A DNA stretch of 64,000 nt from Bernardetia sp. ABR2-2B (GTDB taxonomy: Bacteria > Bacteroidota > Bacteroidia > Cytophagales > Bernardetiaceae). Both the position numbers and the translations under genes were made by a program. The stretch's first letter is position 1. Every line of letters starts with the position of its first letter. This document shows positions 1-64,000 of this stretch, piece by piece. The stretch is taken from positions 3,886,001 through 3,950,000 of the forward strand of contig NZ_CP147020.1 of NCBI RefSeq assembly GCF_037126435.1, given 5' to 3'. The notes beneath the pieces were generated by a model, which did no database searches, was not told the origin of the DNA, and was given only the letters and a program-made list of their open reading frames with translations.

Positions 1-1060
1 AATTAACCGTACAGAATTTAGTAAAGAAGTAGAGTTACTACAATCTGACCCTGCTGGAATACGCTACACAAGTGCAGGTATTTCTTTTGAGTTCGAACCT
101 TCCCATGAATTTGAGGACGATTGGGATTTTTGGAGGCAAGTAGGAAAGACAATCAATGGAGAGTATGTTCATTTCAAAATTACCAATATAGAAGAGGTCT
201 TTGAGCAATCTCTAGTTTGGGAAGGCGCAGACCCTTGTGCAGTTAGGTTAGAAGAAGAAAATGATGAGGTTATTTTCAAATACTTGAAAGAAAACAGAGT
301 ATTGGATGACAGTCGTTTGCAATCATTAAAAGACAGCAATCTTAGTTCTAAAGAATTCAAAACTGAGCTCAAAAAAGAAATGCCAAAAGGAATTGGTCGT
401 TTTGCTAAGATGACTTTTGGAGGGAATCCTTCAGCAGGTAAACAAAATTTTTCAAACACAGAAGAAAAGTCAGCAAAAGACGAATCACAAAACCCACTTA
501 ATCCCCTTGATGATACATTTGGAGAAGGTTTGGGTAAAATAATGAGTGAAGAAGAAGAGAAATTCAAAAGCATTATAGAGAAAAAGGAACAAAAACAAGT
601 ATCTCTTGAGCAGCAACTCAAAGAAAAAACCTCTACCATTACAAGGCTACAAGTAGAAGTAGAAGAGCAAAAAGAGGAAGTAGCAAAGCTAAAAACTCAA
701 CTTGATTTTGCTAATAAAAAAGCCAAAGACAACGAAGAGTTTGCAACCTTATCAAAAAAAATCTTAGAGAAACAAAGAAGTTATGCCAAAGAGGTCTATA
801 CCAAGCAAGGTAAAGAACTGCCAAGTAGCATAGAAAATATCATCGATAAAGCTGACTTCGAAACGCTTGATGATTTGATTGTAGATTTTGGAGGCAAGTC
901 TATGACAGCTTATGGGCAACCAAAATGTAGTGAGTGTGGCTCTCAAAAGTTTGTAATTCGCAATTCTGAACATACAGATTTGCCAGATGAGCGTAAAGGG
1001 AAAACTTCAAATTTAGATGAAGCATTAGATAATTTTAATTTCAACCAAACTATAAAATAA
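1..1060 (+). CDS. Prohead protease/scaffold-like protein, 5' end cut by the window
   Basis: The frame is open from base 2, so the Met at 284 is internal and the true start lies left of the window. About 352 residues are visible. Residues near 68-80 read EQSLVWEGADPC, resembling the end of phage prohead-protease domains; a long charged coiled coil (roughly visible residues 190-250) fits a scaffold or delta domain. The C-terminus carries a CxxC (CSECG) that is unusual for this family. It sits directly before a decoration-like gene and the major capsid gene, the usual place of a capsid maturation protease. I infer the role from position and architecture; catalytic residues cannot be identified from the visible part. 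Confidence 0.55.
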   Translation, partial: INRTEFSKEVELLQSDPAGIRYTSAGISFEFEPSHEFEDDWDFWRQVGKTINGEYVHFKITNIEEVFEQSLVWEGADPCAVRLEEENDEVIFKYLKENRVLDDSRLQSLKDSNLSSKEFKTELKKEMPKGIGRFAKMTFGGNPSAGKQNFSNTEEKSAKDESQNPLNPLDDTFGEGLGKIMSEEEEKFKSIIEKKEQKQVSLEQQLKEKTSTITRLQVEVEEQKEEVAKLKTQLDFANKKAKDNEEFATLSKKILEKQRSYAKEVYTKQGKELPSSIENIIDKADFETLDDLIVDFGGKSMTAYGQPKCSECGSQKFVIRNSEHTDLPDERKGKTSNLDEALDNFNFNQTIK

Positions 1061-1061
1061 G

Positions 1062-1499
1062 ATGACAGGAGATATTCAACCAAGAAATAAAGCAGCCTAT
1101 CCTGAACAAGGTTGCGTGATGACTTTAGATTGTGCAGACAACTCGCCTTTGGTAAGAGGGCAAGAGGTAGTGATTACCACGGCAGGTTTAATAGAAGCTC
1201 GTAATACAGACACATCTGATAACTTCATCGGAGTAGTAGACTCTCTACCTAAAAATGGAAAGGTTGGGGTTCGTACTATTTTCCTTTGTGAAACATTTGT
1301 TTCAAGCTCAGATGGTACTACCTCTTTAGGTGCAAACGGAATAGGAGTGAAACCAACAGGAAGTTTGCTAAATGGTACGCCTATTTATGAAGCAGCGACA
1401 AGTGGAAATCATTATGCAGCCATCATTTTAGATAATACAGATTCTGCAAATACTCGTTTAGGTATTTTATATACACCTAGAATCTCAACGGCTGTTTAG
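1062..1499 (+). CDS. Capsid decoration/head-fibre-like protein
   Basis: 145 residues, starting one base after the preceding stop. The sequence is rich in Gly, Thr, Val and Asn with short predicted strands (for example LIEARNTDTSDNFIGVV), like DUF2190-type or lambda D-like decoration proteins that sit on the capsid surface. Position between the protease/scaffold gene and the major capsid gene supports this. No diagnostic motif is visible, so the role is inferred from composition and synteny. Confidence 0.5.
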   Translation: MTGDIQPRNKAAYPEQGCVMTLDCADNSPLVRGQEVVITTAGLIEARNTDTSDNFIGVVDSLPKNGKVGVRTIFLCETFVSSSDGTTSLGANGIGVKPTGSLLNGTPIYEAATSGNHYAAIILDNTDSANTRLGILYTPRISTAV

Positions 1500-1556
1500 G
1501 TAAAGCAATTTTGATAGTTATAAAATAGTATAGAATAAAAATAATTATAATTGGAT

Positions 1557-2861
1557 ATGGATAAGAAAAAATATATTGGGTGTGAAGCTACCCAACAGTT
1601 CTTTGCTCAAAAGAGAGAAAATAAAGCAACTCTTTCAAAAGAATCTGCCAACCAAGCTGCTGAATCAGCAAGAAAAAGTTTTGCTGAATTTGCTGAATTT
1701 GTTTATAAAATACGAAGTGGTTATACGCAGGGTGATACAAAACACGCCCCTATTAACCTTTCAACAGATGATGCTTTCAAAATATTCTATGGAGCAGAGT
1801 CTACTTTTGAGTTTTTACAACTCTTTGGTGTAAATCCTGAAAAAGATACTTTGGAAGGAATGGCTCGTAAACTTACAGGGAATGCTGGGTTTAGCTTAAA
1901 TCCTGCTGAAGTATTTGAGATGATGGCTACTCAGAGTTCACATACAGCCTACTCTGTACAACGTGGAGATTATTCTCCAGAGTTTACATTTTTGCTACCA
2001 CAAGTAATTTTGGATGCTATCTATTTAGGTTATGCCAACTCTGGTATGCACTTGAACTGGATTATGCGTACACAAAATACCAATGGTCAAGACAGCGCAA
2101 CATTCCCTTATATCGTAATGGGTGGAAGCCCTGCTGCTATTACAGCCGAAGGTGCAGATGCAAAACTAGCGACTGTTGAGATAAAGCAAAAAAAGCCAAA
2201 AACTCAAAAACTGACTGGTGGAATCAAAATGACTTACGAAGTTTTGAGAGGCACTACGCTTATCAATTTAGCTGACGCTCTTTCTTATGTTGGTGAGCAA
2301 ATGGCAATGAAGGCAGATGCAATGGCAATGAAAGTCTTAGTTAGTGGAGATTTGACTGACGGTTCAGAATCTGCTCCTGTCATTGGAGTAGGCACAACTG
2401 GAGAGTACAAGGCAAAAGACATTAAAAAAGTAATTGCTCAAATGACACGTCTTACATACAATTCAAGTCGTATGATTACTGGACTGGATACAGGAATGGA
2501 AATTGACGAACTTCCTGAATTTGCTGGATATAGTGGAGAAACAAAGCAATTCCGTTTACCTCCTTTAGGTGTTCCTCAAAATTTTACTCGTGAGATTTTT
2601 ACAATGCCTTCGGAAAATCAGGCTTTACTTCTTGACCCTAATCGTGCCATGGTAAAACTAGAAGAGTCAGGTGTAATGATTGAGCAACAAAAAAACATTG
2701 TAAATCAAACTGTTATAGGTGTTGTATCTATGAGTCTTGGTTTTGGAATTTCTCGCCGTAATGGCAGAGTTATTTTGGATAAAACTGTCGATTTTGCAAC
2801 AGACGGTTTCCCAGATTATATGGATGTAGATACTTTTGTTGCAGAATTTTACACAGACTAA
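1557..2861 (+). CDS. Major capsid protein
   Basis: About 434 residues. I use ATG 1557 rather than the in-frame TTG two codons upstream. The middle (FLLPQVILDAIYLGYANSG, then FPYIVMGG and ITAEGADAKLATVEI) has the pattern of HK97-fold capsid proteins: an N-terminal arm, a long helix followed by a beta-rich P domain, and an A domain with a conserved C-terminal VDFATDGFPDYMDVDTFVAEF stretch. Its size and its place after protease/scaffold and decoration genes fit. It would form the icosahedral shell. A strong hairpin follows the stop and may set its expression apart from the connector genes. Confidence 0.8.
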   Translation: MDKKKYIGCEATQQFFAQKRENKATLSKESANQAAESARKSFAEFAEFVYKIRSGYTQGDTKHAPINLSTDDAFKIFYGAESTFEFLQLFGVNPEKDTLEGMARKLTGNAGFSLNPAEVFEMMATQSSHTAYSVQRGDYSPEFTFLLPQVILDAIYLGYANSGMHLNWIMRTQNTNGQDSATFPYIVMGGSPAAITAEGADAKLATVEIKQKKPKTQKLTGGIKMTYEVLRGTTLINLADALSYVGEQMAMKADAMAMKVLVSGDLTDGSESAPVIGVGTTGEYKAKDIKKVIAQMTRLTYNSSRMITGLDTGMEIDELPEFAGYSGETKQFRLPPLGVPQNFTREIFTMPSENQALLLDPNRAMVKLEESGVMIEQQKNIVNQTVIGVVSMSLGFGISRRNGRVILDKTVDFATDGFPDYMDVDTFVAEFYTD

Positions 2862-2890
2862 TTAGGTTTAGTCTGTGCTATTTTCTTTTT
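2852..2890 (+). terminator. Hairpin and T-rich tract after the major capsid gene
   Basis: CACAGACTAA (2852-2861) pairs with TTAGTCTGTG (2868-2877) over 10 bp with a 6-nt loop, followed by CTATTTTCTTTTTTT. It overlaps the capsid stop codon. It could be a partial terminator lowering transcription of the low-copy connector genes. Confidence 0.6.
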
Positions 2891-2915
2891 TTAAATACCC
2901 AAATAATTATTCATT

Positions 2916-3188
2916 ATGGAAACGATATTTGTAAAAATAGCACCTCACTCAAATCAGTTTTGGGACCCAACGAACAAAAAACAAAAAATGTTAGTAGGAA
3001 GAGAAATTTTTGAAGTACAAGATACGGCTGAAATCCAAAAAGGAATTGCTAATAAAGCTCTACTAAAATCTAGCAAAGAAGAGTTTGATAAGCAAGATGG
3101 AGAATCAAAAACTGATTCTTCAAAAGAGGAGAGTAAAAAGATAACTCAGGGTAAACCCTCTCCCAAAACAAGGACAACAAAAAAGTAG
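2916..3188 (+). CDS. Small charged head-region protein
   Basis: 90 residues, with an ordered N-terminus (METIFVKIAPHSNQFWDP) and a Lys/Ser/Glu-rich tail. Its position between the capsid and connector genes and its size recall small head-completion proteins such as P2/lambda FI-type, but no family motif is visible. Function unassigned. Confidence 0.5.
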   Translation: METIFVKIAPHSNQFWDPTNKKQKMLVGREIFEVQDTAEIQKGIANKALLKSSKEEFDKQDGESKTDSSKEESKKITQGKPSPKTRTTKK

Positions 3189-3199
3189 AAAACTAAACT

Positions 3200-3694
3200 A
3201 TGCCACTAACCATAAAAGACATTATCCAAAACAGATTGCCGTTTCTGAATTATTCAGATGTGACAGTTGATGCTCGTTTGGATAAAATCATAATGGAAGT
3301 TCAATATACTCTGCAAAAGCCTTTAAAAAAGGAAGATGTAGTTGTAGAAATTGAAACCACTTATAGCCAACAGGAGATAATTTTGATTGGCGTATATGTG
3401 GCATACTTGGGCGTTTTGAGAAAGGCTTTTACTACACTGGCTGGAGATACCGAAACTTCGGAAGAGGCATCTGCCAAAACTTTGAAAAAGGCTAAAGCTG
3501 ATGTGGTAGAAGCTGAATTTCATATTAGTAAGGCAAGTGATGGTTCTTCTATCCAGTTGGACACCAAAACATTACTTGCTTCTCTAAAAGATGAGATTTG
3601 TGATACGGCTGCTCTACTGGGTATTAACTTAGTGATTTGTAACATGTGTAATAGCGATTTACCTTTTGCTTTTCGAATTAATCAATGGAAATAA
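3200..3694 (+). CDS. Head-tail connector-like protein
   Basis: 164 residues, mostly helical. It begins LTIKDIIQNRLPFLNYSD, like gp6/gp15-type adaptor proteins that start with a short helix followed by DARLDKII. It lies in the slot where head-tail adaptors occur. The C-terminus is unusual, with three Cys residues (VICNMCNSD). Role inferred from position and helical character. Confidence 0.5.
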   Translation: MPLTIKDIIQNRLPFLNYSDVTVDARLDKIIMEVQYTLQKPLKKEDVVVEIETTYSQQEIILIGVYVAYLGVLRKAFTTLAGDTETSEEASAKTLKKAKADVVEAEFHISKASDGSSIQLDTKTLLASLKDEICDTAALLGINLVICNMCNSDLPFAFRINQWK

Positions 3695-3706
3695 GCATTT
3701 GAAATT

Positions 3707-4162
3707 ATGGCGAATTTATTAAGTGTAAAAGATTTTGCAGAGTTCAACAAAGCTACTCAAGAAGACTTACCAGATACCTTTTTGAAAAATGATATTGTTT
3801 ATCATCTTGCAGGTCAGATTTACGACCCATTTATGGAAAGTAATGATGATGATAATTTTACAGATATTCCTTTAAAGGGATTGATTGTAGATTCAGATTC
3901 AAAGCAAGATGCACAAGCCAAGTTTTCTCAAATGGGCAGAACGGATATGTCAGAGCATTATGTTCTTATCAATTTTGCTCAATTAGAGGAAAACAATTTA
4001 GTAGATAGCAATAGAGAACTTCTGATGGAAGCCGAAGCTGATTCTATTACCCTAAGAGGAGAACGTTATGAAGTTACAGCCGTGACACAAGTTGCTGATT
4101 TTGGAGATGAGAAAACGTATGTAAAGATAAGTTATAGAGATAATATCCGACCTAAAAAGTGA
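3707..4162 (+). CDS. Head-closure-like protein
   Basis: 151 residues with a beta-rich second half (DSITLRGERYEVTAVTQVADFGDEKTYVKISYRDN), the kind of small barrel seen in head-closure/stopper proteins. It sits between an adaptor-like gene and an HK97-gp10-like gene. No sequence signature is decisive; assignment rests on synteny. Confidence 0.45.
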   Translation: MANLLSVKDFAEFNKATQEDLPDTFLKNDIVYHLAGQIYDPFMESNDDDNFTDIPLKGLIVDSDSKQDAQAKFSQMGRTDMSEHYVLINFAQLEENNLVDSNRELLMEAEADSITLRGERYEVTAVTQVADFGDEKTYVKISYRDNIRPKK

Positions 4163-4168
4163 TGAGTT

Positions 4169-4705
4169 ATGCCAGTTCGTAGATTTGGAGATATTGGAAA
4201 GGCAAATAAGGTTTTTGAAAACTTAAGTCAAAACCTCATTAAAGCTGAAAAAAATATTCTAGCTAAAGTAGCTTCTAAGGCTGAACAGCTTGCCGTGGAT
4301 AGGATAAAGTCGCAACCTAGTGAGTGGAAAAGACTAAGCCCTGCTTATCTCAAAAGGAAATTAGGAGGTTCTTGGGGAAGAATAAGAAAAGATGGTAAGA
4401 GAGATAGACGCTACAAGAATAAATCTGAAAAAATATTGATTGCTAGTTCTACTTACATCAATTCTATTACATCTAATGTCAGTAACTCTTTAGTAGCGTA
4501 TGCAGGTGTGCCGAAAAATGCAAAGTATGATAATGGAGAAAGTGTAGCAAAAATAGCTGCCGTTCATGAATATGGCTCTACGAAGAAAAATATACCAGCT
4601 CGTCCTGTATGGATGCCTGTAAAAAATCAAGTAAGGACTTATATTTTGACTTCATCAGAGATTCCAAAAGAAATGAAGGGAGCTTTGCTTAGAGGAATAA
4701 AATAA
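4169..4705 (+). CDS. HK97 gp10-like tail-completion protein
   Basis: 178 residues, basic N-terminal half, then AAVHEYGSTKKNIPARPVWMP near residues 131-151. The 'HEYG...IPARP(F/W)' signature is characteristic of HK97 gp10/Mu G-like morphogenesis proteins that act at the head-tail junction. The gene begins seven bases after the preceding stop, consistent with an operon. Confidence 0.7.
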   Translation: MPVRRFGDIGKANKVFENLSQNLIKAEKNILAKVASKAEQLAVDRIKSQPSEWKRLSPAYLKRKLGGSWGRIRKDGKRDRRYKNKSEKILIASSTYINSITSNVSNSLVAYAGVPKNAKYDNGESVAKIAAVHEYGSTKKNIPARPVWMPVKNQVRTYILTSSEIPKEMKGALLRGIK

Positions 4706-4720
4706 ATTGAAAAAATAAAA

Positions 4721-5344
4721 ATGTACTTCGAACTAGCACAATTAGACCGAGCTTTTTATGATTACTTGCGAAGGCGATTAGTAGAAAATGGTTATTTGCC
4801 AGATATTGCTACGCTTTCAGAGAGTAATTATAAAACACAGATGCAATCAATGGCTAGTAGTCAGAAAGTGATTGAGATTTTTGGTGTAGGTTCGATAAAG
4901 GCACGAGGGAGAGTTGATGTAAATAAAGTTGTTATTGATAGAATTGATATTTCTCCTGCTGATATAGGAGCGTATAATACAAAGTATTACAAAAAGACAT
5001 CGGAAACAACGTATGAAAAGCGAGTGCGTCCATCAATGACCTACAATGTAACTTATCAAATAGGATATGTTACGGATGATACGATAGAAGATAGGAAATT
5101 AATGGATTTGATTTTATCCACTTTCGGTGCAATGGGCTGCAAAAATGGAATAAATCCAGACTTTTCAAAGACCGAAAATTACTTTCATTATAGGCAAGTA
5201 GATTTCAAAGACAATTCAGATGGAGATTATTTTGAGAAGATTTTTAGGTATAGCGTTCAAAACGTTTTTATCTACCAAGACACAATAGAAGACACAAATA
5301 TATGTGTATTGAAGGATATAGATATTGATACGATAAACGAGTGA
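4721..5344 (+). CDS. Tail terminator-like protein
   Basis: 207 residues. Position immediately before the sheath gene is typical for a tail terminator that caps the tube. It has mixed alpha/beta character, with a strand-rich centre (RVRPSMTYNVTYQIGYVTDD) followed by a helix and a further strand (FRYSVQNVFIYQDT), which fits the terminator fold. No named motif is visible, so this is inference from gene order. Confidence 0.45.
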   Translation: MYFELAQLDRAFYDYLRRRLVENGYLPDIATLSESNYKTQMQSMASSQKVIEIFGVGSIKARGRVDVNKVVIDRIDISPADIGAYNTKYYKKTSETTYEKRVRPSMTYNVTYQIGYVTDDTIEDRKLMDLILSTFGAMGCKNGINPDFSKTENYFHYRQVDFKDNSDGDYFEKIFRYSVQNVFIYQDTIEDTNICVLKDIDIDTINE

Positions 5345-5360
5345 GAAAGTAAGTAAAGAA

Positions 5361-5403
5361 ATTGATAAAAAATTGAATTGATAACTTAAAAATTGATAGA
5401 ATA
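5361..5403 (+). promoter_or_regulatory. Three ATTGATA repeats abutting the sheath start codon
   Basis: ATTGATA occurs at 5361, 5377 and 5392, spaced 16 and 15 bp apart, the last running directly into ATAATGG at the sheath start. Related TTGATA(N2)ATAA sequences precede several other tail genes, so this may be a late-gene leader or promoter element. Confidence 0.4.
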
Positions 5404-6888
5404 ATGGCAGGAAGACCAAGAACTACCGTAAGTTTTAGAGAAGATTCGCAAACAGCTTTTAGTTTGGGTGTAGCAAAATTTGCTGTACAAGTAGTAACAG
5501 AAAGAGGCGTTGCTAATCAACCAAAAGAAATTCGTACAGAAAGAGAATTTATACAACATTTTGGAAAAGTAATACATCAAACAGGAGAAGAAGCTGTAAG
5601 AGCCTTGCGAAAAGGGGCAATTCTTATCATCAATCCACTACATAAGTTTGCTTCTGAAGCAACTGTCGGAACAAAAGCAACGGCAGTCATTACAGTTGGA
5701 GCAGAAACTCTGACCGTTACAGCCAACGAAGTAGGAGAAGGATATAATGGAGTTGCCATTCGGACAATTTCTCCACGAAGCCGTAAAACTGGCGTTGTAG
5801 ATTTGATAGTTTCAAAGGGAAGTGAGTTTTCAGAAACTGTTTTTGATGTTCCTATTTTGCTTGATGCTATGGAACTTATCAGTTTAAACAAAAAGCTAAT
5901 TAATGTTTCGCTTTCCATTTCTGCTACACTTACCCTTACCAATTCTCTTACAGGTGTTTTGGGTTCAGGAGCAAAAGATGCTAGTGCCTTGCTGCCTGCT
6001 GATATTATAGCAGCCTTGAATGCAGCCTATCAAGACTTTGATTTTGGAGAGGTGTTTCATTTAGTAAATCTTTTCTATGCAAATTTTGAAATAGATGCTG
6101 CTTTTGTTGCACTTGGAGAAGCAAAAAAACTATCAGTGCATCTACCATTGCCTTTGCATGTGTCGGCTGCTGATGCCATCGCTCAACGAGAAGGTACAGA
6201 TTCTTTTTCTCATCAGTCTATCAATTCAATGTTTGCCGAATACTGGATAGGGCAGATTGAGGTGCGTAGCATTCAGGACCCAACACAAATTATAGATTTG
6301 CATCCGATGGCTGATATAATGGCTGCCATCGCAAAGAAAGATGTTATCGGTCAATGGCTTAGTGCTTCGGCTGCTGAATATGGTCAGCTAGATGGGGATG
6401 TACTCAACGCTCGTAAGTTCTCTGATTCAGAACTGGATCAACTCTATGACGCAGGAATTAATTTCGTTTCTCGTGTTTCTGGCTTTGGAGTCAAATTGAA
6501 TGGTAATAATTCTTTGTGGAGAGATAGGTCTCAATTGGCAAGTAAAAGAAATATTGGAGATTTGACAATTTACAATCTTCGTTGGACAGAGAGACTTGGT
6601 AACAAATATATAAACAAGCCTGCTGACATACAGACCTTTAGAGAGATGTATAGAGAGGCGTTAGAAACTCTGAATGACTTGGTAGAGCGTAGAGCAATCA
6701 CAGAATTTAGATGGGTAGGAGACCAAGAAGCTGATACATTAGATGATTTGATTTTGAATGATAAAAACCAAGTGCAGCTAGGAAATTACAAAATAGAAAA
6801 TTATGTAACTCCTATTGGAGCATTGGAGCAAATCGGAATTGAAACTGTCAATACACAAGGTGTAGGCGCAAGTTCTGCTGTGCTTTAA
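5404..6888 (+). CDS. Contractile tail sheath protein
   Basis: 494 residues. The N-terminus (MAGRPRTTVSFREDS) and the C-terminal section FREMYREALETLNDLVERRAI ... ITEFRWVGDQEADTLDD follow the layout of contractile sheath subunits, which end in an insertion-like domain plus a beta extension. Centre contains a Gly/Val-rich strand region. It is followed at once by a tube-like gene, the standard sheath/tube pair. It would form the outer cylinder that contracts and drives the tube through the envelope. Confidence 0.75.
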   Translation: MAGRPRTTVSFREDSQTAFSLGVAKFAVQVVTERGVANQPKEIRTEREFIQHFGKVIHQTGEEAVRALRKGAILIINPLHKFASEATVGTKATAVITVGAETLTVTANEVGEGYNGVAIRTISPRSRKTGVVDLIVSKGSEFSETVFDVPILLDAMELISLNKKLINVSLSISATLTLTNSLTGVLGSGAKDASALLPADIIAALNAAYQDFDFGEVFHLVNLFYANFEIDAAFVALGEAKKLSVHLPLPLHVSAADAIAQREGTDSFSHQSINSMFAEYWIGQIEVRSIQDPTQIIDLHPMADIMAAIAKKDVIGQWLSASAAEYGQLDGDVLNARKFSDSELDQLYDAGINFVSRVSGFGVKLNGNNSLWRDRSQLASKRNIGDLTIYNLRWTERLGNKYINKPADIQTFREMYREALETLNDLVERRAITEFRWVGDQEADTLDDLILNDKNQVQLGNYKIENYVTPIGALEQIGIETVNTQGVGASSAVL

Positions 6889-6949
6889 TACAGGCACTAT
6901 ACTTTTTAAGATTTTAATTTGATAAGATAATTTTAAAATAAATACACAG

Positions 6950-7399
6950 ATGGAAGCAAATGGAAATTTTTTAACAGCAGCCAAATTTAGGCTTGAGATT
7001 AGTGGAATAGATGAGCTTCTGTTTCAAGAAGTTCAGCTTCCAGAGCGAGAAGTTGAAACAGCAAAAATACAAGGCGCAGTAAATGAGTATGAAAAGGAAA
7101 TTCCTACCAAAAAGACGCTAGGTAGAATGACAACAAAAAAACTTGTTCCTTTTGGTTTGCCAGACTCTTATATCGATGAATGGCACGATCAAGTATTGAA
7201 ACTACCACGCCAAGCGTACGCTCGTTTTGCTGTTTTGGTGCAGTTGGCTGCCGACGGAAAAACACCTGTCAAAACCTATGACTTAGGAGAAATATTCCCA
7301 GTTAAAATTTCGCCTGATAATTTGGTGCGTACTTCTGGCGACCTTTTCTACGAAACTATAGAATGGTCAATCAGCCGTTTGACAGTATTAGGAGTTTAA
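6950..7399 (+). CDS. Tail tube protein
   Basis: 149 residues. FRLEISGIDELLFQEVQLPE near the N-terminus, LVPFGLPDSYIDEWHDQVLK in the centre and a beta-rich finish (LFYETIEWSISRLTVLGV) match the simple beta-barrel tube proteins (gp19/FII/Afp1 type) that stack into the inner tube. Length and the place straight after the sheath gene are typical. TTTGATAAGATAA lies upstream at 6917-6929. Confidence 0.75.
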   Translation: MEANGNFLTAAKFRLEISGIDELLFQEVQLPEREVETAKIQGAVNEYEKEIPTKKTLGRMTTKKLVPFGLPDSYIDEWHDQVLKLPRQAYARFAVLVQLAADGKTPVKTYDLGEIFPVKISPDNLVRTSGDLFYETIEWSISRLTVLGV

Positions 7400-7435
7400 T
7401 TTATTTCAGAATATTTCAAAAGAACAATATAAAAA

Positions 7436-8188
7436 ATGAATACAAAAATATATAAACTCCAGTCAGGTGTTGAGGTAGAAAGTGAATTTATTACAGGGAA
7501 TCATTTAGAAATTTTCTCTAAGCAAGGCACAAAGAATAACAAAACAAAAATGCTCCTTGCTCTTGTAAAAAAGATAGATGACAAAACGAATATTAAGTTA
7601 GAAGATATTCAGAAGATGCCTGTAAACGATGTAACGGATTTGATGATTCAACTTCGTATAGATTGTTATGACCCAGAAATTAGCTTTACTTTGGAATGGG
7701 AAAACGCACAGAAAAATAAGTTTAAGCACGAACATGTCATTGAACTTACAGAAGATTTCTTTGATAAAAAAGCTCCTGAAAAACTGGTAGCTTCTTATGA
7801 TGAACTAGATTATCAATACGAAGTTGAGCTACCTGTTTCTAAGCAAAAAGTACGTTTGAATCTTCTTACACAAGGCGACTTAGATAAGTTGGGAGGAACA
7901 GTGGACTTACAAGATGTGCATTTGAATACACTTTTGGAATGGAGAAAACCAGTTTTGATTGTAAAGGACAAAGATTCGTCTGGTAAAGAAGTTGAAAGAC
8001 CTATGAAGTGTAATTTAAAAAAACTCATCGCAAGAGACTTGTCTTTCCTTCAAAAACAAGTCAATCTAAAAGAAGGAAAAATAAATACTTCACATGAGTT
8101 TTCGCATCCAATTGAAGACCTTGCTTTTCTACCAAAACAGACTGTCGATATTGTAAATTCAATAGGTTTTTTGTTCCCTGCTCTGTAG
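7436..8188 (+). CDS. Tail assembly chaperone, zero-frame product
   Basis: 250 residues, mixed alpha/beta, acidic, between the tube and tape-measure genes: the place of the G/E-type tail assembly chaperone. The C-terminus (KQTVDIVNSIGFLFPAL) runs over a T6G slippery sequence and stops at 8186-8188. A -1 frame opening covers the next 168 bp (see the extension entry), as expected for the paired G and GT products that bind the tape measure during tail assembly. Identity of the protein is inferred from position plus the frameshift signature. Confidence 0.65.
   Translation: MNTKIYKLQSGVEVESEFITGNHLEIFSKQGTKNNKTKMLLALVKKIDDKTNIKLEDIQKMPVNDVTDLMIQLRIDCYDPEISFTLEWENAQKNKFKHEHVIELTEDFFDKKAPEKLVASYDELDYQYEVELPVSKQKVRLNLLTQGDLDKLGGTVDLQDVHLNTLLEWRKPVLIVKDKDSSGKEVERPMKCNLKKLIARDLSFLQKQVNLKEGKINTSHEFSHPIEDLAFLPKQTVDIVNSIGFLFPAL
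8167..8173 (+). promoter_or_regulatory. -1 frameshift slippery heptamer T TTT TTG
   Basis: In the zero frame the codons are GGT TTT TTG, giving the canonical X XXY YYZ form T_TTT_TTG five codons before the zero-frame stop. Slipping one base back continues as GTT CCC TGC... for 55 codons. This is the expected signal in the tail chaperone gene upstream of a tape-measure gene. Confidence 0.65.
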
Positions 8189-8340
8189 AGGAATTAGATG
8201 AAGCGTGGTTTGCACTAAGTTATGGAGGACCACCAATAACCCTAACAGAGTTTTATAATTTAGAGGTAAAAAGAATAACTCGCTTTATAGATTTATTAGA
8301 GAAGCAAAAAATGAAAGAGTTAGCAGATTCAAAAAGTTAA
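8173..8340 (+). CDS. Frameshift extension of the tail assembly chaperone (T-like domain)
   Basis: The -1 frame after the slippery site encodes 55 residues (VPCSVEELDEAWFALSYGG ... ITRFIDLLEKQ) and stops at 8340, before the tape measure. The stretch has no suitable start of its own; its only in-frame ATG is near 8311, almost at its end. The fusion would be about 301 residues. The sequence is helical and charged, and EEAWFALSYGGP-like stretches recall short phage chaperone C-domains that recruit the tape measure. Direct evidence is the open frame and the slippery heptamer; use of the shift is inferred. Confidence 0.6.
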   Translation, partial: VPCSVEELDEAWFALSYGGPPITLTEFYNLEVKRITRFIDLLEKQKMKELADSKS

Positions 8341-8343
8341 ACT

Positions 8344-8416
8344 AAATCCTTATGTGATTTTACAGCGATAAATTTGATAAAATGTTCGTTTGTAGGCTTA
8401 GATAAGGATTTTTTTA
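8344..8416 (+). terminator. Possible long-loop terminator after the chaperone extension
   Basis: AAATCCTTAT (8344-8353) is complementary to ATAAGGATTT (8402-8411), followed by TTTTT. The loop is about 48 nt, so the stem may not be stable; a weak call. Confidence 0.3.
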
Positions 8417-8452
8417 TGTGACGGCTATGTGATTTTGATAGAATAAGAAAGG

Positions 8453-8480
8453 ATGTTCCCGACACAGATGTCGGGAACAT
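8453..8480. repeat. Perfect 12-bp inverted repeat
   Basis: ATGTTCCCGACA (8453-8464) and TGTCGGGAACAT (8469-8480) pair perfectly around a CAGA loop. There is no T tract on either side, and the stem is much more GC-rich than its surroundings. It could be an operator, an mRNA-stability hairpin or a dispersed genomic palindrome; no second copy was noticed in the window. Confidence 0.6.
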
Positions 8481-8529
8481 AAAAGAGAATTGAGAAAATA
8501 ATTTGATACGATAAAAAAAGAAGAGATAG

Positions 8530-10989
8530 ATGAATGCAGCTTCGGTTTTGGGAATAGGTTTAGTCTTTACATTAAAAGATGAAGTTTCAAATGCAGCAAG
8601 TAAAATGACACAAAAGTTTAAGCAATTGGACTATGTGTCTTCTGAAACGGCTGCAAAAATGGAATCTTCATTGAAAGGAATCGGTACAGGTTTTAAAATG
8701 ATGGGAGCTGGGGCTGCTATATTAACTCCCTTTGCTATTGCTGTAAATACAGCCTCTAAATTTGAAGCTCAAATGTCTAGCGTAAAAGCAGCTACAGCTT
8801 CGTCAGCAGAACAAATGGAATCTATAAAAGAGGTTATTATGAAAGCTGGGCAAGAAACAAAGTTTTCTGCCTTAGAGGCTGCTCAAGGTTATGAAGAACT
8901 AGCAAAGGCAGGAGTAAAAGCAGATTTAATAATGACAGGAGGACTCACAAGCGCATTAAACTTAGCTACAGCAGGAAATATAAGAGTTGCAGATGCAGCT
9001 ATATTAGCTGGAGGAGCTATAAATGCTTTCAGTAAAGAAACTTTAGATGTTACTGTTGTAGCAGACACTTTAGTTGGTGGTGCAAATTCAGCGGCCACAA
9101 GTGTTTCTCAATTAGGTCAAGCACTAACACAGTCAGGTGGTATAGCTTCAGCAGCAGGTTTGGGGTTTAATGATACTATTTCAGCGTTATCTGTAATGGC
9201 AAATAATTTTCTTGTTGGGGGTGACGCAGGTACTTCATTCAAAACAATGCTTGCTAGTTTACAACCACAAACCAAAGCAGCTCAAGCAGAATTTGAAAAA
9301 TTAAAGCTTACTATAAATGGTCAAAATCAATTCTTTAAAGATGGTAAAATAAAAGGAATAGACCAAATAGCACAACAACTACAAGATGCTGTTAAAGGCA
9401 AAACCGAAGAGCAAAGTTCTGAGATATTTCGTCGTTTATTTGGCTCTGATGGTGTTCGTGCTGCCTTAGCGTTAGCAAAAGAAGGCGCACAAGGAATTGA
9501 AAAAATGAAAGCTCAAATGGCTACTTTTAGTGCTGCAAAAGTAGCTGAGGAAAAGCTAAATAACTTCAATGGAGCAGTAACTATTCTAAAATCTAATCTT
9601 GAAACATTTATGATAAAAATAGGTAGTAACTTCTTGCCTATTTTAAAATCTTTTGCCGAAAGAGTTACATCTGTTGTACAATCTCTTGCTGCGTTTTCAG
9701 ATACAGGATTTGGACAGTTCGTTATAAAATTAGCTGCTAGTATTGGAGTGGGTCTAGTAGCACTCGGAGGTTTTGTATCGGCTTTTCATACTGTAAAATT
9801 TGCAATGATGGCAATCCAACCTGTTTTGGTAATGTTGAAAGGAGCTTTTGTATCCACCTTGATTCCTCTATTGCCATATATTGCAGTAGGTGCTGCCGTA
9901 GCTGGAGCAATTTATGGAATGGTAAAAGCATATCAAAGTTTTACAAATGTATTGAAAGGTAATACAGCTCCTGCAAATGGTTTCTTAGGTCTTATGCAGA
10001 AAATTGGAGGAGCTATTCACGCAGTAATAGCCATTTGGAAATCAGCAACCAATGAAGGATTTACTTTAAGTGGGGAATTATACGAGGCTTTACAGTCTGT
10101 TGGTTTGGGAGAATTTGCATTAAATATCGGTACTTGGATTGTTCGTATAAAAGCATTCTTTGGAGGAGCTGCCGAACGCTTTCAAAATCTTAAAAATGTA
10201 TTTGGTTCTGTTTGGGAAGCCTTTGGAAGAGTTGGCGAAGCGTTCAGTCCTATTATTGATTTGTTAGCCAAGGCAGGGTTTTCTATTGATAAGTTAGGAG
10301 GAGATGTAAGTACATTTTCTAATTTGGGCAAAATAGCTTTCGAAGTGGTTATTTTTCCAATCCGTGCCATCGCTACGGCATTAGAGCTTGTGGCTAACTA
10401 TGTAACTTTTGCTTTAGAAGGATTTATCATATTCTATAACTTTGTTACCAATACATTTTCTCAAATAAATGGATATATAGAGCAGTTTAAAGGAGGCTTT
10501 ATTTCCCTTCCTCAACTCTTTGGTAAAATAGGAATGGCAATTACAACAAACTTATTAGAAGGAATAAAAGCAAGTTGGTCTTCTATTACAAGTTTTTTAG
10601 TCAATTCTTTAAAGGCATTACCAGGGGGCGAGGCTGTTGCTTCTTATTTTGGAATTGGTGGAGATACTGGAGAAGGAAAAGCAAAACAAGCTGCTATCAA
10701 TCAAACTGGATTGGCAGGAAGTGGAGTTTCTGATAATACAACTTCGCCAAAACAGGCGAATACTTCATTCAAAAAGAAGGTAGATAATATTAATAATGCT
10801 TCTGTGCAAAAAGAACAAACTCAAAGACAAGCAACGCAGATTATGCAGGAAGCTGTTCAATCAGGACAGTCTGTTTCTAGTGTGGCAGCTCAAAAAGCAC
10901 CTATTGTAAATGTAAGTGTTGAATTGGATGGAGAAAAAATACATAAGAATATAACTGAACGCACGGAACTAGACGATGCTAGAAGTTAG
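8530..10989 (+). CDS. Tail tape measure protein
   Basis: 819 residues. The N-terminal third has the TIGR01760-type tape-measure core: KFEAQMSSVKAATASSAEQM, GQETKFSALEAAQGYEELAKAG and LFGSDGVRAALAL. Later come hydrophobic helices (residues about 400-470) typical for the part threaded through the membrane, and a low-complexity Gln/Ser C-terminus. It sets tail length and is packed inside the tube with the upstream chaperones. TTTGATACGATAAAA precedes it at about 8502. For a tape measure the length suggests a medium-length contractile tail. Confidence 0.85.
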   Translation: MNAASVLGIGLVFTLKDEVSNAASKMTQKFKQLDYVSSETAAKMESSLKGIGTGFKMMGAGAAILTPFAIAVNTASKFEAQMSSVKAATASSAEQMESIKEVIMKAGQETKFSALEAAQGYEELAKAGVKADLIMTGGLTSALNLATAGNIRVADAAILAGGAINAFSKETLDVTVVADTLVGGANSAATSVSQLGQALTQSGGIASAAGLGFNDTISALSVMANNFLVGGDAGTSFKTMLASLQPQTKAAQAEFEKLKLTINGQNQFFKDGKIKGIDQIAQQLQDAVKGKTEEQSSEIFRRLFGSDGVRAALALAKEGAQGIEKMKAQMATFSAAKVAEEKLNNFNGAVTILKSNLETFMIKIGSNFLPILKSFAERVTSVVQSLAAFSDTGFGQFVIKLAASIGVGLVALGGFVSAFHTVKFAMMAIQPVLVMLKGAFVSTLIPLLPYIAVGAAVAGAIYGMVKAYQSFTNVLKGNTAPANGFLGLMQKIGGAIHAVIAIWKSATNEGFTLSGELYEALQSVGLGEFALNIGTWIVRIKAFFGGAAERFQNLKNVFGSVWEAFGRVGEAFSPIIDLLAKAGFSIDKLGGDVSTFSNLGKIAFEVVIFPIRAIATALELVANYVTFALEGFIIFYNFVTNTFSQINGYIEQFKGGFISLPQLFGKIGMAITTNLLEGIKASWSSITSFLVNSLKALPGGEAVASYFGIGGDTGEGKAKQAAINQTGLAGSGVSDNTTSPKQANTSFKKKVDNINNASVQKEQTQRQATQIMQEAVQSGQSVSSVAAQKAPIVNVSVELDGEKIHKNITERTELDDARS

Positions 10990-11036
10990 ACCTACTTAGA
11001 CGTGTTTTAGACGTAAAATAGACCTAAGTTAGACCT
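10985..11036 (+). repeat. Five helically phased TTAGAC-type repeats
   Basis: AGAC occurs at 10988, 10998, 11009, 11020 and 11031 (spacing 10, 11, 11, 11), each as T(T)AGAC(C/G)T, starting inside the last codons of the tape measure gene and running through its 3' flank. Spacing near one DNA turn puts all copies on one helix face, as for a protein-binding array. Confidence 0.5.
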
Positions 11037-11067
11037 AAAAATAAATCATTCTTTCTTCGCCAAAACA

Positions 11068-11102
11068 GTAACCATTCGCACGATGTATCGTGTACAGTAG
11101 TG
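11068..11102 (+). promoter_or_regulatory. 35-nt conserved upstream element, copy 1
   Basis: The element begins GTAACCATT, contains the hairpin CACGAT-GT-ATCGTG and ends TCGTGTACAGTAGTG. A second copy on the - strand at 46690-46724 matches at 29 of 35 positions. Both lie exactly 33 nt before a start codon (here ATG 11136), so it is probably a promoter, operator or 5'-UTR element. Confidence 0.5.
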
Positions 11103-11135
11103 TAAATTTAAAACGAACTTATTAAATCAAAACTT

Positions 11136-11354
11136 ATGTTACAGCAATTAGAGGCTAATAAAATGAAAAAAGAAGAAATTTTTGAAATCATAATTTCCAA
11201 TCCAAACCGAGCACATTTTTTACTTGTCAGAACTGAAGAAATGAATGAAAAGTATAGAGAAGCTGCAAGTGAATATGAATTACCAAAATGCCCGACTAGC
11301 AAAGATTTTTTAAAGCAAACCCAATACGGATTATTCAAAACTTTTATCTACTAA
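11136..11354 (+). CDS. Small hypothetical protein, 72 aa
   Basis: Unrecognised helical, charged protein (KKEEIFEIIISNPNRAHFLLV). The + strand frame is preferred over an overlapping opposite frame because a conserved 35-nt element lies 33 nt upstream and the next small gene follows by 6 nt in the same direction. It sits between the tape measure and hub genes, with no structural role visible. Confidence 0.45.
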   Translation: MLQQLEANKMKKEEIFEIIISNPNRAHFLLVRTEEMNEKYREAASEYELPKCPTSKDFLKQTQYGLFKTFIY

Positions 11355-11360
11355 AAAACT

Positions 11361-11558
11361 ATGCAGACTTTAGAAGTTACAGAGAGAGAACATAAACTTA
11401 TCAAATTAGCTCTACAACTAGCAGCTGAAAAAAATAGAGAAATAGCCACCTTATACTCTAAACTTACGATTGATAATCATCCACAAGCTAATGGCAAAAA
11501 ACAAATTCTTGAGAATTTGTATGAGTATGAAGATTTGTTGGATAAACTTAATAAGTAA
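11361..11558 (+). CDS. Small hypothetical protein, 65 aa
   Basis: Helical protein (VTEREHKLIKLALQLAAEKN) starting 6 nt after the previous small gene and followed at once by a strong terminator, so the two form a short transcription unit. Function not recognised. Confidence 0.5.
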   Translation: MQTLEVTEREHKLIKLALQLAAEKNREIATLYSKLTIDNHPQANGKKQILENLYEYEDLLDKLNK

Positions 11559-11573
11559 AATCAAAAGCATAAA

Positions 11574-11610
11574 AAAACGCATTTACCTTCTCCAGTAAAT
11601 GCGTTTTGTT
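11574..11610. terminator. Strong bidirectional terminator
   Basis: AAAACGCATTTAC (11574-11586) pairs with GTAAATGCGTTTT (11595-11607), 13 bp with an 8-nt loop, with A-rich and T-rich flanks so that it could work on both strands. It closes the two small + genes. Confidence 0.75.
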
Positions 11611-11683
11611 TGTTTATATATTTGGCTTAAGTAATCTTGGATTAAACTAAAAGCCTTATTCCTTTTCTGTTATTATCTAACTT

Positions 11684-11722
11684 CAAAAAAGATAGGTGGA
11701 TTTAAAGTCCATCTAGTCTTTT
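11684..11722. terminator. Weak hairpin 3' of the exported-protein gene
   Basis: AGATAGGTGGA and TCCATCTAGTCT form an imperfect stem with an A tract on one side and a T tract on the other. It lies just beyond the stop of the - strand gene at 11742 and could end that transcript. Confidence 0.35.
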
Positions 11723-11741
11723 TAAAAATTGAGTAGTATTC

Positions 11742-12158
11742 CTACGCTTTGTCATTGCTATCTGATTGCAAGTTTGAAGCGATGAATATCCGATTTGATT
11801 TAGATAAAAACCGAAAGGGATTATAGTTCCTTGATAAATCCGTTACGGTAATTGCTTTTGTAGGGTTTGCTAGATGATACCGACTGTGCAAATCTACAGC
11901 GTCATTATAAACTATTCTTGCATCATTTCTACTAAAACCTGCCATATTGGGAGAGTAAAAATCACATTTTGAAAGGTCAAAAATATCTACTGTGCCTTCA
12001 TCTTGAAGTCGTGTTTTTTCTTTCTCTTGAGCAACATTGAGAATAACTTTTTGAGAAGTTTCCTTATCTGGAAAATCATCTTCAAAGTCGAAGGAGAACA
12101 AAGGAGTTGCAAAAATCAGCAACATAAAAGCGAATAGCAAAAATTTGTAATTTTTCAT
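11742..12158 (-). CDS. Exported protein of unknown function, lone gene inside the tail operon
   Basis: 138 residues with a clear signal peptide (MKNYKFLLFAFMLLIFATPLFS, cleavage probably after residue 22-24). The mature part is polar with VDLHSRYHLANPTKAITVTDL in the second half. It is encoded against the tail genes and bounded by terminator-like hairpins, the layout of a 'moron' expressed independently of the late operon. It does not match a lysozyme or amidase motif that I recognise. Confidence 0.6.
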   Translation of the reverse strand: MKNYKFLLFAFMLLIFATPLFSFDFEDDFPDKETSQKVILNVAQEKEKTRLQDEGTVDIFDLSKCDFYSPNMAGFSRNDARIVYNDAVDLHSRYHLANPTKAITVTDLSRNYNPFRFLSKSNRIFIASNLQSDSNDKA

Positions 12159-12265
12159 ACTGGTTGAAACTGGGTTTATATTAAAAATTCTTCTTTTCTA
12201 AAACCAAATATAAAAATTATAGACCACTTATTTATTGATTTTTCAATAAAAAGCTGATTATTTTG

Positions 12266-12273
12266 TAAATTTG
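12266..12273 (+). promoter_or_regulatory. Candidate Bacteroidota -7 box (TAAATTTG)
   Basis: TAAATTTG fits the Bacteroidota -7 consensus TAnnTTTG and lies 36 bp before the start at 12310, after the divergent exported-protein gene. No convincing -33 TTG is seen at the ideal distance. Confidence 0.3.
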
Positions 12274-12309
12274 GTAAAAAAAAGTTTTATAATTTGAAAT
12301 TATAGTAAT

Positions 12310-12615
12310 ATGTTGGCGAAAATAGAGAAAGCGAGATTACAAGTTCAACTGGATGAAGTAGAAGTGATTGAAGAGCATGATGCTTATGTTTGGTATGAAG
12401 ATTTAGAAAAAATACTTAAAAGTAAGACTGTAAAATGGTTCAAGTTTTTTGCAGGTAAGAAAGTAAAAAGAATACTAGAAATTGCTGATAAGATAGTAGG
12501 CTTAATTGCATTTATACAACACATAGGAGGTTGGGAAAAATTCAAAGCTGTTATCCTGCAAATCATTGAAATTGGAGGAATAGACGAAACAATAAAGAAA
12601 CTGGAAAAGAAATAA
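12310..12615 (+). CDS. Small tail-region protein, 101 aa
   Basis: Helical protein with a Lys-rich centre (KSKTVKWFKFFAGKKVKR) and one moderately hydrophobic helix (IVGLIAFIQHIGGW). The next gene starts 4 nt after its stop, so the two are coexpressed. Function unknown; a holin-like or assembly role is possible but not supported by a second membrane segment. Confidence 0.5.
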   Translation: MLAKIEKARLQVQLDEVEVIEEHDAYVWYEDLEKILKSKTVKWFKFFAGKKVKRILEIADKIVGLIAFIQHIGGWEKFKAVILQIIEIGGIDETIKKLEKK

Positions 12616-12619
12616 ACAA

Positions 12620-13102
12620 ATGCAGCACCAATTATCGGCAATAGACGGCTCAATCTACATCTTAGAATTAGCAGAACCTTTTGGAAGACTTGAATTACAA
12701 GAAGTTCCAAAGGAAATATCAAAGCAGCGCACAGGAAACTATGCAGCGATTGATGTTCCAGGGCGCAATAATCCATTGCACCATTATACAGGTGGTAGTG
12801 ATAATTTTTCTATGTCTTGCCAATTTGTCTATGATGGAAGTGGAGAAGATACAGTATTGAGAGATATTAATTGGCTAGAGAGTTTAATGGCAAATGACTC
12901 TTATAATGCGCCAACACGAAGAGTAAAAGTGATTTTTGGTAATCTCTTCGCCAACAAAACTTATATTGTAAAAAGCGTAGATTCTAAGTTTACAGATTTT
13001 GACAACAAGAACGGTTGGAGAAGTAGAAGAGCAGAAGTAACTATTTCTTTTGCCTTAGATATGGACAGGAATAGAAGTATAAACGACATAAGACAATTTT
13101 GA
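12620..13102 (+). CDS. Tail/baseplate protein, P2 gpU-like by position
   Basis: 160 residues (P2 gpU is of similar size), beta-rich, with VPGRNNPLHHYTGGSDNFSMSCQF in two parts around residues 50-74 and a C-terminal strand region (GWRSRRAEVTISFALDMD). It lies between the tape measure and a LysM/X-like gene, where U lies in P2-type tails. It probably belongs to the hub end of the tail. Confidence 0.55.
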   Translation: MQHQLSAIDGSIYILELAEPFGRLELQEVPKEISKQRTGNYAAIDVPGRNNPLHHYTGGSDNFSMSCQFVYDGSGEDTVLRDINWLESLMANDSYNAPTRRVKVIFGNLFANKTYIVKSVDSKFTDFDNKNGWRSRRAEVTISFALDMDRNRSINDIRQF

Positions 13103-13104
13103 GT

Positions 13105-13428
13105 ATGGCAACAGAAAAACCAATCCGACTACACGAGAGTAATTTATACGCAGGTGGTTCTTTGATAATCTTCGAAGATGGAAGACGTATTTTGGAAACA
13201 AAAGAAAGAACTCCAACGAAAAACCTACAATTCCAAACGCACTTAGTTGTGGCAGGAGATAAAATAACTATTCTAGCCCACAAATATTATGGTTCTCTTG
13301 TGGAACAAGCTAAAAATTACTGGCACGTTATCGCAAACGCAAATAATATGGAAAAGCCTTGGCTATTGGATGAATACATCGGACAAGAAATTATTATTCC
13401 AGATATTCAGCAATGGAAACTATCATAA
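13105..13428 (+). CDS. LysM-like tail protein (gpX-like)
   Basis: 107 residues from ATG 13105; a TTG two codons upstream overlaps the preceding stop and is less likely. The sequence HLVVAGDKITILAHKYYGSLVEQ ... YWHVIANANNMEKPWLLDEYIGQEIIIP (split here) has the LysM pattern: GDxItxIAxxxYG, an 'N' helix and a closing strand. Tail LysM proteins link the tube end to the hub. Its neighbours U-like and D-like support this. Confidence 0.7.
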   Translation: MATEKPIRLHESNLYAGGSLIIFEDGRRILETKERTPTKNLQFQTHLVVAGDKITILAHKYYGSLVEQAKNYWHVIANANNMEKPWLLDEYIGQEIIIPDIQQWKLS

Positions 13429-13434
13429 AATAAA

Positions 13435-13459
13435 AAAGCCCTCATAAAACGAGGGCTTT
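13435..13459. terminator. Terminator after the LysM-like tail gene
   Basis: AAAGCCCTC (13435-13443) pairs with GAGGGCTTT (13451-13459) around a 7-nt loop, with A-rich sequence before it and TTT after it. Confidence 0.65.
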
Positions 13460-13534
13460 AAACACCTAAAAACTGTGAGCTCACACCAAAAATACACAAA
13501 TGAACTACATCACAAACATAATGAATTAATAGCT

Positions 13535-13580
13535 ATTTTTTGATAAAAATTCAATAAAAATCATTATTTTTGATAAAAAT
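13535..13580 (+). repeat. Two TTTTTGATAAAAAT direct repeats, 30 bp apart, before the hub gene
   Basis: ATTTTTTGATAAAAAT (13535-13550) and TATTTTTGATAAAAAT (13565-13580) are each near-palindromic and lie in a very AT-rich 150-bp stretch between a terminator and the hub gene start. They may be operators or late-promoter parts. Confidence 0.45.
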
Positions 13581-13614
13581 ACTAATTTAAAACATTTTTA
13601 TTGAAATTTTATCA

Positions 13615-14835
13615 ATGAATGGAATCGTAGGTTCTCCTTTTTATAAAATATTTATTGCTTCAACAGGAGAAGATATAACTTCTCGTGTCGATAGTTTTTC
13701 TTACGAGAGAAATATTGAAAAAGATGATATATTACGTATTTCTGTAACATTGAAAAATGTTTTTGAGCTTGATGAGGATTGGCTTGTAAGTGGAAAAAAA
13801 CTCAAGTTTTATTTTGGTTATATCGGTGGGGTTCAAATTGAACCTAGGGTAGCAGTAATTTCAGATTCTAGCTCTCCTTATGGAGATGTTATAAAAGTAA
13901 AAATTGACGCTACCGATGTTGGACAGTTTATGAAAGAAGAATTTTCTAATAAAATTCATAATAAAAAAACACTATCAGAACTCGTTCAAGAAATTGCTGA
14001 TAAATATTCCTACAAAACGGAAGTTCTAAAGACTAGAAAAAAGTATTCATATCTACCACAGGCGCAAAAATCGGATTTTGATTTTCTATCGCAACTAGCT
14101 AAAAAAGAAAATCTTGTGTTTAGAGTTTCTGGGGAAACATTGGTCTTAGAGAAGAGAAACCTTTTGAAAGATTCGATAAAAACTTATACATGGGGAAAAG
14201 ATATAATTTCTTTTAATCCCAAAATAAAATATACTAAGCAAGATAGTTCTTCTCAAAAAATCACTTCTTATTCAATAAATCCTCAAACGAATGAGATTCA
14301 AAAAAGCGAAGCTAAAAGTGATGATAAGGATAAAGAAAAGCTAGGAGAGTATGAAATAAAAGTAGATGCAAACGGCAACGAAAGAAAAGTATTTCCTATT
14401 AAAAAAACAGAATCTGAAACATCGGAAGATGGAAAATTGATTCAAGGTTCTATTGACAAGTCAGAGAATGATGGATTGGTTAATAGAATTCAAGAAGACA
14501 AATCATTATCAAATGTTACTGCTACACTAGTCGTTGTGGGCAATCCTCTCTTAGAAGAAAATCAAGTCTTGACGATTGCAGGAGTAGCAAAAAAACACGA
14601 AGGAAATTGGAAAATTATATCTGTAAAGGATAGTATTGTTGCAGGAGATTATTATAAAACTACCTGCGAACTAAGAAAAAATGCAACGAGTAAGTCCGTA
14701 ACGAATGTACAACCTGATAAGGCAAGTTCGAAAAATCAAGAAGTAAATAAAACACAAGGGAGTACGGTAGTAAACAAGGCGCAAAGTGAGGTCGTAATTT
14801 TTGACGAGAATGGAAAGCGAATAAAAAATGAATAA
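13615..14835 (+). CDS. Baseplate hub protein, phage late control D family
   Basis: 406 residues. FYKIFIASTGEDITSRV at the start, a middle LSELVQEIADKYSY ... SDFDFLSQLAKKENLVFRV, and a C-terminal barrel (LTIAGVAKKHEGNWKIISV) are typical of GpD/gp27-like hub proteins. It would form the ring from which the spike projects. The C-terminal 40 residues are disordered and Lys/Asn-rich. It overlaps the next gene by 8 bp, so hub and spike are coupled. Confidence 0.8.
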   Translation: MNGIVGSPFYKIFIASTGEDITSRVDSFSYERNIEKDDILRISVTLKNVFELDEDWLVSGKKLKFYFGYIGGVQIEPRVAVISDSSSPYGDVIKVKIDATDVGQFMKEEFSNKIHNKKTLSELVQEIADKYSYKTEVLKTRKKYSYLPQAQKSDFDFLSQLAKKENLVFRVSGETLVLEKRNLLKDSIKTYTWGKDIISFNPKIKYTKQDSSSQKITSYSINPQTNEIQKSEAKSDDKDKEKLGEYEIKVDANGNERKVFPIKKTESETSEDGKLIQGSIDKSENDGLVNRIQEDKSLSNVTATLVVVGNPLLEENQVLTIAGVAKKHEGNWKIISVKDSIVAGDYYKTTCELRKNATSKSVTNVQPDKASSKNQEVNKTQGSTVVNKAQSEVVIFDENGKRIKNE

Positions 14836-15469
14836 AAAACTCAAAAATGAAATCCAAGAGCAAGGTCTTGAGAAAGGAGGTAGATTTTATGGTTTGTATC
14901 AAGGAATTGTTATTGATAATCAGGACCTTGAAAAGCGTGGTCGTTTAAAAATAAAAGTACCTTCTGTTTTTGGAAATCAAATTTTTGAAGATTGGATTTA
15001 TGGAAAGTCTATTTTTAATGGTAATGATATTGGAATTTGGTCTATACCATCAAAAAATAGTGGTGTTTGGATTAGCTTTATTAATGGAGATCCAAAAATG
15101 CCTATTTGGGAAATGGGTTGGTTTTCAGATAAAGAAATTCCAAAGGAGTTTAAAGAACGTTATTTGGATGGAATATCATTGAAAAATGACAGAATATTTA
15201 TTCAATCAAAAGAAGCCAGTATAGAGCTTTTTGAAAATGGAAAGATTGATATTATCAGTAAAGCTGATATTTCTATTAATTCAAATGGAGGTAAAATAGA
15301 AATCAAGAATGGCTCTCAAAACTTGAATAGTTTATTGAATGAACTAAAATCTATTGTTTTAGGATTAAAAGTTACAATGGGAGGCTCTCCCATTAGTGAT
15401 AATCTTCTACCAGATACTGTAACAAGATTGAAAAGCTGGGGAATAAAAGTAAGTAAATTATTAAAATAA
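14828..15469 (+). CDS. Baseplate spike protein, gpV/gp5 OB-fold type
   Basis: 213 residues. An OB-fold N-terminal half (RFYGLYQGIVIDNQDLEKRG, RLKIKVPSVFG, WISFINGDPKMPIW) is followed by a short beta-helix-like C-terminus (IELFENGKIDIISKADISI). This is the membrane-puncturing tip. Compared with gp5 it lacks a lysozyme domain. The start overlaps the hub gene. Confidence 0.8.
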   Translation: MNKKLKNEIQEQGLEKGGRFYGLYQGIVIDNQDLEKRGRLKIKVPSVFGNQIFEDWIYGKSIFNGNDIGIWSIPSKNSGVWISFINGDPKMPIWEMGWFSDKEIPKEFKERYLDGISLKNDRIFIQSKEASIELFENGKIDIISKADISINSNGGKIEIKNGSQNLNSLLNELKSIVLGLKVTMGGSPISDNLLPDTVTRLKSWGIKVSKLLK

Positions 15470-15470
15470 A

Positions 15471-15866
15471 ATGAGTGATAAAATAACAGGTACTGGTTTA
15501 GCATTTCCTCTGCAAGTAGATTCTGCTGGGCGTTCTATCTATGTATCTGGACAAGAACTCATCAATCAATCTCTTGCTATTATTCTCTTGCAGCCAACAA
15601 ATGAGCGTTTTTTTGCGCCTGAATTTGGAGTGCGAATAGAAAAGCTAAGATATGAGCCAAACGATACTATTTTAGAAACGCTTTTAAAAGAGTTTATAGT
15701 AGATGCAGTAGAGTTTTGGGAAAAGCGAATCCGAATAAAAAACGTGCAGTTTGAAAAGCAAGAGCTTCCTCAAAATGCAATCAAGTGCATAATCAGCTAT
15801 CAAATACTGGGCAGCAATGAAGAAGGGATTTATGTTTATCCTTTTTATCGTGAAATTAATATTTAA
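15471..15866 (+). CDS. Baseplate wedge protein, gp25/gpW family
   Basis: 131 residues. GTGLAFPLQVDSAG at the start, INQSLAIILLQPTNERFF and APEFGVRIEKLRYEPND follow the gp25-like pattern (hydrophobic helix, TxxGER-like turn, FGxxl). It would connect hub to wedge and nucleate the sheath. It begins within two bases of the spike stop. Confidence 0.85.
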   Translation: MSDKITGTGLAFPLQVDSAGRSIYVSGQELINQSLAIILLQPTNERFFAPEFGVRIEKLRYEPNDTILETLLKEFIVDAVEFWEKRIRIKNVQFEKQELPQNAIKCIISYQILGSNEEGIYVYPFYREINI

Positions 15867-15871
15867 GGAAA

Positions 15872-16096
15872 ATGGCAATAACTGATAAAGAAATTGAAGT
15901 AAAATGTAATATCCAATCACTACATTATCGAATTCTTGAAGCAATAGACTTTTTTTGCAAAGAGAAAAATAATGAAATCACATACGTTGAAATTGATGCA
16001 GCTTTGATAGAAGTTCTTTCTAAGAATCGTCAATATCAAATAAAAGGTTTAGTTAAGAAAAAGGAGCAAGAAGGAATTAATAAAGCGAAAGAATAA
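15872..16096 (+). CDS. Small hypothetical protein in the baseplate operon, 74 aa
   Basis: 74 residues, helical, starting 5 nt after the wedge gene and ending 2 nt before the next. No recognised motif. Being inside the baseplate operon suggests a structural or assembly role, which is inference. Confidence 0.5.
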   Translation: MAITDKEIEVKCNIQSLHYRILEAIDFFCKEKNNEITYVEIDAALIEVLSKNRQYQIKGLVKKKEQEGINKAKE

Positions 16097-16098
16097 TT

Positions 16099-16362
16099 AT
16101 GAACTTAAAGAGCTGGTTGAAGAGGAGAGTCAGGAAAGTAATCATACTGAAAATAAATAAGTTTGATAATACAATCCAATATAGCTTATTAGTATTTCAT
16201 AAAGTTATTTTCACTGTATCACAATCAAAAAGTAAATATTGGTTTCGTGTTTTTGGTGCAGGTATAAGGATAAAATCAAACAAAGAACCTTTACTTTTTT
16301 CTGAAAGAAATGGTTATAAAAAATTCTTGAGAATAGGAAAGTATAGAGTTTCAATGTTATAG
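16099..16362 (+). CDS. Small basic hypothetical protein, 87 aa
   Basis: 87 residues, strongly basic (LKSWLKRRVRKVIILKINK at the start) with strand-like hydrophobic stretches. Packed between neighbouring baseplate genes with almost no spacing. Function not recognised. Confidence 0.45.
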   Translation: MNLKSWLKRRVRKVIILKINKFDNTIQYSLLVFHKVIFTVSQSKSKYWFRVFGAGIRIKSNKEPLLFSERNGYKKFLRIGKYRVSML

Positions 16363-16397
16363 ATATTTTGATACGATAAAAAGACAGTTATAATAAA

Positions 16398-18056
16398 ATG
16401 AGCAAGAAAAATAAATGGGTAGGTTATTCAGACAGAAGCCAAGAACAGACAGTAAATAGTGTTCTTGCAAAACTCCCTATAAAACTACCAAGTCATACCG
16501 ACCACTCTGAAACAGATCCTTTACGAGCTATGCTTGATGTTTGGTCTGGCATTGCCGAAATGCTTGGGTATTATATCGATGAACAGGCAAGGGAGAGTTT
16601 CTTGGTAACGACTACCCGTTATAAAAATGTAGTCAAGTTTGCTAAGATGGTTGGTTACCGAATAAAAGGTGTTATTCCTGCTTCAGTAGAACTTCGTTTT
16701 TACTTTGAAAATCCATTGCCATCTGATGTACTTATTCCCATCGGAACAGAAGTACAAACGATAGATGAAATTATTTATACCACAACAGATAATCTTACTA
16801 TTCTAGCAGGAGAAACAGAAGGCTTTATAGATGCTGTGCAGCAAATAGATTTTACAAATATTTCAGTCGGAACTTCGGACGGCACAACATCTCAAACATT
16901 CGAACTCATTGAAGAAATCGTAGATGGTTCTGTTTCAGTTTTAGTTGATGGAATTGGTTGGACCTCTAAAGATTCGTTCTTGAGGTCTTTCCAAACAGAT
17001 AACGATTTTGTGGCAGGAGTTGGACAATCTCGTAAGATGGAAATTGCTTTTGGAGATGCTGTAAAAGGATTTATTCCACAGGTAGGTTCTGAAATCACGG
17101 TCAATTATGCAGTTTCTCAAGGAGTCGCAGGTAATGTATCTGAAAATCAGATTACCGATATTATTTCTTCCATTACAACACCTTCTGGATTTGTATTAAA
17201 GGCTACTAATCCTGATAGAGCCTCTGGAGGTGCAGATATTGAGAGCTTAGAAGATTTACAGCGTAAAATACCAATATTTATTCGCACACAAGATAATATG
17301 GTAACGCCTAGCGATTACAGTGACGTTCCTTTATTAGCTGCTGGTGTAGGAAGTGCAGGGCATTTTTTTGACTGTGGGAAATACGTAGATATCTATATCT
17401 CTCCTTTAGGTGGAGGAACAGCGACACAAACTTTACTAGATAATGTGGCTAACTTTCTTGAGCCAAGACGAATGATGACGACAAAAATTACAGTTCGAAG
17501 CGCAGGTGTTTTACAAGCAAAAGTAAAATTTGCTATTCAAGTGCGTTCTAATTTCGTTCGTGCTGCCGTAGTCGCTGCTGTAAAAGAAAATATATTGAGC
17601 TTTCTTTCTGCTGCTACCCAAGTAATCGGTGGCAAAGTAAAAATAAATGATTTGGTAGAGGTTGTCGAAACGACAGAAGGTGTAGATAGTTCGGATACAA
17701 TTTATTTTTATGTAGAACCCTATGCTAGACCACTTCTTGAAAATACAACAGAGCTGATTTGGAATAAATCTTTGACAGAGTTTTCCTCTGAAACTATAAA
17801 ATGGACAATTACTTTTGTTTCTGCCACTTCATTTAGAGTTTCTAAAAATGGCGTTTCAATCGGAACTACTACGGTAGGTACACCTATTACTCAAAATGAA
17901 GTTGAGTTTACCATTTTACCAAATCCAGATTATGCACTTGGTAAGAAGTGGGAGTTTTATACCTACCCTTATTCTAATAACTTATCATTGAAAGAACCAT
18001 CTATGGTGTTAGCCTACGCCAATGACGTTCTCATAGATTCGGAGGGGGGAATATAA
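16398..18056 (+). CDS. Baseplate assembly protein J (gp47 family)
   Basis: 552 residues. The start (SHTDHSETDPLRAMLDVWSG), the GYRIKGVIPASVELRFYFE segment and the FIRTQDNMVTPSDYSDVPL segment are recognisable parts of baseplate J proteins. These form the wedge with gpI and gp25. TTTTGATACGATAAAA lies about 30 bp upstream. The last base of its stop is the first base of the next ATG, so translation is coupled. Confidence 0.8.
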   Translation: MSKKNKWVGYSDRSQEQTVNSVLAKLPIKLPSHTDHSETDPLRAMLDVWSGIAEMLGYYIDEQARESFLVTTTRYKNVVKFAKMVGYRIKGVIPASVELRFYFENPLPSDVLIPIGTEVQTIDEIIYTTTDNLTILAGETEGFIDAVQQIDFTNISVGTSDGTTSQTFELIEEIVDGSVSVLVDGIGWTSKDSFLRSFQTDNDFVAGVGQSRKMEIAFGDAVKGFIPQVGSEITVNYAVSQGVAGNVSENQITDIISSITTPSGFVLKATNPDRASGGADIESLEDLQRKIPIFIRTQDNMVTPSDYSDVPLLAAGVGSAGHFFDCGKYVDIYISPLGGGTATQTLLDNVANFLEPRRMMTTKITVRSAGVLQAKVKFAIQVRSNFVRAAVVAAVKENILSFLSAATQVIGGKVKINDLVEVVETTEGVDSSDTIYFYVEPYARPLLENTTELIWNKSLTEFSSETIKWTITFVSATSFRVSKNGVSIGTTTVGTPITQNEVEFTILPNPDYALGKKWEFYTYPYSNNLSLKEPSMVLAYANDVLIDSEGGI

Positions 18057-18829
18057 TGAGTAATTACTGGGGGAGAAATATATGGGAATACTTTGGAATT
18101 GCTTATGATAAAATCGATAAGCAGGGCGTGGTTGATGCAGATGGAAAAGGAGAACTAGAAAGATTCAATGAAATTATAGGAGAAGATATTGATGATAACA
18201 TTGAACCTTTGCTAGATGCCTTGATAGACAATACAATGTTAGCAGATACGATGTATGATAAATTTGTTGCTCTTTTTGAGACAACAATAGGAATGACAAT
18301 GCGACTAACAAATGGTATTGATTTGAGAAAAAAAGTTTTAAAAATAGCTTTTCAGTTGTATAAAATCAGAGGAACGTCATTAGGGTATGAAATTCCTTTA
18401 CGTATGCTTGGTTTTGATAGTGTAGAGATTGTAGAATCTTGGGTAATTTCTTCATTAGATTCTCCTCTCACCTTAGATGATACAGTACGTAGATTAGATA
18501 GTGGTGGTAGATGTCAGAGTTGCTCTGGATATGAATTGAGATTGACAGGAAATATAGAGCTGACGGAAGAAATAATGAGAGCCGTCGGAGAAGTGATAGA
18601 GTTCAATGAACCTATCAATGCACGGCTTACGGCATTATTATATAACGGAAAAGATGCGCTTTCTAGCTTGATTCGTTTTAGTATAATTAATACATATTTA
18701 TTTTATGAAAACCTTTCTCTTTATGATGTAGATTTTGTGATAAATAATAGAGGAGAATTGGTAGCAGAAGGGGCTGATGCAAATCGTTTTGAGATTAGAA
18801 ATGGAGATATTTATTTGAGAGTAATGTGA
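18056..18829 (+). CDS. Tail protein I-like baseplate component
   Basis: 257 residues. LLDALIDNTMLADTMYDKFV, RKKVLKIAFQLYKIRGTSLG and INARLTALLYNGKD match the layout of gpI-type proteins (helical, with a 'kiRGT' turn). A CQSC pair near residue 157-160 is unusual. GGAGGGGGGA lies 5 nt before its ATG inside the J gene: one of the very few Shine-Dalgarno-like sequences in the window, possibly a coincidence of coding. Confidence 0.75.
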   Translation: MSNYWGRNIWEYFGIAYDKIDKQGVVDADGKGELERFNEIIGEDIDDNIEPLLDALIDNTMLADTMYDKFVALFETTIGMTMRLTNGIDLRKKVLKIAFQLYKIRGTSLGYEIPLRMLGFDSVEIVESWVISSLDSPLTLDDTVRRLDSGGRCQSCSGYELRLTGNIELTEEIMRAVGEVIEFNEPINARLTALLYNGKDALSSLIRFSIINTYLFYENLSLYDVDFVINNRGELVAEGADANRFEIRNGDIYLRVM

Positions 18830-18842
18830 TAATGATAAAAAA

Positions 18843-19553
18843 ATGGCAGATACTATAAATTTAGGGCAAATTACAGGAATATGGATAAGTGAAGAAGAGC
18901 CTGTTCATAAAAATGTATTGTGGTTAAAAACAATAAATCCTCTTACAAATGAAAAAGCAGGGTTTATTTGGAATGGCATTGAATGGATAAACATACAAGG
19001 AAAGGGTTTTGACTGGAAAGGAGAGTTTAGTTTAGTTACAAATTACAAGAAAAACGATATTGTTTTATTCAACACTTCTCTTTATATCAAACGTACAGAT
19101 ATTGTAAATAACCTTGAAAACCCAGATGAAAATTCAGATTTTGAAGTCTTTCTGCCGAATATAGACCTTCTTTCTCTGTCTAACTTTTGGGAATTTTCAC
19201 AAAGCTACAATTCAATATCCACAAAACAGCTTTATACAACTAAACAAACTATAAATGTTCTCGGCTCAAATCCTATTCAAGCTGTTAATTTAGATAATGG
19301 CTCTTATATAATATTAGATTTGACTGGAGCTAGTGGAATGCTAAACTTATACTTAAATAATGGAAAGCTAGGAGCTACTTATTGGATACAAGTTATTCAA
19401 GCTAGTACAAAATTAGATATTTCTATAACAAATGAAGGTCGTTTTGATGGAGGAACTGGTAGCACAATTATAGGAGTGGACAATCAAGACTATGTAATTA
19501 TACCATTTCACACAGGAACAGGCTTTATACTTAATGTAGCTAACCTAACCTAA
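18843..19553 (+). CDS. Tail fibre protein with shared N-terminal attachment module
   Basis: 236 residues. Residues 1-52 (NLGQITGIWISEEEPVHKN ... GFIWNGIEWINI) are repeated in the protein at 20709 (NLGQIIGVWIEDSTPPHED ... FIFNGTEWINI), so this is probably the baseplate-docking module. The remainder is beta-rich with a Gly/Thr C-terminus typical of a trimeric fibre tip. It follows J and I, the usual fibre position. Confidence 0.6.
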   Translation: MADTINLGQITGIWISEEEPVHKNVLWLKTINPLTNEKAGFIWNGIEWINIQGKGFDWKGEFSLVTNYKKNDIVLFNTSLYIKRTDIVNNLENPDENSDFEVFLPNIDLLSLSNFWEFSQSYNSISTKQLYTTKQTINVLGSNPIQAVNLDNGSYIILDLTGASGMLNLYLNNGKLGATYWIQVIQASTKLDISITNEGRFDGGTGSTIIGVDNQDYVIIPFHTGTGFILNVANLT

Positions 19554-19562
19554 CTTATTAAT

Positions 19563-20249
19563 ATGCTTTACTTTAATCAAATCGCTAGTAAGAGAGATTA
19601 TAATTCGATACTATTAGATGGAGTAAACGATTACTTTTCTTGCAATGTTGATACTCTAAACACAACCTCGCCATTTTCTTTTTTTACTAGAATAGAGATT
19701 ACGGATAGGTCAGAGAGTACAGCAGTTAGTACATTAACAGCTTCTGGGAGAACTGGTTTTTACTTCTTTACAGGATTAAATGTTTTTGGATTTCCTGCAG
19801 ACCATATCGTTTTTACAGTATATGCTGGTAATTACCGTGGTGGAATAAGCACTTTTTTACCTTTAAATACACCTGTTAATTTACACTTAGTTTCAGATGG
19901 AGGGGGAGCAGATATAAGTAATTTTAAGATTTATGTGGATGGTGTAGAGGCTAGTGTGATAAGAAATGGCTTTATTCCTAGTGTAACTCTACCTTCGTTA
20001 ATATCAAGTAGGACATTTACAGATAGCTCTTCATTGGGTAGATACTTTACTGGTAAAATTTACAATCAATCATTAGTAAATTACACTAAGACACTTCTAG
20101 AGATTGAATCAGATAATAATAATAATAAACAATCGCTGGATTTATTGAAAGGGAACTATATGTATAATATAGAATTCGATAAACCTCCAAGCACAACAAC
20201 TTTTCAGACAGAAGAATCAAATCCGAAAACAGTAACTATTTATAGATAA
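19563..20249 (+). CDS. LamG/concanavalin-like receptor-binding protein
   Basis: 228 residues. ILLDGVNDYFSCNVDT at the start, NLHLVSDGGGADIS and FKIYVDGVEAS in the middle, and GKIYNQSLVNYTKTLLEIE near the end are the classic stations of a LamG-like jelly roll, which binds sugars. Lying among fibre genes, it is likely to be a host-recognition protein. No docking module is visible, so it may bind to the fibre encoded just upstream. Confidence 0.65.
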   Translation: MLYFNQIASKRDYNSILLDGVNDYFSCNVDTLNTTSPFSFFTRIEITDRSESTAVSTLTASGRTGFYFFTGLNVFGFPADHIVFTVYAGNYRGGISTFLPLNTPVNLHLVSDGGGADISNFKIYVDGVEASVIRNGFIPSVTLPSLISSRTFTDSSSLGRYFTGKIYNQSLVNYTKTLLEIESDNNNNKQSLDLLKGNYMYNIEFDKPPSTTTFQTEESNPKTVTIYR

Positions 20250-20266
20250 TTTAATAAACTGAAAAA

Positions 20267-20695
20267 ATGGTAACAATATTAGATAAAATAGAAATATTAA
20301 ATACTAAGTATGGTAGTAAAGACAAGTTAGTTAGTCTTTTAGATATATTACAAACAAATATAGCTCACTCTATTAGAGATGAGCCAAAGCCAATTCCTCC
20401 ATTAAAGAAGAAGGTTGAAATGGAGAAAATACAACTAGTTTTAGAAAGAGACGATGAAAATTATTTACTTACGAAATCGTGCTATGATAAAAGACAACTG
20501 TTTGCACAACGAGTTCTTAATAATGATAAAGAAATAAAAGAAATTACCTACAGTTTGCTTGTCTCCACAAAAGATGTTCATACACATAATAGCGAAGATG
20601 ATTTAAAGAGGTTTTTGACTGAACTTGTAAATGAAATTGCAAGAGTTTCTGTTAGTGAGACTGGTGCAGTTATACCAAAAGATGAAGAATTATAA
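20267..20695 (+). CDS. Hypothetical fibre-region protein, 142 aa
   Basis: Helical N-terminus, then PIPPLKKKVEMEKIQLVLER and a Glu/Lys-rich remainder. Unrecognised. Located between two fibre genes, so an assembly or adaptor role is possible. Confidence 0.45.
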   Translation: MVTILDKIEILNTKYGSKDKLVSLLDILQTNIAHSIRDEPKPIPPLKKKVEMEKIQLVLERDDENYLLTKSCYDKRQLFAQRVLNNDKEIKEITYSLLVSTKDVHTHNSEDDLKRFLTELVNEIARVSVSETGAVIPKDEEL

Positions 20696-20708
20696 AAAAT
20701 AGAATAAA

Positions 20709-21068
20709 ATGGCAGAGAGAAATTTAGGTCAAATAATAGGGGTTTGGATAGAAGATTCTACACCTCCACATGAGGATGTTATTTGGATAAGAACAATTAA
20801 TCAAGGCACAGGAGAGAAGTCAGTTTTTATTTTTAATGGTACAGAATGGATAAATATTTACAGAAAAGTATTTAAACAGTCATTAACTGTACCACCTAAT
20901 AGTAATGTTCCTGTTGAATTTAGCCATCCTTATGGCGATGATTTGCCTATTTACACTCTATATAAAGGTGGGCAAGAGGTAGATAATAAGCCAACAATAA
21001 GTCAAGGTAGTGTATATTTTGGAAATATAGGGACAGGTTCTTATACACTTGTAGCTTACTTTATCTAA
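20709..21068 (+). CDS. Short fibre protein with the same docking module
   Basis: 119 residues; the first 50 are a paralogue of the N-terminus of the protein at 18843. The remaining 65 residues form a small beta sandwich-like tip (VPPNSNVPVEFSHPYGDD ... GTGSYTLVAYFI). Sharing one docking module suggests two alternative or coexisting fibre tips. Confidence 0.55.
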   Translation: MAERNLGQIIGVWIEDSTPPHEDVIWIRTINQGTGEKSVFIFNGTEWINIYRKVFKQSLTVPPNSNVPVEFSHPYGDDLPIYTLYKGGQEVDNKPTISQGSVYFGNIGTGSYTLVAYFI

Positions 21069-21145
21069 GTTTTAATTGAGGTTATATAAGGACATGATAG
21101 AATAAAAAAAATAGAATTTTGGATAACTTAATATGATAGAATAAA

Positions 21146-22561
21146 ATGGCACAAAAACGACATATAGAGTATTTAAGTGATGATATAAGTTTTCAGTTTA
21201 ATGAATTTTTGATTGGAATCATCCCCCCTGGATTATATCGTGGGTTTGAGTTTACTCCAAATTCTAATTTATTCTTGCAGTTGAGTCACCAGAACACAGG
21301 CTATTCTTTTCCTAAAAAAGATGGTTCTATTTCCTCTACTGTAGGTGTTGTTCGCTCAAAACAAGGTGTTTTAGTTATAGAAGATGCTCCTATTTCTTTA
21401 CAGGTAAGCGCAAATACAACATCGAATCCAAGAATAGACCTAGTAGTTTGCGAACATAAATATGAAGAAATTGCAGGAGGTTTGGATGCAGAATATTTTC
21501 TTATTGAAGGAACGCCAAATACAAGTCCAGTAGCTCCAACACTTACAAATACAAACTTTCAAGTTGTAATTGGGGAGTTATACCTTCCTGCAAATACTTC
21601 AACTTTAGATACAACAGGTGTAGTTTATACTCGTTCATCTCTTCCAGAGCTTGGGAACAATAATCTGCAAGAGCAGCTCCTTGAGATACTAGATGATTTT
21701 ATTGTATTACAAGGTAATTTTGACACTCTGCAAGGTAATTTCAATACGCTAAACCAAGAAATGATAGACTGGAGAGTCTATTACCAACCTCAAATGCGTT
21801 TTGATGGAGTGAATATACAATGGAAATGGGCAGGAGAAGCAGAGACAGAATGGAAGAACTTAATGCAAGGAATTGCAGTAAATGCTTCTGGCCCTGGAAC
21901 AATGGAAGTTCGAATACTAGAGGCACAGTATTTACCAAATGCAGAAGTTTGGAATGTAAATACACCTGAACAAAGAGATCACAATGTTTTAGAATTTAAT
22001 ACACAAACTAGTCTACCTGTTGGGGCAACTTATTGGATAAATAATAGAGAATGGATAGCTCCTCAAACAAAAGACTATAATTTTCTTTTAGATACTTTAA
22101 AATTAGTATGTTTTAAAGATGTAGATTATACAGATATAGATGCAAATGCTGAATCTCTTCCTTTTAGAGTATATCCAAGCATTCCAAATGACGTATCTTC
22201 TTGGTTAAGGTATAATGCTAATCAACCTAACCCAAATGGATTTATAAGAATAGAGCTTGTGAAAAATAATGTAGTTGAATATACTCTTTTCCATAAATTT
22301 AATTTAGAAGATGGGACAGTCATTGGGGATGAGATTTTACTTCCTGTTATTGACCTTATTATATCGGCAGAAGCAGGAGATGCATTTACTTGGAGAATGA
22401 GCATACAACCTAATTTCAATAATATTGACGAGCAAATGCTACCAATAAACTCTGTACCTTCTCAACTAGGTTTTGAAATTATAAGACAAGCAAATACAGC
22501 TTTCTTACAAAAAGAGCACTTTCAAATTGAATCTGGACATTGGACGATATTTGGAGGGTAG
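21146..22561 (+). CDS. Tail fibre/collar-type structural protein
   Basis: 471 residues. The N-terminal domain (DISFQFNEFLIGIIPPGLYRG, split across FTPNSNLFLQLSHQN) resembles the start of baseplate-attached fibre proteins; a coiled coil with repeated LQGNFDTLQGNFNTLNQEM lies near residue 190-210, followed by a large beta-rich C-terminal domain ending in HFQIESGHWTIFGG. It is the last gene of the tail operon and ends at a terminator. Two TGATAGAATAAA sequences precede it, one abutting the ATG. Confidence 0.6.
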   Translation: MAQKRHIEYLSDDISFQFNEFLIGIIPPGLYRGFEFTPNSNLFLQLSHQNTGYSFPKKDGSISSTVGVVRSKQGVLVIEDAPISLQVSANTTSNPRIDLVVCEHKYEEIAGGLDAEYFLIEGTPNTSPVAPTLTNTNFQVVIGELYLPANTSTLDTTGVVYTRSSLPELGNNNLQEQLLEILDDFIVLQGNFDTLQGNFNTLNQEMIDWRVYYQPQMRFDGVNIQWKWAGEAETEWKNLMQGIAVNASGPGTMEVRILEAQYLPNAEVWNVNTPEQRDHNVLEFNTQTSLPVGATYWINNREWIAPQTKDYNFLLDTLKLVCFKDVDYTDIDANAESLPFRVYPSIPNDVSSWLRYNANQPNPNGFIRIELVKNNVVEYTLFHKFNLEDGTVIGDEILLPVIDLIISAEAGDAFTWRMSIQPNFNNIDEQMLPINSVPSQLGFEIIRQANTAFLQKEHFQIESGHWTIFGG

Positions 22562-22572
22562 GTACAGGATAT

Positions 22573-22612
22573 AAAAAAATAGAAGATCTTTTTTGAAACT
22601 CTATTTTTTTGT
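22573..22612 (+). terminator. AT-rich terminator of the tail operon
   Basis: AAAAAAATAGA (22573-22583) pairs with TCTATTTTTTT (22600-22610), directly after the last fibre gene. Confidence 0.6.
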
Positions 22613-22640
22613 TTGGGATAGATGCTACAAACTACAAAAA

Positions 22641-22931
22641 CCACGGCTACAAGCCGAATACATAGCTGTCACTTATAAAGTGCAATTGACAGTCATTATT
22701 TTTCAGCAGTTGCGGTAGAGCTGGAGACAGTAATAACAAACTCAAACTAAACAACAGCACAGAACTGAAATAAATTTTAACAATTTTTCTAAATGTTAAA
22801 CTTGGTTTTACTATAGTTTTCTACAATTATTATTTTATTCATCTTTTGTTAGCCAAGATGAAGTTGGGTTTGCACCCAATATTTTGTTTATGTTATCCTA
22901 AGCACCAATACTTTTTCTTTTGCTTGGTGCT
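22641..22931. other. Non-coding stretch with several small hairpins
   Basis: No convincing gene lies between 22562 and 22929. Hairpins include CGGCT-ACA-AGCCG (about 22644-22656), TTGGGT-TTGC-ACCCAA (22864-22879) followed by a T-rich stretch, and AGCACCAA/TTGGTGCT (22901-22908/22924-22931), which could end the exported-protein operon on the - strand. It may be only terminators, or include a small RNA. Confidence 0.4.
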
Positions 22932-23517
22932 AATTAAAGCATGGTGAACGGCTGTTACTGAAACTAAGAATAGTTTTATTCGCTTTGAACTCATAAAAAA
23001 TGGAATGAATATAACATTTTACGAAAGTCATATTATATTTAGAATATGTATATCTTCGATATTTTCTCACAATCTTTTTATAGGAGGAATTTAGTGAGAG
23101 GGCATTAAGAATTATAGCTTGATAAAAACACGTATTCCTGTGTTTAAAAGTCGAATTTAGCCTCCCACTTTCTTTTGTAGATGGTGGTAATACGAATATT
23201 TCCGATGTGTCATTTTTATAGAACTGTCTTTTTAATGAGTCTATTTGTTTTCTTAAACTATCTATATCTTGCTTTACTTCTTTTATTAACTCAATACGAT
23301 AATATATACTCTGACTTTCTAATCTATCATTTAAGTTAGAGACAAGACATCTTCTTTTTTTTGTTAATTTAGCTCCATTGTCTAATTTGATAAGAGTCTT
23401 TACCTCCTTCTTGCTTAACTTTAAAGTACGATATATATCTAAAATTGAAGTTTGTGCTTTTAATAAAGGAATATTATACACAAGTATAAAAAGAAACAGA
23501 GTTAGTATTTTTTTCAT
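22930..23517 (-). CDS. Exported protein, short paralogue of the neighbouring OmpA-like protein
   Basis: 195 residues with a signal peptide (MKKILTLFLFILVYNIPLLKA). Residues 23-100 align with residues 20-97 of the next protein upstream (LKLSKKEVKTLIKLDNG versus LTLSKQEERVLRQLEDR; NDRLESQSIYYRIELIKE versus DARLENFGVSMHIEFIKK). It lacks the OmpA-like C-terminal domain and instead has a basic, Cys-containing tail, so it may be a decayed or re-purposed duplicate. Confidence 0.6.
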   Translation of the reverse strand: MKKILTLFLFILVYNIPLLKAQTSILDIYRTLKLSKKEVKTLIKLDNGAKLTKKRRCLVSNLNDRLESQSIYYRIELIKEVKQDIDSLRKQIDSLKRQFYKNDTSEIFVLPPSTKESGRLNSTFKHRNTCFYQAIILNALSLNSSYKKIVRKYRRYTYSKYNMTFVKCYIHSIFYEFKANKTILSFSNSRSPCFN

Positions 23518-23701
23518 TAGTGTATCATTTTTAAATTTAGTAAACGTATATAAAGATAAGCACTGCTTATTTCATATATGACAGGAAATATATAAAAGCT
23601 ACCACTATTAACCGTGATAACGTTTATTTATTATATAAAGAAATTGATGAGACTAATTATGACAGAATCTAATAAAAGATGTGCTGTATTTTGCATAAAT
23701 A

Positions 23702-24733
23702 TCATTCTTTTAAAAAACTAGGTACGTATACTATATAGTATTGACAAATCCTCCTTCTTATATCATCAAACTCATACGTTTCATTTGTAAATGGATACTT
23801 TTCTCCTTCGCCTAATGATCTGACTTCTAAAATTTCACAATTTTTGTCAGATAAAATTGATTCTATGTAATTAGATATTTCTTGTGCTCTTTTTCTTGAA
23901 AGAACTTCATTCAAAAACTTTCTATTCTGAATTGATGTAAGTGTAGAGAGATTTATTGAAGTACTACGATTTGGTAAGCTACCTTTTAAGTTGTGATTTA
24001 AGATAAAATTCCTACCATCATTGATTTTGAAAGGTTGTTCATCAGCATATCCAGTTGCTGATATAAGTATTGTCAATTGCTGATTGCCATATTCATTTTC
24101 CATAAATGTAAATCTTTCTATAACATAGTCATACAACATCTTCTTTGCTTCATCTTTGAGCTTGTACTTCCCTGGGGCGAATAGAGTAGAATCATAATCA
24201 ATTTTTCCATTTCCTATACGTTCTTTTTCTGACCTTAGAATGTTTAAATATTTTTGAATATCACTAAAATTATCAACAAAACTTTCTAATTCTTTATTTG
24301 CATTAGATTTTTTATTTTTTATTTCATCAAATGTCAAAGGTAGATAGGTCATCTGTAGTGTATCTAAACTTTTTTCTATATTGTTTATCATCTCTAAAAA
24401 CACAATGGAAGGAGAGCTTGGGTTTTGTTCTATAGTTTTCTGTACACTAGCTTTTACAGAACCTATATCTTCCCTCATTAATGATATTTCCTGTTTTGCT
24501 TTTTTTATGAATTCAATATGCATAGATACTCCGAAATTTTCTAGTCTAGCATCTAAACTATCAATAACTTTTTTTCTTCTGTTTGTTCTTTTTTTTCTAT
24601 CCTCTAATTGCCTTAACACTCTTTCTTCTTGTTTACTCAGTGTAAGGTCTTTGTATTTTTCAAAAAGTGAATTTTGTGCGTTTGCTATGGACGCACTAAA
24701 ACAAAACAATAATACAAATACAATGTATTTCAT
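23702..24733 (-). CDS. Exported coiled-coil protein with OmpA-like C-terminal domain
   Basis: 343 residues: signal peptide (1-19), helical coiled-coil region to about 150, then an OmpA-like domain (FAPGKYKLKDEAKKMLYDYV, ISATGYADEQPF, LSRKRAQEISNYIESIL, RSLGEGEKYPF). Such domains anchor to peptidoglycan in the periplasm. It overlaps the upstream gene by 4 bp. Together with its short paralogue it forms one of two duplicated pairs in this cluster. Confidence 0.6.
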   Translation of the reverse strand: MKYIVFVLLFCFSASIANAQNSLFEKYKDLTLSKQEERVLRQLEDRKKRTNRRKKVIDSLDARLENFGVSMHIEFIKKAKQEISLMREDIGSVKASVQKTIEQNPSSPSIVFLEMINNIEKSLDTLQMTYLPLTFDEIKNKKSNANKELESFVDNFSDIQKYLNILRSEKERIGNGKIDYDSTLFAPGKYKLKDEAKKMLYDYVIERFTFMENEYGNQQLTILISATGYADEQPFKINDGRNFILNHNLKGSLPNRSTSINLSTLTSIQNRKFLNEVLSRKRAQEISNYIESILSDKNCEILEVRSLGEGEKYPFTNETYEFDDIRRRICQYYIVYVPSFLKE

Positions 24734-25872
24734 AATTTTAGTTGGTTTATTAACTTTTTAATTGATTCTAATATTTTAATAATAGATAAAAATTCAGATA
24801 TTTTTTCTTTATCGCTTATTTGTTTCTGTTTATCTATGCTTCGCCTATTTTGATACAAAGAAATCATCTGATTCCAAACATTTAATCTTCCATTTATTGA
24901 GTTAATAGATTGTTCTTTAAGAGATTTCCATTCGAAATCCTTAAACTCCTTTTTTTTTATAAATGATAATGCATCATGCATTTGAATTTCAAGGATATCA
25001 TCCACCATTAAATAATAATTTACTAAAAGCCATGCTTTTTTTATATCTAATGTTTTTCGTAAAGTGTGAATATTATATTTTTTATATATATTTTGTACAT
25101 AAGAAGGGGATGCATTATAGATAGAATCTATTTTAATTATACTTTCTTCTATTTTATCTATTGCTCGCTTTAATTTTGAAGTATCTAGCGAATGGTTATT
25201 TATAGTGGTAATGGCATCTTGAACAGCAAATTTATAGATAAGGACTTGTGTCTGAAATTTTTTATCTAATATTGGTATGGCTTCTGTTGTAATTACTTCC
25301 TCGAGCGGAATTTGCTTATTTGTATTGGATATTACACCTGTTTTTTTTTCTGATACACTATTATTTTTTACTGTTATTCTATCAGACAAAATACGACTTG
25401 CAAAGACATTAAAACTCCCTTCTTCTACTAACTTCTTACCAAGGTCTCTGAAGAAGTTTTTTCTCATAGTTGGATTTTCATAGTCGCTTAGAGGAATATT
25501 CTCAGAGAATGTAGATACCTTGCTTCCACCAGTATCATCTGCATTAATAATAACAGTAATTAGACCATCTTTTACTAAAGATATATTTCCTGTAATTTCT
25601 ATATCAATATTTAGTTGGTTCAAATAAATATCTTGTTGATTATCACTTTTTACTTGCAGTGATGTGTTGGTCTTAGTGCTACTTATTAAACCAGATTGGA
25701 ATGCGCTTGATATAGCTCTACGAATGTCATCTGAAGGGTTATTCTTATTTTCAAATGGCTTAGTAAAAATAATTACTTTAGAGTCATCCTTGGATACTTG
25801 AGCTTGTATTGAAGATACAAGTGAATTTAGAAGAAGTAAAGTAAAAAAAAGCAATAGAATTTTTATTTTCAT
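24730..25872 (-). CDS. Exported protein with N-terminal domain shared with its neighbour
   Basis: 380 residues, signal peptide MKIKILLLFFTLLLLNSLVSS..., then residues 28-165 closely related to the 169-residue protein upstream (SKVIIFTKPFENKNNPSDD versus SKVIIFIKPFKNKNNPSSD; NPTMRKNFFRDLGKK versus NPTMRKNFFIALGKK). The C-terminal 200 residues are helical. Its start region overlaps or abuts the following gene, so it is in one operon with it. Function unknown; periplasmic location is inferred from the signal peptide. Confidence 0.6.
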   Translation of the reverse strand: MKIKILLLFFTLLLLNSLVSSIQAQVSKDDSKVIIFTKPFENKNNPSDDIRRAISSAFQSGLISSTKTNTSLQVKSDNQQDIYLNQLNIDIEITGNISLVKDGLITVIINADDTGGSKVSTFSENIPLSDYENPTMRKNFFRDLGKKLVEEGSFNVFASRILSDRITVKNNSVSEKKTGVISNTNKQIPLEEVITTEAIPILDKKFQTQVLIYKFAVQDAITTINNHSLDTSKLKRAIDKIEESIIKIDSIYNASPSYVQNIYKKYNIHTLRKTLDIKKAWLLVNYYLMVDDILEIQMHDALSFIKKKEFKDFEWKSLKEQSINSINGRLNVWNQMISLYQNRRSIDKQKQISDKEKISEFLSIIKILESIKKLINQLKL

Positions 25873-25962
25873 AAATAAGTTTTTGTAAAAAAAATAGTTT
25901 TATTTTTTTAATCTATAAAAATTAGTATACCCCACTCAGATTCTTATTAAAGAGAAAAAATA

Positions 25963-26472
25963 TTAATTGTTTCCCCTTATTCTATCAGTTAAAATATGAA
26001 TAGCTAAAATATCTAATTCACCTTCCTCATTTATTTTTTTTCCAAGAGCTATGAAGAAGTTTTTTCTCATAGTTGGGTTTTTATAATCAGTTAAAGGAAT
26101 AGTTTCAGAAAATGTACTTATAATACTTCCATCAATAGCCTCTACATTAATAACAACGGTAATCAAACCGTCTTCTACCAAAGATACGTTTCCTATAATT
26201 ATTATATCAGCATCAATCTTATTCAATGCAACAGGAGCAGATTTAATATCTGTTTTTATCTTTATTGCTGTGTTATTTTTAGTGTTACTTATTAAACCAG
26301 CTCTGAACGCACTTGATATAGCTGCATAAATATCACTTGATGGATTATTTTTATTCTTAAATGGCTTAATAAAAATAATTACTTTAGAGTTCTCATCAGA
26401 AATTTGAGCCTGTAATGAGAATGCATAAAAAAATAATATAAGTAAAATAGAAAAATATAGTTTGATTTTCAT
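25963..26472 (-). CDS. Exported protein, short paralogue of the 380-residue neighbour
   Basis: 169 residues, signal peptide (1-22), consisting only of the domain shared with the protein at 24730; it stops at DRIRGNN where the long form continues. It starts one base downstream of the lipoprotein gene stop. The shared domain alternates strands and helices (GNVSLVEDGLITVVINVEA) and does not match a family that I recognise. Confidence 0.6.
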   Translation of the reverse strand: MKIKLYFSILLILFFYAFSLQAQISDENSKVIIFIKPFKNKNNPSSDIYAAISSAFRAGLISNTKNNTAIKIKTDIKSAPVALNKIDADIIIIGNVSLVEDGLITVVINVEAIDGSIISTFSETIPLTDYKNPTMRKNFFIALGKKINEEGELDILAIHILTDRIRGNN

Positions 26473-26473
26473 A

Positions 26474-27244
26474 TTAGTTGAATGGATTAAATTTCAAAGT
26501 ATCTTCATTTGTATTTGGGATAGTAAATACTTCTTCCTCTTTACTAGCTGCTATCAATTTTACATTAATTGTATCTTCGAACTCATCATTAAGAGGTATT
26601 AAAATATGACCAACATACTCTTTGCTCATACTACGCTTTTGGTTATTTACCTCTATGTACTCTGTATTTCCCCACCAATATGGTGTAGCTTTCAATAAAA
26701 TAGCTTTAGTATTTTTATCTTGACTATTATTACTCTGATTGTAATTTTGTTGTCTAGTCAATGAATCCTCCTTAGTTTTTAACTCTGTCTGAGACACTTT
26801 TTTATCTTTCAACTTTTCATTCCTTACCTCCTTTCTAAACTTATCGAATCTGGTCATAAACTCTCTAGTTATACGGTTTTTTTCTTTAGGTATACCAGTC
26901 TCACAAGCAGTCTTATACAAAGGACAGAAAAACAATCTCATGAAAGCGTACTCTCGCACTATACTTTTGTAGCTCTCGTCAAATGTAGAAATGGAAGAAA
27001 CACTATCAAATTTCATTAAATTAGCTTTGATATCTCCTTCAATACCTAGCTGTAAATCAGCTACTTTCCTGCTTATTTCAGCTTCAACAGAAGGCTCTAA
27101 CGAAAACTCTCCATTAATTCTTTCTGATGAATGAATCCATGTACTATCTGTATCAGATAGTTTTTCATAAGGACAGGTATCACATTCGCTCTTACAAGAA
27201 GTGATGAAAAATAACAATCCAATTACAACAAATGATAATCTCAT
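26474..27244 (-). CDS. Lipoprotein of unknown function
   Basis: 256 residues. The N-terminus MRLSFVVIGLLFFITSCKSE has a lipobox-like TSC, so the mature protein is probably lipidated at Cys17. CxxC and further Cys residues follow (CDTCPYEK, FFCPLYKTACETG). The C-terminal 80 residues look like a beta domain (HILIPLNDEFEDTINVKLIA). It is the first gene of the five-gene exported cluster, which points to a surface or periplasmic complex. Confidence 0.6.
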   Translation of the reverse strand: MRLSFVVIGLLFFITSCKSECDTCPYEKLSDTDSTWIHSSERINGEFSLEPSVEAEISRKVADLQLGIEGDIKANLMKFDSVSSISTFDESYKSIVREYAFMRLFFCPLYKTACETGIPKEKNRITREFMTRFDKFRKEVRNEKLKDKKVSQTELKTKEDSLTRQQNYNQSNNSQDKNTKAILLKATPYWWGNTEYIEVNNQKRSMSKEYVGHILIPLNDEFEDTINVKLIAASKEEEVFTIPNTNEDTLKFNPFN

Positions 27245-27307
27245 ATTGACTCTATTTAAGCTAAGTAGCGTTTAGTCATAATTCAAAAATAAACCTTTCT
27301 TTAAGAT

Positions 27308-27514
27308 TTAGTTTACAGATTTGAGTAAAGAAGATTGATACCTCTCCTTAAAATTTTTCAAAGAATTGTACTCTTTGAGAGAAACCATTATGACAGATTT
27401 ATCGTCTGAATCTATACCACTTCTAGGTATTAGAATTATTCCTTCTGATTCTGACACTTGATTGAGATAATCTTTAAGGTTTTTTCTTAAAACTGATGAT
27501 TTTACAACTTTCAT
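27308..27514 (-). CDS. Phd/YefM-like antitoxin, apparently solitary
   Basis: 68 residues from ATG 27514; a GTG 33 bp upstream is less likely. MKVVKSSVLRKNLKDYLNQV ... IILIPRSGIDSDDKSVIMVSLKEYNSL follows the Phd/YefM layout (N-terminal DNA-binding strand and helix, then the 'sLxEYnsL' helix). No RelE/YoeB/Doc-like toxin is seen on either side. It may act on a distant toxin or as an anti-addiction or regulatory protein. Confidence 0.6.
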   Translation of the reverse strand: MKVVKSSVLRKNLKDYLNQVSESEGIILIPRSGIDSDDKSVIMVSLKEYNSLKNFKERYQSSLLKSVN

Positions 27515-28238
27515 AACTATAAAATTTAGTTGTACAATAAATTGCACCTTTTAATGTACAATTTTTTAGATAAAAAAACAAGTGAAAGCACTGAAATTTA
27601 TAAAAAAGTTGTGACTTTAGTTTCTTTATAGAAGTGTATAAGTAATTAAAATGGTAGCTCTTCATCTGTATAGTGTGGTTCAGAACAGGGACTTTGAAGT
27701 TTTTTTTAGGCAACACGCCTCTCTATTTAAAATAATGAAGACGGAAAATTAAACTTCCTAGTAACACAAGAGATATCCATTTACACAATAGGTAGCCTAT
27801 TTCCCCAAATCTTTTTAAGAAAGTTCTTCTGTCAAAAAGTAGAAAGAACCATCAAGCACATTCTGTGTGCTAGTCTATATTTGGGAGTTGAATGTTCAAT
27901 ATGTTACTCTATGTTTGGTTTTATTTCTTCATTGAAAGAATTAGAGTATTTGTATATCATTTTGACAGGATTAGAAAACTCAAACTTTTTAAAAAAATGT
28001 TTACCTAAAATTACCCAAAATTCATCATACATACCAGTTCCCATACTTTACATCTGTTTAATTACAAAAGTAACAGTCTTTCTTTACTATATTGAATATC
28101 TCGCTCTAACTTTTTACCCTACTTTTTTAAAAGCATTTGTTTTTTTTCGTAAAAGTCTGTTTTGATAAAATAAGGAATATCACGATTGGCATAGTAGGCA
28201 GTTTAGTATTTGGTAAATTATAGACATAATTATTTAAT
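27515..28238. other. 720-bp AT-rich stretch without a convincing gene
   Basis: It holds a hairpin AGCACA-TTCTG-TGTGCT (27855-27871) and a 46-codon - strand frame (27904-28044, MGTGMYDEFWVILGKHFF...) that could be a small or decayed gene. A 94-codon + frame overlaps it but has the hydrophobic, Tyr/Phe-rich look of a chance reading. The stretch separates the exported cluster from the accessory genes. Confidence 0.4.
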
Positions 28239-28610
28239 TTAATAAATAGACATTTCCATTTGTTCATGTCCGTTTATAGAAAGTATTATTCTATAATCCT
28301 CAATTTCTAGGTTTCTAATTTTTGCTGTTTGTATAGCTATTAGAGCAGCTTCTTCTTTATCTTTATAGACCAATCTTGGGTAGAAGCGATTAAAGCCATC
28401 TTGTCTTAACTTGCGACCTTCTATCCAAATCTCTACGACATAAACAGTTGAAGGCATTTCATTCCTCAAATACTTGAAATAATTGTCATTACCTTTTTGA
28501 TATACATCGAAGCAGTTAGTTCTTTTTTCAAAAGGATTATTCCAATGCCATTTACGTTTCTCTGCTTTATCACTAAATATAAAATCAGTAATTTTTGATA
28601 GTAGTTTCAT
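28239..28610 (-). CDS. Hypothetical protein, 123 aa
   Basis: Trp- and Tyr-rich N-terminal half (RKWHWNNPFEKRTNCFDV), then a strand/helix domain (TVYVVEIWIEGRKLRQDGF). It starts one base before the neighbouring stop, so the pair is coexpressed. Unrecognised. Confidence 0.5.
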   Translation of the reverse strand: MKLLSKITDFIFSDKAEKRKWHWNNPFEKRTNCFDVYQKGNDNYFKYLRNEMPSTVYVVEIWIEGRKLRQDGFNRFYPRLVYKDKEEAALIAIQTAKIRNLEIEDYRIILSINGHEQMEMSIY

Positions 28611-28611
28611 A

Positions 28612-28920
28612 TTATCTCTCTTTAAGAACTTTCTTAATTCCCAACTGATTATTAGTAACTACTAAATAGGTTTTGCCTACTTCTAAACAATTATAATCTC
28701 TCTCTGGATTCTCCGTAACAAGATGCCATTCGCCACTTCCACCATTAAAAAGATAACCACAAACGGCTTGACCATTCGGATACCATTTATTGATATTTTT
28801 CTCAACAACAGTTACTTCTTGAATATGCGTTTCCGTAGAATCATAGACTAGATAACCAAATGCTATTATGCAGAGCAAAAGCATAAGAGTTAATGATTTA
28901 TGTTCTGAGCTGATTTTCAT
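28612..28920 (-). CDS. Single-pass membrane protein, 102 aa
   Basis: I start at ATG 28920 (MKISSEHKSLTLMLLLCIIAF); the longer frame to 29001 reads as leader sequence. One membrane helix (residues about 10-27) is followed by a small extracytoplasmic domain with two Cys (NGQAVCGYLFNGG ... DYNCLEVGKTYLVV). Function unknown. Confidence 0.5.
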   Translation of the reverse strand: MKISSEHKSLTLMLLLCIIAFGYLVYDSTETHIQEVTVVEKNINKWYPNGQAVCGYLFNGGSGEWHLVTENPERDYNCLEVGKTYLVVTNNQLGIKKVLKER

Positions 28921-29027
28921 AATTTTATTTATTTGATAGTTTGGTAATTGAATAAAAACAGAATAATAAAGACTGCAAAAAACTTCACAGCCTTTAATCA
29001 ATGAAGTAAATCGATCTTATCTAACTA

Positions 29028-29756
29028 CTAACCTTGCTCAGACCTTGCTTTAGCTTTGTTTATCCTTGCTTCTAGCTCTTTTTGCCTAGCTTCTGCAAAG
29101 CGTTTTTTATCCTCATCTTTTAGTTGAGGAATAGCACGGTTGAGTGTTGTGTACTCGTCATATTCTTGAATAGCAAGTACATAAGCATCTGTTTTTTCTT
29201 TTTTGATGATGTTATCAAAGCCTTCTTGTTCAGATTTATACTTAACTACTAGTTTCTCAGCAGAACTTAACCTTCCACTTACAGCATCATAGCTATCTCG
29301 GAGCTTACTGAAATTCTCATTGAGGTTGCTATTTTCTACTTTGAGATAGCTATTTGCTTGCTCCCATTCTGTCAAGACTTGCTTGTTTTTTATATGAGCT
29401 TCCTTATAATTTTCTAACTCTTCCTTTAGTACATTATAGCTTACCGTAACAGCCGTTAGAGTTTTGGCTAAAATATCTGACTTTTTGATTCTGCCGTCGT
29501 TTTCTTTGATGATAATTTGACCAAATACAAATACCATATAGAGCAAGGCTACGATAGGAAAAGTGAATTGAAGTGAACTCTCAGCAATGCTTGACCAAAG
29601 AAAGGAAGCTACAAACAAGATAGCCAAGACTTTGAGGAAGTTATAAGCTGTCTTTGTACTTGATGATGATTTGAAATATTCCTTTAATAAGTCTGCTGTT
29701 CTTGAAGGTGTATTTTCTTGAAGTGCTGGACTTGGATTGGTGTTTTGATTTTCCAT
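29028..29756 (-). CDS. Two-TM coiled-coil membrane protein
   Basis: 242 residues: two hydrophobic helices at about 42-60 (LKVLAILFVASFLWSS) and 68-84, then a coiled coil from about 90 to the end. The layout recalls superinfection-exclusion or septation-like membrane proteins, but nothing is diagnostic. The next gene upstream is also a membrane protein. Confidence 0.55.
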   Translation of the reverse strand: MENQNTNPSPALQENTPSRTADLLKEYFKSSSSTKTAYNFLKVLAILFVASFLWSSIAESSLQFTFPIVALLYMVFVFGQIIIKENDGRIKKSDILAKTLTAVTVSYNVLKEELENYKEAHIKNKQVLTEWEQANSYLKVENSNLNENFSKLRDSYDAVSGRLSSAEKLVVKYKSEQEGFDNIIKKEKTDAYVLAIQEYDEYTTLNRAIPQLKDEDKKRFAEARQKELEARINKAKARSEQG

Positions 29757-29797
29757 TTTTTGTAGTTTTTAGGTTAGTTTATAATAGTTAGTTTATT

Positions 29798-30490
29798 TTA
29801 AGCAGGTTGTCTTTTGATACCCAAGGATTTAAGTAATGCAGCCGTTTCTTTCTCAGCAGCTTCCTCATCGCTAATATATGATTTAGTAGCTTTGCTTATA
29901 TCGTGCTGTATCCTGGCTTCTTGGTGCTTCTTGAAGGTTTCATTAAGAGAAATCATATATGGGTCTTTCTCATAATCAAGAGCAATTTTTTCTGAAACTT
30001 TTTTACATAAATAATCAGGCATCACAGCGAGTACTAAAACACCAAGTGTCATAAAGAGGAAGGTTAATTGGCTTTTACCGAAATGCCAGTCAATAGTCCA
30101 GCCTGTTACTTTCCCATTAGTTAATATATCATTGACAGTCCAAAACGAAGGAGGGTTATTGAGTAGCATTAGAGCATAGGTAGAAATACTCAAAATTATA
30201 CTAAGCCTATACATATTTTTAGCTAGTTCTTTATCATTATTAATGATTGCCATATAGTTTCCAGAAGCCATAACAATAGCAAATACACCTCCTATGATAT
30301 AAGGTAGCCAAGTAGCCATTTCTTGGTCAAAACTGGCTATTCTTTCTGTAAAAACCATTTTAAAAAAGAACAAGTAACCTACAGCATTCGCTACTACCAT
30401 TCCAATAGCATACATCGTTCTGCCAGCAGTAGTTCTTAAGTAGAAATTGAAGTTATCAATTTTATATTTTGAGTTAGCTATATTTTCCAT
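29798..30490 (-). CDS. Four-TM membrane protein
   Basis: 230 residues with hydrophobic segments near 23-42, 62-80, 92-110 and 145-160, and a charged C-terminal tail of about 65 residues. It is the first gene of a leftward unit divergent from the gene at 30671. Unrecognised; likely a phage- or plasmid-type accessory membrane protein. Confidence 0.55.
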   Translation of the reverse strand: MENIANSKYKIDNFNFYLRTTAGRTMYAIGMVVANAVGYLFFFKMVFTERIASFDQEMATWLPYIIGGVFAIVMASGNYMAIINNDKELAKNMYRLSIILSISTYALMLLNNPPSFWTVNDILTNGKVTGWTIDWHFGKSQLTFLFMTLGVLVLAVMPDYLCKKVSEKIALDYEKDPYMISLNETFKKHQEARIQHDISKATKSYISDEEAAEKETAALLKSLGIKRQPA

Positions 30491-30623
30491 CTGCTTATAA
30501 GTGAGAGGTTTAGAATCTAAATGAGTATAAGCAAATATAAATTAATTATTGTAAATTTGAAAATAAATACGTATTTTTATTGAAATATTTTTAACAAAAA
30601 CGAATTTTATTGAAATTATCGTA

Positions 30624-30665
30624 ATATTTAATAAATAGTACGATATATTTATTATTTAATAAATA
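30624..30665. promoter_or_regulatory. Repeated ATTTAATAAATA motif before a small regulator gene
   Basis: ATATTTAATAAATA (30624-30637) and TTATTTAATAAATAA (30652-30665) lie in the 180-bp divergent promoter region, the second ending 5 bp before the ATG of the small protein at 30671, a natural site for autorepression. Confidence 0.4.
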
Positions 30666-30670
30666 ATTCT

Positions 30671-30898
30671 ATGAGTACGAATAAAGAAATTAGAGTACCT
30701 GTATCTGTTACTTTACCAACAGACATTTCAGATTGTCTCAACACAATGCACGGTGTTGAGATACTTCAAAAAAGTAAAAAGTCAAAATCTGAAATAGTAG
30801 AAGAAGTTATACGGAAAGGACTTAAATCAATGGGGATTGACGACCCAAATAATTATGGTAACGATATTAATTTAGGGAGCTATGGTAGCACTACTTAG
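30671..30898 (+). CDS. Small ribbon-helix-helix-like protein
   Basis: 75 residues. RVPVSVTLPTDISDCLNTM followed by KSKSEIVEEVIRKGLKSM has the strand-helix-turn-helix pattern of ribbon-helix-helix DNA-binding proteins. Its promoter carries two AT-rich near-palindromes. It overlaps the next gene by 17 bp. Confidence 0.5.
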   Translation: MSTNKEIRVPVSVTLPTDISDCLNTMHGVEILQKSKKSKSEIVEEVIRKGLKSMGIDDPNNYGNDINLGSYGSTT

Positions 30899-31349
30899 AA
30901 TAGGAAGTAATCCATCTCTTATAGATGGGGATGTTTACCAAGAAGTAGTAAACGGAACATTCCACGAAGAGCTACTACCTTTTTGTAGATGCCATAGAAA
31001 GTTTAGCTTCTCTATTTTGAGAATGGAAGGTATAACAAAACCCATAAATAGAAATAATGGAATTTTTGAAAGGTCAGCAGGTGGAAATTATATGTTATTC
31101 CACAAGCCAACGCAATCCATTTATTTCGGAGAAACAAATAATTTGGCTGCTCGTGCGCTTGAACACATGACTGCAATTCATTGCAAATCTCACGTGAATC
31201 GTGCCATTCGTAGGCGTTCAAGAAATGGATATATTTCGGACTGGATATTTTCGGTTTTGTGCTATGAGCAGTCGGAATTTAATCGTAAAAAGTTTGAACG
31301 AGCTTTTATAAATCGGAAGTGGGAGTGGGAAGTTTTGAATGTAAAATAA
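30882..31349 (+). CDS. GIY-YIG-like nuclease-domain protein
   Basis: 155 residues. YMLFHKPTQSIYFGETNNL followed by AARALEHM and a later FERAFINRKWEW resembles the GIY-YIG core (strand-turn 'iYfGeT.nl..R...H', with Glu in the last helix), though the first GIY is replaced by YML. It overlaps the regulator-like gene by 17 bp. It may be a homing-type or repair nuclease; catalytic competence is uncertain. Confidence 0.5.
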   Translation: MVALLRIGSNPSLIDGDVYQEVVNGTFHEELLPFCRCHRKFSFSILRMEGITKPINRNNGIFERSAGGNYMLFHKPTQSIYFGETNNLAARALEHMTAIHCKSHVNRAIRRRSRNGYISDWIFSVLCYEQSEFNRKKFERAFINRKWEWEVLNVK

Positions 31350-31362
31350 AAATCTAAAGTAC

Positions 31363-31698
31363 ATGGAAACAATGGATCAACAAGAATATATCGAGCAACT
31401 AGAAGCTATGGTTTACTTTATAGCTTCTGCATACGAAGCTGGCAAATATCAATATCACGATAAGCACCTTGAGACTTGTAGTGTTGATAATCCAAATCGT
31501 AGGGAAATTACAGATCAAGAGTGGAATGAAATAGGTCGTTTCCCTCAAATACAGGGAGCTAATGGACTTTGGTTGGCAAGATTCGTGAAAAACACAGAGT
31601 TTAAGAAAAAACCTATCCATGCTAAATATATGTTTGATAGAATTAAGAAGAGTTTGGAGGCTAAAACTATAAATGATCCTTTAAAAGAAGAAGAATGA
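31363..31698 (+). CDS. Hypothetical protein, 111 aa
   Basis: Acidic, helical (EYIEQLEAMVYFIASAYEAG). Its stop overlaps the next start, so it is in the same small-gene operon. Function not recognised. Confidence 0.5.
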   Translation: METMDQQEYIEQLEAMVYFIASAYEAGKYQYHDKHLETCSVDNPNRREITDQEWNEIGRFPQIQGANGLWLARFVKNTEFKKKPIHAKYMFDRIKKSLEAKTINDPLKEEE

Positions 31699-32099
31699 AA
31701 CAACAAGAATACCAAGGCTTAAAAATTGGAAGAACTTGTGTCGATTTTTACATTGATGAGTTTATAGAAAGATTTGAGCAAGAGCGATTACTAAAAGAAG
31801 CCGAAAGAGAGCAGGAGGAAGCAAATCATAAAAAATATATAGCTGCCATTCAAAAGCTAAATGTAAAAAGTATTTCTCACTTTGGTTATCCTAGTCAGAC
31901 TTATTCTTATTGTATGAGTAGAGTAAAACTTGAGCCAATAATTACCTACGAAATTTGTAATAAATGCAAAGGTAGTGGCAAGGGTAAGTGGTGGCAAAAG
32001 TGTAAAAAATGTAAAGGTTTGGTTTTTATAAAGCAAGGCTCTGTTCAAGAAGAAAGCAAGGTTTTACTTCCAATAAGAAAATTAGAAAAATTTGTATAA
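31695..32099 (+). CDS. Zinc-finger-like hypothetical protein
   Basis: 134 residues with a charged helix at 25-50 and a DnaJ-type repeat CNKCKGSGKGKWWQKCKKCKG near residues 93-113 (two CxxCxG units). Probably zinc-binding; partner unknown. Confidence 0.55.
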   Translation: MKQQEYQGLKIGRTCVDFYIDEFIERFEQERLLKEAEREQEEANHKKYIAAIQKLNVKSISHFGYPSQTYSYCMSRVKLEPIITYEICNKCKGSGKGKWWQKCKKCKGLVFIKQGSVQEESKVLLPIRKLEKFV

Positions 32100-32108
32100 A
32101 TCATTATT

Positions 32109-32336
32109 ATGAAATCAAAATATCAGATACTTGTTGAGGCAGCAACTGAATTAATTTCAAAAGATTTAATTCTTCGTTCACTAAATAATCAACTACTAAG
32201 ATTAACTGAAACAAGTGTAAGAGGTACATCTAGTGATGGTAATTTAATTTATAAGAATGAATCACAGATACAAGATTTACAATTAGAAATTGAATCAAGA
32301 ATGAAGCTAATAATTGATTCTCAATTCACAAAATAA
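32109..32336 (+). CDS. Hypothetical protein, 75 aa
   Basis: Small helical protein (YQILVEAATELISKDLILRS), member of the same run of short phage genes. Unrecognised. Confidence 0.45.
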   Translation: MKSKYQILVEAATELISKDLILRSLNNQLLRLTETSVRGTSSDGNLIYKNESQIQDLQLEIESRMKLIIDSQFTK

Positions 32337-32342
32337 CTAACC

Positions 32343-32669
32343 ATGCTAAAAAACATATTCACATTTATCATTGCAGTAGCTACCCTAGCTATAGCTTTTT
32401 TTATAGCTCTATGTCTTCTGTTTTTTGTAATCAAAAAAGATGTAGATGATTCTTACAAGCTAACAGATTACGAGCTTAAAGTTGGCGAAGTTTGGAAAGA
32501 AATTAAACCAAGAGAAGCATCAACTTTGAAGGCTGATGATACAGTTACTATTATTTATGTTGGCAAAAATGATGTTGATCAAGATATTGTTGATGTAAAA
32601 TATCATACTGGAAGCGAAATGTCTATGTACGGAATTGAATTGGTGCAACGATTTGAGAAGGTTGAATAA
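32343..32669 (+). CDS. Single-pass membrane protein, 108 aa
   Basis: An N-terminal hydrophobic helix (IFTFIIAVATLAIAFFIALC) is followed by a small strand-rich domain (VTIIYVGKNDVDQDIVDVKY). It resembles YopX/SH3-like small domains in spacing only. Function unknown. Confidence 0.5.
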   Translation: MLKNIFTFIIAVATLAIAFFIALCLLFFVIKKDVDDSYKLTDYELKVGEVWKEIKPREASTLKADDTVTIIYVGKNDVDQDIVDVKYHTGSEMSMYGIELVQRFEKVE

Positions 32670-32695
32670 CAAATATCAATTATAACAATAAAAAA

Positions 32696-32914
32696 ATGAT
32701 TACAGAAACACATTATTCATTCGACAATTTAGAATCAGGTGAGTGTAAGAGCTGCTCAGAGCAGTCAGAAGAAATTTTAATTAATGATGGAAGGTGTATT
32801 AATTGTATTGAAGAGCAGAAATTCTTTGAACAAACTATGAAAGGTCTTCCGTGTAATAACTGTCAAGGGGGAGGTTGCCCTGTTTGTTGTGGTTCTGGTA
32901 TGCTATCCTATTAA
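32696..32914 (+). CDS. Cys-rich small protein, 72 aa
   Basis: Cys pairs CKSC, CINC, CNNCQGGGCPVCCGSG, the last being a DnaJ-like Gly/Cys motif. Probably a zinc-binding phage protein related in style to the gene at 31695. Confidence 0.5.
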   Translation: MITETHYSFDNLESGECKSCSEQSEEILINDGRCINCIEEQKFFEQTMKGLPCNNCQGGGCPVCCGSGMLSY

Positions 32915-32947
32915 ATACAATTTACCAAATTATATAACCCTAAGATT

Positions 32948-33271
32948 ATGCTAATCGAAACAATCAAAAGAGAAAGGCTTGAGCAAATGCGAAAAGTTGA
33001 AGACAAAGAGTTGAACGATTTATTCCAAGAAATAAACAAGAAATTCCACAATAGATACTTTTTACACGAGTATAAAATAGAGAAATACAACTTCTTTGGT
33101 AAAAGAAAAAATACAGAAACTAATTATTTCCTTTATTCTCTAACACATCCAATGAAAGGAGTTAATGATATGCAAATTATGAACCTTTGCAATTCCAATC
33201 CTACATGTCTTACAAAAAAGGAAGTGAGTGCTTTTTTCTATGGTTTGTTGAATGGATTCAAAAAAAACTAA
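32948..33271 (+). CDS. Hypothetical protein, 107 aa
   Basis: Basic, helical, Phe/Tyr-rich (FHNRYFLHEYKIEKYNFFG). Coexpressed with the ASCH-domain gene that follows. Unrecognised. Confidence 0.45.
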   Translation: MLIETIKRERLEQMRKVEDKELNDLFQEINKKFHNRYFLHEYKIEKYNFFGKRKNTETNYFLYSLTHPMKGVNDMQIMNLCNSNPTCLTKKEVSAFFYGLLNGFKKN

Positions 33272-33275
33272 TGTC

Positions 33276-33689
33276 ATGAATAAAACTTTACAACTCAATC
33301 TAACAAAAAAATGGTTTGATATGATTCTTTCTGGTCAAAAATCAGAAGAATACAGAAGCATTACAGACTATTGGGTTAGAAGGCTTTGTCAAAAGGTCAA
33401 AAACGGACAGTACACTATTAAACACTTTGATAGTATTATTTTTTCAAATGGCTATTCTAAAACCAGACCCAAATTTGAAATAGAACTAAAATCCATTGAG
33501 ATTGCTCAAGGAAAAGAAGAGTGGGGTGCAGAAAAAGATAAGAACTATTTTGTGTTGAAATTGGGTAAAATATTAGATAAGCAGAATTGTAATAACTTAG
33601 ATTATCTTGATAGTAAAATTAATTTAGCAAAAGATACTTGGAAAGACATTGATGCAGAGGAGTATATAAATGAAGTTAGGGGGATATAA
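33276..33689 (+). CDS. ASCH-domain protein
   Basis: 137 residues from ATG 33276, 4 nt after the preceding stop; an upstream ATG would overlap that gene. LNLTKKWFDMILSGQKSEEYR is the ASCH signature ('l.l...w...I..G.K..E.R') and FEIELKSIEIAQGKEEWG gives the second strand pair. ASCH folds resemble PUA domains and bind RNA or nucleotides; several are ribonucleases. Frequent in phages as a small accessory gene. Confidence 0.7.
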   Translation: MNKTLQLNLTKKWFDMILSGQKSEEYRSITDYWVRRLCQKVKNGQYTIKHFDSIIFSNGYSKTRPKFEIELKSIEIAQGKEEWGAEKDKNYFVLKLGKILDKQNCNNLDYLDSKINLAKDTWKDIDAEEYINEVRGI

Positions 33690-33752
33690 AATATGTTTCT
33701 ACTTCTTATTTATGACCTTTTTCTCACAATCGCACCCATACAAATCATAAGA

Positions 33753-34142
33753 TTATTCATTATAAGTTGTTCCACAATGACATCTTACAATTGGTAATCT
33801 ATCTCCTGTGGTTGGGTCAATGATATTTCGATTGACGGTTTTTGTTTTTTTGAATTTCTTGTCTTTTTTAGTAGGGGGTAAAGGAGGATTTTTCATTTTT
33901 GGCACTCCATACATTGATTCCTTCATTGCATTTGAAAGTCTTTCTGCTCCTTCTTCGATTTCCTTTTTACGTTCTTCATTAATAGATTTGTGATAACTTA
34001 ATTCATCATCCTTGCTTTTTATTTTGTATTGCAACTCTTTATTTTCTCTATCAGCTTTTTGCATTTCATTGTAATACCAACAAGCAAATGAGGATGCCAC
34101 AAAAAGTATTAAAATCAGTAATTGAATCGTTTCAAATTCCAT
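33753..34142 (-). CDS. Membrane-anchored small protein with C-terminal CxC
   Basis: 129 residues: an N-terminal membrane helix (IQLLILILFVASSFACW), a coiled coil, a Lys/Pro-rich linker and a C-terminal RCHCGTTYN. The shape is that of an Rz-like or signalling protein, but no partner spanin gene is seen. Convergent with the ASCH gene. Confidence 0.5.
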   Translation of the reverse strand: MEFETIQLLILILFVASSFACWYYNEMQKADRENKELQYKIKSKDDELSYHKSINEERKKEIEEGAERLSNAMKESMYGVPKMKNPPLPPTKKDKKFKKTKTVNRNIIDPTTGDRLPIVRCHCGTTYNE

Positions 34143-34146
34143 AATT

Positions 34147-34584
34147 TTATTGGGTTAATCGTAACTTTTCATCTTCTTTATACGCTTGAAATAATGTTTT
34201 TTGCTCCATATCAATCATATTGGCAAAGAACTCTTTCTGCATTTCTAACATGCGCTGCTCTTTTTCTCCCTCAACGGCAATGAAAGCTAATTTGACTTCT
34301 AAATATAGCTTTAAATTTCTCCACGCTGTACGTTCAGCTTGTTCTATATTCTTGTGAGATTTCGTTACTTTTTTATTAACAACCATAGCACGTAACGTAG
34401 CATCAACATTTGCCTCTAACAGAAAACGAACTTCTTTATCTTTTATATCTAACGAAAAAATAATTCCTACTGGCTTCTTTTCGTAATTTTGAATGGTTAT
34501 ATTTTTAGCATCATTCTCTGTCAAGAGTTCGATTATCTCTCCAGAGGTTTTACTGACTGCTATTTTTGTGGTATAGTTTTTCAT
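34147..34584 (-). CDS. Hypothetical phage protein, 145 aa
   Basis: KPVGIIFSLDIKDKEVRFLL followed by a helix with EQAERTAWRNLKLYLEVKLA. This combination is one that I associate with conserved phage hypothetical proteins without known function. It lies at the distal end of the early leftward operon. Confidence 0.5.
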   Translation of the reverse strand: MKNYTTKIAVSKTSGEIIELLTENDAKNITIQNYEKKPVGIIFSLDIKDKEVRFLLEANVDATLRAMVVNKKVTKSHKNIEQAERTAWRNLKLYLEVKLAFIAVEGEKEQRMLEMQKEFFANMIDMEQKTLFQAYKEDEKLRLTQ

Positions 34585-34603
34585 TGGTCTGTTTTATTGT
34601 TCT

Positions 34604-34753
34604 TTAGATAAATTCAACTTCGATACCCTCAAAAACAGAAGGTCTATTATTCATATCTCCTCCAGTAGCGTACTGGCTGAACTGATTAATAAAATCGTCA
34701 AAGGCATCTGGATTGTCTAAGTATTCTATACCTCTTTTGGAATCCAATACCAT
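34604..34753 (-). CDS. Short acidic protein, 49 aa
   Basis: ATG 34753 lies inside the 3' end of the upstream gene (28-bp overlap) and the frame runs to TAA at 34604-34606: MVLDSKRGIEYLDNPDAF ... VFEGIEVEFI. It fills an otherwise empty gap between two tightly spaced genes and has normal amino-acid composition. Moderate support only. Confidence 0.4.
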   Translation of the reverse strand: MVLDSKRGIEYLDNPDAFDDFINQFSQYATGGDMNNRPSVFEGIEVEFI

Positions 34754-35199
34754 TCTCCTTCGTGGTCTTGAATCTTACAAATTTGCTTTTTGTTGGAGTG
34801 CTTCTTAATAGCCTCATCTATAATTTCTTGTATTTCTTGAGGAGTGATTTTTATAGCTTCAGCAAATTCCTTATCGTTTCTTTTCCGATGTTGAACCATA
34901 AAGCTTATTGCAGAACGAAATCCATTATTGAATATATGAAAGATAAAGTCTTTCTTTGTAAAACCGTCTTTTCGGCTTTTAGGTCTAATAATTTCAAAAT
35001 CCATCCATTTTTCAATTACTTCATTTCTTACCTCTTCTTCATAAGGTAAAAATGATTGTGGAGCAGGTTCTATTTTAGACCTCTCTGTTTTATAATCCTC
35101 AATCAAAGCCTCTCCCCAGTCAATATGTAACTGGTCATTTTCGTCAATGGCTTTATCTCCAAGATTAAAGAATTTTTTGTAGTGTTGGATAATGTTCAT
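34726..35199 (-). CDS. Hypothetical protein, 157 aa
   Basis: Helical, charged, with KKDFIFHIFNNGFRSAISFMV in the middle and HEGEWYWIPKEV at the end. Part of the early leftward operon. Unrecognised. Confidence 0.5.
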   Translation of the reverse strand: MNIIQHYKKFFNLGDKAIDENDQLHIDWGEALIEDYKTERSKIEPAPQSFLPYEEEVRNEVIEKWMDFEIIRPKSRKDGFTKKDFIFHIFNNGFRSAISFMVQHRKRNDKEFAEAIKITPQEIQEIIDEAIKKHSNKKQICKIQDHEGEWYWIPKEV

Positions 35200-35211
35200 G
35201 TCTTTAGATAT

Positions 35212-35709
35212 TTATAGTTTTTCAATAAGATTAGGGTCAGTTACCAACATTAAATCAGTCATATAATCATCGTCTTCTCCTTCGTAATCTGAAAGAAAAT
35301 CTGATTCATACTCTTTCAAATCTTGCACATCACATCTTTGTGCAATTGGACAACTAAAAGAATGGCATCTGCCTTGCCAGTAGCAACCAAACATCTGAAC
35401 AAAATTGGGTTGGTAAATCGTAGAATACTTTAGCTTATTATAGTATTCTTTACCTTCTTTAGTACCTAATGCTAACTCTATTTGTGCCACGCTTCCGTAC
35501 TTTTTTCTCATAGCAATTTTCAAAATCTTTTCTTTAAGATAACTTTCCCTCAGATGCTCTCCATTTTTAGAAACTTTTACAAGCTCCCATTCTTCACAAT
35601 CTTTATGTTCGCAGCCATAGCCATTATTAACAGGCGTTTTGCCATTGAAGAAATCACACACATCTGCGAGGTCATTAATATCAACGATTTTGTGTTCTTG
35701 AGTTTTCAT
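35212..35709 (-). CDS. Cys-rich hypothetical protein, 165 aa
   Basis: Cys pairs are spread along the protein (CDFF, GCEHKDCEEW, GCYWQGRCHSFSCPIAQRC), suggesting one or two metal sites. It overlaps the next upstream gene by 29 bp, implying translational coupling. Function unknown. Confidence 0.5.
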   Translation of the reverse strand: MKTQEHKIVDINDLADVCDFFNGKTPVNNGYGCEHKDCEEWELVKVSKNGEHLRESYLKEKILKIAMRKKYGSVAQIELALGTKEGKEYYNKLKYSTIYQPNFVQMFGCYWQGRCHSFSCPIAQRCDVQDLKEYESDFLSDYEGEDDDYMTDLMLVTDPNLIEKL

Positions 35710-35941
35710 AGTTTTTATATTTTGATTTATAAGTTAGTTTTGATTCAAGCTCTTCATATTTTGGACAGGCCCTATCCTTTGCTTTTATTTTGAATAGCCC
35801 ATTTTCAGTTCTATTGCTTGGAGTTATACCACAATATTGGATGATAGATAATCCCATTTGATGTCGCTCTCTGAATTTACAGGAGCGACAGGTTTTGTCG
35901 TAATGCTTATGCTTGAAAGGTGTGTCGTCAAAGAGTTTCAT
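35681..35941 (-). CDS. Small Cys-containing protein, 86 aa
   Basis: CRSCKFRER ... YCGITPS ... RACPKYEEL places four Cys as in a small zinc ribbon or Fe-S-like fold. Overlaps both neighbours slightly, as is common in this operon. Confidence 0.5.
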   Translation of the reverse strand: MKLFDDTPFKHKHYDKTCRSCKFRERHQMGLSIIQYCGITPSNRTENGLFKIKAKDRACPKYEELESKLTYKSKYKNYENSRTQNR

Positions 35942-36318
35942 ATTATTGGTAATTTATGTTCTAAAAGCTGTTTTTTTAGATTTTCGGCTTCCTCTAACAC
36001 TTTTTCTTCTGTCCATTTATCTGGAGTATCTCCTAAGTGCATCGTATCAAAACCGACAATCCAACCGTCTTCATACTCTTCAAATACTTGTTTTACATTA
36101 TATGGACTTTCTATGTACATGTATTCAAACAAATCTTGTGATAAAGACATATTTATACCTCCGTGTACGTTTAAATTCGGTATTATCTCTTGTATTTCGT
36201 CACAGTTATATCCATGTAAAAAGTGAGACTTCTCTATTATTACATAGCCATTAGCACTACCACATTTTATTGGAGGAGAAAATTCGCTTGGGTTATTCTT
36301 TATTATAAATGCTTTCAT
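35938..36318 (-). CDS. Hypothetical protein, 126 aa
   Basis: Contains HGYNCDEIQEIIPNLNVHGG and a helix at the C-terminus. The ATG is preceded by AAACACCGAAAACTAA, a leader motif shared by many early genes of this operon. Unrecognised. Confidence 0.5.
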   Translation of the reverse strand: MKAFIIKNNPSEFSPPIKCGSANGYVIIEKSHFLHGYNCDEIQEIIPNLNVHGGINMSLSQDLFEYMYIESPYNVKQVFEEYEDGWIVGFDTMHLGDTPDKWTEEKVLEEAENLKKQLLEHKLPII

Positions 36319-36342
36319 TTAGTTTTCGGTGTTTGTAAATAG

Positions 36343-36858
36343 CTAATAGCTAAAATAAATAATATGCACTCCAGTTTTGAAGTTTTCTAAAAACTCTTTC
36401 AAATAAATATACTCACTTTTTAGAAAAGGAACTAAAGACAATGCTGTTTCACGAGTATATATAAAAGGAATATCAAGTCTAAATTTTGTAGTTAAAAACC
36501 AATAACTCAAATCAAACTCTACTTCTTTAATCCAAAAAAGAAAAAACTCTTTTTGATATTCCACTAAATCTTCAAATTTAACTTTTTTATCTAAGTAAGG
36601 AACTCTAAACAATCCTTTCTTAGTGCAGATAACCTCATCTGCTTTACAAAAATCATATCCACTATGATTAATTTGATTTGATTTTTTTGCCGTTGCATTT
36701 ATATCTGTAACAGTTCTAAACGTTTTGCGTGAATTAGAAACATTCATGCAAATTTCCATTTCTTCATATTCTAAAGTGGTAAAATTATTATCAAAGCTAT
36801 GAAGAGATTTGTTAGTGTTAGGCTTTGCTATTTTACCGAAATATATATCTAGTCCCAT
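36343..36858 (-). CDS. Hypothetical protein, 171 aa
   Basis: Begins MGLDIYFGKIAKP, like several phage proteins with an N-terminal 'MGLDMYL' motif of unknown function. Contains HSGYDFCKADEV and an aromatic C-terminal half. It overlaps the stop of the upstream gene by one base. Confidence 0.5.
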   Translation of the reverse strand: MGLDIYFGKIAKPNTNKSLHSFDNNFTTLEYEEMEICMNVSNSRKTFRTVTDINATAKKSNQINHSGYDFCKADEVICTKKGLFRVPYLDKKVKFEDLVEYQKEFFLFWIKEVEFDLSYWFLTTKFRLDIPFIYTRETALSLVPFLKSEYIYLKEFLENFKTGVHIIYFSY

Positions 36859-37898
36859 TATTTATTTACGATTAGTTTAATATGCTCCTTTAAAATTTTA
36901 TTAATCACTTCTGGCTTTTTTTGAAAATTACGAGGACTTTTGAGAGCCTTTACCATCTTACCGATAAGCAGAACATAGTCTTCATCTCCCTTACAAGATT
37001 TTAGTAAAGTCTTGTACTCAAGTAATTGCTTTTCTCGCTCCTTTGTATGCTTAAAAGGTGTATTGTTCATACAAGTAGAACACATAAAAAGCTGCTGGTC
37101 TTCCCAATCGCTTTTCATTCCTTCAAAAGACATTTGTCCTTGTGAGACTTGCGCCCAATTTTTCGGAGGATTTTCTCCCCAACCCCAACAAAAGCCATTT
37201 GCTTTTACTTTTTGCTCTAGTTCTCTCATCTGGTTTACAAATTCTGGACTGATAAGGTTGATTTCGTCCAGTTCTTCTTTATTGCCAAATACACCACAAT
37301 TACATTCTCCACTCCTGCCGATGGTTTGGGCTACAACACTACGCTCAATATTATTTTTTTGAAAGTAATTGTGAATATCAGACTTGCTCCAATCTTGAAT
37401 TGGGTTTATCCAAATATCACTTCCACGAGCATCAATTTTCTTTACTGTACCCATTCTCCTTGTACTCTCATCGTATCTAGCTCCTGTAAGAAGAGCTATT
37501 TTATAATTTCTCTTGCGATTGCGTATTTTAGAAATACATCTACGCAAAGAATGATCTTTTAGCATTCGATACATTACTGTATGCTGCTTATGATTCCGTC
37601 CAGGAAAACCAAACTTCAAAACATAGTTTTGGTAGTCGTCTTTTTCGGTTGTTGTTCCGATGAGTAAAGGAATATCCATTTTCTCACATGTGTCCATCAC
37701 AAACTGTTTAGTTTGAGGAATGCAAGTACCTGTATCACAAAAAATAGCATAATCTATTTTGGGTAAAAATTCCATACAGACCTTGCCACAAGCCAAGGAG
37801 TCATCTCCTCCAGAGAAGAGCCAAACATACTTTTGTATATCGTGATTCTCTGAGACTTCATTTAGGATTTGTTTTGTGGATTGGAGGTTCATTGACAC
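36858..37898 (-). CDS. Phosphoadenosine phosphosulfate reductase-family protein
   Basis: 346 residues. The PP-loop SGGDDSLACG is at residues about 29-38, CDTGTCIPQT follows, and RRMGTVKKIDARGSDIWINP plus CNCGVFGNKEEL belong to the PAPS-reductase fold as found in phage and DNA-modification (DndC-like) proteins. A C-terminal FMCSTCMNNTPF adds a Cys cluster. The family activates or transfers sulfur or adenylates a substrate; here a role in nucleic-acid modification or sulfur metabolism of the infected cell is inferred. No DndD/DndE partner is nearby. Confidence 0.65.
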   Translation of the reverse strand: MSMNLQSTKQILNEVSENHDIQKYVWLFSGGDDSLACGKVCMEFLPKIDYAIFCDTGTCIPQTKQFVMDTCEKMDIPLLIGTTTEKDDYQNYVLKFGFPGRNHKQHTVMYRMLKDHSLRRCISKIRNRKRNYKIALLTGARYDESTRRMGTVKKIDARGSDIWINPIQDWSKSDIHNYFQKNNIERSVVAQTIGRSGECNCGVFGNKEELDEINLISPEFVNQMRELEQKVKANGFCWGWGENPPKNWAQVSQGQMSFEGMKSDWEDQQLFMCSTCMNNTPFKHTKEREKQLLEYKTLLKSCKGDEDYVLLIGKMVKALKSPRNFQKKPEVINKILKEHIKLIVNK

Positions 37899-37908
37899 CT
37901 ATTTTTGC

Positions 37909-38541
37909 TTAATACCTAAAACCAGTAAACTGAATCATAGCCAGTTCGGACTTAGGAAATGATTTGTAATAATTTTTAAAATCTGTTGTGGTATTGAATC
38001 CACAGTTTTCAGCGAGCTCATCTGGACACAATCTAACTCGCCTTAGGTAGAAAAACTTTTTACTGAAAGTAACTTTCTGAATTTCTATATTGGAAGAAGC
38101 ATCTAATCTCAAAACTTCTCTTTGTGTTTCGGTTCGATTCTGCTCCCATTCCACCACAGAGATATAAGCCTCTCCATCTTGAACTTTACGAACCACATCC
38201 AACCAATAAGCATAATCTTTCTTCAGAACTTGAATCATACGACCTGTTATGATTCGCTTTGCAAACTGTGTTTCTTGTCCAGCCTTTTTATGGTTTTTTG
38301 GAAAAGACTTAGGGATAAAAAGTTGAAAGCATTTTAAACCTAGTTGTTCCTCTACACTTCGCTGTTCTACCAAAGCCATGTACTTTTGCTGGATAAGAAT
38401 TGTCAGACGGTCATTTTCAGTTTGACGACCTTCCAAATAACTAGCCGTTGGATTGTTCTCATACTCAACTGAATTGAAATCTCTTATAATTTCACTAAGG
38501 AGTTTTATTTTGACTTGGGTTAAGGATGTATTAGTGTTCAT
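37909..38541 (-). CDS. Hypothetical protein, 210 aa
   Basis: Helical N-terminus, then AKRIITGRMIQVLKKDYAYW and a C-terminal RLCPDELAENCGF region. It ends 10 bp before the PAPS-reductase-like gene. Unrecognised. Confidence 0.5.
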   Translation of the reverse strand: MNTNTSLTQVKIKLLSEIIRDFNSVEYENNPTASYLEGRQTENDRLTILIQQKYMALVEQRSVEEQLGLKCFQLFIPKSFPKNHKKAGQETQFAKRIITGRMIQVLKKDYAYWLDVVRKVQDGEAYISVVEWEQNRTETQREVLRLDASSNIEIQKVTFSKKFFYLRRVRLCPDELAENCGFNTTTDFKNYYKSFPKSELAMIQFTGFRY

Positions 38542-38568
38542 TTGATGATTATTTTTATATTTCTATAT

Positions 38569-39141
38569 TCAGAATAGTTGATATTGTAAAGTTTCGATAT
38601 GCGTTTTGCACTTACCAAATTTTCGCTTTGCTTTTTTGTACCTCACAATTTTCATTTGGCAATTTTTCTCATCAATCAGCTTTTGAATCTTGCAGTAAGA
38701 AGGATAATCTATAAAGTCTTTTATAACATGCAGATTCACATATTTTTCACAACATTTACATTCTACTGCCAAAGCAATTCCTTCTATTGTTGTGACTTTA
38801 TGCTGCTTGATAAAATCAGACATTTTGTTTGTAAAATCTTGGTAAAAAGCTATAACCTTTTCACAATAGTCATACTTAGAGTTTCTGACCATCTTTCCTC
38901 CATACGTTTCAAGTCTAGTTTCCGAATTTCTTAATTGGTCAATTCTCATTCTCATATCATTGAGTCTTGAAATAAATATAAAAAGCAATGTTGGTTTGTT
39001 TAACTCCTTTTTATAAGTCTCTCCATAGTACATTTTAAGCAAATGGTTAGATATATTGTGATTTATTGATATAAGAGTAAGTCGAATAGACTCATCTACG
39101 ATTCTTGGTAAGTTGATGAACTTAGACGTTTTTACAGACAT
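38569..39141 (-). CDS. Hypothetical protein with Cys pairs, 190 aa
   Basis: Helical and basic with CKCCEKYVNLHVIKDF near residue 128 and FGKCKTH near the C-terminus, possibly one metal site. The start is preceded by CAAAAACACCAAATTAATC, the early-leader motif. Function unknown. Confidence 0.5.
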   Translation of the reverse strand: MSVKTSKFINLPRIVDESIRLTLISINHNISNHLLKMYYGETYKKELNKPTLLFIFISRLNDMRMRIDQLRNSETRLETYGGKMVRNSKYDYCEKVIAFYQDFTNKMSDFIKQHKVTTIEGIALAVECKCCEKYVNLHVIKDFIDYPSYCKIQKLIDEKNCQMKIVRYKKAKRKFGKCKTHIETLQYQLF

Positions 39142-39175
39142 GATTAGATTAATTTGGTGTTTTTGAATTTGATTT

Positions 39176-39859
39176 TTATTTATTTAAAACCCCTGCTTTT
39201 CTCACATATCCTGTCTTAGAAAACTCATCAATCCAGACTAGCTTTCTATCTTGCTTTCCTTTACCACAAGCTCTCCAAGCTAAATGACCTTTAACATTAA
39301 AAGCATTATTATTTATTACAGTTGTAAACCAACTATTATTCAAAATCTTTACATCAGTTTTAAATTCAACAAAATGATTGGTTTTTGAATTAGATTTTTT
39401 AGAGTTTTTAGAAACCTCATCAGTTTTTGTTTCTGCATTTTGATAAAAGAATATTAAAGCCATCACGCCTTTTGCTATATGAACATTGTTTTTGCGATTA
39501 CTTGAACTTGAACTCATAGATAGTTTTACATCTAAGCTATCTCGGAAAATGATGTTTTCTTGCTGTGAGGTTAAAATACCTTCTACATATAATTTATGTT
39601 GAAATATAAGTTCATCTCCTTTTTTAAAACAATCAACAACTATTTCTAAATTAAGACCGTCATTTTTAGTCAAAAGAATGCCTCTAAAATCATTTACATT
39701 TTTATATATAGTTTCCAAACCATTTTTGCTATCAAAAACAGCTAAAGAATTTTCTAAAAACGACTTGGTAAAATAGAAGCAGTTATCTAAAAAAGAATCC
39801 CAACCTTTATCAGATTCCATAAATTTTATAATTGGGAAATTATTATATGTAAATTTCAT
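39176..39859 (-). CDS. Conserved-type phage protein, 227 aa
   Basis: Ends with VKGHLAWRACGKGKQDRKLV followed by WIDEFSKTGYVRKAG. This 'GH..W..CG.GRKDRKLIWIdeF' ending is one that I know from phage and plasmid proteins of unknown function. No enzymatic motif is visible. Confidence 0.55.
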   Translation of the reverse strand: MKFTYNNFPIIKFMESDKGWDSFLDNCFYFTKSFLENSLAVFDSKNGLETIYKNVNDFRGILLTKNDGLNLEIVVDCFKKGDELIFQHKLYVEGILTSQQENIIFRDSLDVKLSMSSSSSNRKNNVHIAKGVMALIFFYQNAETKTDEVSKNSKKSNSKTNHFVEFKTDVKILNNSWFTTVINNNAFNVKGHLAWRACGKGKQDRKLVWIDEFSKTGYVRKAGVLNK

Positions 39860-39912
39860 TTTGTGTAGTAAAGTGAGTGTATAAAAATTAATTTTAATAA
39901 GTTCGTGCTTTG

Positions 39913-40560
39913 TTAGACAAGCCGAATACTTGATAAGTTTTGCTCTATCACTCGTTGCACTTCTGCTGTCGTGGTAAGTATTTTTTGATTGTTTACATCC
40001 GATAGTTCAACTTCTTTTGGAGAATAGAAATAACCTACACTCGGCACTCGTAAGAAAAACGGAAGCTCCTTACTATCTACCAATATGATACGGTAGTCTT
40101 CCACATACTCATCAAAATTTTCAATTTCCTTGCTGTAAATATCTATCTGCTTTTTGGTCGGACAGAATAAATAAACGGTATAGGATTGATTCACGATAGA
40201 AGCGTATTCATCATCCGACAAAGGAACATTTGTATCCTTCGAAGTTAGAAGTAGTACAATTTCTTTGATGCCTTTTTTTGATAATTCTCTAATAGATTGA
40301 CTTATCATTTTAGACCATTTCTTCGCTTCGCCATTACTCAAAAAATCATTGTTTAAGTGAGCAACACGATGAGCGATTTTCTTATCACTTTCCATCTCTT
40401 TGATAACTTTCTCTACTGCCATCATTAATTTTGGAGAGGAAGCGATAATATCATTTTTCAAAACCCCTTTCAAGATTCCGATTACGATAGGGAGTATTAG
40501 ATAACCTTCGGTTTGTTCTTGCTTAGGTTGAAGAGCTTGTTTTTTTCTTGATTTGAACAT
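39913..40560 (-). CDS. Hypothetical protein, 215 aa
   Basis: I place the start at ATG 40560 (MFKSRKKQALQPKQ) because AACACCAAATTTACCAACCT, the leader motif of this operon, lies just upstream; the frame itself extends to 40608. Hydrophobic core at the N-terminus (LPIVIGILKGVLKND) and a Rossmann-like strand/helix series (IKEIVLLLTSKDT, YTVYLFCPTKKQ). Function unknown. Confidence 0.5.
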   Translation of the reverse strand: MFKSRKKQALQPKQEQTEGYLILPIVIGILKGVLKNDIIASSPKLMMAVEKVIKEMESDKKIAHRVAHLNNDFLSNGEAKKWSKMISQSIRELSKKGIKEIVLLLTSKDTNVPLSDDEYASIVNQSYTVYLFCPTKKQIDIYSKEIENFDEYVEDYRIILVDSKELPFFLRVPSVGYFYSPKEVELSDVNNQKILTTTAEVQRVIEQNLSSIRLV

Positions 40561-40645
40561 AGGTTGGTAAATTTGGTGTTGATTATTTTTTGAGTTTACC
40601 ATTGCCAAATAGTTGGTTTAGCTTGGCAATGGTAGATTTTCATAG

Positions 40646-41317
40646 TTAGTCTTCTTCTGTTATTTCTACAGGGATACCCAGTTGATTATTTTCTTTATTT
40701 CTTTCTTTGAGTCTTTCTTCTGTAGCTGCTTTCATTCCTTCAACATGCTCTTGAGGAGCTGCCGAGCCTGTAATTTCTTCTGTGGCTTGGTTTAGTAAAT
40801 CAAAGTCTAGCGTGTCTTCGTTTTTAGACTTTGTTGTAGTATTAAATAACACAGTTTGTATTGGCTCTGCTTCGAAAGACCTTATAGCAATTCTATTCAA
40901 AAACTCTTGTAGCTCTCCTATTTGCCTAACCGTTCTATCAGGCAGGGAGATATACTCACGGTTAGTAAGTGGAATTTTGAGATAGTTGTAAATGAGCTTA
41001 CCTTTCTTTTCCATTTTCTCAACAAAATGATGAAGAATAAACTGAACTGTTTGCACAAGCTCTCCAGTCTGCTTATCGGTCTGCTCGTTGAATTTGATTC
41101 CTGTTATCAAGCAATCTTTAATCATTTCTTGTGGCAAGTTATTGTCAGATAATAGCACAGAGAGTATATCTCTTGAGAGTCTTTTGTACTCTGCATAATC
41201 AGAATTACTTGCTATTTGTGTAGTGTATGAATTGCCTCTTTCAGTTTGAGCAACTACAAACACTTTAAATTCATTTAAAGATTTATTGAAAGTTGATTTT
41301 AATTCTCTAGTGAGCAT
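40646..41317 (-). CDS. Hypothetical early protein, 223 aa
   Basis: Alpha/beta N-terminal part (STFNKSLNEFKVFVVAQTER), a helical centre and a disordered Glu-rich C-terminus typical for a DNA-associated accessory protein such as an SSB tail, but no OB-fold signature is clear. Neighbour of the replication genes. Confidence 0.5.
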   Translation of the reverse strand: MLTRELKSTFNKSLNEFKVFVVAQTERGNSYTTQIASNSDYAEYKRLSRDILSVLLSDNNLPQEMIKDCLITGIKFNEQTDKQTGELVQTVQFILHHFVEKMEKKGKLIYNYLKIPLTNREYISLPDRTVRQIGELQEFLNRIAIRSFEAEPIQTVLFNTTTKSKNEDTLDFDLLNQATEEITGSAAPQEHVEGMKAATEERLKERNKENNQLGIPVEITEED

Positions 41318-41368
41318 AAATTTTAAAATTTGATAGTGATGAATAAATTTGGGTGATTTGAAATGCCT

Positions 41369-41641
41369 TTACTTAAAAATCTTCTTGATGATAATTTTTG
41401 CAGCTGTTTCTGCTACTTCTTTCAAAATATCTGAAGCAATGCCTATGGCTATGTCTTTGAAAGAAATGACATTGATAAACTTTCCTTTCTTAGTATAACA
41501 GATTATATCTCCTGCTTTTTTACTTGCTATGCTTGGCGAGTATTTCGTTGAAACGGTATAAGATTTTGATTCTCCTTGCAATTTTACTTGGTAAGAAGTA
41601 GGAGACTGTTGTTCTATTGAAGTGATGATTGATGAGTTCAT
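41369..41641 (-). CDS. Small protein, 90 aa
   Basis: Beta-rich N-terminal half (SYQVKLQGESKSYTVSTK, GDIICYTKKGKFINVISF) then a C-terminal amphipathic helix (VAETAAKIIIKKIFK). Resembles a small OB or SH3-like domain in pattern only. Leader contains AAATCACCAAAAAA. Confidence 0.45.
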   Translation of the reverse strand: MNSSIITSIEQQSPTSYQVKLQGESKSYTVSTKYSPSIASKKAGDIICYTKKGKFINVISFKDIAIGIASDILKEVAETAAKIIIKKIFK

Positions 41642-41698
41642 AGTTTTTGGTATTTTTTGGTGATTTTAGTCTTTATTAGATGAGTTTGGGTAATTTGA

Positions 41699-42103
41699 TT
41701 ATTTGACTTTTACAAGCGTCTCATAAGTAGTCCGACATACTTCTATGTAATTATCTACCGTATATTCAGCCTCTTTGGCAATTTCAAGTTGAATATCTAA
41801 GCGAGTTTTGAAATAAGCCTTTTGCTTTTTTCGCAAATCCACTACTCTTTTGAATAGATTGATAAATAATTTGGCAAGAAGTGAAGTAGATAGCATATAG
41901 GTTACAGCTTCTACAAGTGGAATTTTAACTCCATCTTTTTCTATCATATAGATATTTTCTACTCCTTCAAAACTATCCTTATCTTCCACTTCTTCGTTGG
42001 TAATAGTGTAAAAAACTGGGTCTAGTAAACCTTGAATTTTTCTTGGATAAGGAAATTTAGGTTTGCTCTCTTCTATCTTTTCGGTTTGACTTTCTTGGCT
42101 CAT
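41699..42103 (-). CDS. Hypothetical protein, 134 aa
   Basis: N-terminal strand part (FPYPRKIQGLLDPVFYTITN) and a helical C-terminus. The ATG is preceded by TAAAAACACCAACATCT, a clear example of the early leader motif. Lies just downstream of the helicase-loader-like gene. Confidence 0.5.
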   Translation of the reverse strand: MSQESQTEKIEESKPKFPYPRKIQGLLDPVFYTITNEEVEDKDSFEGVENIYMIEKDGVKIPLVEAVTYMLSTSLLAKLFINLFKRVVDLRKKQKAYFKTRLDIQLEIAKEAEYTVDNYIEVCRTTYETLVKVK

Positions 42104-42117
42104 AGATGTTGGTGTTT

Positions 42118-43263
42118 TTAGGCTTCTAGGTAGTATTTGATTATTGAATTTACTTTTGCTCTGCTGATGGATTCATTCTCAAACACATTTTTTTGAATCA
42201 CTTTTTTATCTTCAATTTGATTTTGAAAAGCTGTCCATTCCTTTCGTTTATGCTTAAGTAGGAGTTGAGCTTTTGCAGTGTTGTATCTATCAAATATTTC
42301 TTGTCTTGCAAGTAGCATTTCCTCCCAACGCTGCTCTACTGACAATTCAAACAGCTTTTCTTTGATAGCTAAGTCGTACCAAATGACTATTCTAAATTCA
42401 AAAGGAGGGTATTCTTTTGTTTCTTTCGCCTTCTTAATTTCATTTAGGAATATTTCTCGGTTGGCTTCTATCTGTTCGGTAGTCAGTTGGTTAGATTCTT
42501 CTGCCAATTCTTTGCGTTGCAGTTTGACTAATGCTCTTCTATCATTCCCTGTGAATGGAATGAAGTTGCACATCTCTTTCAATCGGCTTCGTGTTCGTTG
42601 GTCATAGCCAGTTTCTTCATTTTCAAACATTTCTAAATTTAGATTTGTCGTAAAATGAGTAATCGTGCCAGACCTAAAAACCTTATAACGAAGCTGTAAA
42701 ACTCGTGTATCAATGTCCACAGAGTTACCATAGCTTTTGTAGGCTCTACATGCATCTAAACCCAATTCATCATAAAACCAATGTGAACTATTGTCGATTA
42801 TCGGCTGCTTGTTATCCTCGTGCATTTTGAGTAAATCCCAAAACGAGGTTGAGCCAAATCCGTACATTACCTTTCCTCTATTTTTGTAGTGGAATAGTTT
42901 GTGAGCTTGACATAAAGCGTTAAAAATGTAAAGCAATTCCGTCTTTCCACTACCAGGCGCACCGAACAATAAAATTCCTTTTGCAGAAGAATATTGCTGA
43001 TAATCTTTGTCAAATTTCACAGGATTGAAAAAATAATCCCAAAGTAACTTTACGACTTTTTCGTTTGTCTTGTCCAAAACAAATTCTTGAGATTTATTTG
43101 GAGAAGCATTACGCATATACGCCGTAGCAAACTCACAAAAGTATTTTGCATTGAACGGAATTATCTTTTGAGATTTAGGTTTTTGAAACTGATGAATAGC
43201 GAGTTCTTGAATGCTTTTAGCATCAGAAAACCTATTTGAGGGTAGTTCTTGAGTAGTCTGCAT
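42118..43263 (-). CDS. DnaC/helicase-loader-like AAA+ ATPase
   Basis: I start at ATG 43263 (MQTTQELPSNRF), preceded by the leader CAAAAACACCAAAAC; a longer frame would overlap the upstream gene by 140 bp. Walker A GAPGSGKT lies near residue 103 of the shorter form, Walker B-like WFYDELGLD later, and THFTTNLNLEMF ... RTRSRLKEM gives sensor 1 and the Arg finger region. This order is that of DnaC/DnaA-like loaders that put the replicative helicase on DNA. It follows the initiator-like gene, the usual phage O/P arrangement. Confidence 0.7.
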   Translation of the reverse strand: MQTTQELPSNRFSDAKSIQELAIHQFQKPKSQKIIPFNAKYFCEFATAYMRNASPNKSQEFVLDKTNEKVVKLLWDYFFNPVKFDKDYQQYSSAKGILLFGAPGSGKTELLYIFNALCQAHKLFHYKNRGKVMYGFGSTSFWDLLKMHEDNKQPIIDNSSHWFYDELGLDACRAYKSYGNSVDIDTRVLQLRYKVFRSGTITHFTTNLNLEMFENEETGYDQRTRSRLKEMCNFIPFTGNDRRALVKLQRKELAEESNQLTTEQIEANREIFLNEIKKAKETKEYPPFEFRIVIWYDLAIKEKLFELSVEQRWEEMLLARQEIFDRYNTAKAQLLLKHKRKEWTAFQNQIEDKKVIQKNVFENESISRAKVNSIIKYYLEA

Positions 43264-44185
43264 TTTCGAAGTCTTGTTTTGGTGTTTTTGAATTGGTTTT
43301 TTTTGATGAGTTTGGAAAAGGAGGGTATATTTGTGACCAATCTCCCAAGATTGCCTTTTCAGTTTGCTCAATGGCTACTTTCAAAGACATTTTTCCAAGA
43401 TTTCTAAGTTGCTGCTCTGCTTGTATTGGCGCAAGTGGCTTTCCTTTCTGCTTTTTCAGCTCTCTGAATCTAATCCAAGCATCTTGCAGCTCATCAGAGT
43501 CGTGAGGCTTTGGCATTTGATTAATCTGCAAATCCCAAAATTCCTGTTGCTCTTCATTCAAAGTTTGCTTTTTGGCTTTTGATTTTTGAGAACCTTTTTT
43601 TAGCGCAACTTTTTTTGGAGAGGCATTTTCAGTTTCTACTGGAGATTCTGAAATTTCCTCTTCACTCGGTTTTTCGAAATCTTGATTTTCAGAAATTCCT
43701 TCTTCAAAATTTTCTTTCGAAAAATCCTCATGATTATTTGTATTATCTTTAATCTTTAATCTTTTATCTATACTCTTATGATGGCTGAACTTTGTACTGG
43801 AGTTTGTACTGAACTTTGTACTGGAGTTTGTACTGGAATTATTACAGGTAATATTATTTTTACTGTAATTTGTACTGGAACTATTACAGGTAATAGTCAA
43901 TAACCTGTACTCTGTTAGCTTGCCTTTTTTACCTTTGACAAAATCAATAGCTCCAATTTGCTTTAGCTTGTTCCTTACTTTTATAAGTGTTTTTTCAGAC
44001 ACAGATATTTTTTCGGCAAGCAGGTTGTTGGAAATTCCTACCTTATCTTTTTTCCAACCAAATCGATTAAATTCTTTGAGAATGACAAAGTATAAAGCGA
44101 TTTCGTTTCCATTGAGATATTCAGGTTCTGAAATTATCCAAAAAGCATTGATAGCATCTAAGTAAAAAGGTTTTTTCTCCTGCAT
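43232..44185 (-). CDS. Replication initiator-like winged-helix protein (O-type)
   Basis: 317 residues. The N-terminal domain (KPFYLDAINAFWIISEPEYL, IALYFVILKEFNRFGWK, LLAEKISVSEKTLIKVRNKL) is a winged helix as in RepA/O-type initiators and DnaD-like proteins. A Ser/Thr/Asn-repeat linker (residues 97-132) is encoded by a DNA repeat array, and the C-terminal part (EFWDLQINQMPKPHDSDE) is a second small domain. Repeats inside an initiator gene recall lambda O, whose gene contains the origin. Confidence 0.65.
   Translation of the reverse strand: MQEKKPFYLDAINAFWIISEPEYLNGNEIALYFVILKEFNRFGWKKDKVGISNNLLAEKISVSEKTLIKVRNKLKQIGAIDFVKGKKGKLTEYRLLTITCNSSSTNYSKNNITCNNSSTNSSTKFSTNSSTKFSHHKSIDKRLKIKDNTNNHEDFSKENFEEGISENQDFEKPSEEEISESPVETENASPKKVALKKGSQKSKAKKQTLNEEQQEFWDLQINQMPKPHDSDELQDAWIRFRELKKQKGKPLAPIQAEQQLRNLGKMSLKVAIEQTEKAILGDWSQIYPPFPNSSKKTNSKTPKQDFENADYSRTTLK
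43741..43895. other. Candidate replication origin: iterons plus AT-rich heptads inside the initiator gene
   Basis: TTTGTACTG occurs at 43791, 43803, 43815 and 43827 (exact 12-bp steps) and at 43869. TATTACAGGTAATA, a palindrome, ends at 43853 and again at 43895, 42 bp apart. To the left lie AT-rich heptads TCTTTAA, TCTTTAA, TCTTTTA, TCTATAC (43746-43773), the form of a DNA-unwinding element. Iterons plus heptads next to an initiator and a helicase loader is the classical theta-origin layout. Confidence 0.6.
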
Positions 44186-44246
44186 TCTATGTTTCCTCTA
44201 AAGAGTTTTAAAATTCTAAATAATACATTTACTGCTCTTGCAAGGC

Positions 44247-45311
44247 TTATCTAAGCCTTAATTTGCGAGTAATATTTGTTTTTGTTTCTTGTCCTGCTGT
44301 CTTGTAAAATCCTTTTTCTAATGCCTTTGCGAAAGGAATAGCGACTTCATTTTCAAATTTGTTTCTAAGTTTCATTAGCTCTTCTTTTGAAAAATCCATT
44401 CGTAAAACTCCGAATGGTTCTTTTTTTTCTACAAAAAGTAGAGTAACCGTTTCTGCGAAATAGGAGTAAAAAGCGACTTGATTCCAGATAGCATAAGGTG
44501 AATAACAGACACGGTTTTCTGCTTTGGAAATATCATCAATAGTTTTTGTTTCGATGACATGCTTTTCATTTTCACTACGATAATCAAGGTATCCGAGCAT
44601 TTTAAGCCCTGTTACTTCACAAGTGCGTTCAACCTTGATTTGGCGATTGTACGACTTGATTTCTTGCGTAAGTTTGAACTCTTTTTGGAGACAAGCCTTG
44701 TACATATTTGTCAGAAGTGTTTTACCATCTTCTGTAATACAAGACTTTTGGCTTTTCTTGATATAAGGAATCATCTCCCACTCTTCATCAAAAGATTTTT
44801 TTGATATGCTTTCAAGAAGAGTTTTAAGAGAATCTACATGTTTATTATAGTCTGTTGATAGAATAGAAGGTCTATCGCTGGAATGTTCTGCTAATGCAGA
44901 TTCAAAAGCCTCTTTGTTTGCCTTTGTAGCCATTGTTTGAGTAGGCTTAGGTAATCTTACTACGTGCAAGTAGTCTTTTGCTTTCTCTCCATAAAAGAGA
45001 ACATCTTCAAAAGCATTTCCTATTTCGGTAGCTTCGCTTCCTAAAAAAGGTTGTTGTTGAGTATATCGAATATATTCTAAAGGATTTCCTAAAAACTTAG
45101 AGGCTGCCGAAGGAGATAATTTACGACCCGATGCGTAGTTTCCACGAGGACACAAGCCTTTTTTATGCATTGACTCCAGTTCTTTAAAGCCGTAGCCTTT
45201 TATATTGATGGATTGAGGAGTGTTTTTTTTGATTGACTTTACTCCTTGTTCCATTTTTTTGAAAGCCTGTGCAAACAGGCTTTCAGATTGTTGATTGTTT
45301 TGAATTTCCAT
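44247..45311 (-). CDS. RecE/DUF3799-type PD-(D/E)XK nuclease
   Basis: 354 residues. GRKLSPSAASKFLGNPLEYI and EIGNAFEDVLFYG form the entry motif with Asp/Glu, GYLDYRSENEKHVIETKTID carries the D...ExK catalytic pair near residues 240-258, and IWNQVAFYSYF is the QxxxY motif. This is the RecE-like exonuclease pattern that resects double-stranded DNA ends for phage recombination. The next gene upstream, one base away, would be expected to be its annealing partner. Confidence 0.7.
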   Translation of the reverse strand: MEIQNNQQSESLFAQAFKKMEQGVKSIKKNTPQSINIKGYGFKELESMHKKGLCPRGNYASGRKLSPSAASKFLGNPLEYIRYTQQQPFLGSEATEIGNAFEDVLFYGEKAKDYLHVVRLPKPTQTMATKANKEAFESALAEHSSDRPSILSTDYNKHVDSLKTLLESISKKSFDEEWEMIPYIKKSQKSCITEDGKTLLTNMYKACLQKEFKLTQEIKSYNRQIKVERTCEVTGLKMLGYLDYRSENEKHVIETKTIDDISKAENRVCYSPYAIWNQVAFYSYFAETVTLLFVEKKEPFGVLRMDFSKEELMKLRNKFENEVAIPFAKALEKGFYKTAGQETKTNITRKLRLR

Positions 45312-45312
45312 A

Positions 45313-45879
45313 TTATTGCTTAAGAGATGGTTTGATGTCTACAAAATCACTTTCTTTGTCATTAGAGGTGTTTTTCTTTCTGCCCTCATACGTTATATCT
45401 ACTCTTTGCCCTCTCAAATAGAATTTATTTGGGTTTGCTTTTTCGCCATCTACTATTTCTCCTGCAACTATATTCAAAGTCTTGATTAAGTTTACAGGTA
45501 TAGTCTGTTTCATTGAAAATTCCTTTTTTGTTAGAGGGTCATAAAAAACAACTACTTCTACATTTTTCAATTCTCCTTCTATTTCCATTGGCAATGTTAC
45601 CATTCTGCTAATGCTCACTCCAACACGCTTGTACTGGCGAAGCAGGAAAATTGCATCATCATACTCATCTTTTGTTTCAGCTTTTTCAAGCCTTTTTTCT
45701 GCCTTCTCTATTTCTTTTGGAATCTCTTTATTTTTCACTTGTTGAAAAGACCAAAAGTCATGAGTGATACTGGCATTTGTATTTTCAGTTAGATAAGCCT
45801 TCTTAGCTTCTTCCTGTGTAAATGATTTTGTAGTAAGAGATTGCTCTTGTACAATTAGCTCTGTTGTTTGATTGTCCAT
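45313..45879 (-). CDS. Early protein paired with the RecE-like nuclease
   Basis: 188 residues: helical N-terminus (QEEAKKAYLTENTNAS), then a beta-rich section (ISRMVTLPMEIEGELKNVEV, VVFYDPLTKKEFSM) ending in a disordered tail. A single base separates it from the nuclease gene, so they are made together. A single-strand-annealing role is suggested by the pairing only; no RecT or Erf motif is seen. Confidence 0.5.
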   Translation of the reverse strand: MDNQTTELIVQEQSLTTKSFTQEEAKKAYLTENTNASITHDFWSFQQVKNKEIPKEIEKAEKRLEKAETKDEYDDAIFLLRQYKRVGVSISRMVTLPMEIEGELKNVEVVVFYDPLTKKEFSMKQTIPVNLIKTLNIVAGEIVDGEKANPNKFYLRGQRVDITYEGRKKNTSNDKESDFVDIKPSLKQ

Positions 45880-45940
45880 AGTTTTGAAATAAATTAAAAT
45901 TGATAAAAATTGAATTGAATAAAACTGATTTGAAGTTTTG

Positions 45941-45981
45941 AAGAGTGATGGGATTCGAACCCATTTTAGCCTTCCACTCTT
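45941..45981 (-). ncRNA. tRNA-like acceptor/T-arm minihelix
   Basis: On the - strand: AAGAGTG (7-nt stem), a 10-nt linker GAAGGCTAAA, a 5-bp T-stem ATGGG/CCCAT with the loop TTCGAAT, and CACTCTT closing the 7-bp acceptor stem without mismatch. D and anticodon arms are absent. It lies four bases after the stop of the HTH protein gene and before the recombination pair. This is the shape of a minimal RNase P substrate; function as a processing signal is inferred. Confidence 0.6.
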
Positions 45982-45984
45982 TGT

Positions 45985-46656
45985 TTATAAAGCTGCCTTT
46001 TGCAGCCTTCTATCTCCTTGTATGTATTTTTCTATCTCTCTTTTTTTGTAACCGTATTCTTTGCCATTGATTTTGAATCCTGTAATGCGATTGTGTCTTC
46101 TTGCTTCATTAATTGTATTTTTAGAGATTTTGTATTGATATTCTATCATTTTTGTTGTCAGTAAGACATCATCTCTCTTTTGATTCTCCTCTTTGAGAAA
46201 ATCGATTTCTTTCTGCATCTGTTCCATTCTTTGGGCTAGAGCTTTTATATAGGCTGGGTTTGGTACTTCTGTCCACATTCCGTTTTGTTTGTCAAAAGTA
46301 GTTTTGAAGTGTACCTTTACACTATCTTCTCCTACCTGCTCAAGAGGAAGTTTGTGTTCTTTCTCTTCTTTACTTGCTTCTATTTTTGCTTGATACAGTT
46401 CGCTCTCTTTTCTGCTGATAGGCTCAAGCTCATCTGTAAACTCTGTATGAAACCAAGTGAGCAGTTTTTCTACGTCTTCATCTTCTTCTAAGAAGTTTGC
46501 AGGAGTGTCGTGTTTTTCATAATCATAATTATCAAAAACAGCTTTTAAATCTTCGGTTTCGATACAGGCTATAAAATAATCTCTACCTACTTTGTATTCT
46601 ATTTCCCAAGAGTTTCTAAAAGAATATTCTTTTATTTTTATATTTGATGATTTCAT
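45985..46656 (-). CDS. Early regulatory protein with C-terminal helix-turn-helix
   Basis: 223 residues. Residues about 165-213 (TTKMIEYQYKISKNTINEAR then HNRITGFKINGKEYGYKK) form an excisionase/MerR-like winged HTH, and a coiled coil lies before it. A conserved 35-nt element sits exactly 33 nt upstream of its ATG. It may regulate early genes or DNA excision. Confidence 0.6.
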   Translation of the reverse strand: MKSSNIKIKEYSFRNSWEIEYKVGRDYFIACIETEDLKAVFDNYDYEKHDTPANFLEEDEDVEKLLTWFHTEFTDELEPISRKESELYQAKIEASKEEKEHKLPLEQVGEDSVKVHFKTTFDKQNGMWTEVPNPAYIKALAQRMEQMQKEIDFLKEENQKRDDVLLTTKMIEYQYKISKNTINEARRHNRITGFKINGKEYGYKKREIEKYIQGDRRLQKAAL

Positions 46657-46689
46657 AATTAAAATACTGTTTTTAATATTTATTATTTA

Positions 46690-46724
46690 CATTACTGTAC
46701 ACGACACGTTGTGTCAATGGTTAC
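46690..46724 (-). promoter_or_regulatory. 35-nt conserved upstream element, copy 2
   Basis: Begins GTAACCATT, contains the hairpin GACAC-AAC-GTGTC and ends GTCGTGTACAGTAATG. It covers the stop codon of the upstream gene and lies 33 nt before ATG 46656. See copy 1 at 11068. Confidence 0.5.
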
Positions 46725-47005
46725 GATAATTGAGCTTCTTTCTGCTCTTTTTTTGCTTCTTTTTCAAGCAGTAAATAGGCTACTTGAAAGGCTGTGGTTT
46801 TGTCAAAAACTTTTTCTTCATACGCCATTATCTGACTGTTCTGAATCCGATATCCGAAGCATTCTTTTTCAAATTGTGTAGCTGGTGCAAAAGAGTAGTT
46901 GTCTATCTTCTCATAGCTTACCCAAACTGGAAACCATCGTTTCATTGATTTCCAGTAGTGTCGGATTAAGACCCATTTGATACTATTGCTTTGATGGTGT
47001 TTCAT
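46721..47005 (-). CDS. Hypothetical protein, 94 aa
   Basis: Trp/Tyr-rich N-terminus (WVLIRHYWKSMKRWFPVW) and a helical C-terminus. Overlaps the upstream gene by 23 bp. Unrecognised. Confidence 0.5.
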   Translation of the reverse strand: MKHHQSNSIKWVLIRHYWKSMKRWFPVWVSYEKIDNYSFAPATQFEKECFGYRIQNSQIMAYEEKVFDKTTAFQVAYLLLEKEAKKEQKEAQLS

Positions 47006-47270
47006 AAATTGAAAATTCAGCGATGTGAGTTTCTTGTCCTGTTAGCTCTTTTACTTCCGTTTTTAGTTTTTCCACCATAGCAAGTATGCTATAATGACTA
47101 CTTAGGATTTGCTTTTCCTCTCCTTTTTCTTGATCAGAGAGTTTTCTAAATTTTGATTCTGTAAAATCAAATTTGATTTCTAGGTAGCCTGTTTCAGACT
47201 TGAGTTTTGAGAGAAAAGTAAATACTTGTTCTTTTGGCTTGTTGATGGGGTTGTTGATTAGCTCGTTCAT
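46983..47270 (-). CDS. Hypothetical protein, 95 aa
   Basis: Charged helical protein (EQVFTFLSKLKSETGYLEIK). Its ATG overlaps the stop of a 37-codon upstream frame as ATGA. Unrecognised. Confidence 0.5.
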   Translation of the reverse strand: MNELINNPINKPKEQVFTFLSKLKSETGYLEIKFDFTESKFRKLSDQEKGEEKQILSSHYSILAMVEKLKTEVKELTGQETHIAEFSIYETPSKQ

Positions 47271-47380
47271 TTGCGTAATAGATTAGAGATAAAGATTTCA
47301 GTTTCGATTTTGACACGGATTCCAAAACAGATGATATGATACAGAGCGTGCCGAATGAGTTTCTTTAAATGCTTTTTCAT
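47267..47380 (-). CDS. Very small basic protein, 37 aa
   Basis: MKKHLKKLIRHALYHIICFG ... LLRK: strongly basic with one hydrophobic patch. Its TGA overlaps the next ATG (ATGA), which supports real translation and coupling. Too short for homology to be judged by eye. Confidence 0.4.
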   Translation of the reverse strand: MKKHLKKLIRHALYHIICFGIRVKIETEIFISNLLRK

Positions 47381-47410
47381 TGTTTTCTGATTGAATAGAA
47401 TTTTATTTAG

Positions 47411-47483
47411 TGGGTCTTACAAGATTCGAACTTGTAATCTTTTCATTATGAGTGAACTGCTTTGACCGTTAAGCTAAAGACCC
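47411..47483 (-). tRNA. tRNA with CAT anticodon (Met or Ile2)
   Basis: Full cloverleaf on the - strand: acceptor GGGTCTT/AAGACCC (7 bp), D-stem GCTT/AAGC with loop AACGGTCA, anticodon stem GTTCA/TGAAA (one mismatch), loop CTCATAA with anticodon CAT, 5-nt variable loop, T-arm ACAAG-TTCGAAT-CTTGT, discriminator A. CCA is not encoded. A phage-carried tRNA in the early operon; elongator Met or Ile (lysidine) cannot be separated by eye. Confidence 0.85.
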
Positions 47484-47495
47484 AAAATTACTAAC

Positions 47496-47544
47496 CTACT
47501 TATCGGAGCGACTAACTCCTATACCTCTTCGCATAGGCTAGTAG
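47496..47544 (-). ncRNA. Structured element, three-way-junction-like
   Basis: CTACT (47496) pairs with AGTAG (47540); inside are GGAG-CGACTAA-CTCC (47505-47519), with a 7-nt loop, and CCTAT/ATAGG (47518-47537). The arrangement recalls a cloverleaf lacking a T-arm. It lies between the intact tRNA and a tRNA-Leu-like gene, so it may be a degenerate tRNA or another structured RNA. Confidence 0.4.
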
Positions 47545-47564
47545 TGAATTTAGAAATGAAGAGG

Positions 47565-47619
47565 AGCATCACTTTTTGATGCTTGTTTCTTAAAGGGCAA
47601 AATCTTCCTTGTTTTGCCC
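47565..47619. terminator. Two adjacent hairpins between RNA elements
   Basis: AGCATCA-CTTTT-TGATGCT (47565-47583), followed by TGTTTCTT, and GGGCAAAA/TTTTGCCC (47595-47619) with a 9-nt loop. They could be terminators or processing hairpins separating the tRNA-like units. Confidence 0.45.
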
Positions 47620-47653
47620 TGTTGCAGTCGACTCTTCTGAGGTGATTGCCTGT

Positions 47654-47769
47654 GGAAGTGGCAGGGTTCGAACCTGCAAAGCTTTTTAAAGAATATTTGA
47701 GTTTTTAGGATTTCAACTGTTTACTCTATTTTTTAAAACTCCCCCACCGCTGGGTTGTGGTGCGCTTCC
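47654..47769 (-). tRNA. tRNA-Leu(TAA)-like gene with a 28-nt insertion in the anticodon loop
   Basis: 116 nt on the - strand: acceptor GGAAGCG/CACTTCC (6 of 7 pairs), D-arm CCAC/GTGG with an atypical loop, T-arm GCAGG-TTCGAAC-CCTGC perfect. The anticodon arm begins GAGTTT and ends TAAAAACTC, but 28 nt starting TAAAAAATAGAG lie between, flanked by TAAAAA direct repeats. Removing one repeat and the insert restores GAGT-TTTAAAA-ACTC, anticodon TAA, and an 88-nt class II tRNA. It may be a broken gene or one with a small intron; the D-loop lacks the usual GG. Confidence 0.5.
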
Positions 47770-47827
47770 TTTTCATTTGAAAATTATAACCACTTCACGA
47801 TGCTTACCATAGCATATCACTTCCATT

Positions 47828-47887
47828 TAGAGCAGTACGTTCACCATCTTTTTTTTAGATGGAAAATTGACTTAGCACCCTGCTCTA
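47828..47887 (-). ncRNA. Structured element with 8-bp closing stem
   Basis: TAGAGCAG and CTGCTCTA (47828-47835/47880-47887) form a perfect 8-bp outer stem around an inner hairpin CCATCT/AGATGG. On the - strand the order (outer stem, linker, inner hairpin, short linker, outer stem) echoes the minihelix at 45941. Possibly another tRNA-derived RNA. Confidence 0.4.
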
Positions 47888-47907
47888 CCAATGCTTTGTC
47901 TTTTGCC

Positions 47908-48279
47908 TTATGCTACCTGCTCCGTTTGAGTAGGTTCTGATTCCATCAGTTTGCGATAGACTTCTTGAGCTTCTTCTTTTGCCTTTTCTCTTCTTTTTTC
48001 TAGCTCGTCTGTTGCGATTCTTAGAATTTCTATATCCATCTTTCTACTTATTTCTGGCTCTTGGCAAATGCTATGAAGTTCTCGTAGAAGGTCATTGCTT
48101 GGATTCTCATCGTTACAGTTTATTTTAAGATGATTATCGAATCGCTCATGGTGTCGGTTATCTATTGCTCTTTCTTTAATAGCTGTTGAATCTCCACAGA
48201 AATAAGCCTTGTCCATCTCTTCACTTATTTCTTCATAGAACTCAAATACAGCTACTTTACTTTTTGGTTTGTACTTCAT
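47908..48279 (-). CDS. Hypothetical protein, 123 aa
   Basis: Acidic helical protein (AVFEFYEEISEEMDKAYFCG) with a C-terminal coiled coil. It precedes the RNA-rich stretch in the direction of transcription. Unrecognised. Confidence 0.5.
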   Translation of the reverse strand: MKYKPKSKVAVFEFYEEISEEMDKAYFCGDSTAIKERAIDNRHHERFDNHLKINCNDENPSNDLLRELHSICQEPEISRKMDIEILRIATDELEKRREKAKEEAQEVYRKLMESEPTQTEQVA

Positions 48280-48349
48280 CGGTTTGATTTTTTATGGTTT
48301 TGGAAATTTATTTTTTAGGTGGTATTTGGTGATTCGTGAGTACGTGATT

Positions 48350-48577
48350 TTAAAGGTGTAGTTCTTCCCTGTTTAGAATTTTGTATTCTATACTTTGACT
48401 ATCTAGCTGTTTCCCAAAGTCTGACCTTGCTCGTGCCTTTGCTTTAGTATGAAGAACTTCTTCATTATCATTATCAAAACAGATAATAGCATAGTCTGAA
48501 TTGAAATCTTGTGCGATGACCCTAACATTAGCAATCTGCTTTTTTGGGGCTGGGTTGTTATAAGGATTTGCTCTCAT
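48350..48577 (-). CDS. Hypothetical protein, 75 aa
   Basis: Small strand-rich protein (IANVRVIAQDFNSDYAIICF) in the early operon. Unrecognised. Confidence 0.5.
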   Translation of the reverse strand: MRANPYNNPAPKKQIANVRVIAQDFNSDYAIICFDNDNEEVLHTKAKARARSDFGKQLDSQSIEYKILNREELHL

Positions 48578-48623
48578 TTGATTTGTTTTTTTTAAAAAAG
48601 TGATAGATAGATTTGGTGGTTGA

Positions 48624-48788
48624 TTAATGAAATTCTTGTGTTTCAGTAATGATTACATCGTCGCCATCTAATTCATACATTATGTGAATCTGACAATCTG
48701 TACAATCACAAGATTCGTTCTCTATACTTGCAAGTATGTCTTTGCCACAGTCTGGACAATCTAAATTGAATTTATCGTCGTGATTCAT
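48624..48788 (-). CDS. Small zinc-ribbon-like protein, 54 aa
   Basis: MNHDDKFNLDCPDCGKDIL ... SCDCTDCQIHI: CxxC at about 11-14 and 28-33, a typical four-Cys zinc knuckle pair. Its ATG overlaps the stop of the upstream membrane-protein gene (ATGA), supporting translation. A frame this short is easily missed. Confidence 0.55.
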   Translation of the reverse strand: MNHDDKFNLDCPDCGKDILASIENESCDCTDCQIHIMYELDGDDVIITETQEFH

Positions 48789-48964
48789 TGTGATTTTTTA
48801 GGCTTGATAAAAAGTTTGAAAATTGATTTTACTGATTTGGCTAGTTCTGACCACTCTAGGAATAAAATTCCAAATGTTAGAAGTAGCATTCCGAATATGA
48901 AGGCTGCCATTCCTGCTTCGTACAAGCCTAGCCAATCCGTTTGAGTAGGTATTTTAGTTAGCAT
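48785..48964 (-). CDS. Single-TM small protein, 59 aa
   Basis: MLTKIPTQTDWLGLYEAGMA, a hydrophobic helix (AAFIFGMLLLTFGILFL) and a basic C-terminus. Its leader carries AAATCACCAAACTACCT, like other early genes, and its stop is coupled to the next start as ATGA. Function unknown; a holin-like or small signalling role is possible. Confidence 0.5.
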   Translation of the reverse strand: MLTKIPTQTDWLGLYEAGMAAFIFGMLLLTFGILFLEWSELAKSVKSIFKLFIKPKKSQ

Positions 48965-49022
48965 AGGTAGTTTGGTGATTTTTTTTAGATGTTTAGTTTT
49001 TTGATTTAGATAAATTAGTAGA

Positions 49023-49202
49023 TTAACCCATCATACCGACGATGCCATCACATTGATAGCAGAGTTCAAAACTGAAATCCCAAGAAACTCCTTCTTTGAG
49101 CATTTCTTCTTTTTCTTTGTCGGTATAGACATTTTCTGCATCTACCATGTATGAGTCTTCATGTTCCATACATTCGCAATCGTGTGGTTCGCCTTTGTTC
49201 AT
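49023..49202 (-). CDS. Small metal-binding-like protein, 59 aa, paralogue A
   Basis: MNKGEPHDCECMEHEDSYMV ... LCYQCDGIVGMMG. HDCEC and CxxC ends suggest a zinc site. It is a tandem paralogue of the gene at 49222 (GEPHDCEC ... WDFHFDLCCKCDGIVGILG). Leader AAACACCTAAAAAA fits the early motif. Confidence 0.55.
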   Translation of the reverse strand: MNKGEPHDCECMEHEDSYMVDAENVYTDKEKEEMLKEGVSWDFSFELCYQCDGIVGMMG

Positions 49203-49221
49203 TTTTTTAGGTGTTTAGTTT

Positions 49222-49413
49222 TTATCCAAGAATGCCGACAATACCATCACATTTGCAACATAAGTCAAAATGGAAATCCCAACTTATATCCTCCTCTATC
49301 ATCTGCTTCTTGTCTTCCTTTGAATAGACTTCATTAGCAGAGATAATATAGGTTTCTATTGGTGGCGTGGAGCATTCACAATCATGTGGTTCTCCTTGAT
49401 GCTTTTGTATCAT
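49222..49413 (-). CDS. Small metal-binding-like protein, 63 aa, paralogue B
   Basis: Same architecture as its downstream neighbour: GEPHDCEC near the N-terminus, an Asp/Glu-rich centre with ISWDFHFDL, and LCCKCDGIVGILG at the end. The duplication has kept Cys spacing while the linker has diverged, which points to conserved metal binding. Confidence 0.55.
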   Translation of the reverse strand: MIQKHQGEPHDCECSTPPIETYIISANEVYSKEDKKQMIEEDISWDFHFDLCCKCDGIVGILG

Positions 49414-49418
49414 AGAAG

Positions 49419-49601
49419 TTAGTTATTGAGTTCTTTAAGCTCTCGGTCTATTTTTAACCTTGCAGCTTTGAACTCTGCTTTGTAATCGGCTAAAAGTTTT
49501 TCTGCTTTTTTGCAGGACTGACCGTTGCTTGTTTTTCGGTAAATGTCAGTACCTAACCGATTGATTTCTTTTTCAAGAAATCGGTATCTGGTTGCTGTCA
49601 T
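49419..49601 (-). CDS. Small helical protein, 60 aa
   Basis: MTATRYRFLEKEINRLGTDI ... basic coiled-coil-like. Preceded by CCAATCCAAAAACACCAAAT, the clearest example of the early leader motif; its start overlaps the stop of the upstream gene. Unrecognised. Confidence 0.5.
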   Translation of the reverse strand: MTATRYRFLEKEINRLGTDIYRKTSNGQSCKKAEKLLADYKAEFKAARLKIDRELKELNN

Positions 49602-50086
49602 ACATTTGGTGTTTTTGGATTGGAAGATATTGTTTGTTGTTGTACCGATTCAGTAAAGTCCAAATAGGTGTCAATCTGCTTTTGGTTAGCCAACACAACA
49701 GGTACAATCTGACTCAGTAGAAAATCAGCATAGTATTTATAATCAGCTTTTTCAGTTAGCTCATTAATGCGTTGGCGTTCTTCTTTGGACACGTAAAAAC
49801 GAACTTGGGATTTTTCGTCTTCTACATCTCCTTTTTGTTCTGAAAAATGAATTTTCTTTAAAGGGGTTTCTTTTGGTAAAGGCGCAGGAGCTGCCACCGA
49901 AAGAACTGGATTTTCAATAAGGGATTTGATAAAGTCCGTTACATTTTTGTGTCCTTGCAAAAACGCAATCACTTCCATTTCTCGTTTGAAAGTTTTGGTG
50001 CAAGTAATACACAAATGCTCGGCTCTTTTATTGAGTCTGCGAGGTTTGCGACGCTTTATTTTTCTGATTGTCGTGGAGTGCTGCAT
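49598..50086 (-). CDS. First gene of the early operon; basic DNA-binding-like protein
   Basis: 162 residues from ATG 50086 (MQHSTTIRKIKRRKPRRLNK); the frame also extends to 50173 but that part has no other support. A basic N-terminus, a CITC-type Cys pair and a C-terminal region (VRFYVSKEERQRINELTEKA) like those of relaxosome or MobC-like and plasmid regulatory proteins ('vRfyvS.eE...i'). It is divergent from the repressor gene and so probably one of its direct targets. Confidence 0.5.
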   Translation of the reverse strand: MQHSTTIRKIKRRKPRRLNKRAEHLCITCTKTFKREMEVIAFLQGHKNVTDFIKSLIENPVLSVAAPAPLPKETPLKKIHFSEQKGDVEDEKSQVRFYVSKEERQRINELTEKADYKYYADFLLSQIVPVVLANQKQIDTYLDFTESVQQQTISSNPKTPNV

Positions 50087-50188
50087 AAATTTGTATTGTA
50101 CATTATGCACTACACTAAAACTTTTGTAGTTTTGTAGTGCTTCGTTTGAATTGGTAATACAAACATAGCACACTTTAATTGAAATTAC

Positions 50189-50241
50189 AACGGTTTTATT
50201 AAAAATAATCCGTTAATAACGTTATTTAGAACAATTCTAAA
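50189..50241. promoter_or_regulatory. Operator region between early operon and repressor
   Basis: Three palindromes lie in about 50 bp: AACGG/CCGTT (50189-50193/50210-50214), AATAACGTTATT (50215-50226, perfect) and TTTAGAA-CAA-TTCTAAA (50225-50241, perfect, ending on the A of the repressor ATG). This suits binding by the repressor with autoregulation. Confidence 0.55.
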
Positions 50242-50684
50242 TGAAAGAGCAATTCGGATCAAACATGCGTGTATTACGCAAAAAAATGAAATACAGCATC
50301 AGTGAGATGTCTGATTTAATGGGTATTGGAACTACTATGGTTTCTAATTATGAACGAGGATCATCTGAACCGAACTTAACTATTTTGATTAAAGTGTCTG
50401 AAATTTTCGGTTTAAATGTTCAAGATTTAATAGAATCTACAGAAATAGAGATTCTAACTAAGTTTGAAAATAAAAATAATAGTTCTAATTCTCAGAATAA
50501 CAACATCATTGATAAGTCGAAAAATTTGAAAAATGTAAATCAAACACAAGGAGGAGGAGTAACTAATACGACTCATACATCATCAGAAAAAGATGAAGTC
50601 GTGAAGTTGAGAGAAGAGGTTGTTTTTTTGAAAGAGCAACTGAAATTTACGCAAGGGCTTCTTCAAGACGCTTTAAAAAAATAA
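50241..50684 (+). CDS. Cro/CI-type phage repressor
   Basis: 147 residues. Residues 6-60 are an XRE-type HTH (MRVLRKKMKYSISEMSDLMG, TMVSNYERGSSEPNLTILI). The linker is Asn-rich and the C-terminus a coiled coil (VVKLREEVVFLKEQLKFTQG). There is no LexA-like peptidase domain, so induction would not go through RecA-driven self-cleavage. It is transcribed away from the early operon, with operators between. Two extra copies of its 3' end occur at 55174 and 55789. Confidence 0.75.
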   Translation: MKEQFGSNMRVLRKKMKYSISEMSDLMGIGTTMVSNYERGSSEPNLTILIKVSEIFGLNVQDLIESTEIEILTKFENKNNSSNSQNNNIIDKSKNLKNVNQTQGGGVTNTTHTSSEKDEVVKLREEVVFLKEQLKFTQGLLQDALKK

Positions 50685-50830
50685 GAATATTGTTTTATAA
50701 AAAAATATTCAGTGAATAGGCAAATGTTAATATTCATTAACGAGTAATTTAAATTTATTTTGTTGATAGTCAGATAGTTGTTAATTATTTTTAAGGTTTT
50801 TTGTAATGTTTTGGTGGTTTTTGTCATTAA
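50682..50830 (+). repeat. Repressor 3' flank, copy R1 of a ~150-bp direct repeat
   Basis: It starts with the repressor stop codon and has a near-identical copy at 55936-56085. Shared marks include TAAGAATATTGTTTTATAAA, TTTTGTTGATAGTCAGATAG and TTTTGGTGGTTTTTG. An early hairpin GAATATT/AATATTC may terminate the repressor transcript; the conserved remainder may hold a promoter for downstream cargo. Confidence 0.7.
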
Positions 50831-50876
50831 TTGTAAATACCTAATATATTTTTAACTACAAATATCTTCTTACACA

Positions 50877-51935
50877 ATGGATACTCAAAAACCACAATCT
50901 TCTTTAAATCCTAATCGTAGCTGGTACGATAAAAAACGCTTTGTTCTTCCTCTTTTAATTTTTATGTTCCCTGTAGGTCTTTATGCTTTGTGGAAAGGCA
51001 GCAGTTTTTCGAAAGGAATAAAGATTGGAATTAGTGCAGTTTATGTATTGTTTTTCTTAATGTACACGGGAGCTGTTCTTTTTGTAATTAATAATCCAAA
51101 TAATCAAGTAGTTGATAATAATCTTCCTGATAGGGTTGATATGGTTGTAGAGGAAATTACTACAAATGGAAAAGGAGAGTCTATCCAATTTAATGATGAT
51201 GGTAATGAAATCAGAAGAGTTAGTGCCAAGGAAGCCGATGGGATAAAGATTACAAGAAAGCAGTTACTTCAAAATGAAGTAGGAGATTATTTTAAGCTTG
51301 AGCAACTAGAGGAGAAAAATTCTTATGGTGCAATGGCAGGAAATGTTGTTATGAAAATTGAAGGTGTTGATGGTAACTACAGTCTTATTCAGTTAAATTT
51401 GTTTGTTGTGCCTGATGATCAAAATGTAGGACCTGCTGTGACAACTGCTATATTTAAAAATCTTCTAGGAGATAAGAAAGGAGAAAAAGAAGCAAATAAG
51501 CTTTTTGTAGCGTTTGCTAACCAAGAACAGATAAAGATGAAAGAGTATGAAAATTTTATTCTCAATGTTGATGCTAAAAAGACTGAAGATAATAAAGCTT
51601 TTGTGATTTTAGACTTTTTGCCAAAAAATAGCAATAAAAATGAAAACGGAATAAGCAAATCAAACGATTCAAGTGAGGGAATGACTGATTTGGAAAGGGG
51701 AAGATATATACAGGAAAATCCAAAAACTAAATGGGCTTTTAATTTAATACAAGGGACTAAATGGGATTTTGAGAAAATTCAAAGAAAACTAGGGAAGTAT
51801 GAGATGATTCCTGTGACCAGTTATAATCCTAATATTATCGAAGCCTACTATTTTCCAGAAGCAAAAACTACATTATTTAGAAATTCACTCAAAAATGAGT
51901 TAGCTTTTATTCGTTTTGGTCGTGCATCTGAGTAA
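50877..51935 (+). CDS. Membrane protein of the cargo region
   Basis: 352 residues with two hydrophobic helices (FVLPLLIFMFPVGLYALW about 27-45, and IGISAVYVLFFLMYTGAVLF about 57-80), then a long soluble part with strands (VVMKIEGVDGNYSLIQLNLF) and a C-terminal mixed domain. It is the first gene after repeat R1. Location next to the repressor suggests expression in the lysogen, as for superinfection-exclusion proteins; that is inference. Confidence 0.6.
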   Translation: MDTQKPQSSLNPNRSWYDKKRFVLPLLIFMFPVGLYALWKGSSFSKGIKIGISAVYVLFFLMYTGAVLFVINNPNNQVVDNNLPDRVDMVVEEITTNGKGESIQFNDDGNEIRRVSAKEADGIKITRKQLLQNEVGDYFKLEQLEEKNSYGAMAGNVVMKIEGVDGNYSLIQLNLFVVPDDQNVGPAVTTAIFKNLLGDKKGEKEANKLFVAFANQEQIKMKEYENFILNVDAKKTEDNKAFVILDFLPKNSNKNENGISKSNDSSEGMTDLERGRYIQENPKTKWAFNLIQGTKWDFEKIQRKLGKYEMIPVTSYNPNIIEAYYFPEAKTTLFRNSLKNELAFIRFGRASE

Positions 51936-52001
51936 ATAAAAAAAATATTATTCCCTATCTTCAAAATAAAATCAATCAATAAACTACCACTCCTTTGTTA
52001 T

Positions 52002-52922
52002 ATGGAAAGTACCACTAGAGACATCATAAAAGAGCGTATTCGAAGTAAAAAAGAAATACACTTTCAGGGTTTTGTAAACTTCCTCTATACAAAGTGTTAT
52101 GGTAGTACAAGATTTACTACTATCAAGCAGAAAAGAGATGGTGGTAGTGATGGGGTTTTAGATGGTAATACTATATTAGCTGTTTATGGACCCAACCAAC
52201 TGGATTTGAATAAATTCAAGAAAAAGTTAGGTAAGAGTGGAAATGCTAAAGAGCCTGGAGATTTTGAGAAGTATGAAAAAAACTTTTCTGATAAGTACCC
52301 AAACTGGCAAGTTGTCTATAACAACGAGATGACTACTTCACGTGTTGAATATCTAAGAGAATTAAAGAGTGATGTCATTTTAGTTGGTGTAGATGATTTA
52401 GTAGAGTTGATAAGTGTTCAAAACTATGCAGATATTGAAGCAATAGGTAAGTGGCTAGAAATCAAAAATTCTTTAATTAGCAACGATTTACTTTATGAGG
52501 TTGTTATAGGAATGCTTAGGTTGGAAGAGGATACTTCTGTTCAAATAAGTAGTTTTATTGAGTCAGCTATTGATCCACAGGAGAAAATAGAAATTAATTT
52601 TAGTGGAGAGGAGATAGATAGAGTGACTGAGGAGCTTATAGATGGAATGAAATATTTTGGAGCTTTAGATACAATGTTCAAAGGTAAATCTGACAAAGTC
52701 AATATCTTAAAGAAGAAAGTACGTGATGCTCTTGAAGACTATAACGATACTTTATATAATTCTTTGAAGAAATACGAAAAAAGAGCAGCCGAAACATCAA
52801 ATAAAACTTCGGATGACAAATACAAATATTATTTACGATGTGTACTTTTATATTTGTTTGAAAGATGTTATATTGGCAAAAAGACACTTGCTGAAAAAAA
52901 GAAAAATGCTTTATCCAAATGA
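52002..52922 (+). CDS. ABC-3C system component with N-terminal nuclease-like domain
   Basis: 306 residues. The N-terminal domain (FQGFVNFLYTKCYGSTRFTT, RDGGSDGVLDGNTILAVYGP) has the D-G...DG...(ILAVYGP) pattern of restriction-like PD-(D/E)XK effectors in ABC three-component systems; the expected ExK is replaced by AVYGP, with a Lys further on. The C-terminal helical domain (residues about 190-300) is the part that usually contacts the middle component. It is followed by a small middle gene and a DUF2326 ATPase gene. Confidence 0.65.
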   Translation: MESTTRDIIKERIRSKKEIHFQGFVNFLYTKCYGSTRFTTIKQKRDGGSDGVLDGNTILAVYGPNQLDLNKFKKKLGKSGNAKEPGDFEKYEKNFSDKYPNWQVVYNNEMTTSRVEYLRELKSDVILVGVDDLVELISVQNYADIEAIGKWLEIKNSLISNDLLYEVVIGMLRLEEDTSVQISSFIESAIDPQEKIEINFSGEEIDRVTEELIDGMKYFGALDTMFKGKSDKVNILKKKVRDALEDYNDTLYNSLKKYEKRAAETSNKTSDDKYKYYLRCVLLYLFERCYIGKKTLAEKKKNALSK

Positions 52923-53169
52923 AAATTCTGATTTAAAAACTAATACCTTTGTAATAGGCGCAGAGGTTATATCACTATTAATCAGAAAAAAAAAGTTCTC
53001 TATTATAGAGGATGTAATGAAGCAATTTCTTAAAATTGACAAAAGATACAGTCCCGATATGTTTCTGGAAGCTCTAACTTTATTATACGCTTTGGGTTAT
53101 ATAGAGGTAGAAGACTACACAATCAAACTTGTAAAAAATGGTAACCCTCAAACGACTTTATTCGACTGA
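52906..53169 (+). CDS. ABC-3C middle component
   Basis: 87 residues from ATG 52906, overlapping the upstream gene by 17 bp; a longer in-frame extension would overlap by 110 bp. MLYPNENSDLKTNTFVIGAE, then MFLEALTLLYALGYIEVEDY is the winged-helix-like pattern of these small connectors, ending in a strand. It overlaps the ATPase start by 32 bp, so the three products are made in ratio. Confidence 0.65.
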   Translation: MLYPNENSDLKTNTFVIGAEVISLLIRKKKFSIIEDVMKQFLKIDKRYSPDMFLEALTLLYALGYIEVEDYTIKLVKNGNPQTTLFD

Positions 53170-54889
53170 TAATATTATTCCTTCTATTGAGTTTCACTTA
53201 GGGGTGAATATAATTTTGGGTGAGTATAGAAATAAAGAAGGAGGTATAGATAATATTAATGGAATAGGGAAAAGCACTATAATTAGATTGATAGATTATC
53301 TGTTAGTCGGCACTAAATCTAAATCATATCTGAAGGATTCTTCTCACAGTTTCTTAAAAGAAAAAAGTATATTATTAGACCTGAAAATTGATAGTAAAAT
53401 TTATACTATCAAGAGGTATATAGGCAGTAATGAAATATACTTTTCAGAAATTAATAAAGTGGGAATCAAATACGAAAAGGAAGCTGACTTCAAAGAACAC
53501 TTGTGGAGTTTATTTTTTGAGAAAGATCACTATGAAGGATTTAGTGACTCATCTTGGTTTAGAAGAATAATTAAGTTTTTTATAAAAGATGACAAAAGTG
53601 AGCTAAAGAGAGATAATCCAGTAAATTTCACAGGATATTCCCTAAATGGAAATATTTTATCAATGTATAATATGTTTTTATTGGGTATATCTAATAACTT
53701 AGTACATAAACACAGTGAAAAATCTAACGAACTAAAAGAAAAGCAAGACTTAAAAAGTAAGATAACTCATTTATTAGAAGAAGAGTATAAAGCAAATATA
53801 GACGAAATACAGCACTCAATAGACGAAAAAGAAAGAGATATAGCTAGATTAGAATATATGGCAGAAAATTTCGACACACATGGTTGGGATGAAAATACAG
53901 AGAGTAAAGTAAGAGAAATAGATATTCGTATAGAAGAGTTACGTAACAGAAAGCGTTCTTTCAAGGAAGAATTGGATGAGTATGAAAAAGGTATAGAGTT
54001 AGCAATAGATATAGATGTTGATAAAGTCAAGAAAATGTATGGTGAACTTAATAAAAGTTTGGCTTTTGAAATAAAAAAGAGGTTAGATGATATAATAGAG
54101 TTTCGACAAAACATTTCAAAAAATAGAAAGAGCTTTCTAAAAAAGAGATTGGAAACTTTGAATGAAAAAATAAGCGAGATAGGTAAAAACATTTTATCCC
54201 TTGAGTCAGAAAAACAGTTATATTTAGGAACGCTGAAAGACAAAAAATCTTTTACTAAAATCACTGATATGCTCACAAAAGTAGCAGAAGAAAAATTGAA
54301 ACTTGCAACTACAAAAAAAGAACTGGAAAAATTAAATCAGTTAGAAATAGATATTAGTGAGGCTAGAGCTGATGCACAAGCTTTTAAAACACAAATAATT
54401 CGCTCTCTTAGTCAAGAAGATGAAACTGTAAAGAAAATAAGGCTTTTATTTTCATCTGTAATCAAAGAAATAGGTCTTTCTGTAGGTTCAGATAACGGTT
54501 CTTTAGATATAAAAATGGGAGAAAAAGTAACAGAGTCTTGTAGAATAAATATCAAAACTCCAAAAGAAAAATCTTTAGGACGTGGAAGAGCTCAACTCCT
54601 TGCTTATGACTTAACTGTATTTACTCTAATCATTCAACAAGCTAGAAATCTCCCTCATTTTTTATGTCATGACGGAATATTACACTCAATAGACGAAAAA
54701 GTAATAGGTAAGTCCTTAAATTATATGCACAGTTTGACTAATATTAATCCAGAAATGCAATACATAACCACCTTAAATCAAAATGAAATTCCAACGGATT
54801 TTGAGTGGAATTTTGATATACATGAAGCTACCGTTGTCAAACTCTCTGATGCGCCTGATGAAATGCTGTTTGGTCAAAGCTATAAGTAA
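53138..54889 (+). CDS. ABC-3C SMC-like ATPase (DUF2326)
   Basis: 583 residues. The N-terminal Walker A variant (NGIGKSTIIRLIDYLL about residues 42-57) follows an opening 'iiPsIEFhlGvNIILGE'. Two long coiled-coil arms span about 190-400. The C-terminal part has LGRGRAQLLAYDLTVFTLII (signature-like) and LCHDGILHSIDEKV (Walker B/D-loop-like). This matches the DUF2326 ATPases of ABC-3C anti-phage systems, related to RecN/SMC. It would sense or bridge DNA and control the nuclease partner. Confidence 0.75.
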   Translation: MVTLKRLYSTDNIIPSIEFHLGVNIILGEYRNKEGGIDNINGIGKSTIIRLIDYLLVGTKSKSYLKDSSHSFLKEKSILLDLKIDSKIYTIKRYIGSNEIYFSEINKVGIKYEKEADFKEHLWSLFFEKDHYEGFSDSSWFRRIIKFFIKDDKSELKRDNPVNFTGYSLNGNILSMYNMFLLGISNNLVHKHSEKSNELKEKQDLKSKITHLLEEEYKANIDEIQHSIDEKERDIARLEYMAENFDTHGWDENTESKVREIDIRIEELRNRKRSFKEELDEYEKGIELAIDIDVDKVKKMYGELNKSLAFEIKKRLDDIIEFRQNISKNRKSFLKKRLETLNEKISEIGKNILSLESEKQLYLGTLKDKKSFTKITDMLTKVAEEKLKLATTKKELEKLNQLEIDISEARADAQAFKTQIIRSLSQEDETVKKIRLLFSSVIKEIGLSVGSDNGSLDIKMGEKVTESCRINIKTPKEKSLGRGRAQLLAYDLTVFTLIIQQARNLPHFLCHDGILHSIDEKVIGKSLNYMHSLTNINPEMQYITTLNQNEIPTDFEWNFDIHEATVVKLSDAPDEMLFGQSYK

Positions 54890-54891
54890 AA

Positions 54892-54945
54892 GCAAGAAGT
54901 ATTCCATGGCTTTGCCTATTGGTTAGCCTCTTCTTGCCATTTTTT
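54892..54945 (+). terminator. Terminator after the ABC-3C operon
   Basis: GCAAGAAG (54892-54899) pairs with CTTCTTGC (54930-54937), followed by CATTTTTTATTT; an inner GGC...GCC pair extends the stem. Confidence 0.6.
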
Positions 54946-55104
54946 ATTTAAGAAGTCTATTAAACCTTGTATAGTAAAGTGTTTATCATTTACTATTACA
55001 TTATGAAATGTTTTTAAAAATGTAAGACCAAAAATTTTATATATCGTCTTTTCTACATAGGTGTTGTGTGCTACATTTGTGCGAGTTGTGGTAACTGTAA
55101 TCAT
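54916..55104 (-). CDS. Possible small protein, 62 aa
   Basis: MITVTTTRTNVAHNTYVEKT ... FTIQGLIDFLNKKWQEEANQ. The composition is normal and the C-terminal helix is well formed, but the end lies within the ABC-3C terminator and there is no neighbour in the same direction. Weak support. Confidence 0.35.
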   Translation of the reverse strand: MITVTTTRTNVAHNTYVEKTIYKIFGLTFLKTFHNVIVNDKHFTIQGLIDFLNKKWQEEANQ

Positions 55105-55173
55105 ATTTGTAATATTTTTATGTTTATCGTTTTATTCTCTAACAAATATACGAATTATAAAGATTTTTGTTAA

Positions 55174-55224
55174 AAGCAACTGAAATATACGCAGTCTTTG
55201 TTGGAAAGGGCTATTTCTAAATAA
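55174..55224 (+). pseudogene. Repressor 3'-end fragment 1
   Basis: 17 codons reading KQLKYTQSLLERAISK-stop, matching the repressor C-terminus KEQLKFTQGLLQDALKK; at DNA level GCAACTGAAAT and TACGCA are shared with 50638-50660. It ends 4 bp before the lipoprotein ATG, so the lipoprotein gene stands where cargo stands after the intact repressor. Confidence 0.65.
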
Positions 55225-55228
55225 TACT

Positions 55229-55768
55229 ATGATGAAATATATTTTTTCAATTCTTGTGCTATGCTTATTTTTATTTTCGTGCCTTTCTCCTGAGCAGAAA
55301 GCAGAGGTAGAAGCGTATAAAGCAGAACAAGAAGCTAAGAGAATAGAAGAAGAAAATAAATCTAAGAAAAAACCAATTCCAAAAATTGAAAATTTTGAGA
55401 TTGTTTATGAGCAAATGACTTGGTCATCTGAAAAATCTGTTTCTGTTCTAAATCAATTCATTTCAATAGACAGTTCTTTTAGATGCCAAAATCAATCACT
55501 TATGAGGTTTCTTGATTTATCTTTATATAATGCTGAAAATAAAAAAAAGACTGGGACCTATCATAAAATTGATAACTATGATATAAGAGTTTACTTTTCA
55601 GAAAAAGACTCAAGAAAAAATATAGATAATTGGATTGCTAGAATTATCAAATTTGAAGATGAAGAACCTAAGTATTATTTAGAAACTTGTGAAGACAGCT
55701 CAAAAGCTGAAAAAGAAAAAGATAAATTAAACTTTGATGCTGATGGTAACGGAACTACAGAGTTTTAA
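55229..55768 (+). CDS. Cargo lipoprotein
   Basis: 179 residues (or from the second ATG at 55232). MMKYIFSILVLCLFLFSCLS has a lipobox ending in FSC. A Glu/Lys-rich linker is followed by a small domain with a Cys pair (SFRCQNQSLM ... YYLETCEDSSK). It sits between two fragments of repressor 3' ends. Surface or periplasmic lipoprotein; function unknown, exclusion of other phages is one possibility. Confidence 0.6.
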   Translation: MMKYIFSILVLCLFLFSCLSPEQKAEVEAYKAEQEAKRIEEENKSKKKPIPKIENFEIVYEQMTWSSEKSVSVLNQFISIDSSFRCQNQSLMRFLDLSLYNAENKKKTGTYHKIDNYDIRVYFSEKDSRKNIDNWIARIIKFEDEEPKYYLETCEDSSKAEKEKDKLNFDADGNGTTEF

Positions 55769-55788
55769 TATCTTCTTATTACAAGACA

Positions 55789-55938
55789 AAGAATGTAAGT
55801 CAGGTGCAGGGGGGGAGTAATGGTTCTGACGCTTCTAAAGACGTGGTTATTGAGTCTTTGAAAAGAGAAAACGAGCTTTTACATAGCCAATTGGATAGAG
55901 CGAATAAGATTATTGATATGCTTCTTCAAAAAAAATAA
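55789..55938 (+). pseudogene. Repressor 3'-end fragment 2
   Basis: Codons from 55789 read KNVSQVQGGSNGSDASKD ... LLHSQLDRANKIIDMLLQKK-stop, a diverged copy of the repressor linker and coiled coil (KNVNQTQGGGV...). No start or HTH part is left. It runs directly into repeat copy R2, just as the real repressor runs into R1. Confidence 0.7.
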
Positions 55939-56085
55939 GAATATTGTTTTATAAAATAATATTCAGTGAATACAGCAAATGTTAATATTTATTAACAAAT
56001 AATTTAAGTTTATTTTGTTGATAGTCAGATAGTTGTTAATTATTTTTAAGATTTTTTGTAATATTTTGGTGGTTTTTGACATTAA
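55936..56085 (+). repeat. Repressor 3' flank, copy R2
   Basis: About nine in ten bases match R1 (50682-50830), from the stop codon to CATTAA. The copy is followed at 56111 by a further cargo gene. The pair R1/R2 brackets a 5.2-kb segment containing the membrane protein, ABC-3C and the lipoprotein. Confidence 0.7.
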
Positions 56086-56110
56086 GTAGTGAACCCTAAA
56101 ATTATTTACT

Positions 56111-57478
56111 ATGCTAGAAATATTCTTACTACTCGTTATTGTCGGATTGTCTATTTTCTTGTTTCTAACAATCAATAAAAAGAAAAAATCAGATGAACAG
56201 TTAAAAACTCTACAATCGGACTTAGAGAAAAAGACTTCTGAATTAACTCAAACTAAAACGGACTTAGAAAAATATAATGGTATTGTTGATTTAGAAAAAT
56301 ATCAAACAGATAAGAAAACAGAAAATGAAGAGTTAGATAAAAAAGCTAGTGAATTATCTTCTCAAATAAAAAACTTAGAATCTGAGTTATCAGAATTAGA
56401 AAAATCTCTAAAAATTTATCAAGATGACGTTAATTTCATAGAATATGGAATATATGAACCTGTTTTTGATTTTGATACATCTGAAAAGTATAAAGAAAAA
56501 ATCAAAGATTGTGTAAATAGACAAAAGACTTTAATTAAAGCAGGAAAAGCAGCAGTTTGCCATAGAGAATGGTCAGTAGGTGGTAGTTTAGCAGAGGGAA
56601 AGAAAATGATACTCCAAGCAGAAAAATTAGCTATTCGTGCTTTCAACGGAGAGTCAGACGCATTGATAGGAAAAGTAAAATGGAATAACTTTGAACGCTT
56701 TGAGGAAAGGATTAAAAAAGCATTCAACGCTATCAATAAATTAAATAAAAAGAATGAATTAGAAATCACAGAAATTTATTTAGAAGAGAAATTAGTAGAA
56801 CTTCGCCTTACCCACGAATATCAAGTCAAGAAACAAGAAGAAAAAGAAGAGCAACGAGAAATCCGTGAGCAAATGCGAGAAGAGGAAAGAGCCAAGCGTG
56901 AAATAGAAAAAGCTAAGAAAGATGCAGAGAAGGAAGAAAAGCGTTACGAAAAGGCATTGGAGGAAGCACAACAAGAATTAGAATCGGCACACGGAGATGA
57001 GCTTTCAAAAATGGAAGCCAAAATAGCAGCTTTACGAGAAAAGCTAGAGGAGGCTCACAAAAATAAAGAACGAGCTCTATCGATGGCACAGCAAACTAAA
57101 GCTGGTCATGTGTACATCATCTCAAATATTGGTTCTTTTGGAGAGAGTGTTTACAAAATTGGAATGACAAGAAGACTTGAGCCAATGGACAGAGTAAAAG
57201 AGTTGGGAGATGCTTCTGTTCCTTTCTCATTTGATGTTCATGCAATGATTTATTCAGAAAATGCACCTGAATTAGAAAATCAACTACATAGAATATTCAA
57301 TGAGCGTAGATTAAACCGAATCAATAATAGAAAAGAATTTTTCAATGTTTCATTAAATGAAATAGAAGAAGCAGTTTTAGAACATACCAACGCAGATATT
57401 GAATTTACCAAAATAGCTGAAGCTCAAGAATATCGTGAGACACAGGTTATTTTGAGGGAAACACTAATCTCAAATTAA
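56111..57478 (+). CDS. DUF4041 plus GIY-YIG (T5orf172) protein
   Basis: 455 residues: N-terminal membrane helix (LEIFLLLVIVGLSIFLFLT), coiled coil (25-105), a DUF4041 domain (about 106-240, with KTLIKAGKAAVCHREWSVGG), a very charged helix (240-330), and a C-terminal GIY-YIG-like domain (GHVYIISNIGSFGESVYKIG, MTRRLEPMDRVKELGDASVP, LENQLHRIFNERRLN). The fold is a membrane-tethered nuclease-like protein common in phages and defence islands. 25 bp separate it from the TIR gene, implying a two-gene unit. Confidence 0.7.
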   Translation: MLEIFLLLVIVGLSIFLFLTINKKKKSDEQLKTLQSDLEKKTSELTQTKTDLEKYNGIVDLEKYQTDKKTENEELDKKASELSSQIKNLESELSELEKSLKIYQDDVNFIEYGIYEPVFDFDTSEKYKEKIKDCVNRQKTLIKAGKAAVCHREWSVGGSLAEGKKMILQAEKLAIRAFNGESDALIGKVKWNNFERFEERIKKAFNAINKLNKKNELEITEIYLEEKLVELRLTHEYQVKKQEEKEEQREIREQMREEERAKREIEKAKKDAEKEEKRYEKALEEAQQELESAHGDELSKMEAKIAALREKLEEAHKNKERALSMAQQTKAGHVYIISNIGSFGESVYKIGMTRRLEPMDRVKELGDASVPFSFDVHAMIYSENAPELENQLHRIFNERRLNRINNRKEFFNVSLNEIEEAVLEHTNADIEFTKIAEAQEYRETQVILRETLISN

Positions 57479-57503
57479 AAGCAAGTTATATTAATAAATA
57501 ATT

Positions 57504-58283
57504 ATGATGACAGAAGAGGAAGTAATCAAACTAGAGGCTAAAGATTTTTTCGAAGAATCAATAGAAGCATCTTTGGGATACAATGTTGATAATAAAGTAT
57601 CTGAGCTACGTTCAAAATTGTATGGTTTTTATTCAGATGTGAGTAAAGCTATATTTCTTGATGAAATTTATAAGCACACTCATAAATATGTAAAGAATCA
57701 TATAGATAAAGCTCATAATGGAGAGGCTAGTTCTGAGTGTCAAGTAGATGTAGGAGGTAATAAGTTGCTTTATTATATAAAGCAAGAGGTAAGTGTATTG
57801 CCAAAAATAGCACACCAAAAGTTTGAGTCAGATGGCAAAGAAAGGAACAAAGTCTTTGTGAGTTATAGTCACTTAGACACAGACTTTTTATTAGACATAA
57901 AAAGACACTTTAAGCCATTTTCAAAGAAAATAGACTTTTGGGATGATACTAAAATTGAGCCTGGACAAAAGTGGAAAGACGAAATAAAGAAAGCTATAGA
58001 ACAAACGAAAGTTGCTATTCTGTTAGTTAGTACCGATTTTTTAGGTTCTGAGTTTATTGCAGATGAGGAATTACCTCCTTTATTAAAAGCTGCTGAAGAA
58101 CATGGAGCTGTGGTATTGACTGTTATTTTAAAGCCTTGTTTATTTGATGAGTTTACTGACATAAGTCAATATCAAACAATGAACCCTCCAACTAAACCTG
58201 TCAGCCGTATGGACGAAAATGAAAAAGAGGATTTGTATGTTAATTTAGTGAGACAGACAAAGAAATTTTTAGATAAAGCATAA
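57504..58283 (+). CDS. TIR-domain protein
   Basis: 259 residues. The C-terminal half is a TIR fold: NKVFVSYSHLDTDFLLDIKR, DFWDDTKIEPGQKWKDEI, AILLVSTDFLGSEFIADEEL. The Glu in 'W.DEI' and the DxxFL-like stations are those of bacterial TIR NADases or signal-producing enzymes. The N-terminal 120 residues are helical and unassigned. Pairing with the DUF4041/GIY-YIG gene suggests sensing by the partner and NAD+ depletion or signalling by this one. Confidence 0.75.
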   Translation: MMTEEEVIKLEAKDFFEESIEASLGYNVDNKVSELRSKLYGFYSDVSKAIFLDEIYKHTHKYVKNHIDKAHNGEASSECQVDVGGNKLLYYIKQEVSVLPKIAHQKFESDGKERNKVFVSYSHLDTDFLLDIKRHFKPFSKKIDFWDDTKIEPGQKWKDEIKKAIEQTKVAILLVSTDFLGSEFIADEELPPLLKAAEEHGAVVLTVILKPCLFDEFTDISQYQTMNPPTKPVSRMDENEKEDLYVNLVRQTKKFLDKA

Positions 58284-58495
58284 TGAATTTGATAGAATCA
58301 TAAATCCTTACTTAAAAACATCAATCAAAATGAAAAAAAGAAGTGTTAGAGAAAGAAAATTAATAACTCTTTGATTCTCCCTTAAATACAGGAATGAAAA
58401 GCGAATAAGATTTAGAGACTACTATCAAATGAAACGAAGTTTATTGATACTTTGAGATAATTACAAACATAACACCGTAAAATTATAATATATTC

Positions 58496-59401
58496 ATGAG
58501 TAGATTTTCAGAAGAGACATTTAATCATTGGAAAAGACCAGCTAGTGAAAGCGAGGAAGCAAGAATTTCTAATGCAATTAGTATGATTAAAGATGCTATT
58601 CGTGCATCTGAAGAATTACAAAATAGAAACATTGAAGTATTTGTTCAAGGCTCTTATGCAAATAATACTAATGTTAGAGCAGAAAGTGATGTTGATGTTT
58701 GTATTATGCTAAAGGATACATTTTACTCTTCATATCCAACTGGACTCACAAGGGAACATTATGGATTTACAGCAGGTACAAATAACTTCCAAGAGTTTCG
58801 AAAAAGTGTTTATAGAGCTCTGTTAGGAAAATTTGGAGAAAAGGGACTTACACCAGATAATAAATCAATAAAAATTCATTCTAACTCATATAGAGTAGAT
58901 GCTGATGCTGTTCCATCATTTCAATATAGAAATTATAGGTATTTAGGAAGTAGAAAACCTAAAGTTTTCAAAGAAGGTGTAAAATTTTACTCATTGAGTA
59001 ATGATGAAATAATTAATTATCCTAAGATTAATATTGAGAATGGACGTTTGAAAAACGAACAAACTGGGAGAAAGTATAAAAGATTGGTAAGAATACTCAA
59101 ACGAATTAGATATCAGATGATTAAAGAGGGAGTTTCGGTTTCTTCAAAAATCTCTTCTTTTCTAATTGAGTGTCTTGTTTGGAATATACCTAATAATATA
59201 ATAAACAACTATTCTAGTTGGACTGAAAGAGTTAAAGCAGCAATAGCCTACTTATACAATAAAACAAAGAATCCCTCTGAATGCAAAGAGTGGAGAGAAG
59301 TATCAGAAATGCTTTACCTCTTTCATAATGGGAGAAAATGGGATGTAAAAACTGTGAATCAATTTTTAATAGAAATGAGGAATTATTTGGAATTTAAATA
59401 A
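58496..59401 (+). CDS. CBASS nucleotidyltransferase (CD-NTase)
   Basis: 301 residues. VFVQGSYANNTNVRAESDVD contains the GS...DxD active site of CD-NTases, and SYRVDADAVPSFQ supplies the third acidic residue. A C-terminal helical lobe follows (KRLVRILKRIRYQM). These enzymes make cyclic nucleotides on phage infection. Clade (B or E-like) cannot be fixed by eye. The next gene starts directly after the stop and is Cap15-like, giving a minimal, regulator-free type I CBASS. Confidence 0.8.
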   Translation: MSRFSEETFNHWKRPASESEEARISNAISMIKDAIRASEELQNRNIEVFVQGSYANNTNVRAESDVDVCIMLKDTFYSSYPTGLTREHYGFTAGTNNFQEFRKSVYRALLGKFGEKGLTPDNKSIKIHSNSYRVDADAVPSFQYRNYRYLGSRKPKVFKEGVKFYSLSNDEIINYPKINIENGRLKNEQTGRKYKRLVRILKRIRYQMIKEGVSVSSKISSFLIECLVWNIPNNIINNYSSWTERVKAAIAYLYNKTKNPSECKEWREVSEMLYLFHNGRKWDVKTVNQFLIEMRNYLEFK

Positions 59402-60091
59402 ATGAAATACTTAGATAGAAAATACTTTATTTGGCTTTTCGTTGGAGTTTCAGCGATTATTTATGTGATTTTATTGCTGATATTTCCTATAGAAAGTGAG
59501 CAAAAAACATTTATATATTATTTGAAGCCACTACCAATGGTGGTGACAGGTGATCTGATATTCTTCTTTGTCTTTGTAGAGTTTATGTGGAAATGGAAAA
59601 TATTTTACGACTGGCTGATTCCTATTCCTAACATACAAGGTACTTGGAAGGGAGCTATTCACTCTACTTGGGTTGATCCTAAAACAAATACAACCCCTAA
59701 CCCAATACCTGTTATTTTGACCATTAAACAAACGTTACTAAATACTAGCTGTGTGATGAGGACAGCAGAAATGGAAAGTTATAGTTTTACAAGTGGCTTT
59801 GTGATTAACAAAGAAAATCAAATTTTGAGATTATTTTACTCTTATGATAGTATTCCTAAACAGACTGTAAAAGATAGAAGCCCACAGCACTTTGGTACAA
59901 TGATGTTCAATATATCTATATCAGCTAAAGGAAATAAAGAATTGACAGGAGAATATTGGACAGGTAGGAAAACTACAGGAGTGGTTAATCTAAAGTTTTG
60001 GAAAAAAGAGTTAATCAATAAGTACCCAGAAAAACTGGGAAAACATCCTGTAAGTCAGATTAGAAATGAAAATACTGATAATAACAGCTAA
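59402..60091 (+). CDS. cap15: CBASS effector, Cap15-like two-TM beta-barrel protein
   Basis: 229 residues: two membrane helices (FIWLFVGVSAIIYVILLLI about 9-27, VVTGDLIFFFVFVEFMW about 47-63) and a soluble beta-barrel-like domain (IPNIQGTWKGAIHSTWVDP, SYSFTSGFVINKENQILRLF, ELTGEYWTGRKTTGVVNL). The GTW...G opening and the 'GEYWTGRkT.G' end are typical of the SAVED-free '2TM, beta-strand rich' CBASS effector family. Binding of the cyclic nucleotide would make it oligomerise and damage the inner membrane. It directly abuts the CD-NTase gene. Confidence 0.75.
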   Translation: MKYLDRKYFIWLFVGVSAIIYVILLLIFPIESEQKTFIYYLKPLPMVVTGDLIFFFVFVEFMWKWKIFYDWLIPIPNIQGTWKGAIHSTWVDPKTNTTPNPIPVILTIKQTLLNTSCVMRTAEMESYSFTSGFVINKENQILRLFYSYDSIPKQTVKDRSPQHFGTMMFNISISAKGNKELTGEYWTGRKTTGVVNLKFWKKELINKYPEKLGKHPVSQIRNENTDNNS

Positions 60092-60135
60092 TTTACAATA
60101 TTCTACTTCTAATTATTAAATTACAATTTTAAAGT

Positions 60136-61062
60136 ATGAGATTCACTAACTACCAACATATACAAGTAGATACTGCTTATCTAAAACCCACATTGAGGGT
60201 TCAATTACAAATTACTTACAAACCCATGTATGCGCCTTTATCTTTTGCCTCTAAATTAAAAGTGAATGGGCGAATAATCTCTGAATACAATTCTAGCTTT
60301 CAATGTAACTTTACATTGCGTCAAGTTAGTCATCACGACGAAATAGAGAATATGAAGGAGGAAACATTTTATATTGACCTTTACTTTTCTCTTGATAAAC
60401 TAGCTATTAGAGAGATAGAAAAGGATAGAGTGAAAACAAATGACAATGCTAGTTTTCAAGTACATTTAGATATTGACTATCTATCAGCCTATAAAAATAT
60501 AGTTGTACAGACTTGCAAGGATGATAAAAGCATTAGCATTGAACAGAGTAAATGGGTAAAAGAATTTGCACCAAAACTAGGTATTGGTGATTTTATTCTT
60601 TTAGAATTGAATAACCCAAGTAAAGAAAAATTCACAAAAGCTATTTCTGATATGCCATCTGATAGTGAGTTAAAAGTATTTTTAGAAAATGGTCTTGATG
60701 GTGCATATAAGCAAATGAAAAAAGCTAAAGATTTTATACAAGAGGGTAAATGGTCTGATAGTATTCTTGCTCTACGTCCAGTAATAGAAACGTTTAAAAC
60801 AGGAAGTAATAGAAATAATGTTACTGTTGAGTTGAAAGAATATTATGAAAGAAGTGTAGAGACTGATAATGGTTGGGAGCAATTTCGTAGTCTCATACAG
60901 AATTCGTTTGATTATGCTTCCAAATATATTCACCTACTAGGACAAGGAGCAAATAGAAATAATCAACAACTCATTCCTGTAGCTCATGAAGAAGATGCTT
61001 ACTTTGTATATAACCTTTGCCTTTCTACCCTTTATTGGATCAAAAGGAAAATTGAGCGTTAA
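60136..61062 (+). CDS. Hypothetical protein with C-terminal helical domain, 308 aa
   Basis: N-terminal beta-rich half (LRVQLQITYKPMYAPLSFAS, CNFTLRQVSHHDEIENM), C-terminal helical half (YKQMKKAKDFIQEGKWSDSI, RSLIQNSFDYASKYIHLLG). The helical half has a HEPN-like outline but no clear RxxxxH. It follows the CBASS pair by 44 bp in the same direction and may be an accessory gene or a separate defence protein. Confidence 0.5.
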   Translation: MRFTNYQHIQVDTAYLKPTLRVQLQITYKPMYAPLSFASKLKVNGRIISEYNSSFQCNFTLRQVSHHDEIENMKEETFYIDLYFSLDKLAIREIEKDRVKTNDNASFQVHLDIDYLSAYKNIVVQTCKDDKSISIEQSKWVKEFAPKLGIGDFILLELNNPSKEKFTKAISDMPSDSELKVFLENGLDGAYKQMKKAKDFIQEGKWSDSILALRPVIETFKTGSNRNNVTVELKEYYERSVETDNGWEQFRSLIQNSFDYASKYIHLLGQGANRNNQQLIPVAHEEDAYFVYNLCLSTLYWIKRKIER

Positions 61063-61090
61063 TTTATTTTTACTAAACATTTATAATTCT

Positions 61091-61399
61091 ATGTCTATAA
61101 AATATAGAGTATCAGGCATTTATCGCAATCAAATTGGTACTATAACTGATTATCAAGTTCATAAAATTGAAAATGGACGAGAAACAATTCAAAAAGTAAA
61201 TAAAGGTACTCTTATCTTTAATATTGGTATGAGTACTGAAGTAGCTAAAACATACCAATGGGATTATGCTAACGGAGATTGGATAGATGGAGAAGAGATA
61301 GAGATTATTAAAGGTGACAACGATTATTTGAGAACAAATCCTAATAACAAAAAAACTGATAATTTGGGGAATTTAATTGATTATTCCAAGGCGATATAA
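61091..61399 (+). CDS. DUF3892-like protein
   Basis: 102 residues from ATG 61091; a longer in-frame extension overlaps the upstream gene. MSIKYRVSGIYRNQIGTITD fits the opening of DUF3892 proteins ('ykVtgi.r...G.I...k'), and the later WIDGEEIEIIKGDNDYL is the closing part. DUF3892 proteins are small, of unknown function and often near stress or defence genes. Confidence 0.55.
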   Translation: MSIKYRVSGIYRNQIGTITDYQVHKIENGRETIQKVNKGTLIFNIGMSTEVAKTYQWDYANGDWIDGEEIEIIKGDNDYLRTNPNNKKTDNLGNLIDYSKAI

Positions 61400-61482
61400 A
61401 TTAAAGTATATAACTTGCTCACATTTTACGAGTGAGTTATATGTATCTGACTTTAAGTCGATAGTGCTACTGTATTTCACCC

Positions 61483-61513
61483 CACCAACCCAAAAAAAGT
61501 TGGTGTTTTTTTT
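61483..61513 (+). terminator. Strong terminator
   Basis: CACCAAC (61483-61489) pairs with GTTGGTG (61499-61505) around a 9-nt loop and is followed by eight T. It closes the CBASS/DUF3892 segment. Confidence 0.8.
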
Positions 61514-61678
61514 ACACCAAAAAAATAATTATTATTTCATAAAAATTAAACTTATAGTAAAATTTTATCGTTTATGACTTTGTGAAGTGCTGCATATTTA
61601 TTACTTTAGCTGTATGATTCACTACTTATAAGAACAAATCATTTTTCAATTAGTAAAGTGTGCTTTAACTATTTGTTC

Positions 61679-62071
61679 ATGTCCCACTTAAAAAAGAAGT
61701 CAAAAGATAATTTAAAGGCTGCTCAAAAACTTATAGATGAAGGGTTTTATGCTTCTAGCATTCACTGTTCATATTATAGCTGTCTTCAATTTATTAAGTT
61801 TATTTATATTGAGGACGAAGACTTTATCACTGATTGTAATAATAAAGAAAAAAATTCTCATAATATAATCATTAATAAAGTTTTAGACGAAATTTGTGAA
61901 AAAGCTGATTATAAAGAGGAGATTAGAATTAATAAGTTCTTACAGGACTTAAAAAAAACAAGAGTTGATGCTGATTACAATGAAGTGGAAATAACAGAAG
62001 AAGAAGCAAAATTTGCTTTATTAAATACCAAACATACACTTTCAGATATAAAATTTATTTTAGATATTTAA
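61679..62071 (+). CDS. HEPN-domain protein
   Basis: 130 residues from ATG 61679. SKDNLKAAQKLIDEGFYASS, then IHCSYYSCLQFIKFIYI and KKTRVDADYNEVEITEEEAK match HEPN proteins (the 'lR..ADYd......eea..al' ending is typical). HEPN domains are often RNases or adapters in toxin-antitoxin pairs. The usual catalytic RxxxxH is not obvious; RVDADY is the conserved place. The next gene starts 10 bp later. Confidence 0.65.
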   Translation: MSHLKKKSKDNLKAAQKLIDEGFYASSIHCSYYSCLQFIKFIYIEDEDFITDCNNKEKNSHNIIINKVLDEICEKADYKEEIRINKFLQDLKKTRVDADYNEVEITEEEAKFALLNTKHTLSDIKFILDI

Positions 62072-62081
62072 ACACAATACT

Positions 62082-62612
62082 ATGAATCCACAAGAATTTA
62101 TCAAGCTACAATTAGATAAAATTATTGAGCATATTCCTTATATCCAATTACGATATGAGTATGATAAATTATGTCATGGTCATTATGTAGAAGTCCTGCC
62201 TTATTCTTATTATAAAAATGATAAGACTTATTTGGAGATGGAGGAAAAGTTTTATAGAAAATTTAGAAAGTTGTTTCCTAATGAAGCTATCGGTTTCTTA
62301 AGTGAGAAAAGTTTATCTTCAATAAAAAATCCTGAATATTTTAGAAAGGGTAGCTTGTATGATATGCAACGTTTAGCAGAAACTGCAAACTATGCTGATA
62401 TTGCTATTTTTACTACACATAAAGTAGGTAGCTTACTTTCTGCAACAGCCTATAATACACTAAAAGAAACAAAAGCTAATACTAAAATAGACAATATTTA
62501 TTTTCACAAAGAAAGTAATTCTGTAGAAAATGTGTTAGATTATATTCATTCTAATGCTGCCAAAGAACCTGATTTTTCAGGAGAGGAAAATGCTTTTGCT
62601 GCTGCTGCTTAA
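62082..62612 (+). CDS. Unknown partner between HEPN and SecB-like genes
   Basis: 176 residues. HYVEVLPYSYYKNDKTYLEM and KFRKLFPNEAIGFLSEKSL are the most distinct parts; the alpha/beta start has the outline of a substrate-binding or nucleotidyltransferase-like fold but no GSx10DxD. The C-terminus ends in Ala repeats. Its fixed position between HEPN and SecB-like genes suggests the toxin or antitoxin of the set. Confidence 0.5.
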   Translation: MNPQEFIKLQLDKIIEHIPYIQLRYEYDKLCHGHYVEVLPYSYYKNDKTYLEMEEKFYRKFRKLFPNEAIGFLSEKSLSSIKNPEYFRKGSLYDMQRLAETANYADIAIFTTHKVGSLLSATAYNTLKETKANTKIDNIYFHKESNSVENVLDYIHSNAAKEPDFSGEENAFAAAA

Positions 62613-62623
62613 ATAATTTATAT

Positions 62624-63028
62624 ATGGAACAAAAACAAAATTTTACGCTTCATAATGTGATTTTGATGGAAAGTTCATTCAAAAGAACTGCCCAAGTCAG
62701 CTTTTCAGATGAGGATTTCAAAGGTGACATATCTATTGGAGTGGAAAATGAAAAAAATGGATTGAACTTAACTGTTAGTCTAACGGTAGAATATAAAGCA
62801 GGGATTGAAAATGAAGAACCTCAAATTCAATCTTTAATAAAAATGATTGGTAATTTTCAATGTCCAGAAACAGAGATTGAACTATCAGTAGATAGTTTTG
62901 CAAAAGTGAATGCTCCTGCTATTATTTTTCCATTTGTACGAGAACATCTAGCTTCTGTTTCTATGAAAGCAGGTATAAATCCAATTCTTTTGCCTCCAGT
63001 TAATTTCGTGCGATTAGCTCAGAAATAA
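62624..63028 (+). CDS. SecB-like chaperone
   Basis: 134 residues. The end AGINPILLPPVNFVRLAQK is the SecB-type finish ('g..PlllpPvnFv.l'), and FAKVNAPAIIFPFVREHLAS is the SecB helix-1 region. The N-terminal two-thirds are beta-rich. Outside the standard secB locus and next to a HEPN gene, it resembles the SecB-like chaperones of toxin-antitoxin-chaperone modules, which protect the antitoxin and couple it to export stress. It starts 11 bp after the upstream stop. Confidence 0.7.
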   Translation: MEQKQNFTLHNVILMESSFKRTAQVSFSDEDFKGDISIGVENEKNGLNLTVSLTVEYKAGIENEEPQIQSLIKMIGNFQCPETEIELSVDSFAKVNAPAIIFPFVREHLASVSMKAGINPILLPPVNFVRLAQK

Positions 63029-63049
63029 AAATCTTTTTTATTGAATTTG

Positions 63050-63090
63050 AACTCCCTACTCCAAATTATTTTTGAGTAGGGAGTTTTTTT
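63050..63090. terminator. Strong terminator after the SecB-like gene
   Basis: AACTCCCTACTC (63050-63061) pairs with GAGTAGGGAGTT (63074-63085), then a run of T. It separates the HEPN/SecB-like unit from the restriction genes. Confidence 0.8.
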
Positions 63091-63188
63091 ACATCAAAAA
63101 ATAATTTGTGTAGCACTCCATAAATTCGTTACTTGCTTAGTGATTTTAAAACATACTTTTTAAGTAAAAAAAAGAGAAACAGAAATAA

Positions 63189-64000
63189 ATGGCAATTAAA
63201 AAATCAGAATTATATAGCTCTATTTGGGCAAGTTGTGATGCTTTGCGTGGTGGAATGGATGCGAGTCAGTACAAAGATTATGTATTGACTTTGCTTTTTA
63301 TAAAGTACGTTTCAGATAAATACGAAGGAAATCCTTATGGTGCTTTAGTTGTTCCTGAAGATGGAAGTTTCAAAGCAATGACAGCCCTTAAAGGAAAAGC
63401 AGAGATAGGCGACAAAATGAATAAGATTTTTGCTTCACTAACTACTGCCAACGGACTGGACGAACTAAAAAATCTAGCTGATTTTAATGATACGGACAAG
63501 CTCGGTCAAGGCAAAGAAATGATTGATAGACTTACCAAACTCATTACTATATTTGAAAATCCTGCGCTGAATTTTAGTAAAAATAAAGCTGGAGGAGATG
63601 ATTTACTTGGAGATGCTTATGAGTATTTGATGCGTCATTTTGCTACACAGAGTGGAAAAAGTAAAGGACAGTTTTATACACCAAGTGAAGTAAGCCGAAT
63701 TGTAGCAAAAGTATTAGATATTCAAAATACGACAAACAATACTACTTTTTATGACCCTACTTGTGGTTCGGGTTCACTTTTATTAAAGGCTCTTGATGAA
63801 GCTGATGGAAAAGGAAGTATTTACGGACAAGAAAAAGATGTTTCTACGGCTGCCTTGGCTCGTATGAATATGATTTTGCACGATGATACTTCGGCTGTTA
63901 TTGCACGAGGACAAAGTACACTTTCAGACCCTAATTTTAAAGATGAGAATGGTTACTTACGAACTTTTGATTTTATAGTTGCCAATCCTCCTTTTTCTTT
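63189..64000 (+). CDS. hsdM: Type I restriction-modification methylase subunit, 3' end cut by the window
   Basis: About 270 residues are visible. The N-terminal domain (SIWASCDALRGGMDASQYKD then YVLTLLFIKYVSDKY) is the HsdM N-domain; FYDPTCGSGSLLLKALDE is methylase motif I and FDFIVANPPFS motif IV (NPPF), so it is an adenine-N6 methylase. TxQSGKSKGQFYTPSEV is the typical link. The rest, with hsdS and hsdR, should lie beyond the right edge. It would methylate host DNA in a type I system. Confidence 0.9.
   Translation, partial: MAIKKSELYSSIWASCDALRGGMDASQYKDYVLTLLFIKYVSDKYEGNPYGALVVPEDGSFKAMTALKGKAEIGDKMNKIFASLTTANGLDELKNLADFNDTDKLGQGKEMIDRLTKLITIFENPALNFSKNKAGGDDLLGDAYEYLMRHFATQSGKSKGQFYTPSEVSRIVAKVLDIQNTTNNTTFYDPTCGSGSLLLKALDEADGKGSIYGQEKDVSTAALARMNMILHDDTSAVIARGQSTLSDPNFKDENGYLRTFDFIVANPPFS

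Follow-up and report, generated by a model that had tools for sequence, protein, structure and literature searches.

A tRNA slot in the early operon of a Bernardetia prophage, cut down to an acceptor/T-arm helix: a possible mRNA-processing mark

tRNA-shaped signals at gene borders

In mitochondria, tRNAs lying between genes set the ends of mRNAs, as the available parts of two sources describe it (PMC3471875, PMC8601606). Plant mitochondria also carry t-elements, presented in the accessible portion of one source as known substrates of RNase P and RNase Z, and in Silene vulgaris a degenerate, arm-less fMet tRNA pseudogene near atp6 is thought to be a cutting signal (PMC8662596). The minimal mitochondrial tRNAs of mites and nematodes, in which the D or T arm is missing, are reduced in shape and functional, according to the excerpted source (PMC2797822). 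For bacterial RNase P, a hairpin made of acceptor stem, T stem and T loop serves as a model substrate (excerpts of PMC11143913, PMC11221534), and the earlier note on this DNA, which called such a helix a minimal substrate of the enzyme, is thus in line with print. The extracted text of one of these sources adds that RNase P cuts the C4 antisense RNA of P1 and P7, phage M3 RNA, T4 gene 32 mRNA and polycistronic operon mRNAs (PMC11143913).

Several answers have been proposed to the question of why tRNA genes occur in phages, among them the supply of codons, escape from defences that target tRNAs, and a benefit to lysogeny (available passages of PMC10264068, PMC11555353, PMC10865867). Searches of mostly non-subscription literature, one combining phage tRNA pseudogenes and RNase P and another directed at polycistronic RNA processed in a tRNA-like way, gave no element of the kind described below among the matches listed, as far as the extracts of those sources go. 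Here we describe a bare acceptor/T-arm minihelix at a gene border in a Bernardetia prophage; it lies in a 64-kb stretch of DNA, G000:C1:3886001-3950000, that we call the window, meaning the whole stretch analysed.

Prophage setting and structure of the minihelix

The window lies inside a prophage, which measures ~87 kb if its right end is correct. Its left end adjoins tRNA-Arg(CCG) and carries the gene of an integrase (L040 11223-12716; phrog_1, E 3.9e-36), and a 23-bp, 96% copy of the 3' end of this tRNA at C1:3958505-3958527 is the candidate right end. Since the prophage integrated at tRNA-Arg(CCG), the minihelix was rejected as a phage attachment site. Sheath, tape-measure and major head genes are recognisable, and an array of 14 tRNAs (G000:C1:3879451-3880686, L040/L041) lies inside the prophage between the integrase and head genes.

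tRNA arrays are also found elsewhere, with six in the prophage contig of the related genome G037 and eight in the window genome at C1:3438202-3438850. Outside the prophage, a row of tRNA-like elements of 109-134 nt each occupies L043 10240-11300 (G000:C1:4796240-4797300); three of them score above the RF00005 cut-off (44.7-50.8 bits), a GGTCAA...TTACTTC motif is repeated, and a 798-aa ORF without a Pfam match (L043 11441-13837) adjoins the row. The row has a weak YrlA match (RF02553, 25.3 bits, cut-off 69), on which we tentatively read it as an array of Y-RNA-like tRNA mimics. Within the window, a 346-aa ORF at 36858-37898 on the minus strand is one that, by eye, we take to resemble a PAPS-reductase-type protein.

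The features of the early region, all on the minus strand, are as follows.

47653..47745, minus strand: second degraded tRNA-like element, upstream in the same gene series (RF00005, 17.1 bits)
47410..47483, minus strand: tRNA-Met (CAT) of the same early gene series, 73/74 nt identical in the related locus L057
45985..46656, minus strand: upstream gene, 223 aa, phrog_66-like excisionase/transcriptional regulator (E 2.6e-4, residues 138-217)
45941..45981, minus strand: acceptor/T-arm minihelix, by sequence, fold, descriptor scan and RF00005 (21.4 bits over 45940-45981)
45975..45981, minus strand: 5' acceptor strand AAGAGTG, by sequence
45965..45974, minus strand: 10-nt linker GAAGGCTAAA, in place of the D and anticodon arms, by sequence
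45948..45964, minus strand: T arm ATGGG-TTCGAAT-CCCAT (ATGGG 45964-45960, TTCGAAT 45959-45953, CCCAT 45952-45948)
45941..45947, minus strand: 3' acceptor strand CACTCTT, with no CCA encoded, followed by C45940, by sequence
45880..45939, minus strand: 60-nt leader of the next gene, conserved in both homologues
45921-45939, minus strand: AAAACT...AGTTTT hairpin opening the leader, seen by eye in all three loci
45313..45879, minus strand: downstream gene, 188 aa, no family match; the homologue in the related locus L056 has 45% identity, and none was found in L057
44247..45311, minus strand: second gene after the slot, 354 aa, no family match itself

The minihelix occupies a gene border on the coding strand, 3 nt past the regulator stop and 61 nt ahead of the next start, and the reading frames of the flanking genes are open on both sides. 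In L057, the second gene after the slot is exonuclease VIII-like; this and the phrog_66-like regulator support the site proposed in the earlier note, between a regulator gene and recombination genes. Further upstream, in the degraded element at 47653-47745, the T arm (GCAGG-TTCGAAC-CCTGC) is perfect, the acceptor contains mismatches and an anticodon arm cannot be recognised; relaxed ARAGORN calls on both of its strands were treated as noise. Directly upstream of tRNA-Met, at 47484-47550 on the minus strand, an 11-pair stem encloses a hairpin (-18.5 kcal/mol, z -2.3, 4/200 shuffles); it has no Rfam match at E <= 5 and by eye does not occur in L057. Directly after tRNA-Met (~47267-47380, minus strand) we read by eye an open frame of 37 codons, in a stretch where 120/131 aligned positions are identical in L057 (gapped alignment), so that it may encode a conserved small protein.

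The minihelix itself runs from 45981 to 45941 on the minus strand, with a 7-bp stem stacked on a 5-bp stem, a TTCGAAT cap and a 10-nt linker. All 12 of its pairs are Watson-Crick, and the RNA folds in this form at -11.4 kcal/mol, which confirms the perfect stems, loop and linker that had been reported from the letters alone. The folding energy is unremarkable, both for the element (z -1.8; 13/200 shuffles at least as stable) and for the element with its flanks (z -1.4; 21/200). It is the tRNA-shaped arrangement, not folding energy, that sets the minihelix apart. A descriptor of this shape (loop TTCRANH; T stem of 5 bp, G-T permitted; acceptor of 7 Watson-Crick pairs; linker of 4-20) matched once in the 64-kb window, at the minihelix, as against 0.015 matches per shuffled window in 200 dinucleotide shuffles, and matched nowhere in seven other pieces (L040, L041, L042, L048, L049, L056, L057).

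A canonical tRNA gene is ruled out at this site: RF00005 aligns to the minihelix from end to end with the D and anticodon arms omitted and scores 21.4 bits, below the 29-bit cut-off, default ARAGORN makes no call, and there is no D or anticodon arm. With relaxed thresholds, ARAGORN gave just 'tRNA-???' across a longer stretch. We read T45941 as aligned with the discriminator U73 of the homologues, judging by the 3' trailer CAAAAC; on this alignment the outermost A-T of the 7-bp acceptor may involve what used to be position 73, one nucleotide having been lost. Compared with the corresponding stretch of the L057 tRNA-Cys, the linker is not significantly similar, 93% of shuffles scoring equally well.

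The same slot in related prophages

Genome G099, a Bernardetia MAG, has two early regions with the same regulator, L057 on contig C11 and L056 on contig C54, and regulator homologues are present in both. The slot of L057 holds a canonical tRNA-Cys(GCA) (4110-4183), 8 nt past the stop of the homologous regulator gene and with the conserved leader on its other side; in this locus tRNA-Met and tRNA-Cys are the only ARAGORN calls. The slot of L056 holds a non-canonical 78-nt tRNA-like element (11573-11496), 5 nt past the regulator stop, which scores 26.0 bits with RF00005 and has no default ARAGORN call. With its flanks it takes a four-arm fold (z -2.9), in which, by our reading, the loop at the anticodon position is 8 nt long and the one at the D position lacks GG; trimmed of the outer acceptor, it folds no better than shuffles (z -0.9). 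Its middle resembles the L057 tRNA-Cys only as much as shuffled sequence does (14% of shuffles score as high), and as a whole it reaches a best score of 3.0, with tRNA-Asn, against the 56 distinct tRNAs of the fetched loci. A relaxed ARAGORN call of tRNA-Ser(CGA), with its 5' end shifted by 24 nt, was treated as noise. The acceptor, T stem and T loop of the L056 element are perfect, and the three homologues share one T-loop sequence.

These loci show the slot in three states: an intact tRNA-Cys in L057, an arm-scrambled tRNA-like element in L056 and the bare minihelix in the window. Because a related prophage keeps an intact tRNA-Cys in the same slot, the minihelix is, on this comparison, a relic of a tRNA gene and not a structure built from scratch, which supports the tRNA nature earlier claimed for it. 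Decoding has apparently been lost in two of the three slots, with the acceptor/T helix still perfect.

On the favoured reading, the slot once held a complete tRNA, most likely tRNA-Cys. The trailer TCAAAA is common to the minihelix, L057 and the host tRNA-Cys gene; position and trailer together would tie the slots to tRNA-Cys, and the stems give no proof. Among 54 tRNAs with readable stems, the stems of the minihelix are nearest to tRNA-Trp and tRNA-Ile (6/24 differences, against 9-11 for tRNA-Cys) and those of L056 are nearest to tRNA-Asn (3/24 differences). Replacement of one tRNA by another within the slot is possible. The 3' half of the array tRNA-Ser(TGA) was set aside as a source despite its match, as L057 synteny points to tRNA-Cys, and the tRNA-Cys of Cellulophaga phages phi19:3 and phi13:2 was set aside for its other context.

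When the T stem is taken as the anchor for aligning the acceptor strands of the three sequences, every one of the 36 cells (12 pairs x 3 sequences) is a standard pair; in these three homologues, two of them from one MAG, both partners have changed in 6/12 pairs and a single partner in 2. The compensatory changes that the earlier note advised seeking in related phages are therefore found. Only 2/500 column shuffles attain the observed pairing percentage or as many both-side changes, and 20/500 attain as many pair types; slid registers are 47-67% paired with at most 1 both-side-changed pair. When 9-11 differences are placed randomly in the 24 stem nucleotides, all 12 pairs are kept in 6.5e-5 to 1.3e-4 of trials. 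These comparisons indicate that the slot kept structure, not sequence, and that selection acted on the acceptor/T helix over the whole divergence, a result that makes no statement on the period after anticodon loss.

Between the window and L057, the slot differs at 11/24 stem positions and the early tRNA-Met at 0/24. For calibration, 16 cross-locus isoacceptor tRNA pairs with readable stems differ at 0 to 11 of 24 positions; two tRNA-Glu pairs (unreadable stems) and four comparisons of array tRNA-Met with the early tRNA-Met (17-18 differences) are omitted from this range. One pair reaches 11, and it involves the window genome's second tRNA array, which may not belong to a phage; between the two prophage arrays the maximum is 8/24. 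Because related tRNAs of the same isoacceptor diverge as far, the 11/24 stem differences do not prove change after the loss of decoding, and this argument was dropped. For the same reason, the minihelix could come from a decoding tRNA whose middle was lost recently. The better argument is that two of the three slots apparently lost decoding in different ways, with acceptor, T stem and T loop perfect in both.

The conservation extends beyond the helix. BLAST figures are used for the leader because gapped global identities are inflated (74% even for an L057 gene without a protein match). By blastn, the T arm and leader are 93% identical over 67 nt between L057 and L056, 82% between L057 and the window, and 79% over 99 columns between the window and L056, where the end of the regulator gene reaches only 68% over 243 nt. 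The T arm and leader are thus better conserved than the regulator gene (79-93% versus 68%), yet the 188-aa protein of the window is unmatched in L057.

Further copies were sought in several collections. A covariance model of the minihelix, run with stricter filters on 390 genomes of the order, scored the window copy at 71.8 bits and the best other match at 29.6, with matches in 142 genomes at E <= 0.5. No further bare acceptor/T arm was found among the 11 inspected matches (19 other loci fetched): 7 belong to ordinary tRNA genes, and the other 4 do not combine a TTCRA-type T loop with both stems. The arrangement of regulator plus slot occurs, among the matches listed, at three loci only (window, L057 and L056). 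In the 390 genomes, the regulator alignment A1 has full-strength matches only in the window genome and the two G099 contigs; in the other 15 of 17 matching genomes the matches are weak (E 2.4e-11 or worse) and confined to the C-terminal part. The same alignment found one locus in genome_contigs, among the matches listed, and no relatives in viral_contigs, and tblastn with the L057 regulator gave no match in phages and plasmids. The 188-aa, 354-aa and 400-aa early proteins have no relatives in viral_contigs, the 354-aa protein has none in phages, and in a set of 98 genomes without G099 the 188-aa protein has no match but itself. A leader pattern fitting L056 and L057 found nothing in viral_contigs, and a leader search in 11 genomes of the family gave, beyond the three slots, seven weaker matches, none with the early genes. 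In the fetched contig of the related G037, the early region is absent except for a 40-nt match.

From a proposed processing signal to known systems

We favour, with confidence that stands about midway, the reading that the minihelix is a retained mRNA-processing mark like the t-elements of plant mitochondria. In its broader form, a phage counterpart of the t-element, tRNA genes of the early operon would punctuate the mRNA, this role would outlive decoding, and in one lineage such a gene would have shrunk to a bare acceptor/T helix, the part required by RNase P and RNase Z; of this generalisation we are slightly less than half convinced. The proposed course begins with an early operon of these Bernardetia prophages that has a tRNA slot, with the regulator gene before it and the recombination-position genes after it. 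In the window prophage the D and anticodon arms would have been deleted, and the 12-bp acceptor/T helix and T loop kept for the tRNA's second job, that of severing the polycistronic early mRNA through its own excision. RNase P is predicted to cut just before 45981, so that the downstream mRNA would begin with the minihelix. RNase Z recognises the same acceptor/T helix as RNase P; its predicted cut near 45940/45939 would then give the downstream mRNA a 5' end of its own and would also free the 3' end of the regulator mRNA.

For this course we infer that transcripts run through the slot, that they are cut there and that selection persisted once decoding had gone. On the minus strand, a promoter-like match of the sigma-70 type (45991-45963; 2 sites in the region, 0.8 expected) overlaps the minihelix, and because of this overlap transcription through it is not certain. 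No intrinsic terminator was found on the minus strand of the region, and no Bacteroidota-type -7 box was seen by eye in the leader. The interpretation as mRNA processing by RNase P is strengthened by the homologues, which make it more probable and do not demonstrate it.

The main competitor, rather doubtful in our view and still to be taken seriously, is a dead relic: a phage tRNA gene that lost its middle in one recent deletion and now has no function, its stems undecayed for lack of time. The intact tRNA-Cys in the homologous slot is consistent with this, as are a stem divergence within or near the range of related tRNAs and the other tRNA-like element of this gene series, which lies 1.7 kb upstream and is further decayed; with three homologues only, a single recent deletion accounts for perfect stems without function. 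The earlier note had held that neither chance nor simple decay would keep both stems, and this stands for chance, at 0.015 such structures per shuffled window, and falls for decay, as one recent deletion would keep them. A dead relic nevertheless needs separate recent one-step events in the window and in L056, with acceptor, T stem and T loop perfect after both, and it sits uneasily with 12/12 strict Watson-Crick pairs in the window, though 60/72 single substitutions in the stems break a pair and 12/72 keep it. The rarity of the shape in shuffled windows also speaks against a chance hairpin, for which the unremarkable folding energy (z -1.8) could be cited; the tRNA in the homologous slot and the other homologues already contradict it, and we give it practically no weight.

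The conserved leader invites two further explanations. A structural 5'-UTR element, in which the helix and the AAAACT...AGTTTT hairpin stabilise the downstream mRNA or bind a protein with no cleavage, would suit a T arm and leader that are better conserved than the preceding regulator gene (79-93% versus 68%) and a hairpin seen by eye in all three loci; a candidate binder would be, for instance, the regulator encoded upstream or an enzyme that binds tRNAs. A plain stem, however, needs neither a tRNA T loop nor a length of 12 bp, and the canonical tRNA in the L057 slot should be cut out, so that we regard this element, binding site included, as unlikely. Alternatively, the conserved T-arm/leader stretch could be a DNA-level junction, a linker where downstream genes are swapped by homologous exchange, with the pairing incidental. 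BLAST similarity does begin in the T arm and continue through the leader, beyond which the 188-aa protein has a homologue in L056 and none found in L057, but the compensatory changes between the acceptor strands, of which one falls beyond that stretch, would be unexplained, and this junction seems to us very unlikely.

If the mRNA-processing reading is true, a slot whose decoding is lost in two of three cases and whose helix is perfect adds mRNA punctuation to the reasons for which phages carry tRNA genes. It would also provide a natural, in-operon case of a minimal RNase P substrate otherwise obtained from laboratory constructs.

Set beside mitochondrial punctuation, as the sources at hand describe it, the minihelix differs in standing in a phage early operon where the tRNA itself no longer decodes. 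It is reduced like the tRNAs of mites and nematodes, but keeps the T arm and has no anticodon (judged against the accessible source text). The model RNase P substrates of the AT1/pATSer type likewise consist of acceptor stem, T stem and T loop only (PMC11143913, PMC11221534); in the excerpts available these are laboratory constructs, whereas the minihelix is natural, with no encoded CCA, an A-T first pair and a 10-nt linker. C4, M3, gene 32 and operon RNAs share with it that a phage or polycistronic RNA is cut away from a decoding tRNA, which is predicted for the minihelix; for those RNAs cleavage is reported, and the available text does not present them as relics of a tRNA slot. The closest natural parallel is, by this analogy, the plant mitochondrial t-element. 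Within the portions of the literature available, both are tRNA-derived or tRNA-like, stand at a gene border, do not decode and keep the terminal helix, and the cutter is RNase P and/or RNase Z; the t-elements differ in belonging to an organelle and not a phage, in being known substrates as opposed to a predicted one, and in that the minihelix is perfect, not bulged. The locus is best described as the tRNA slot of an early operon cut down to its putative processing helix, apparently new as a phage case and with a mitochondrial precedent in kind.
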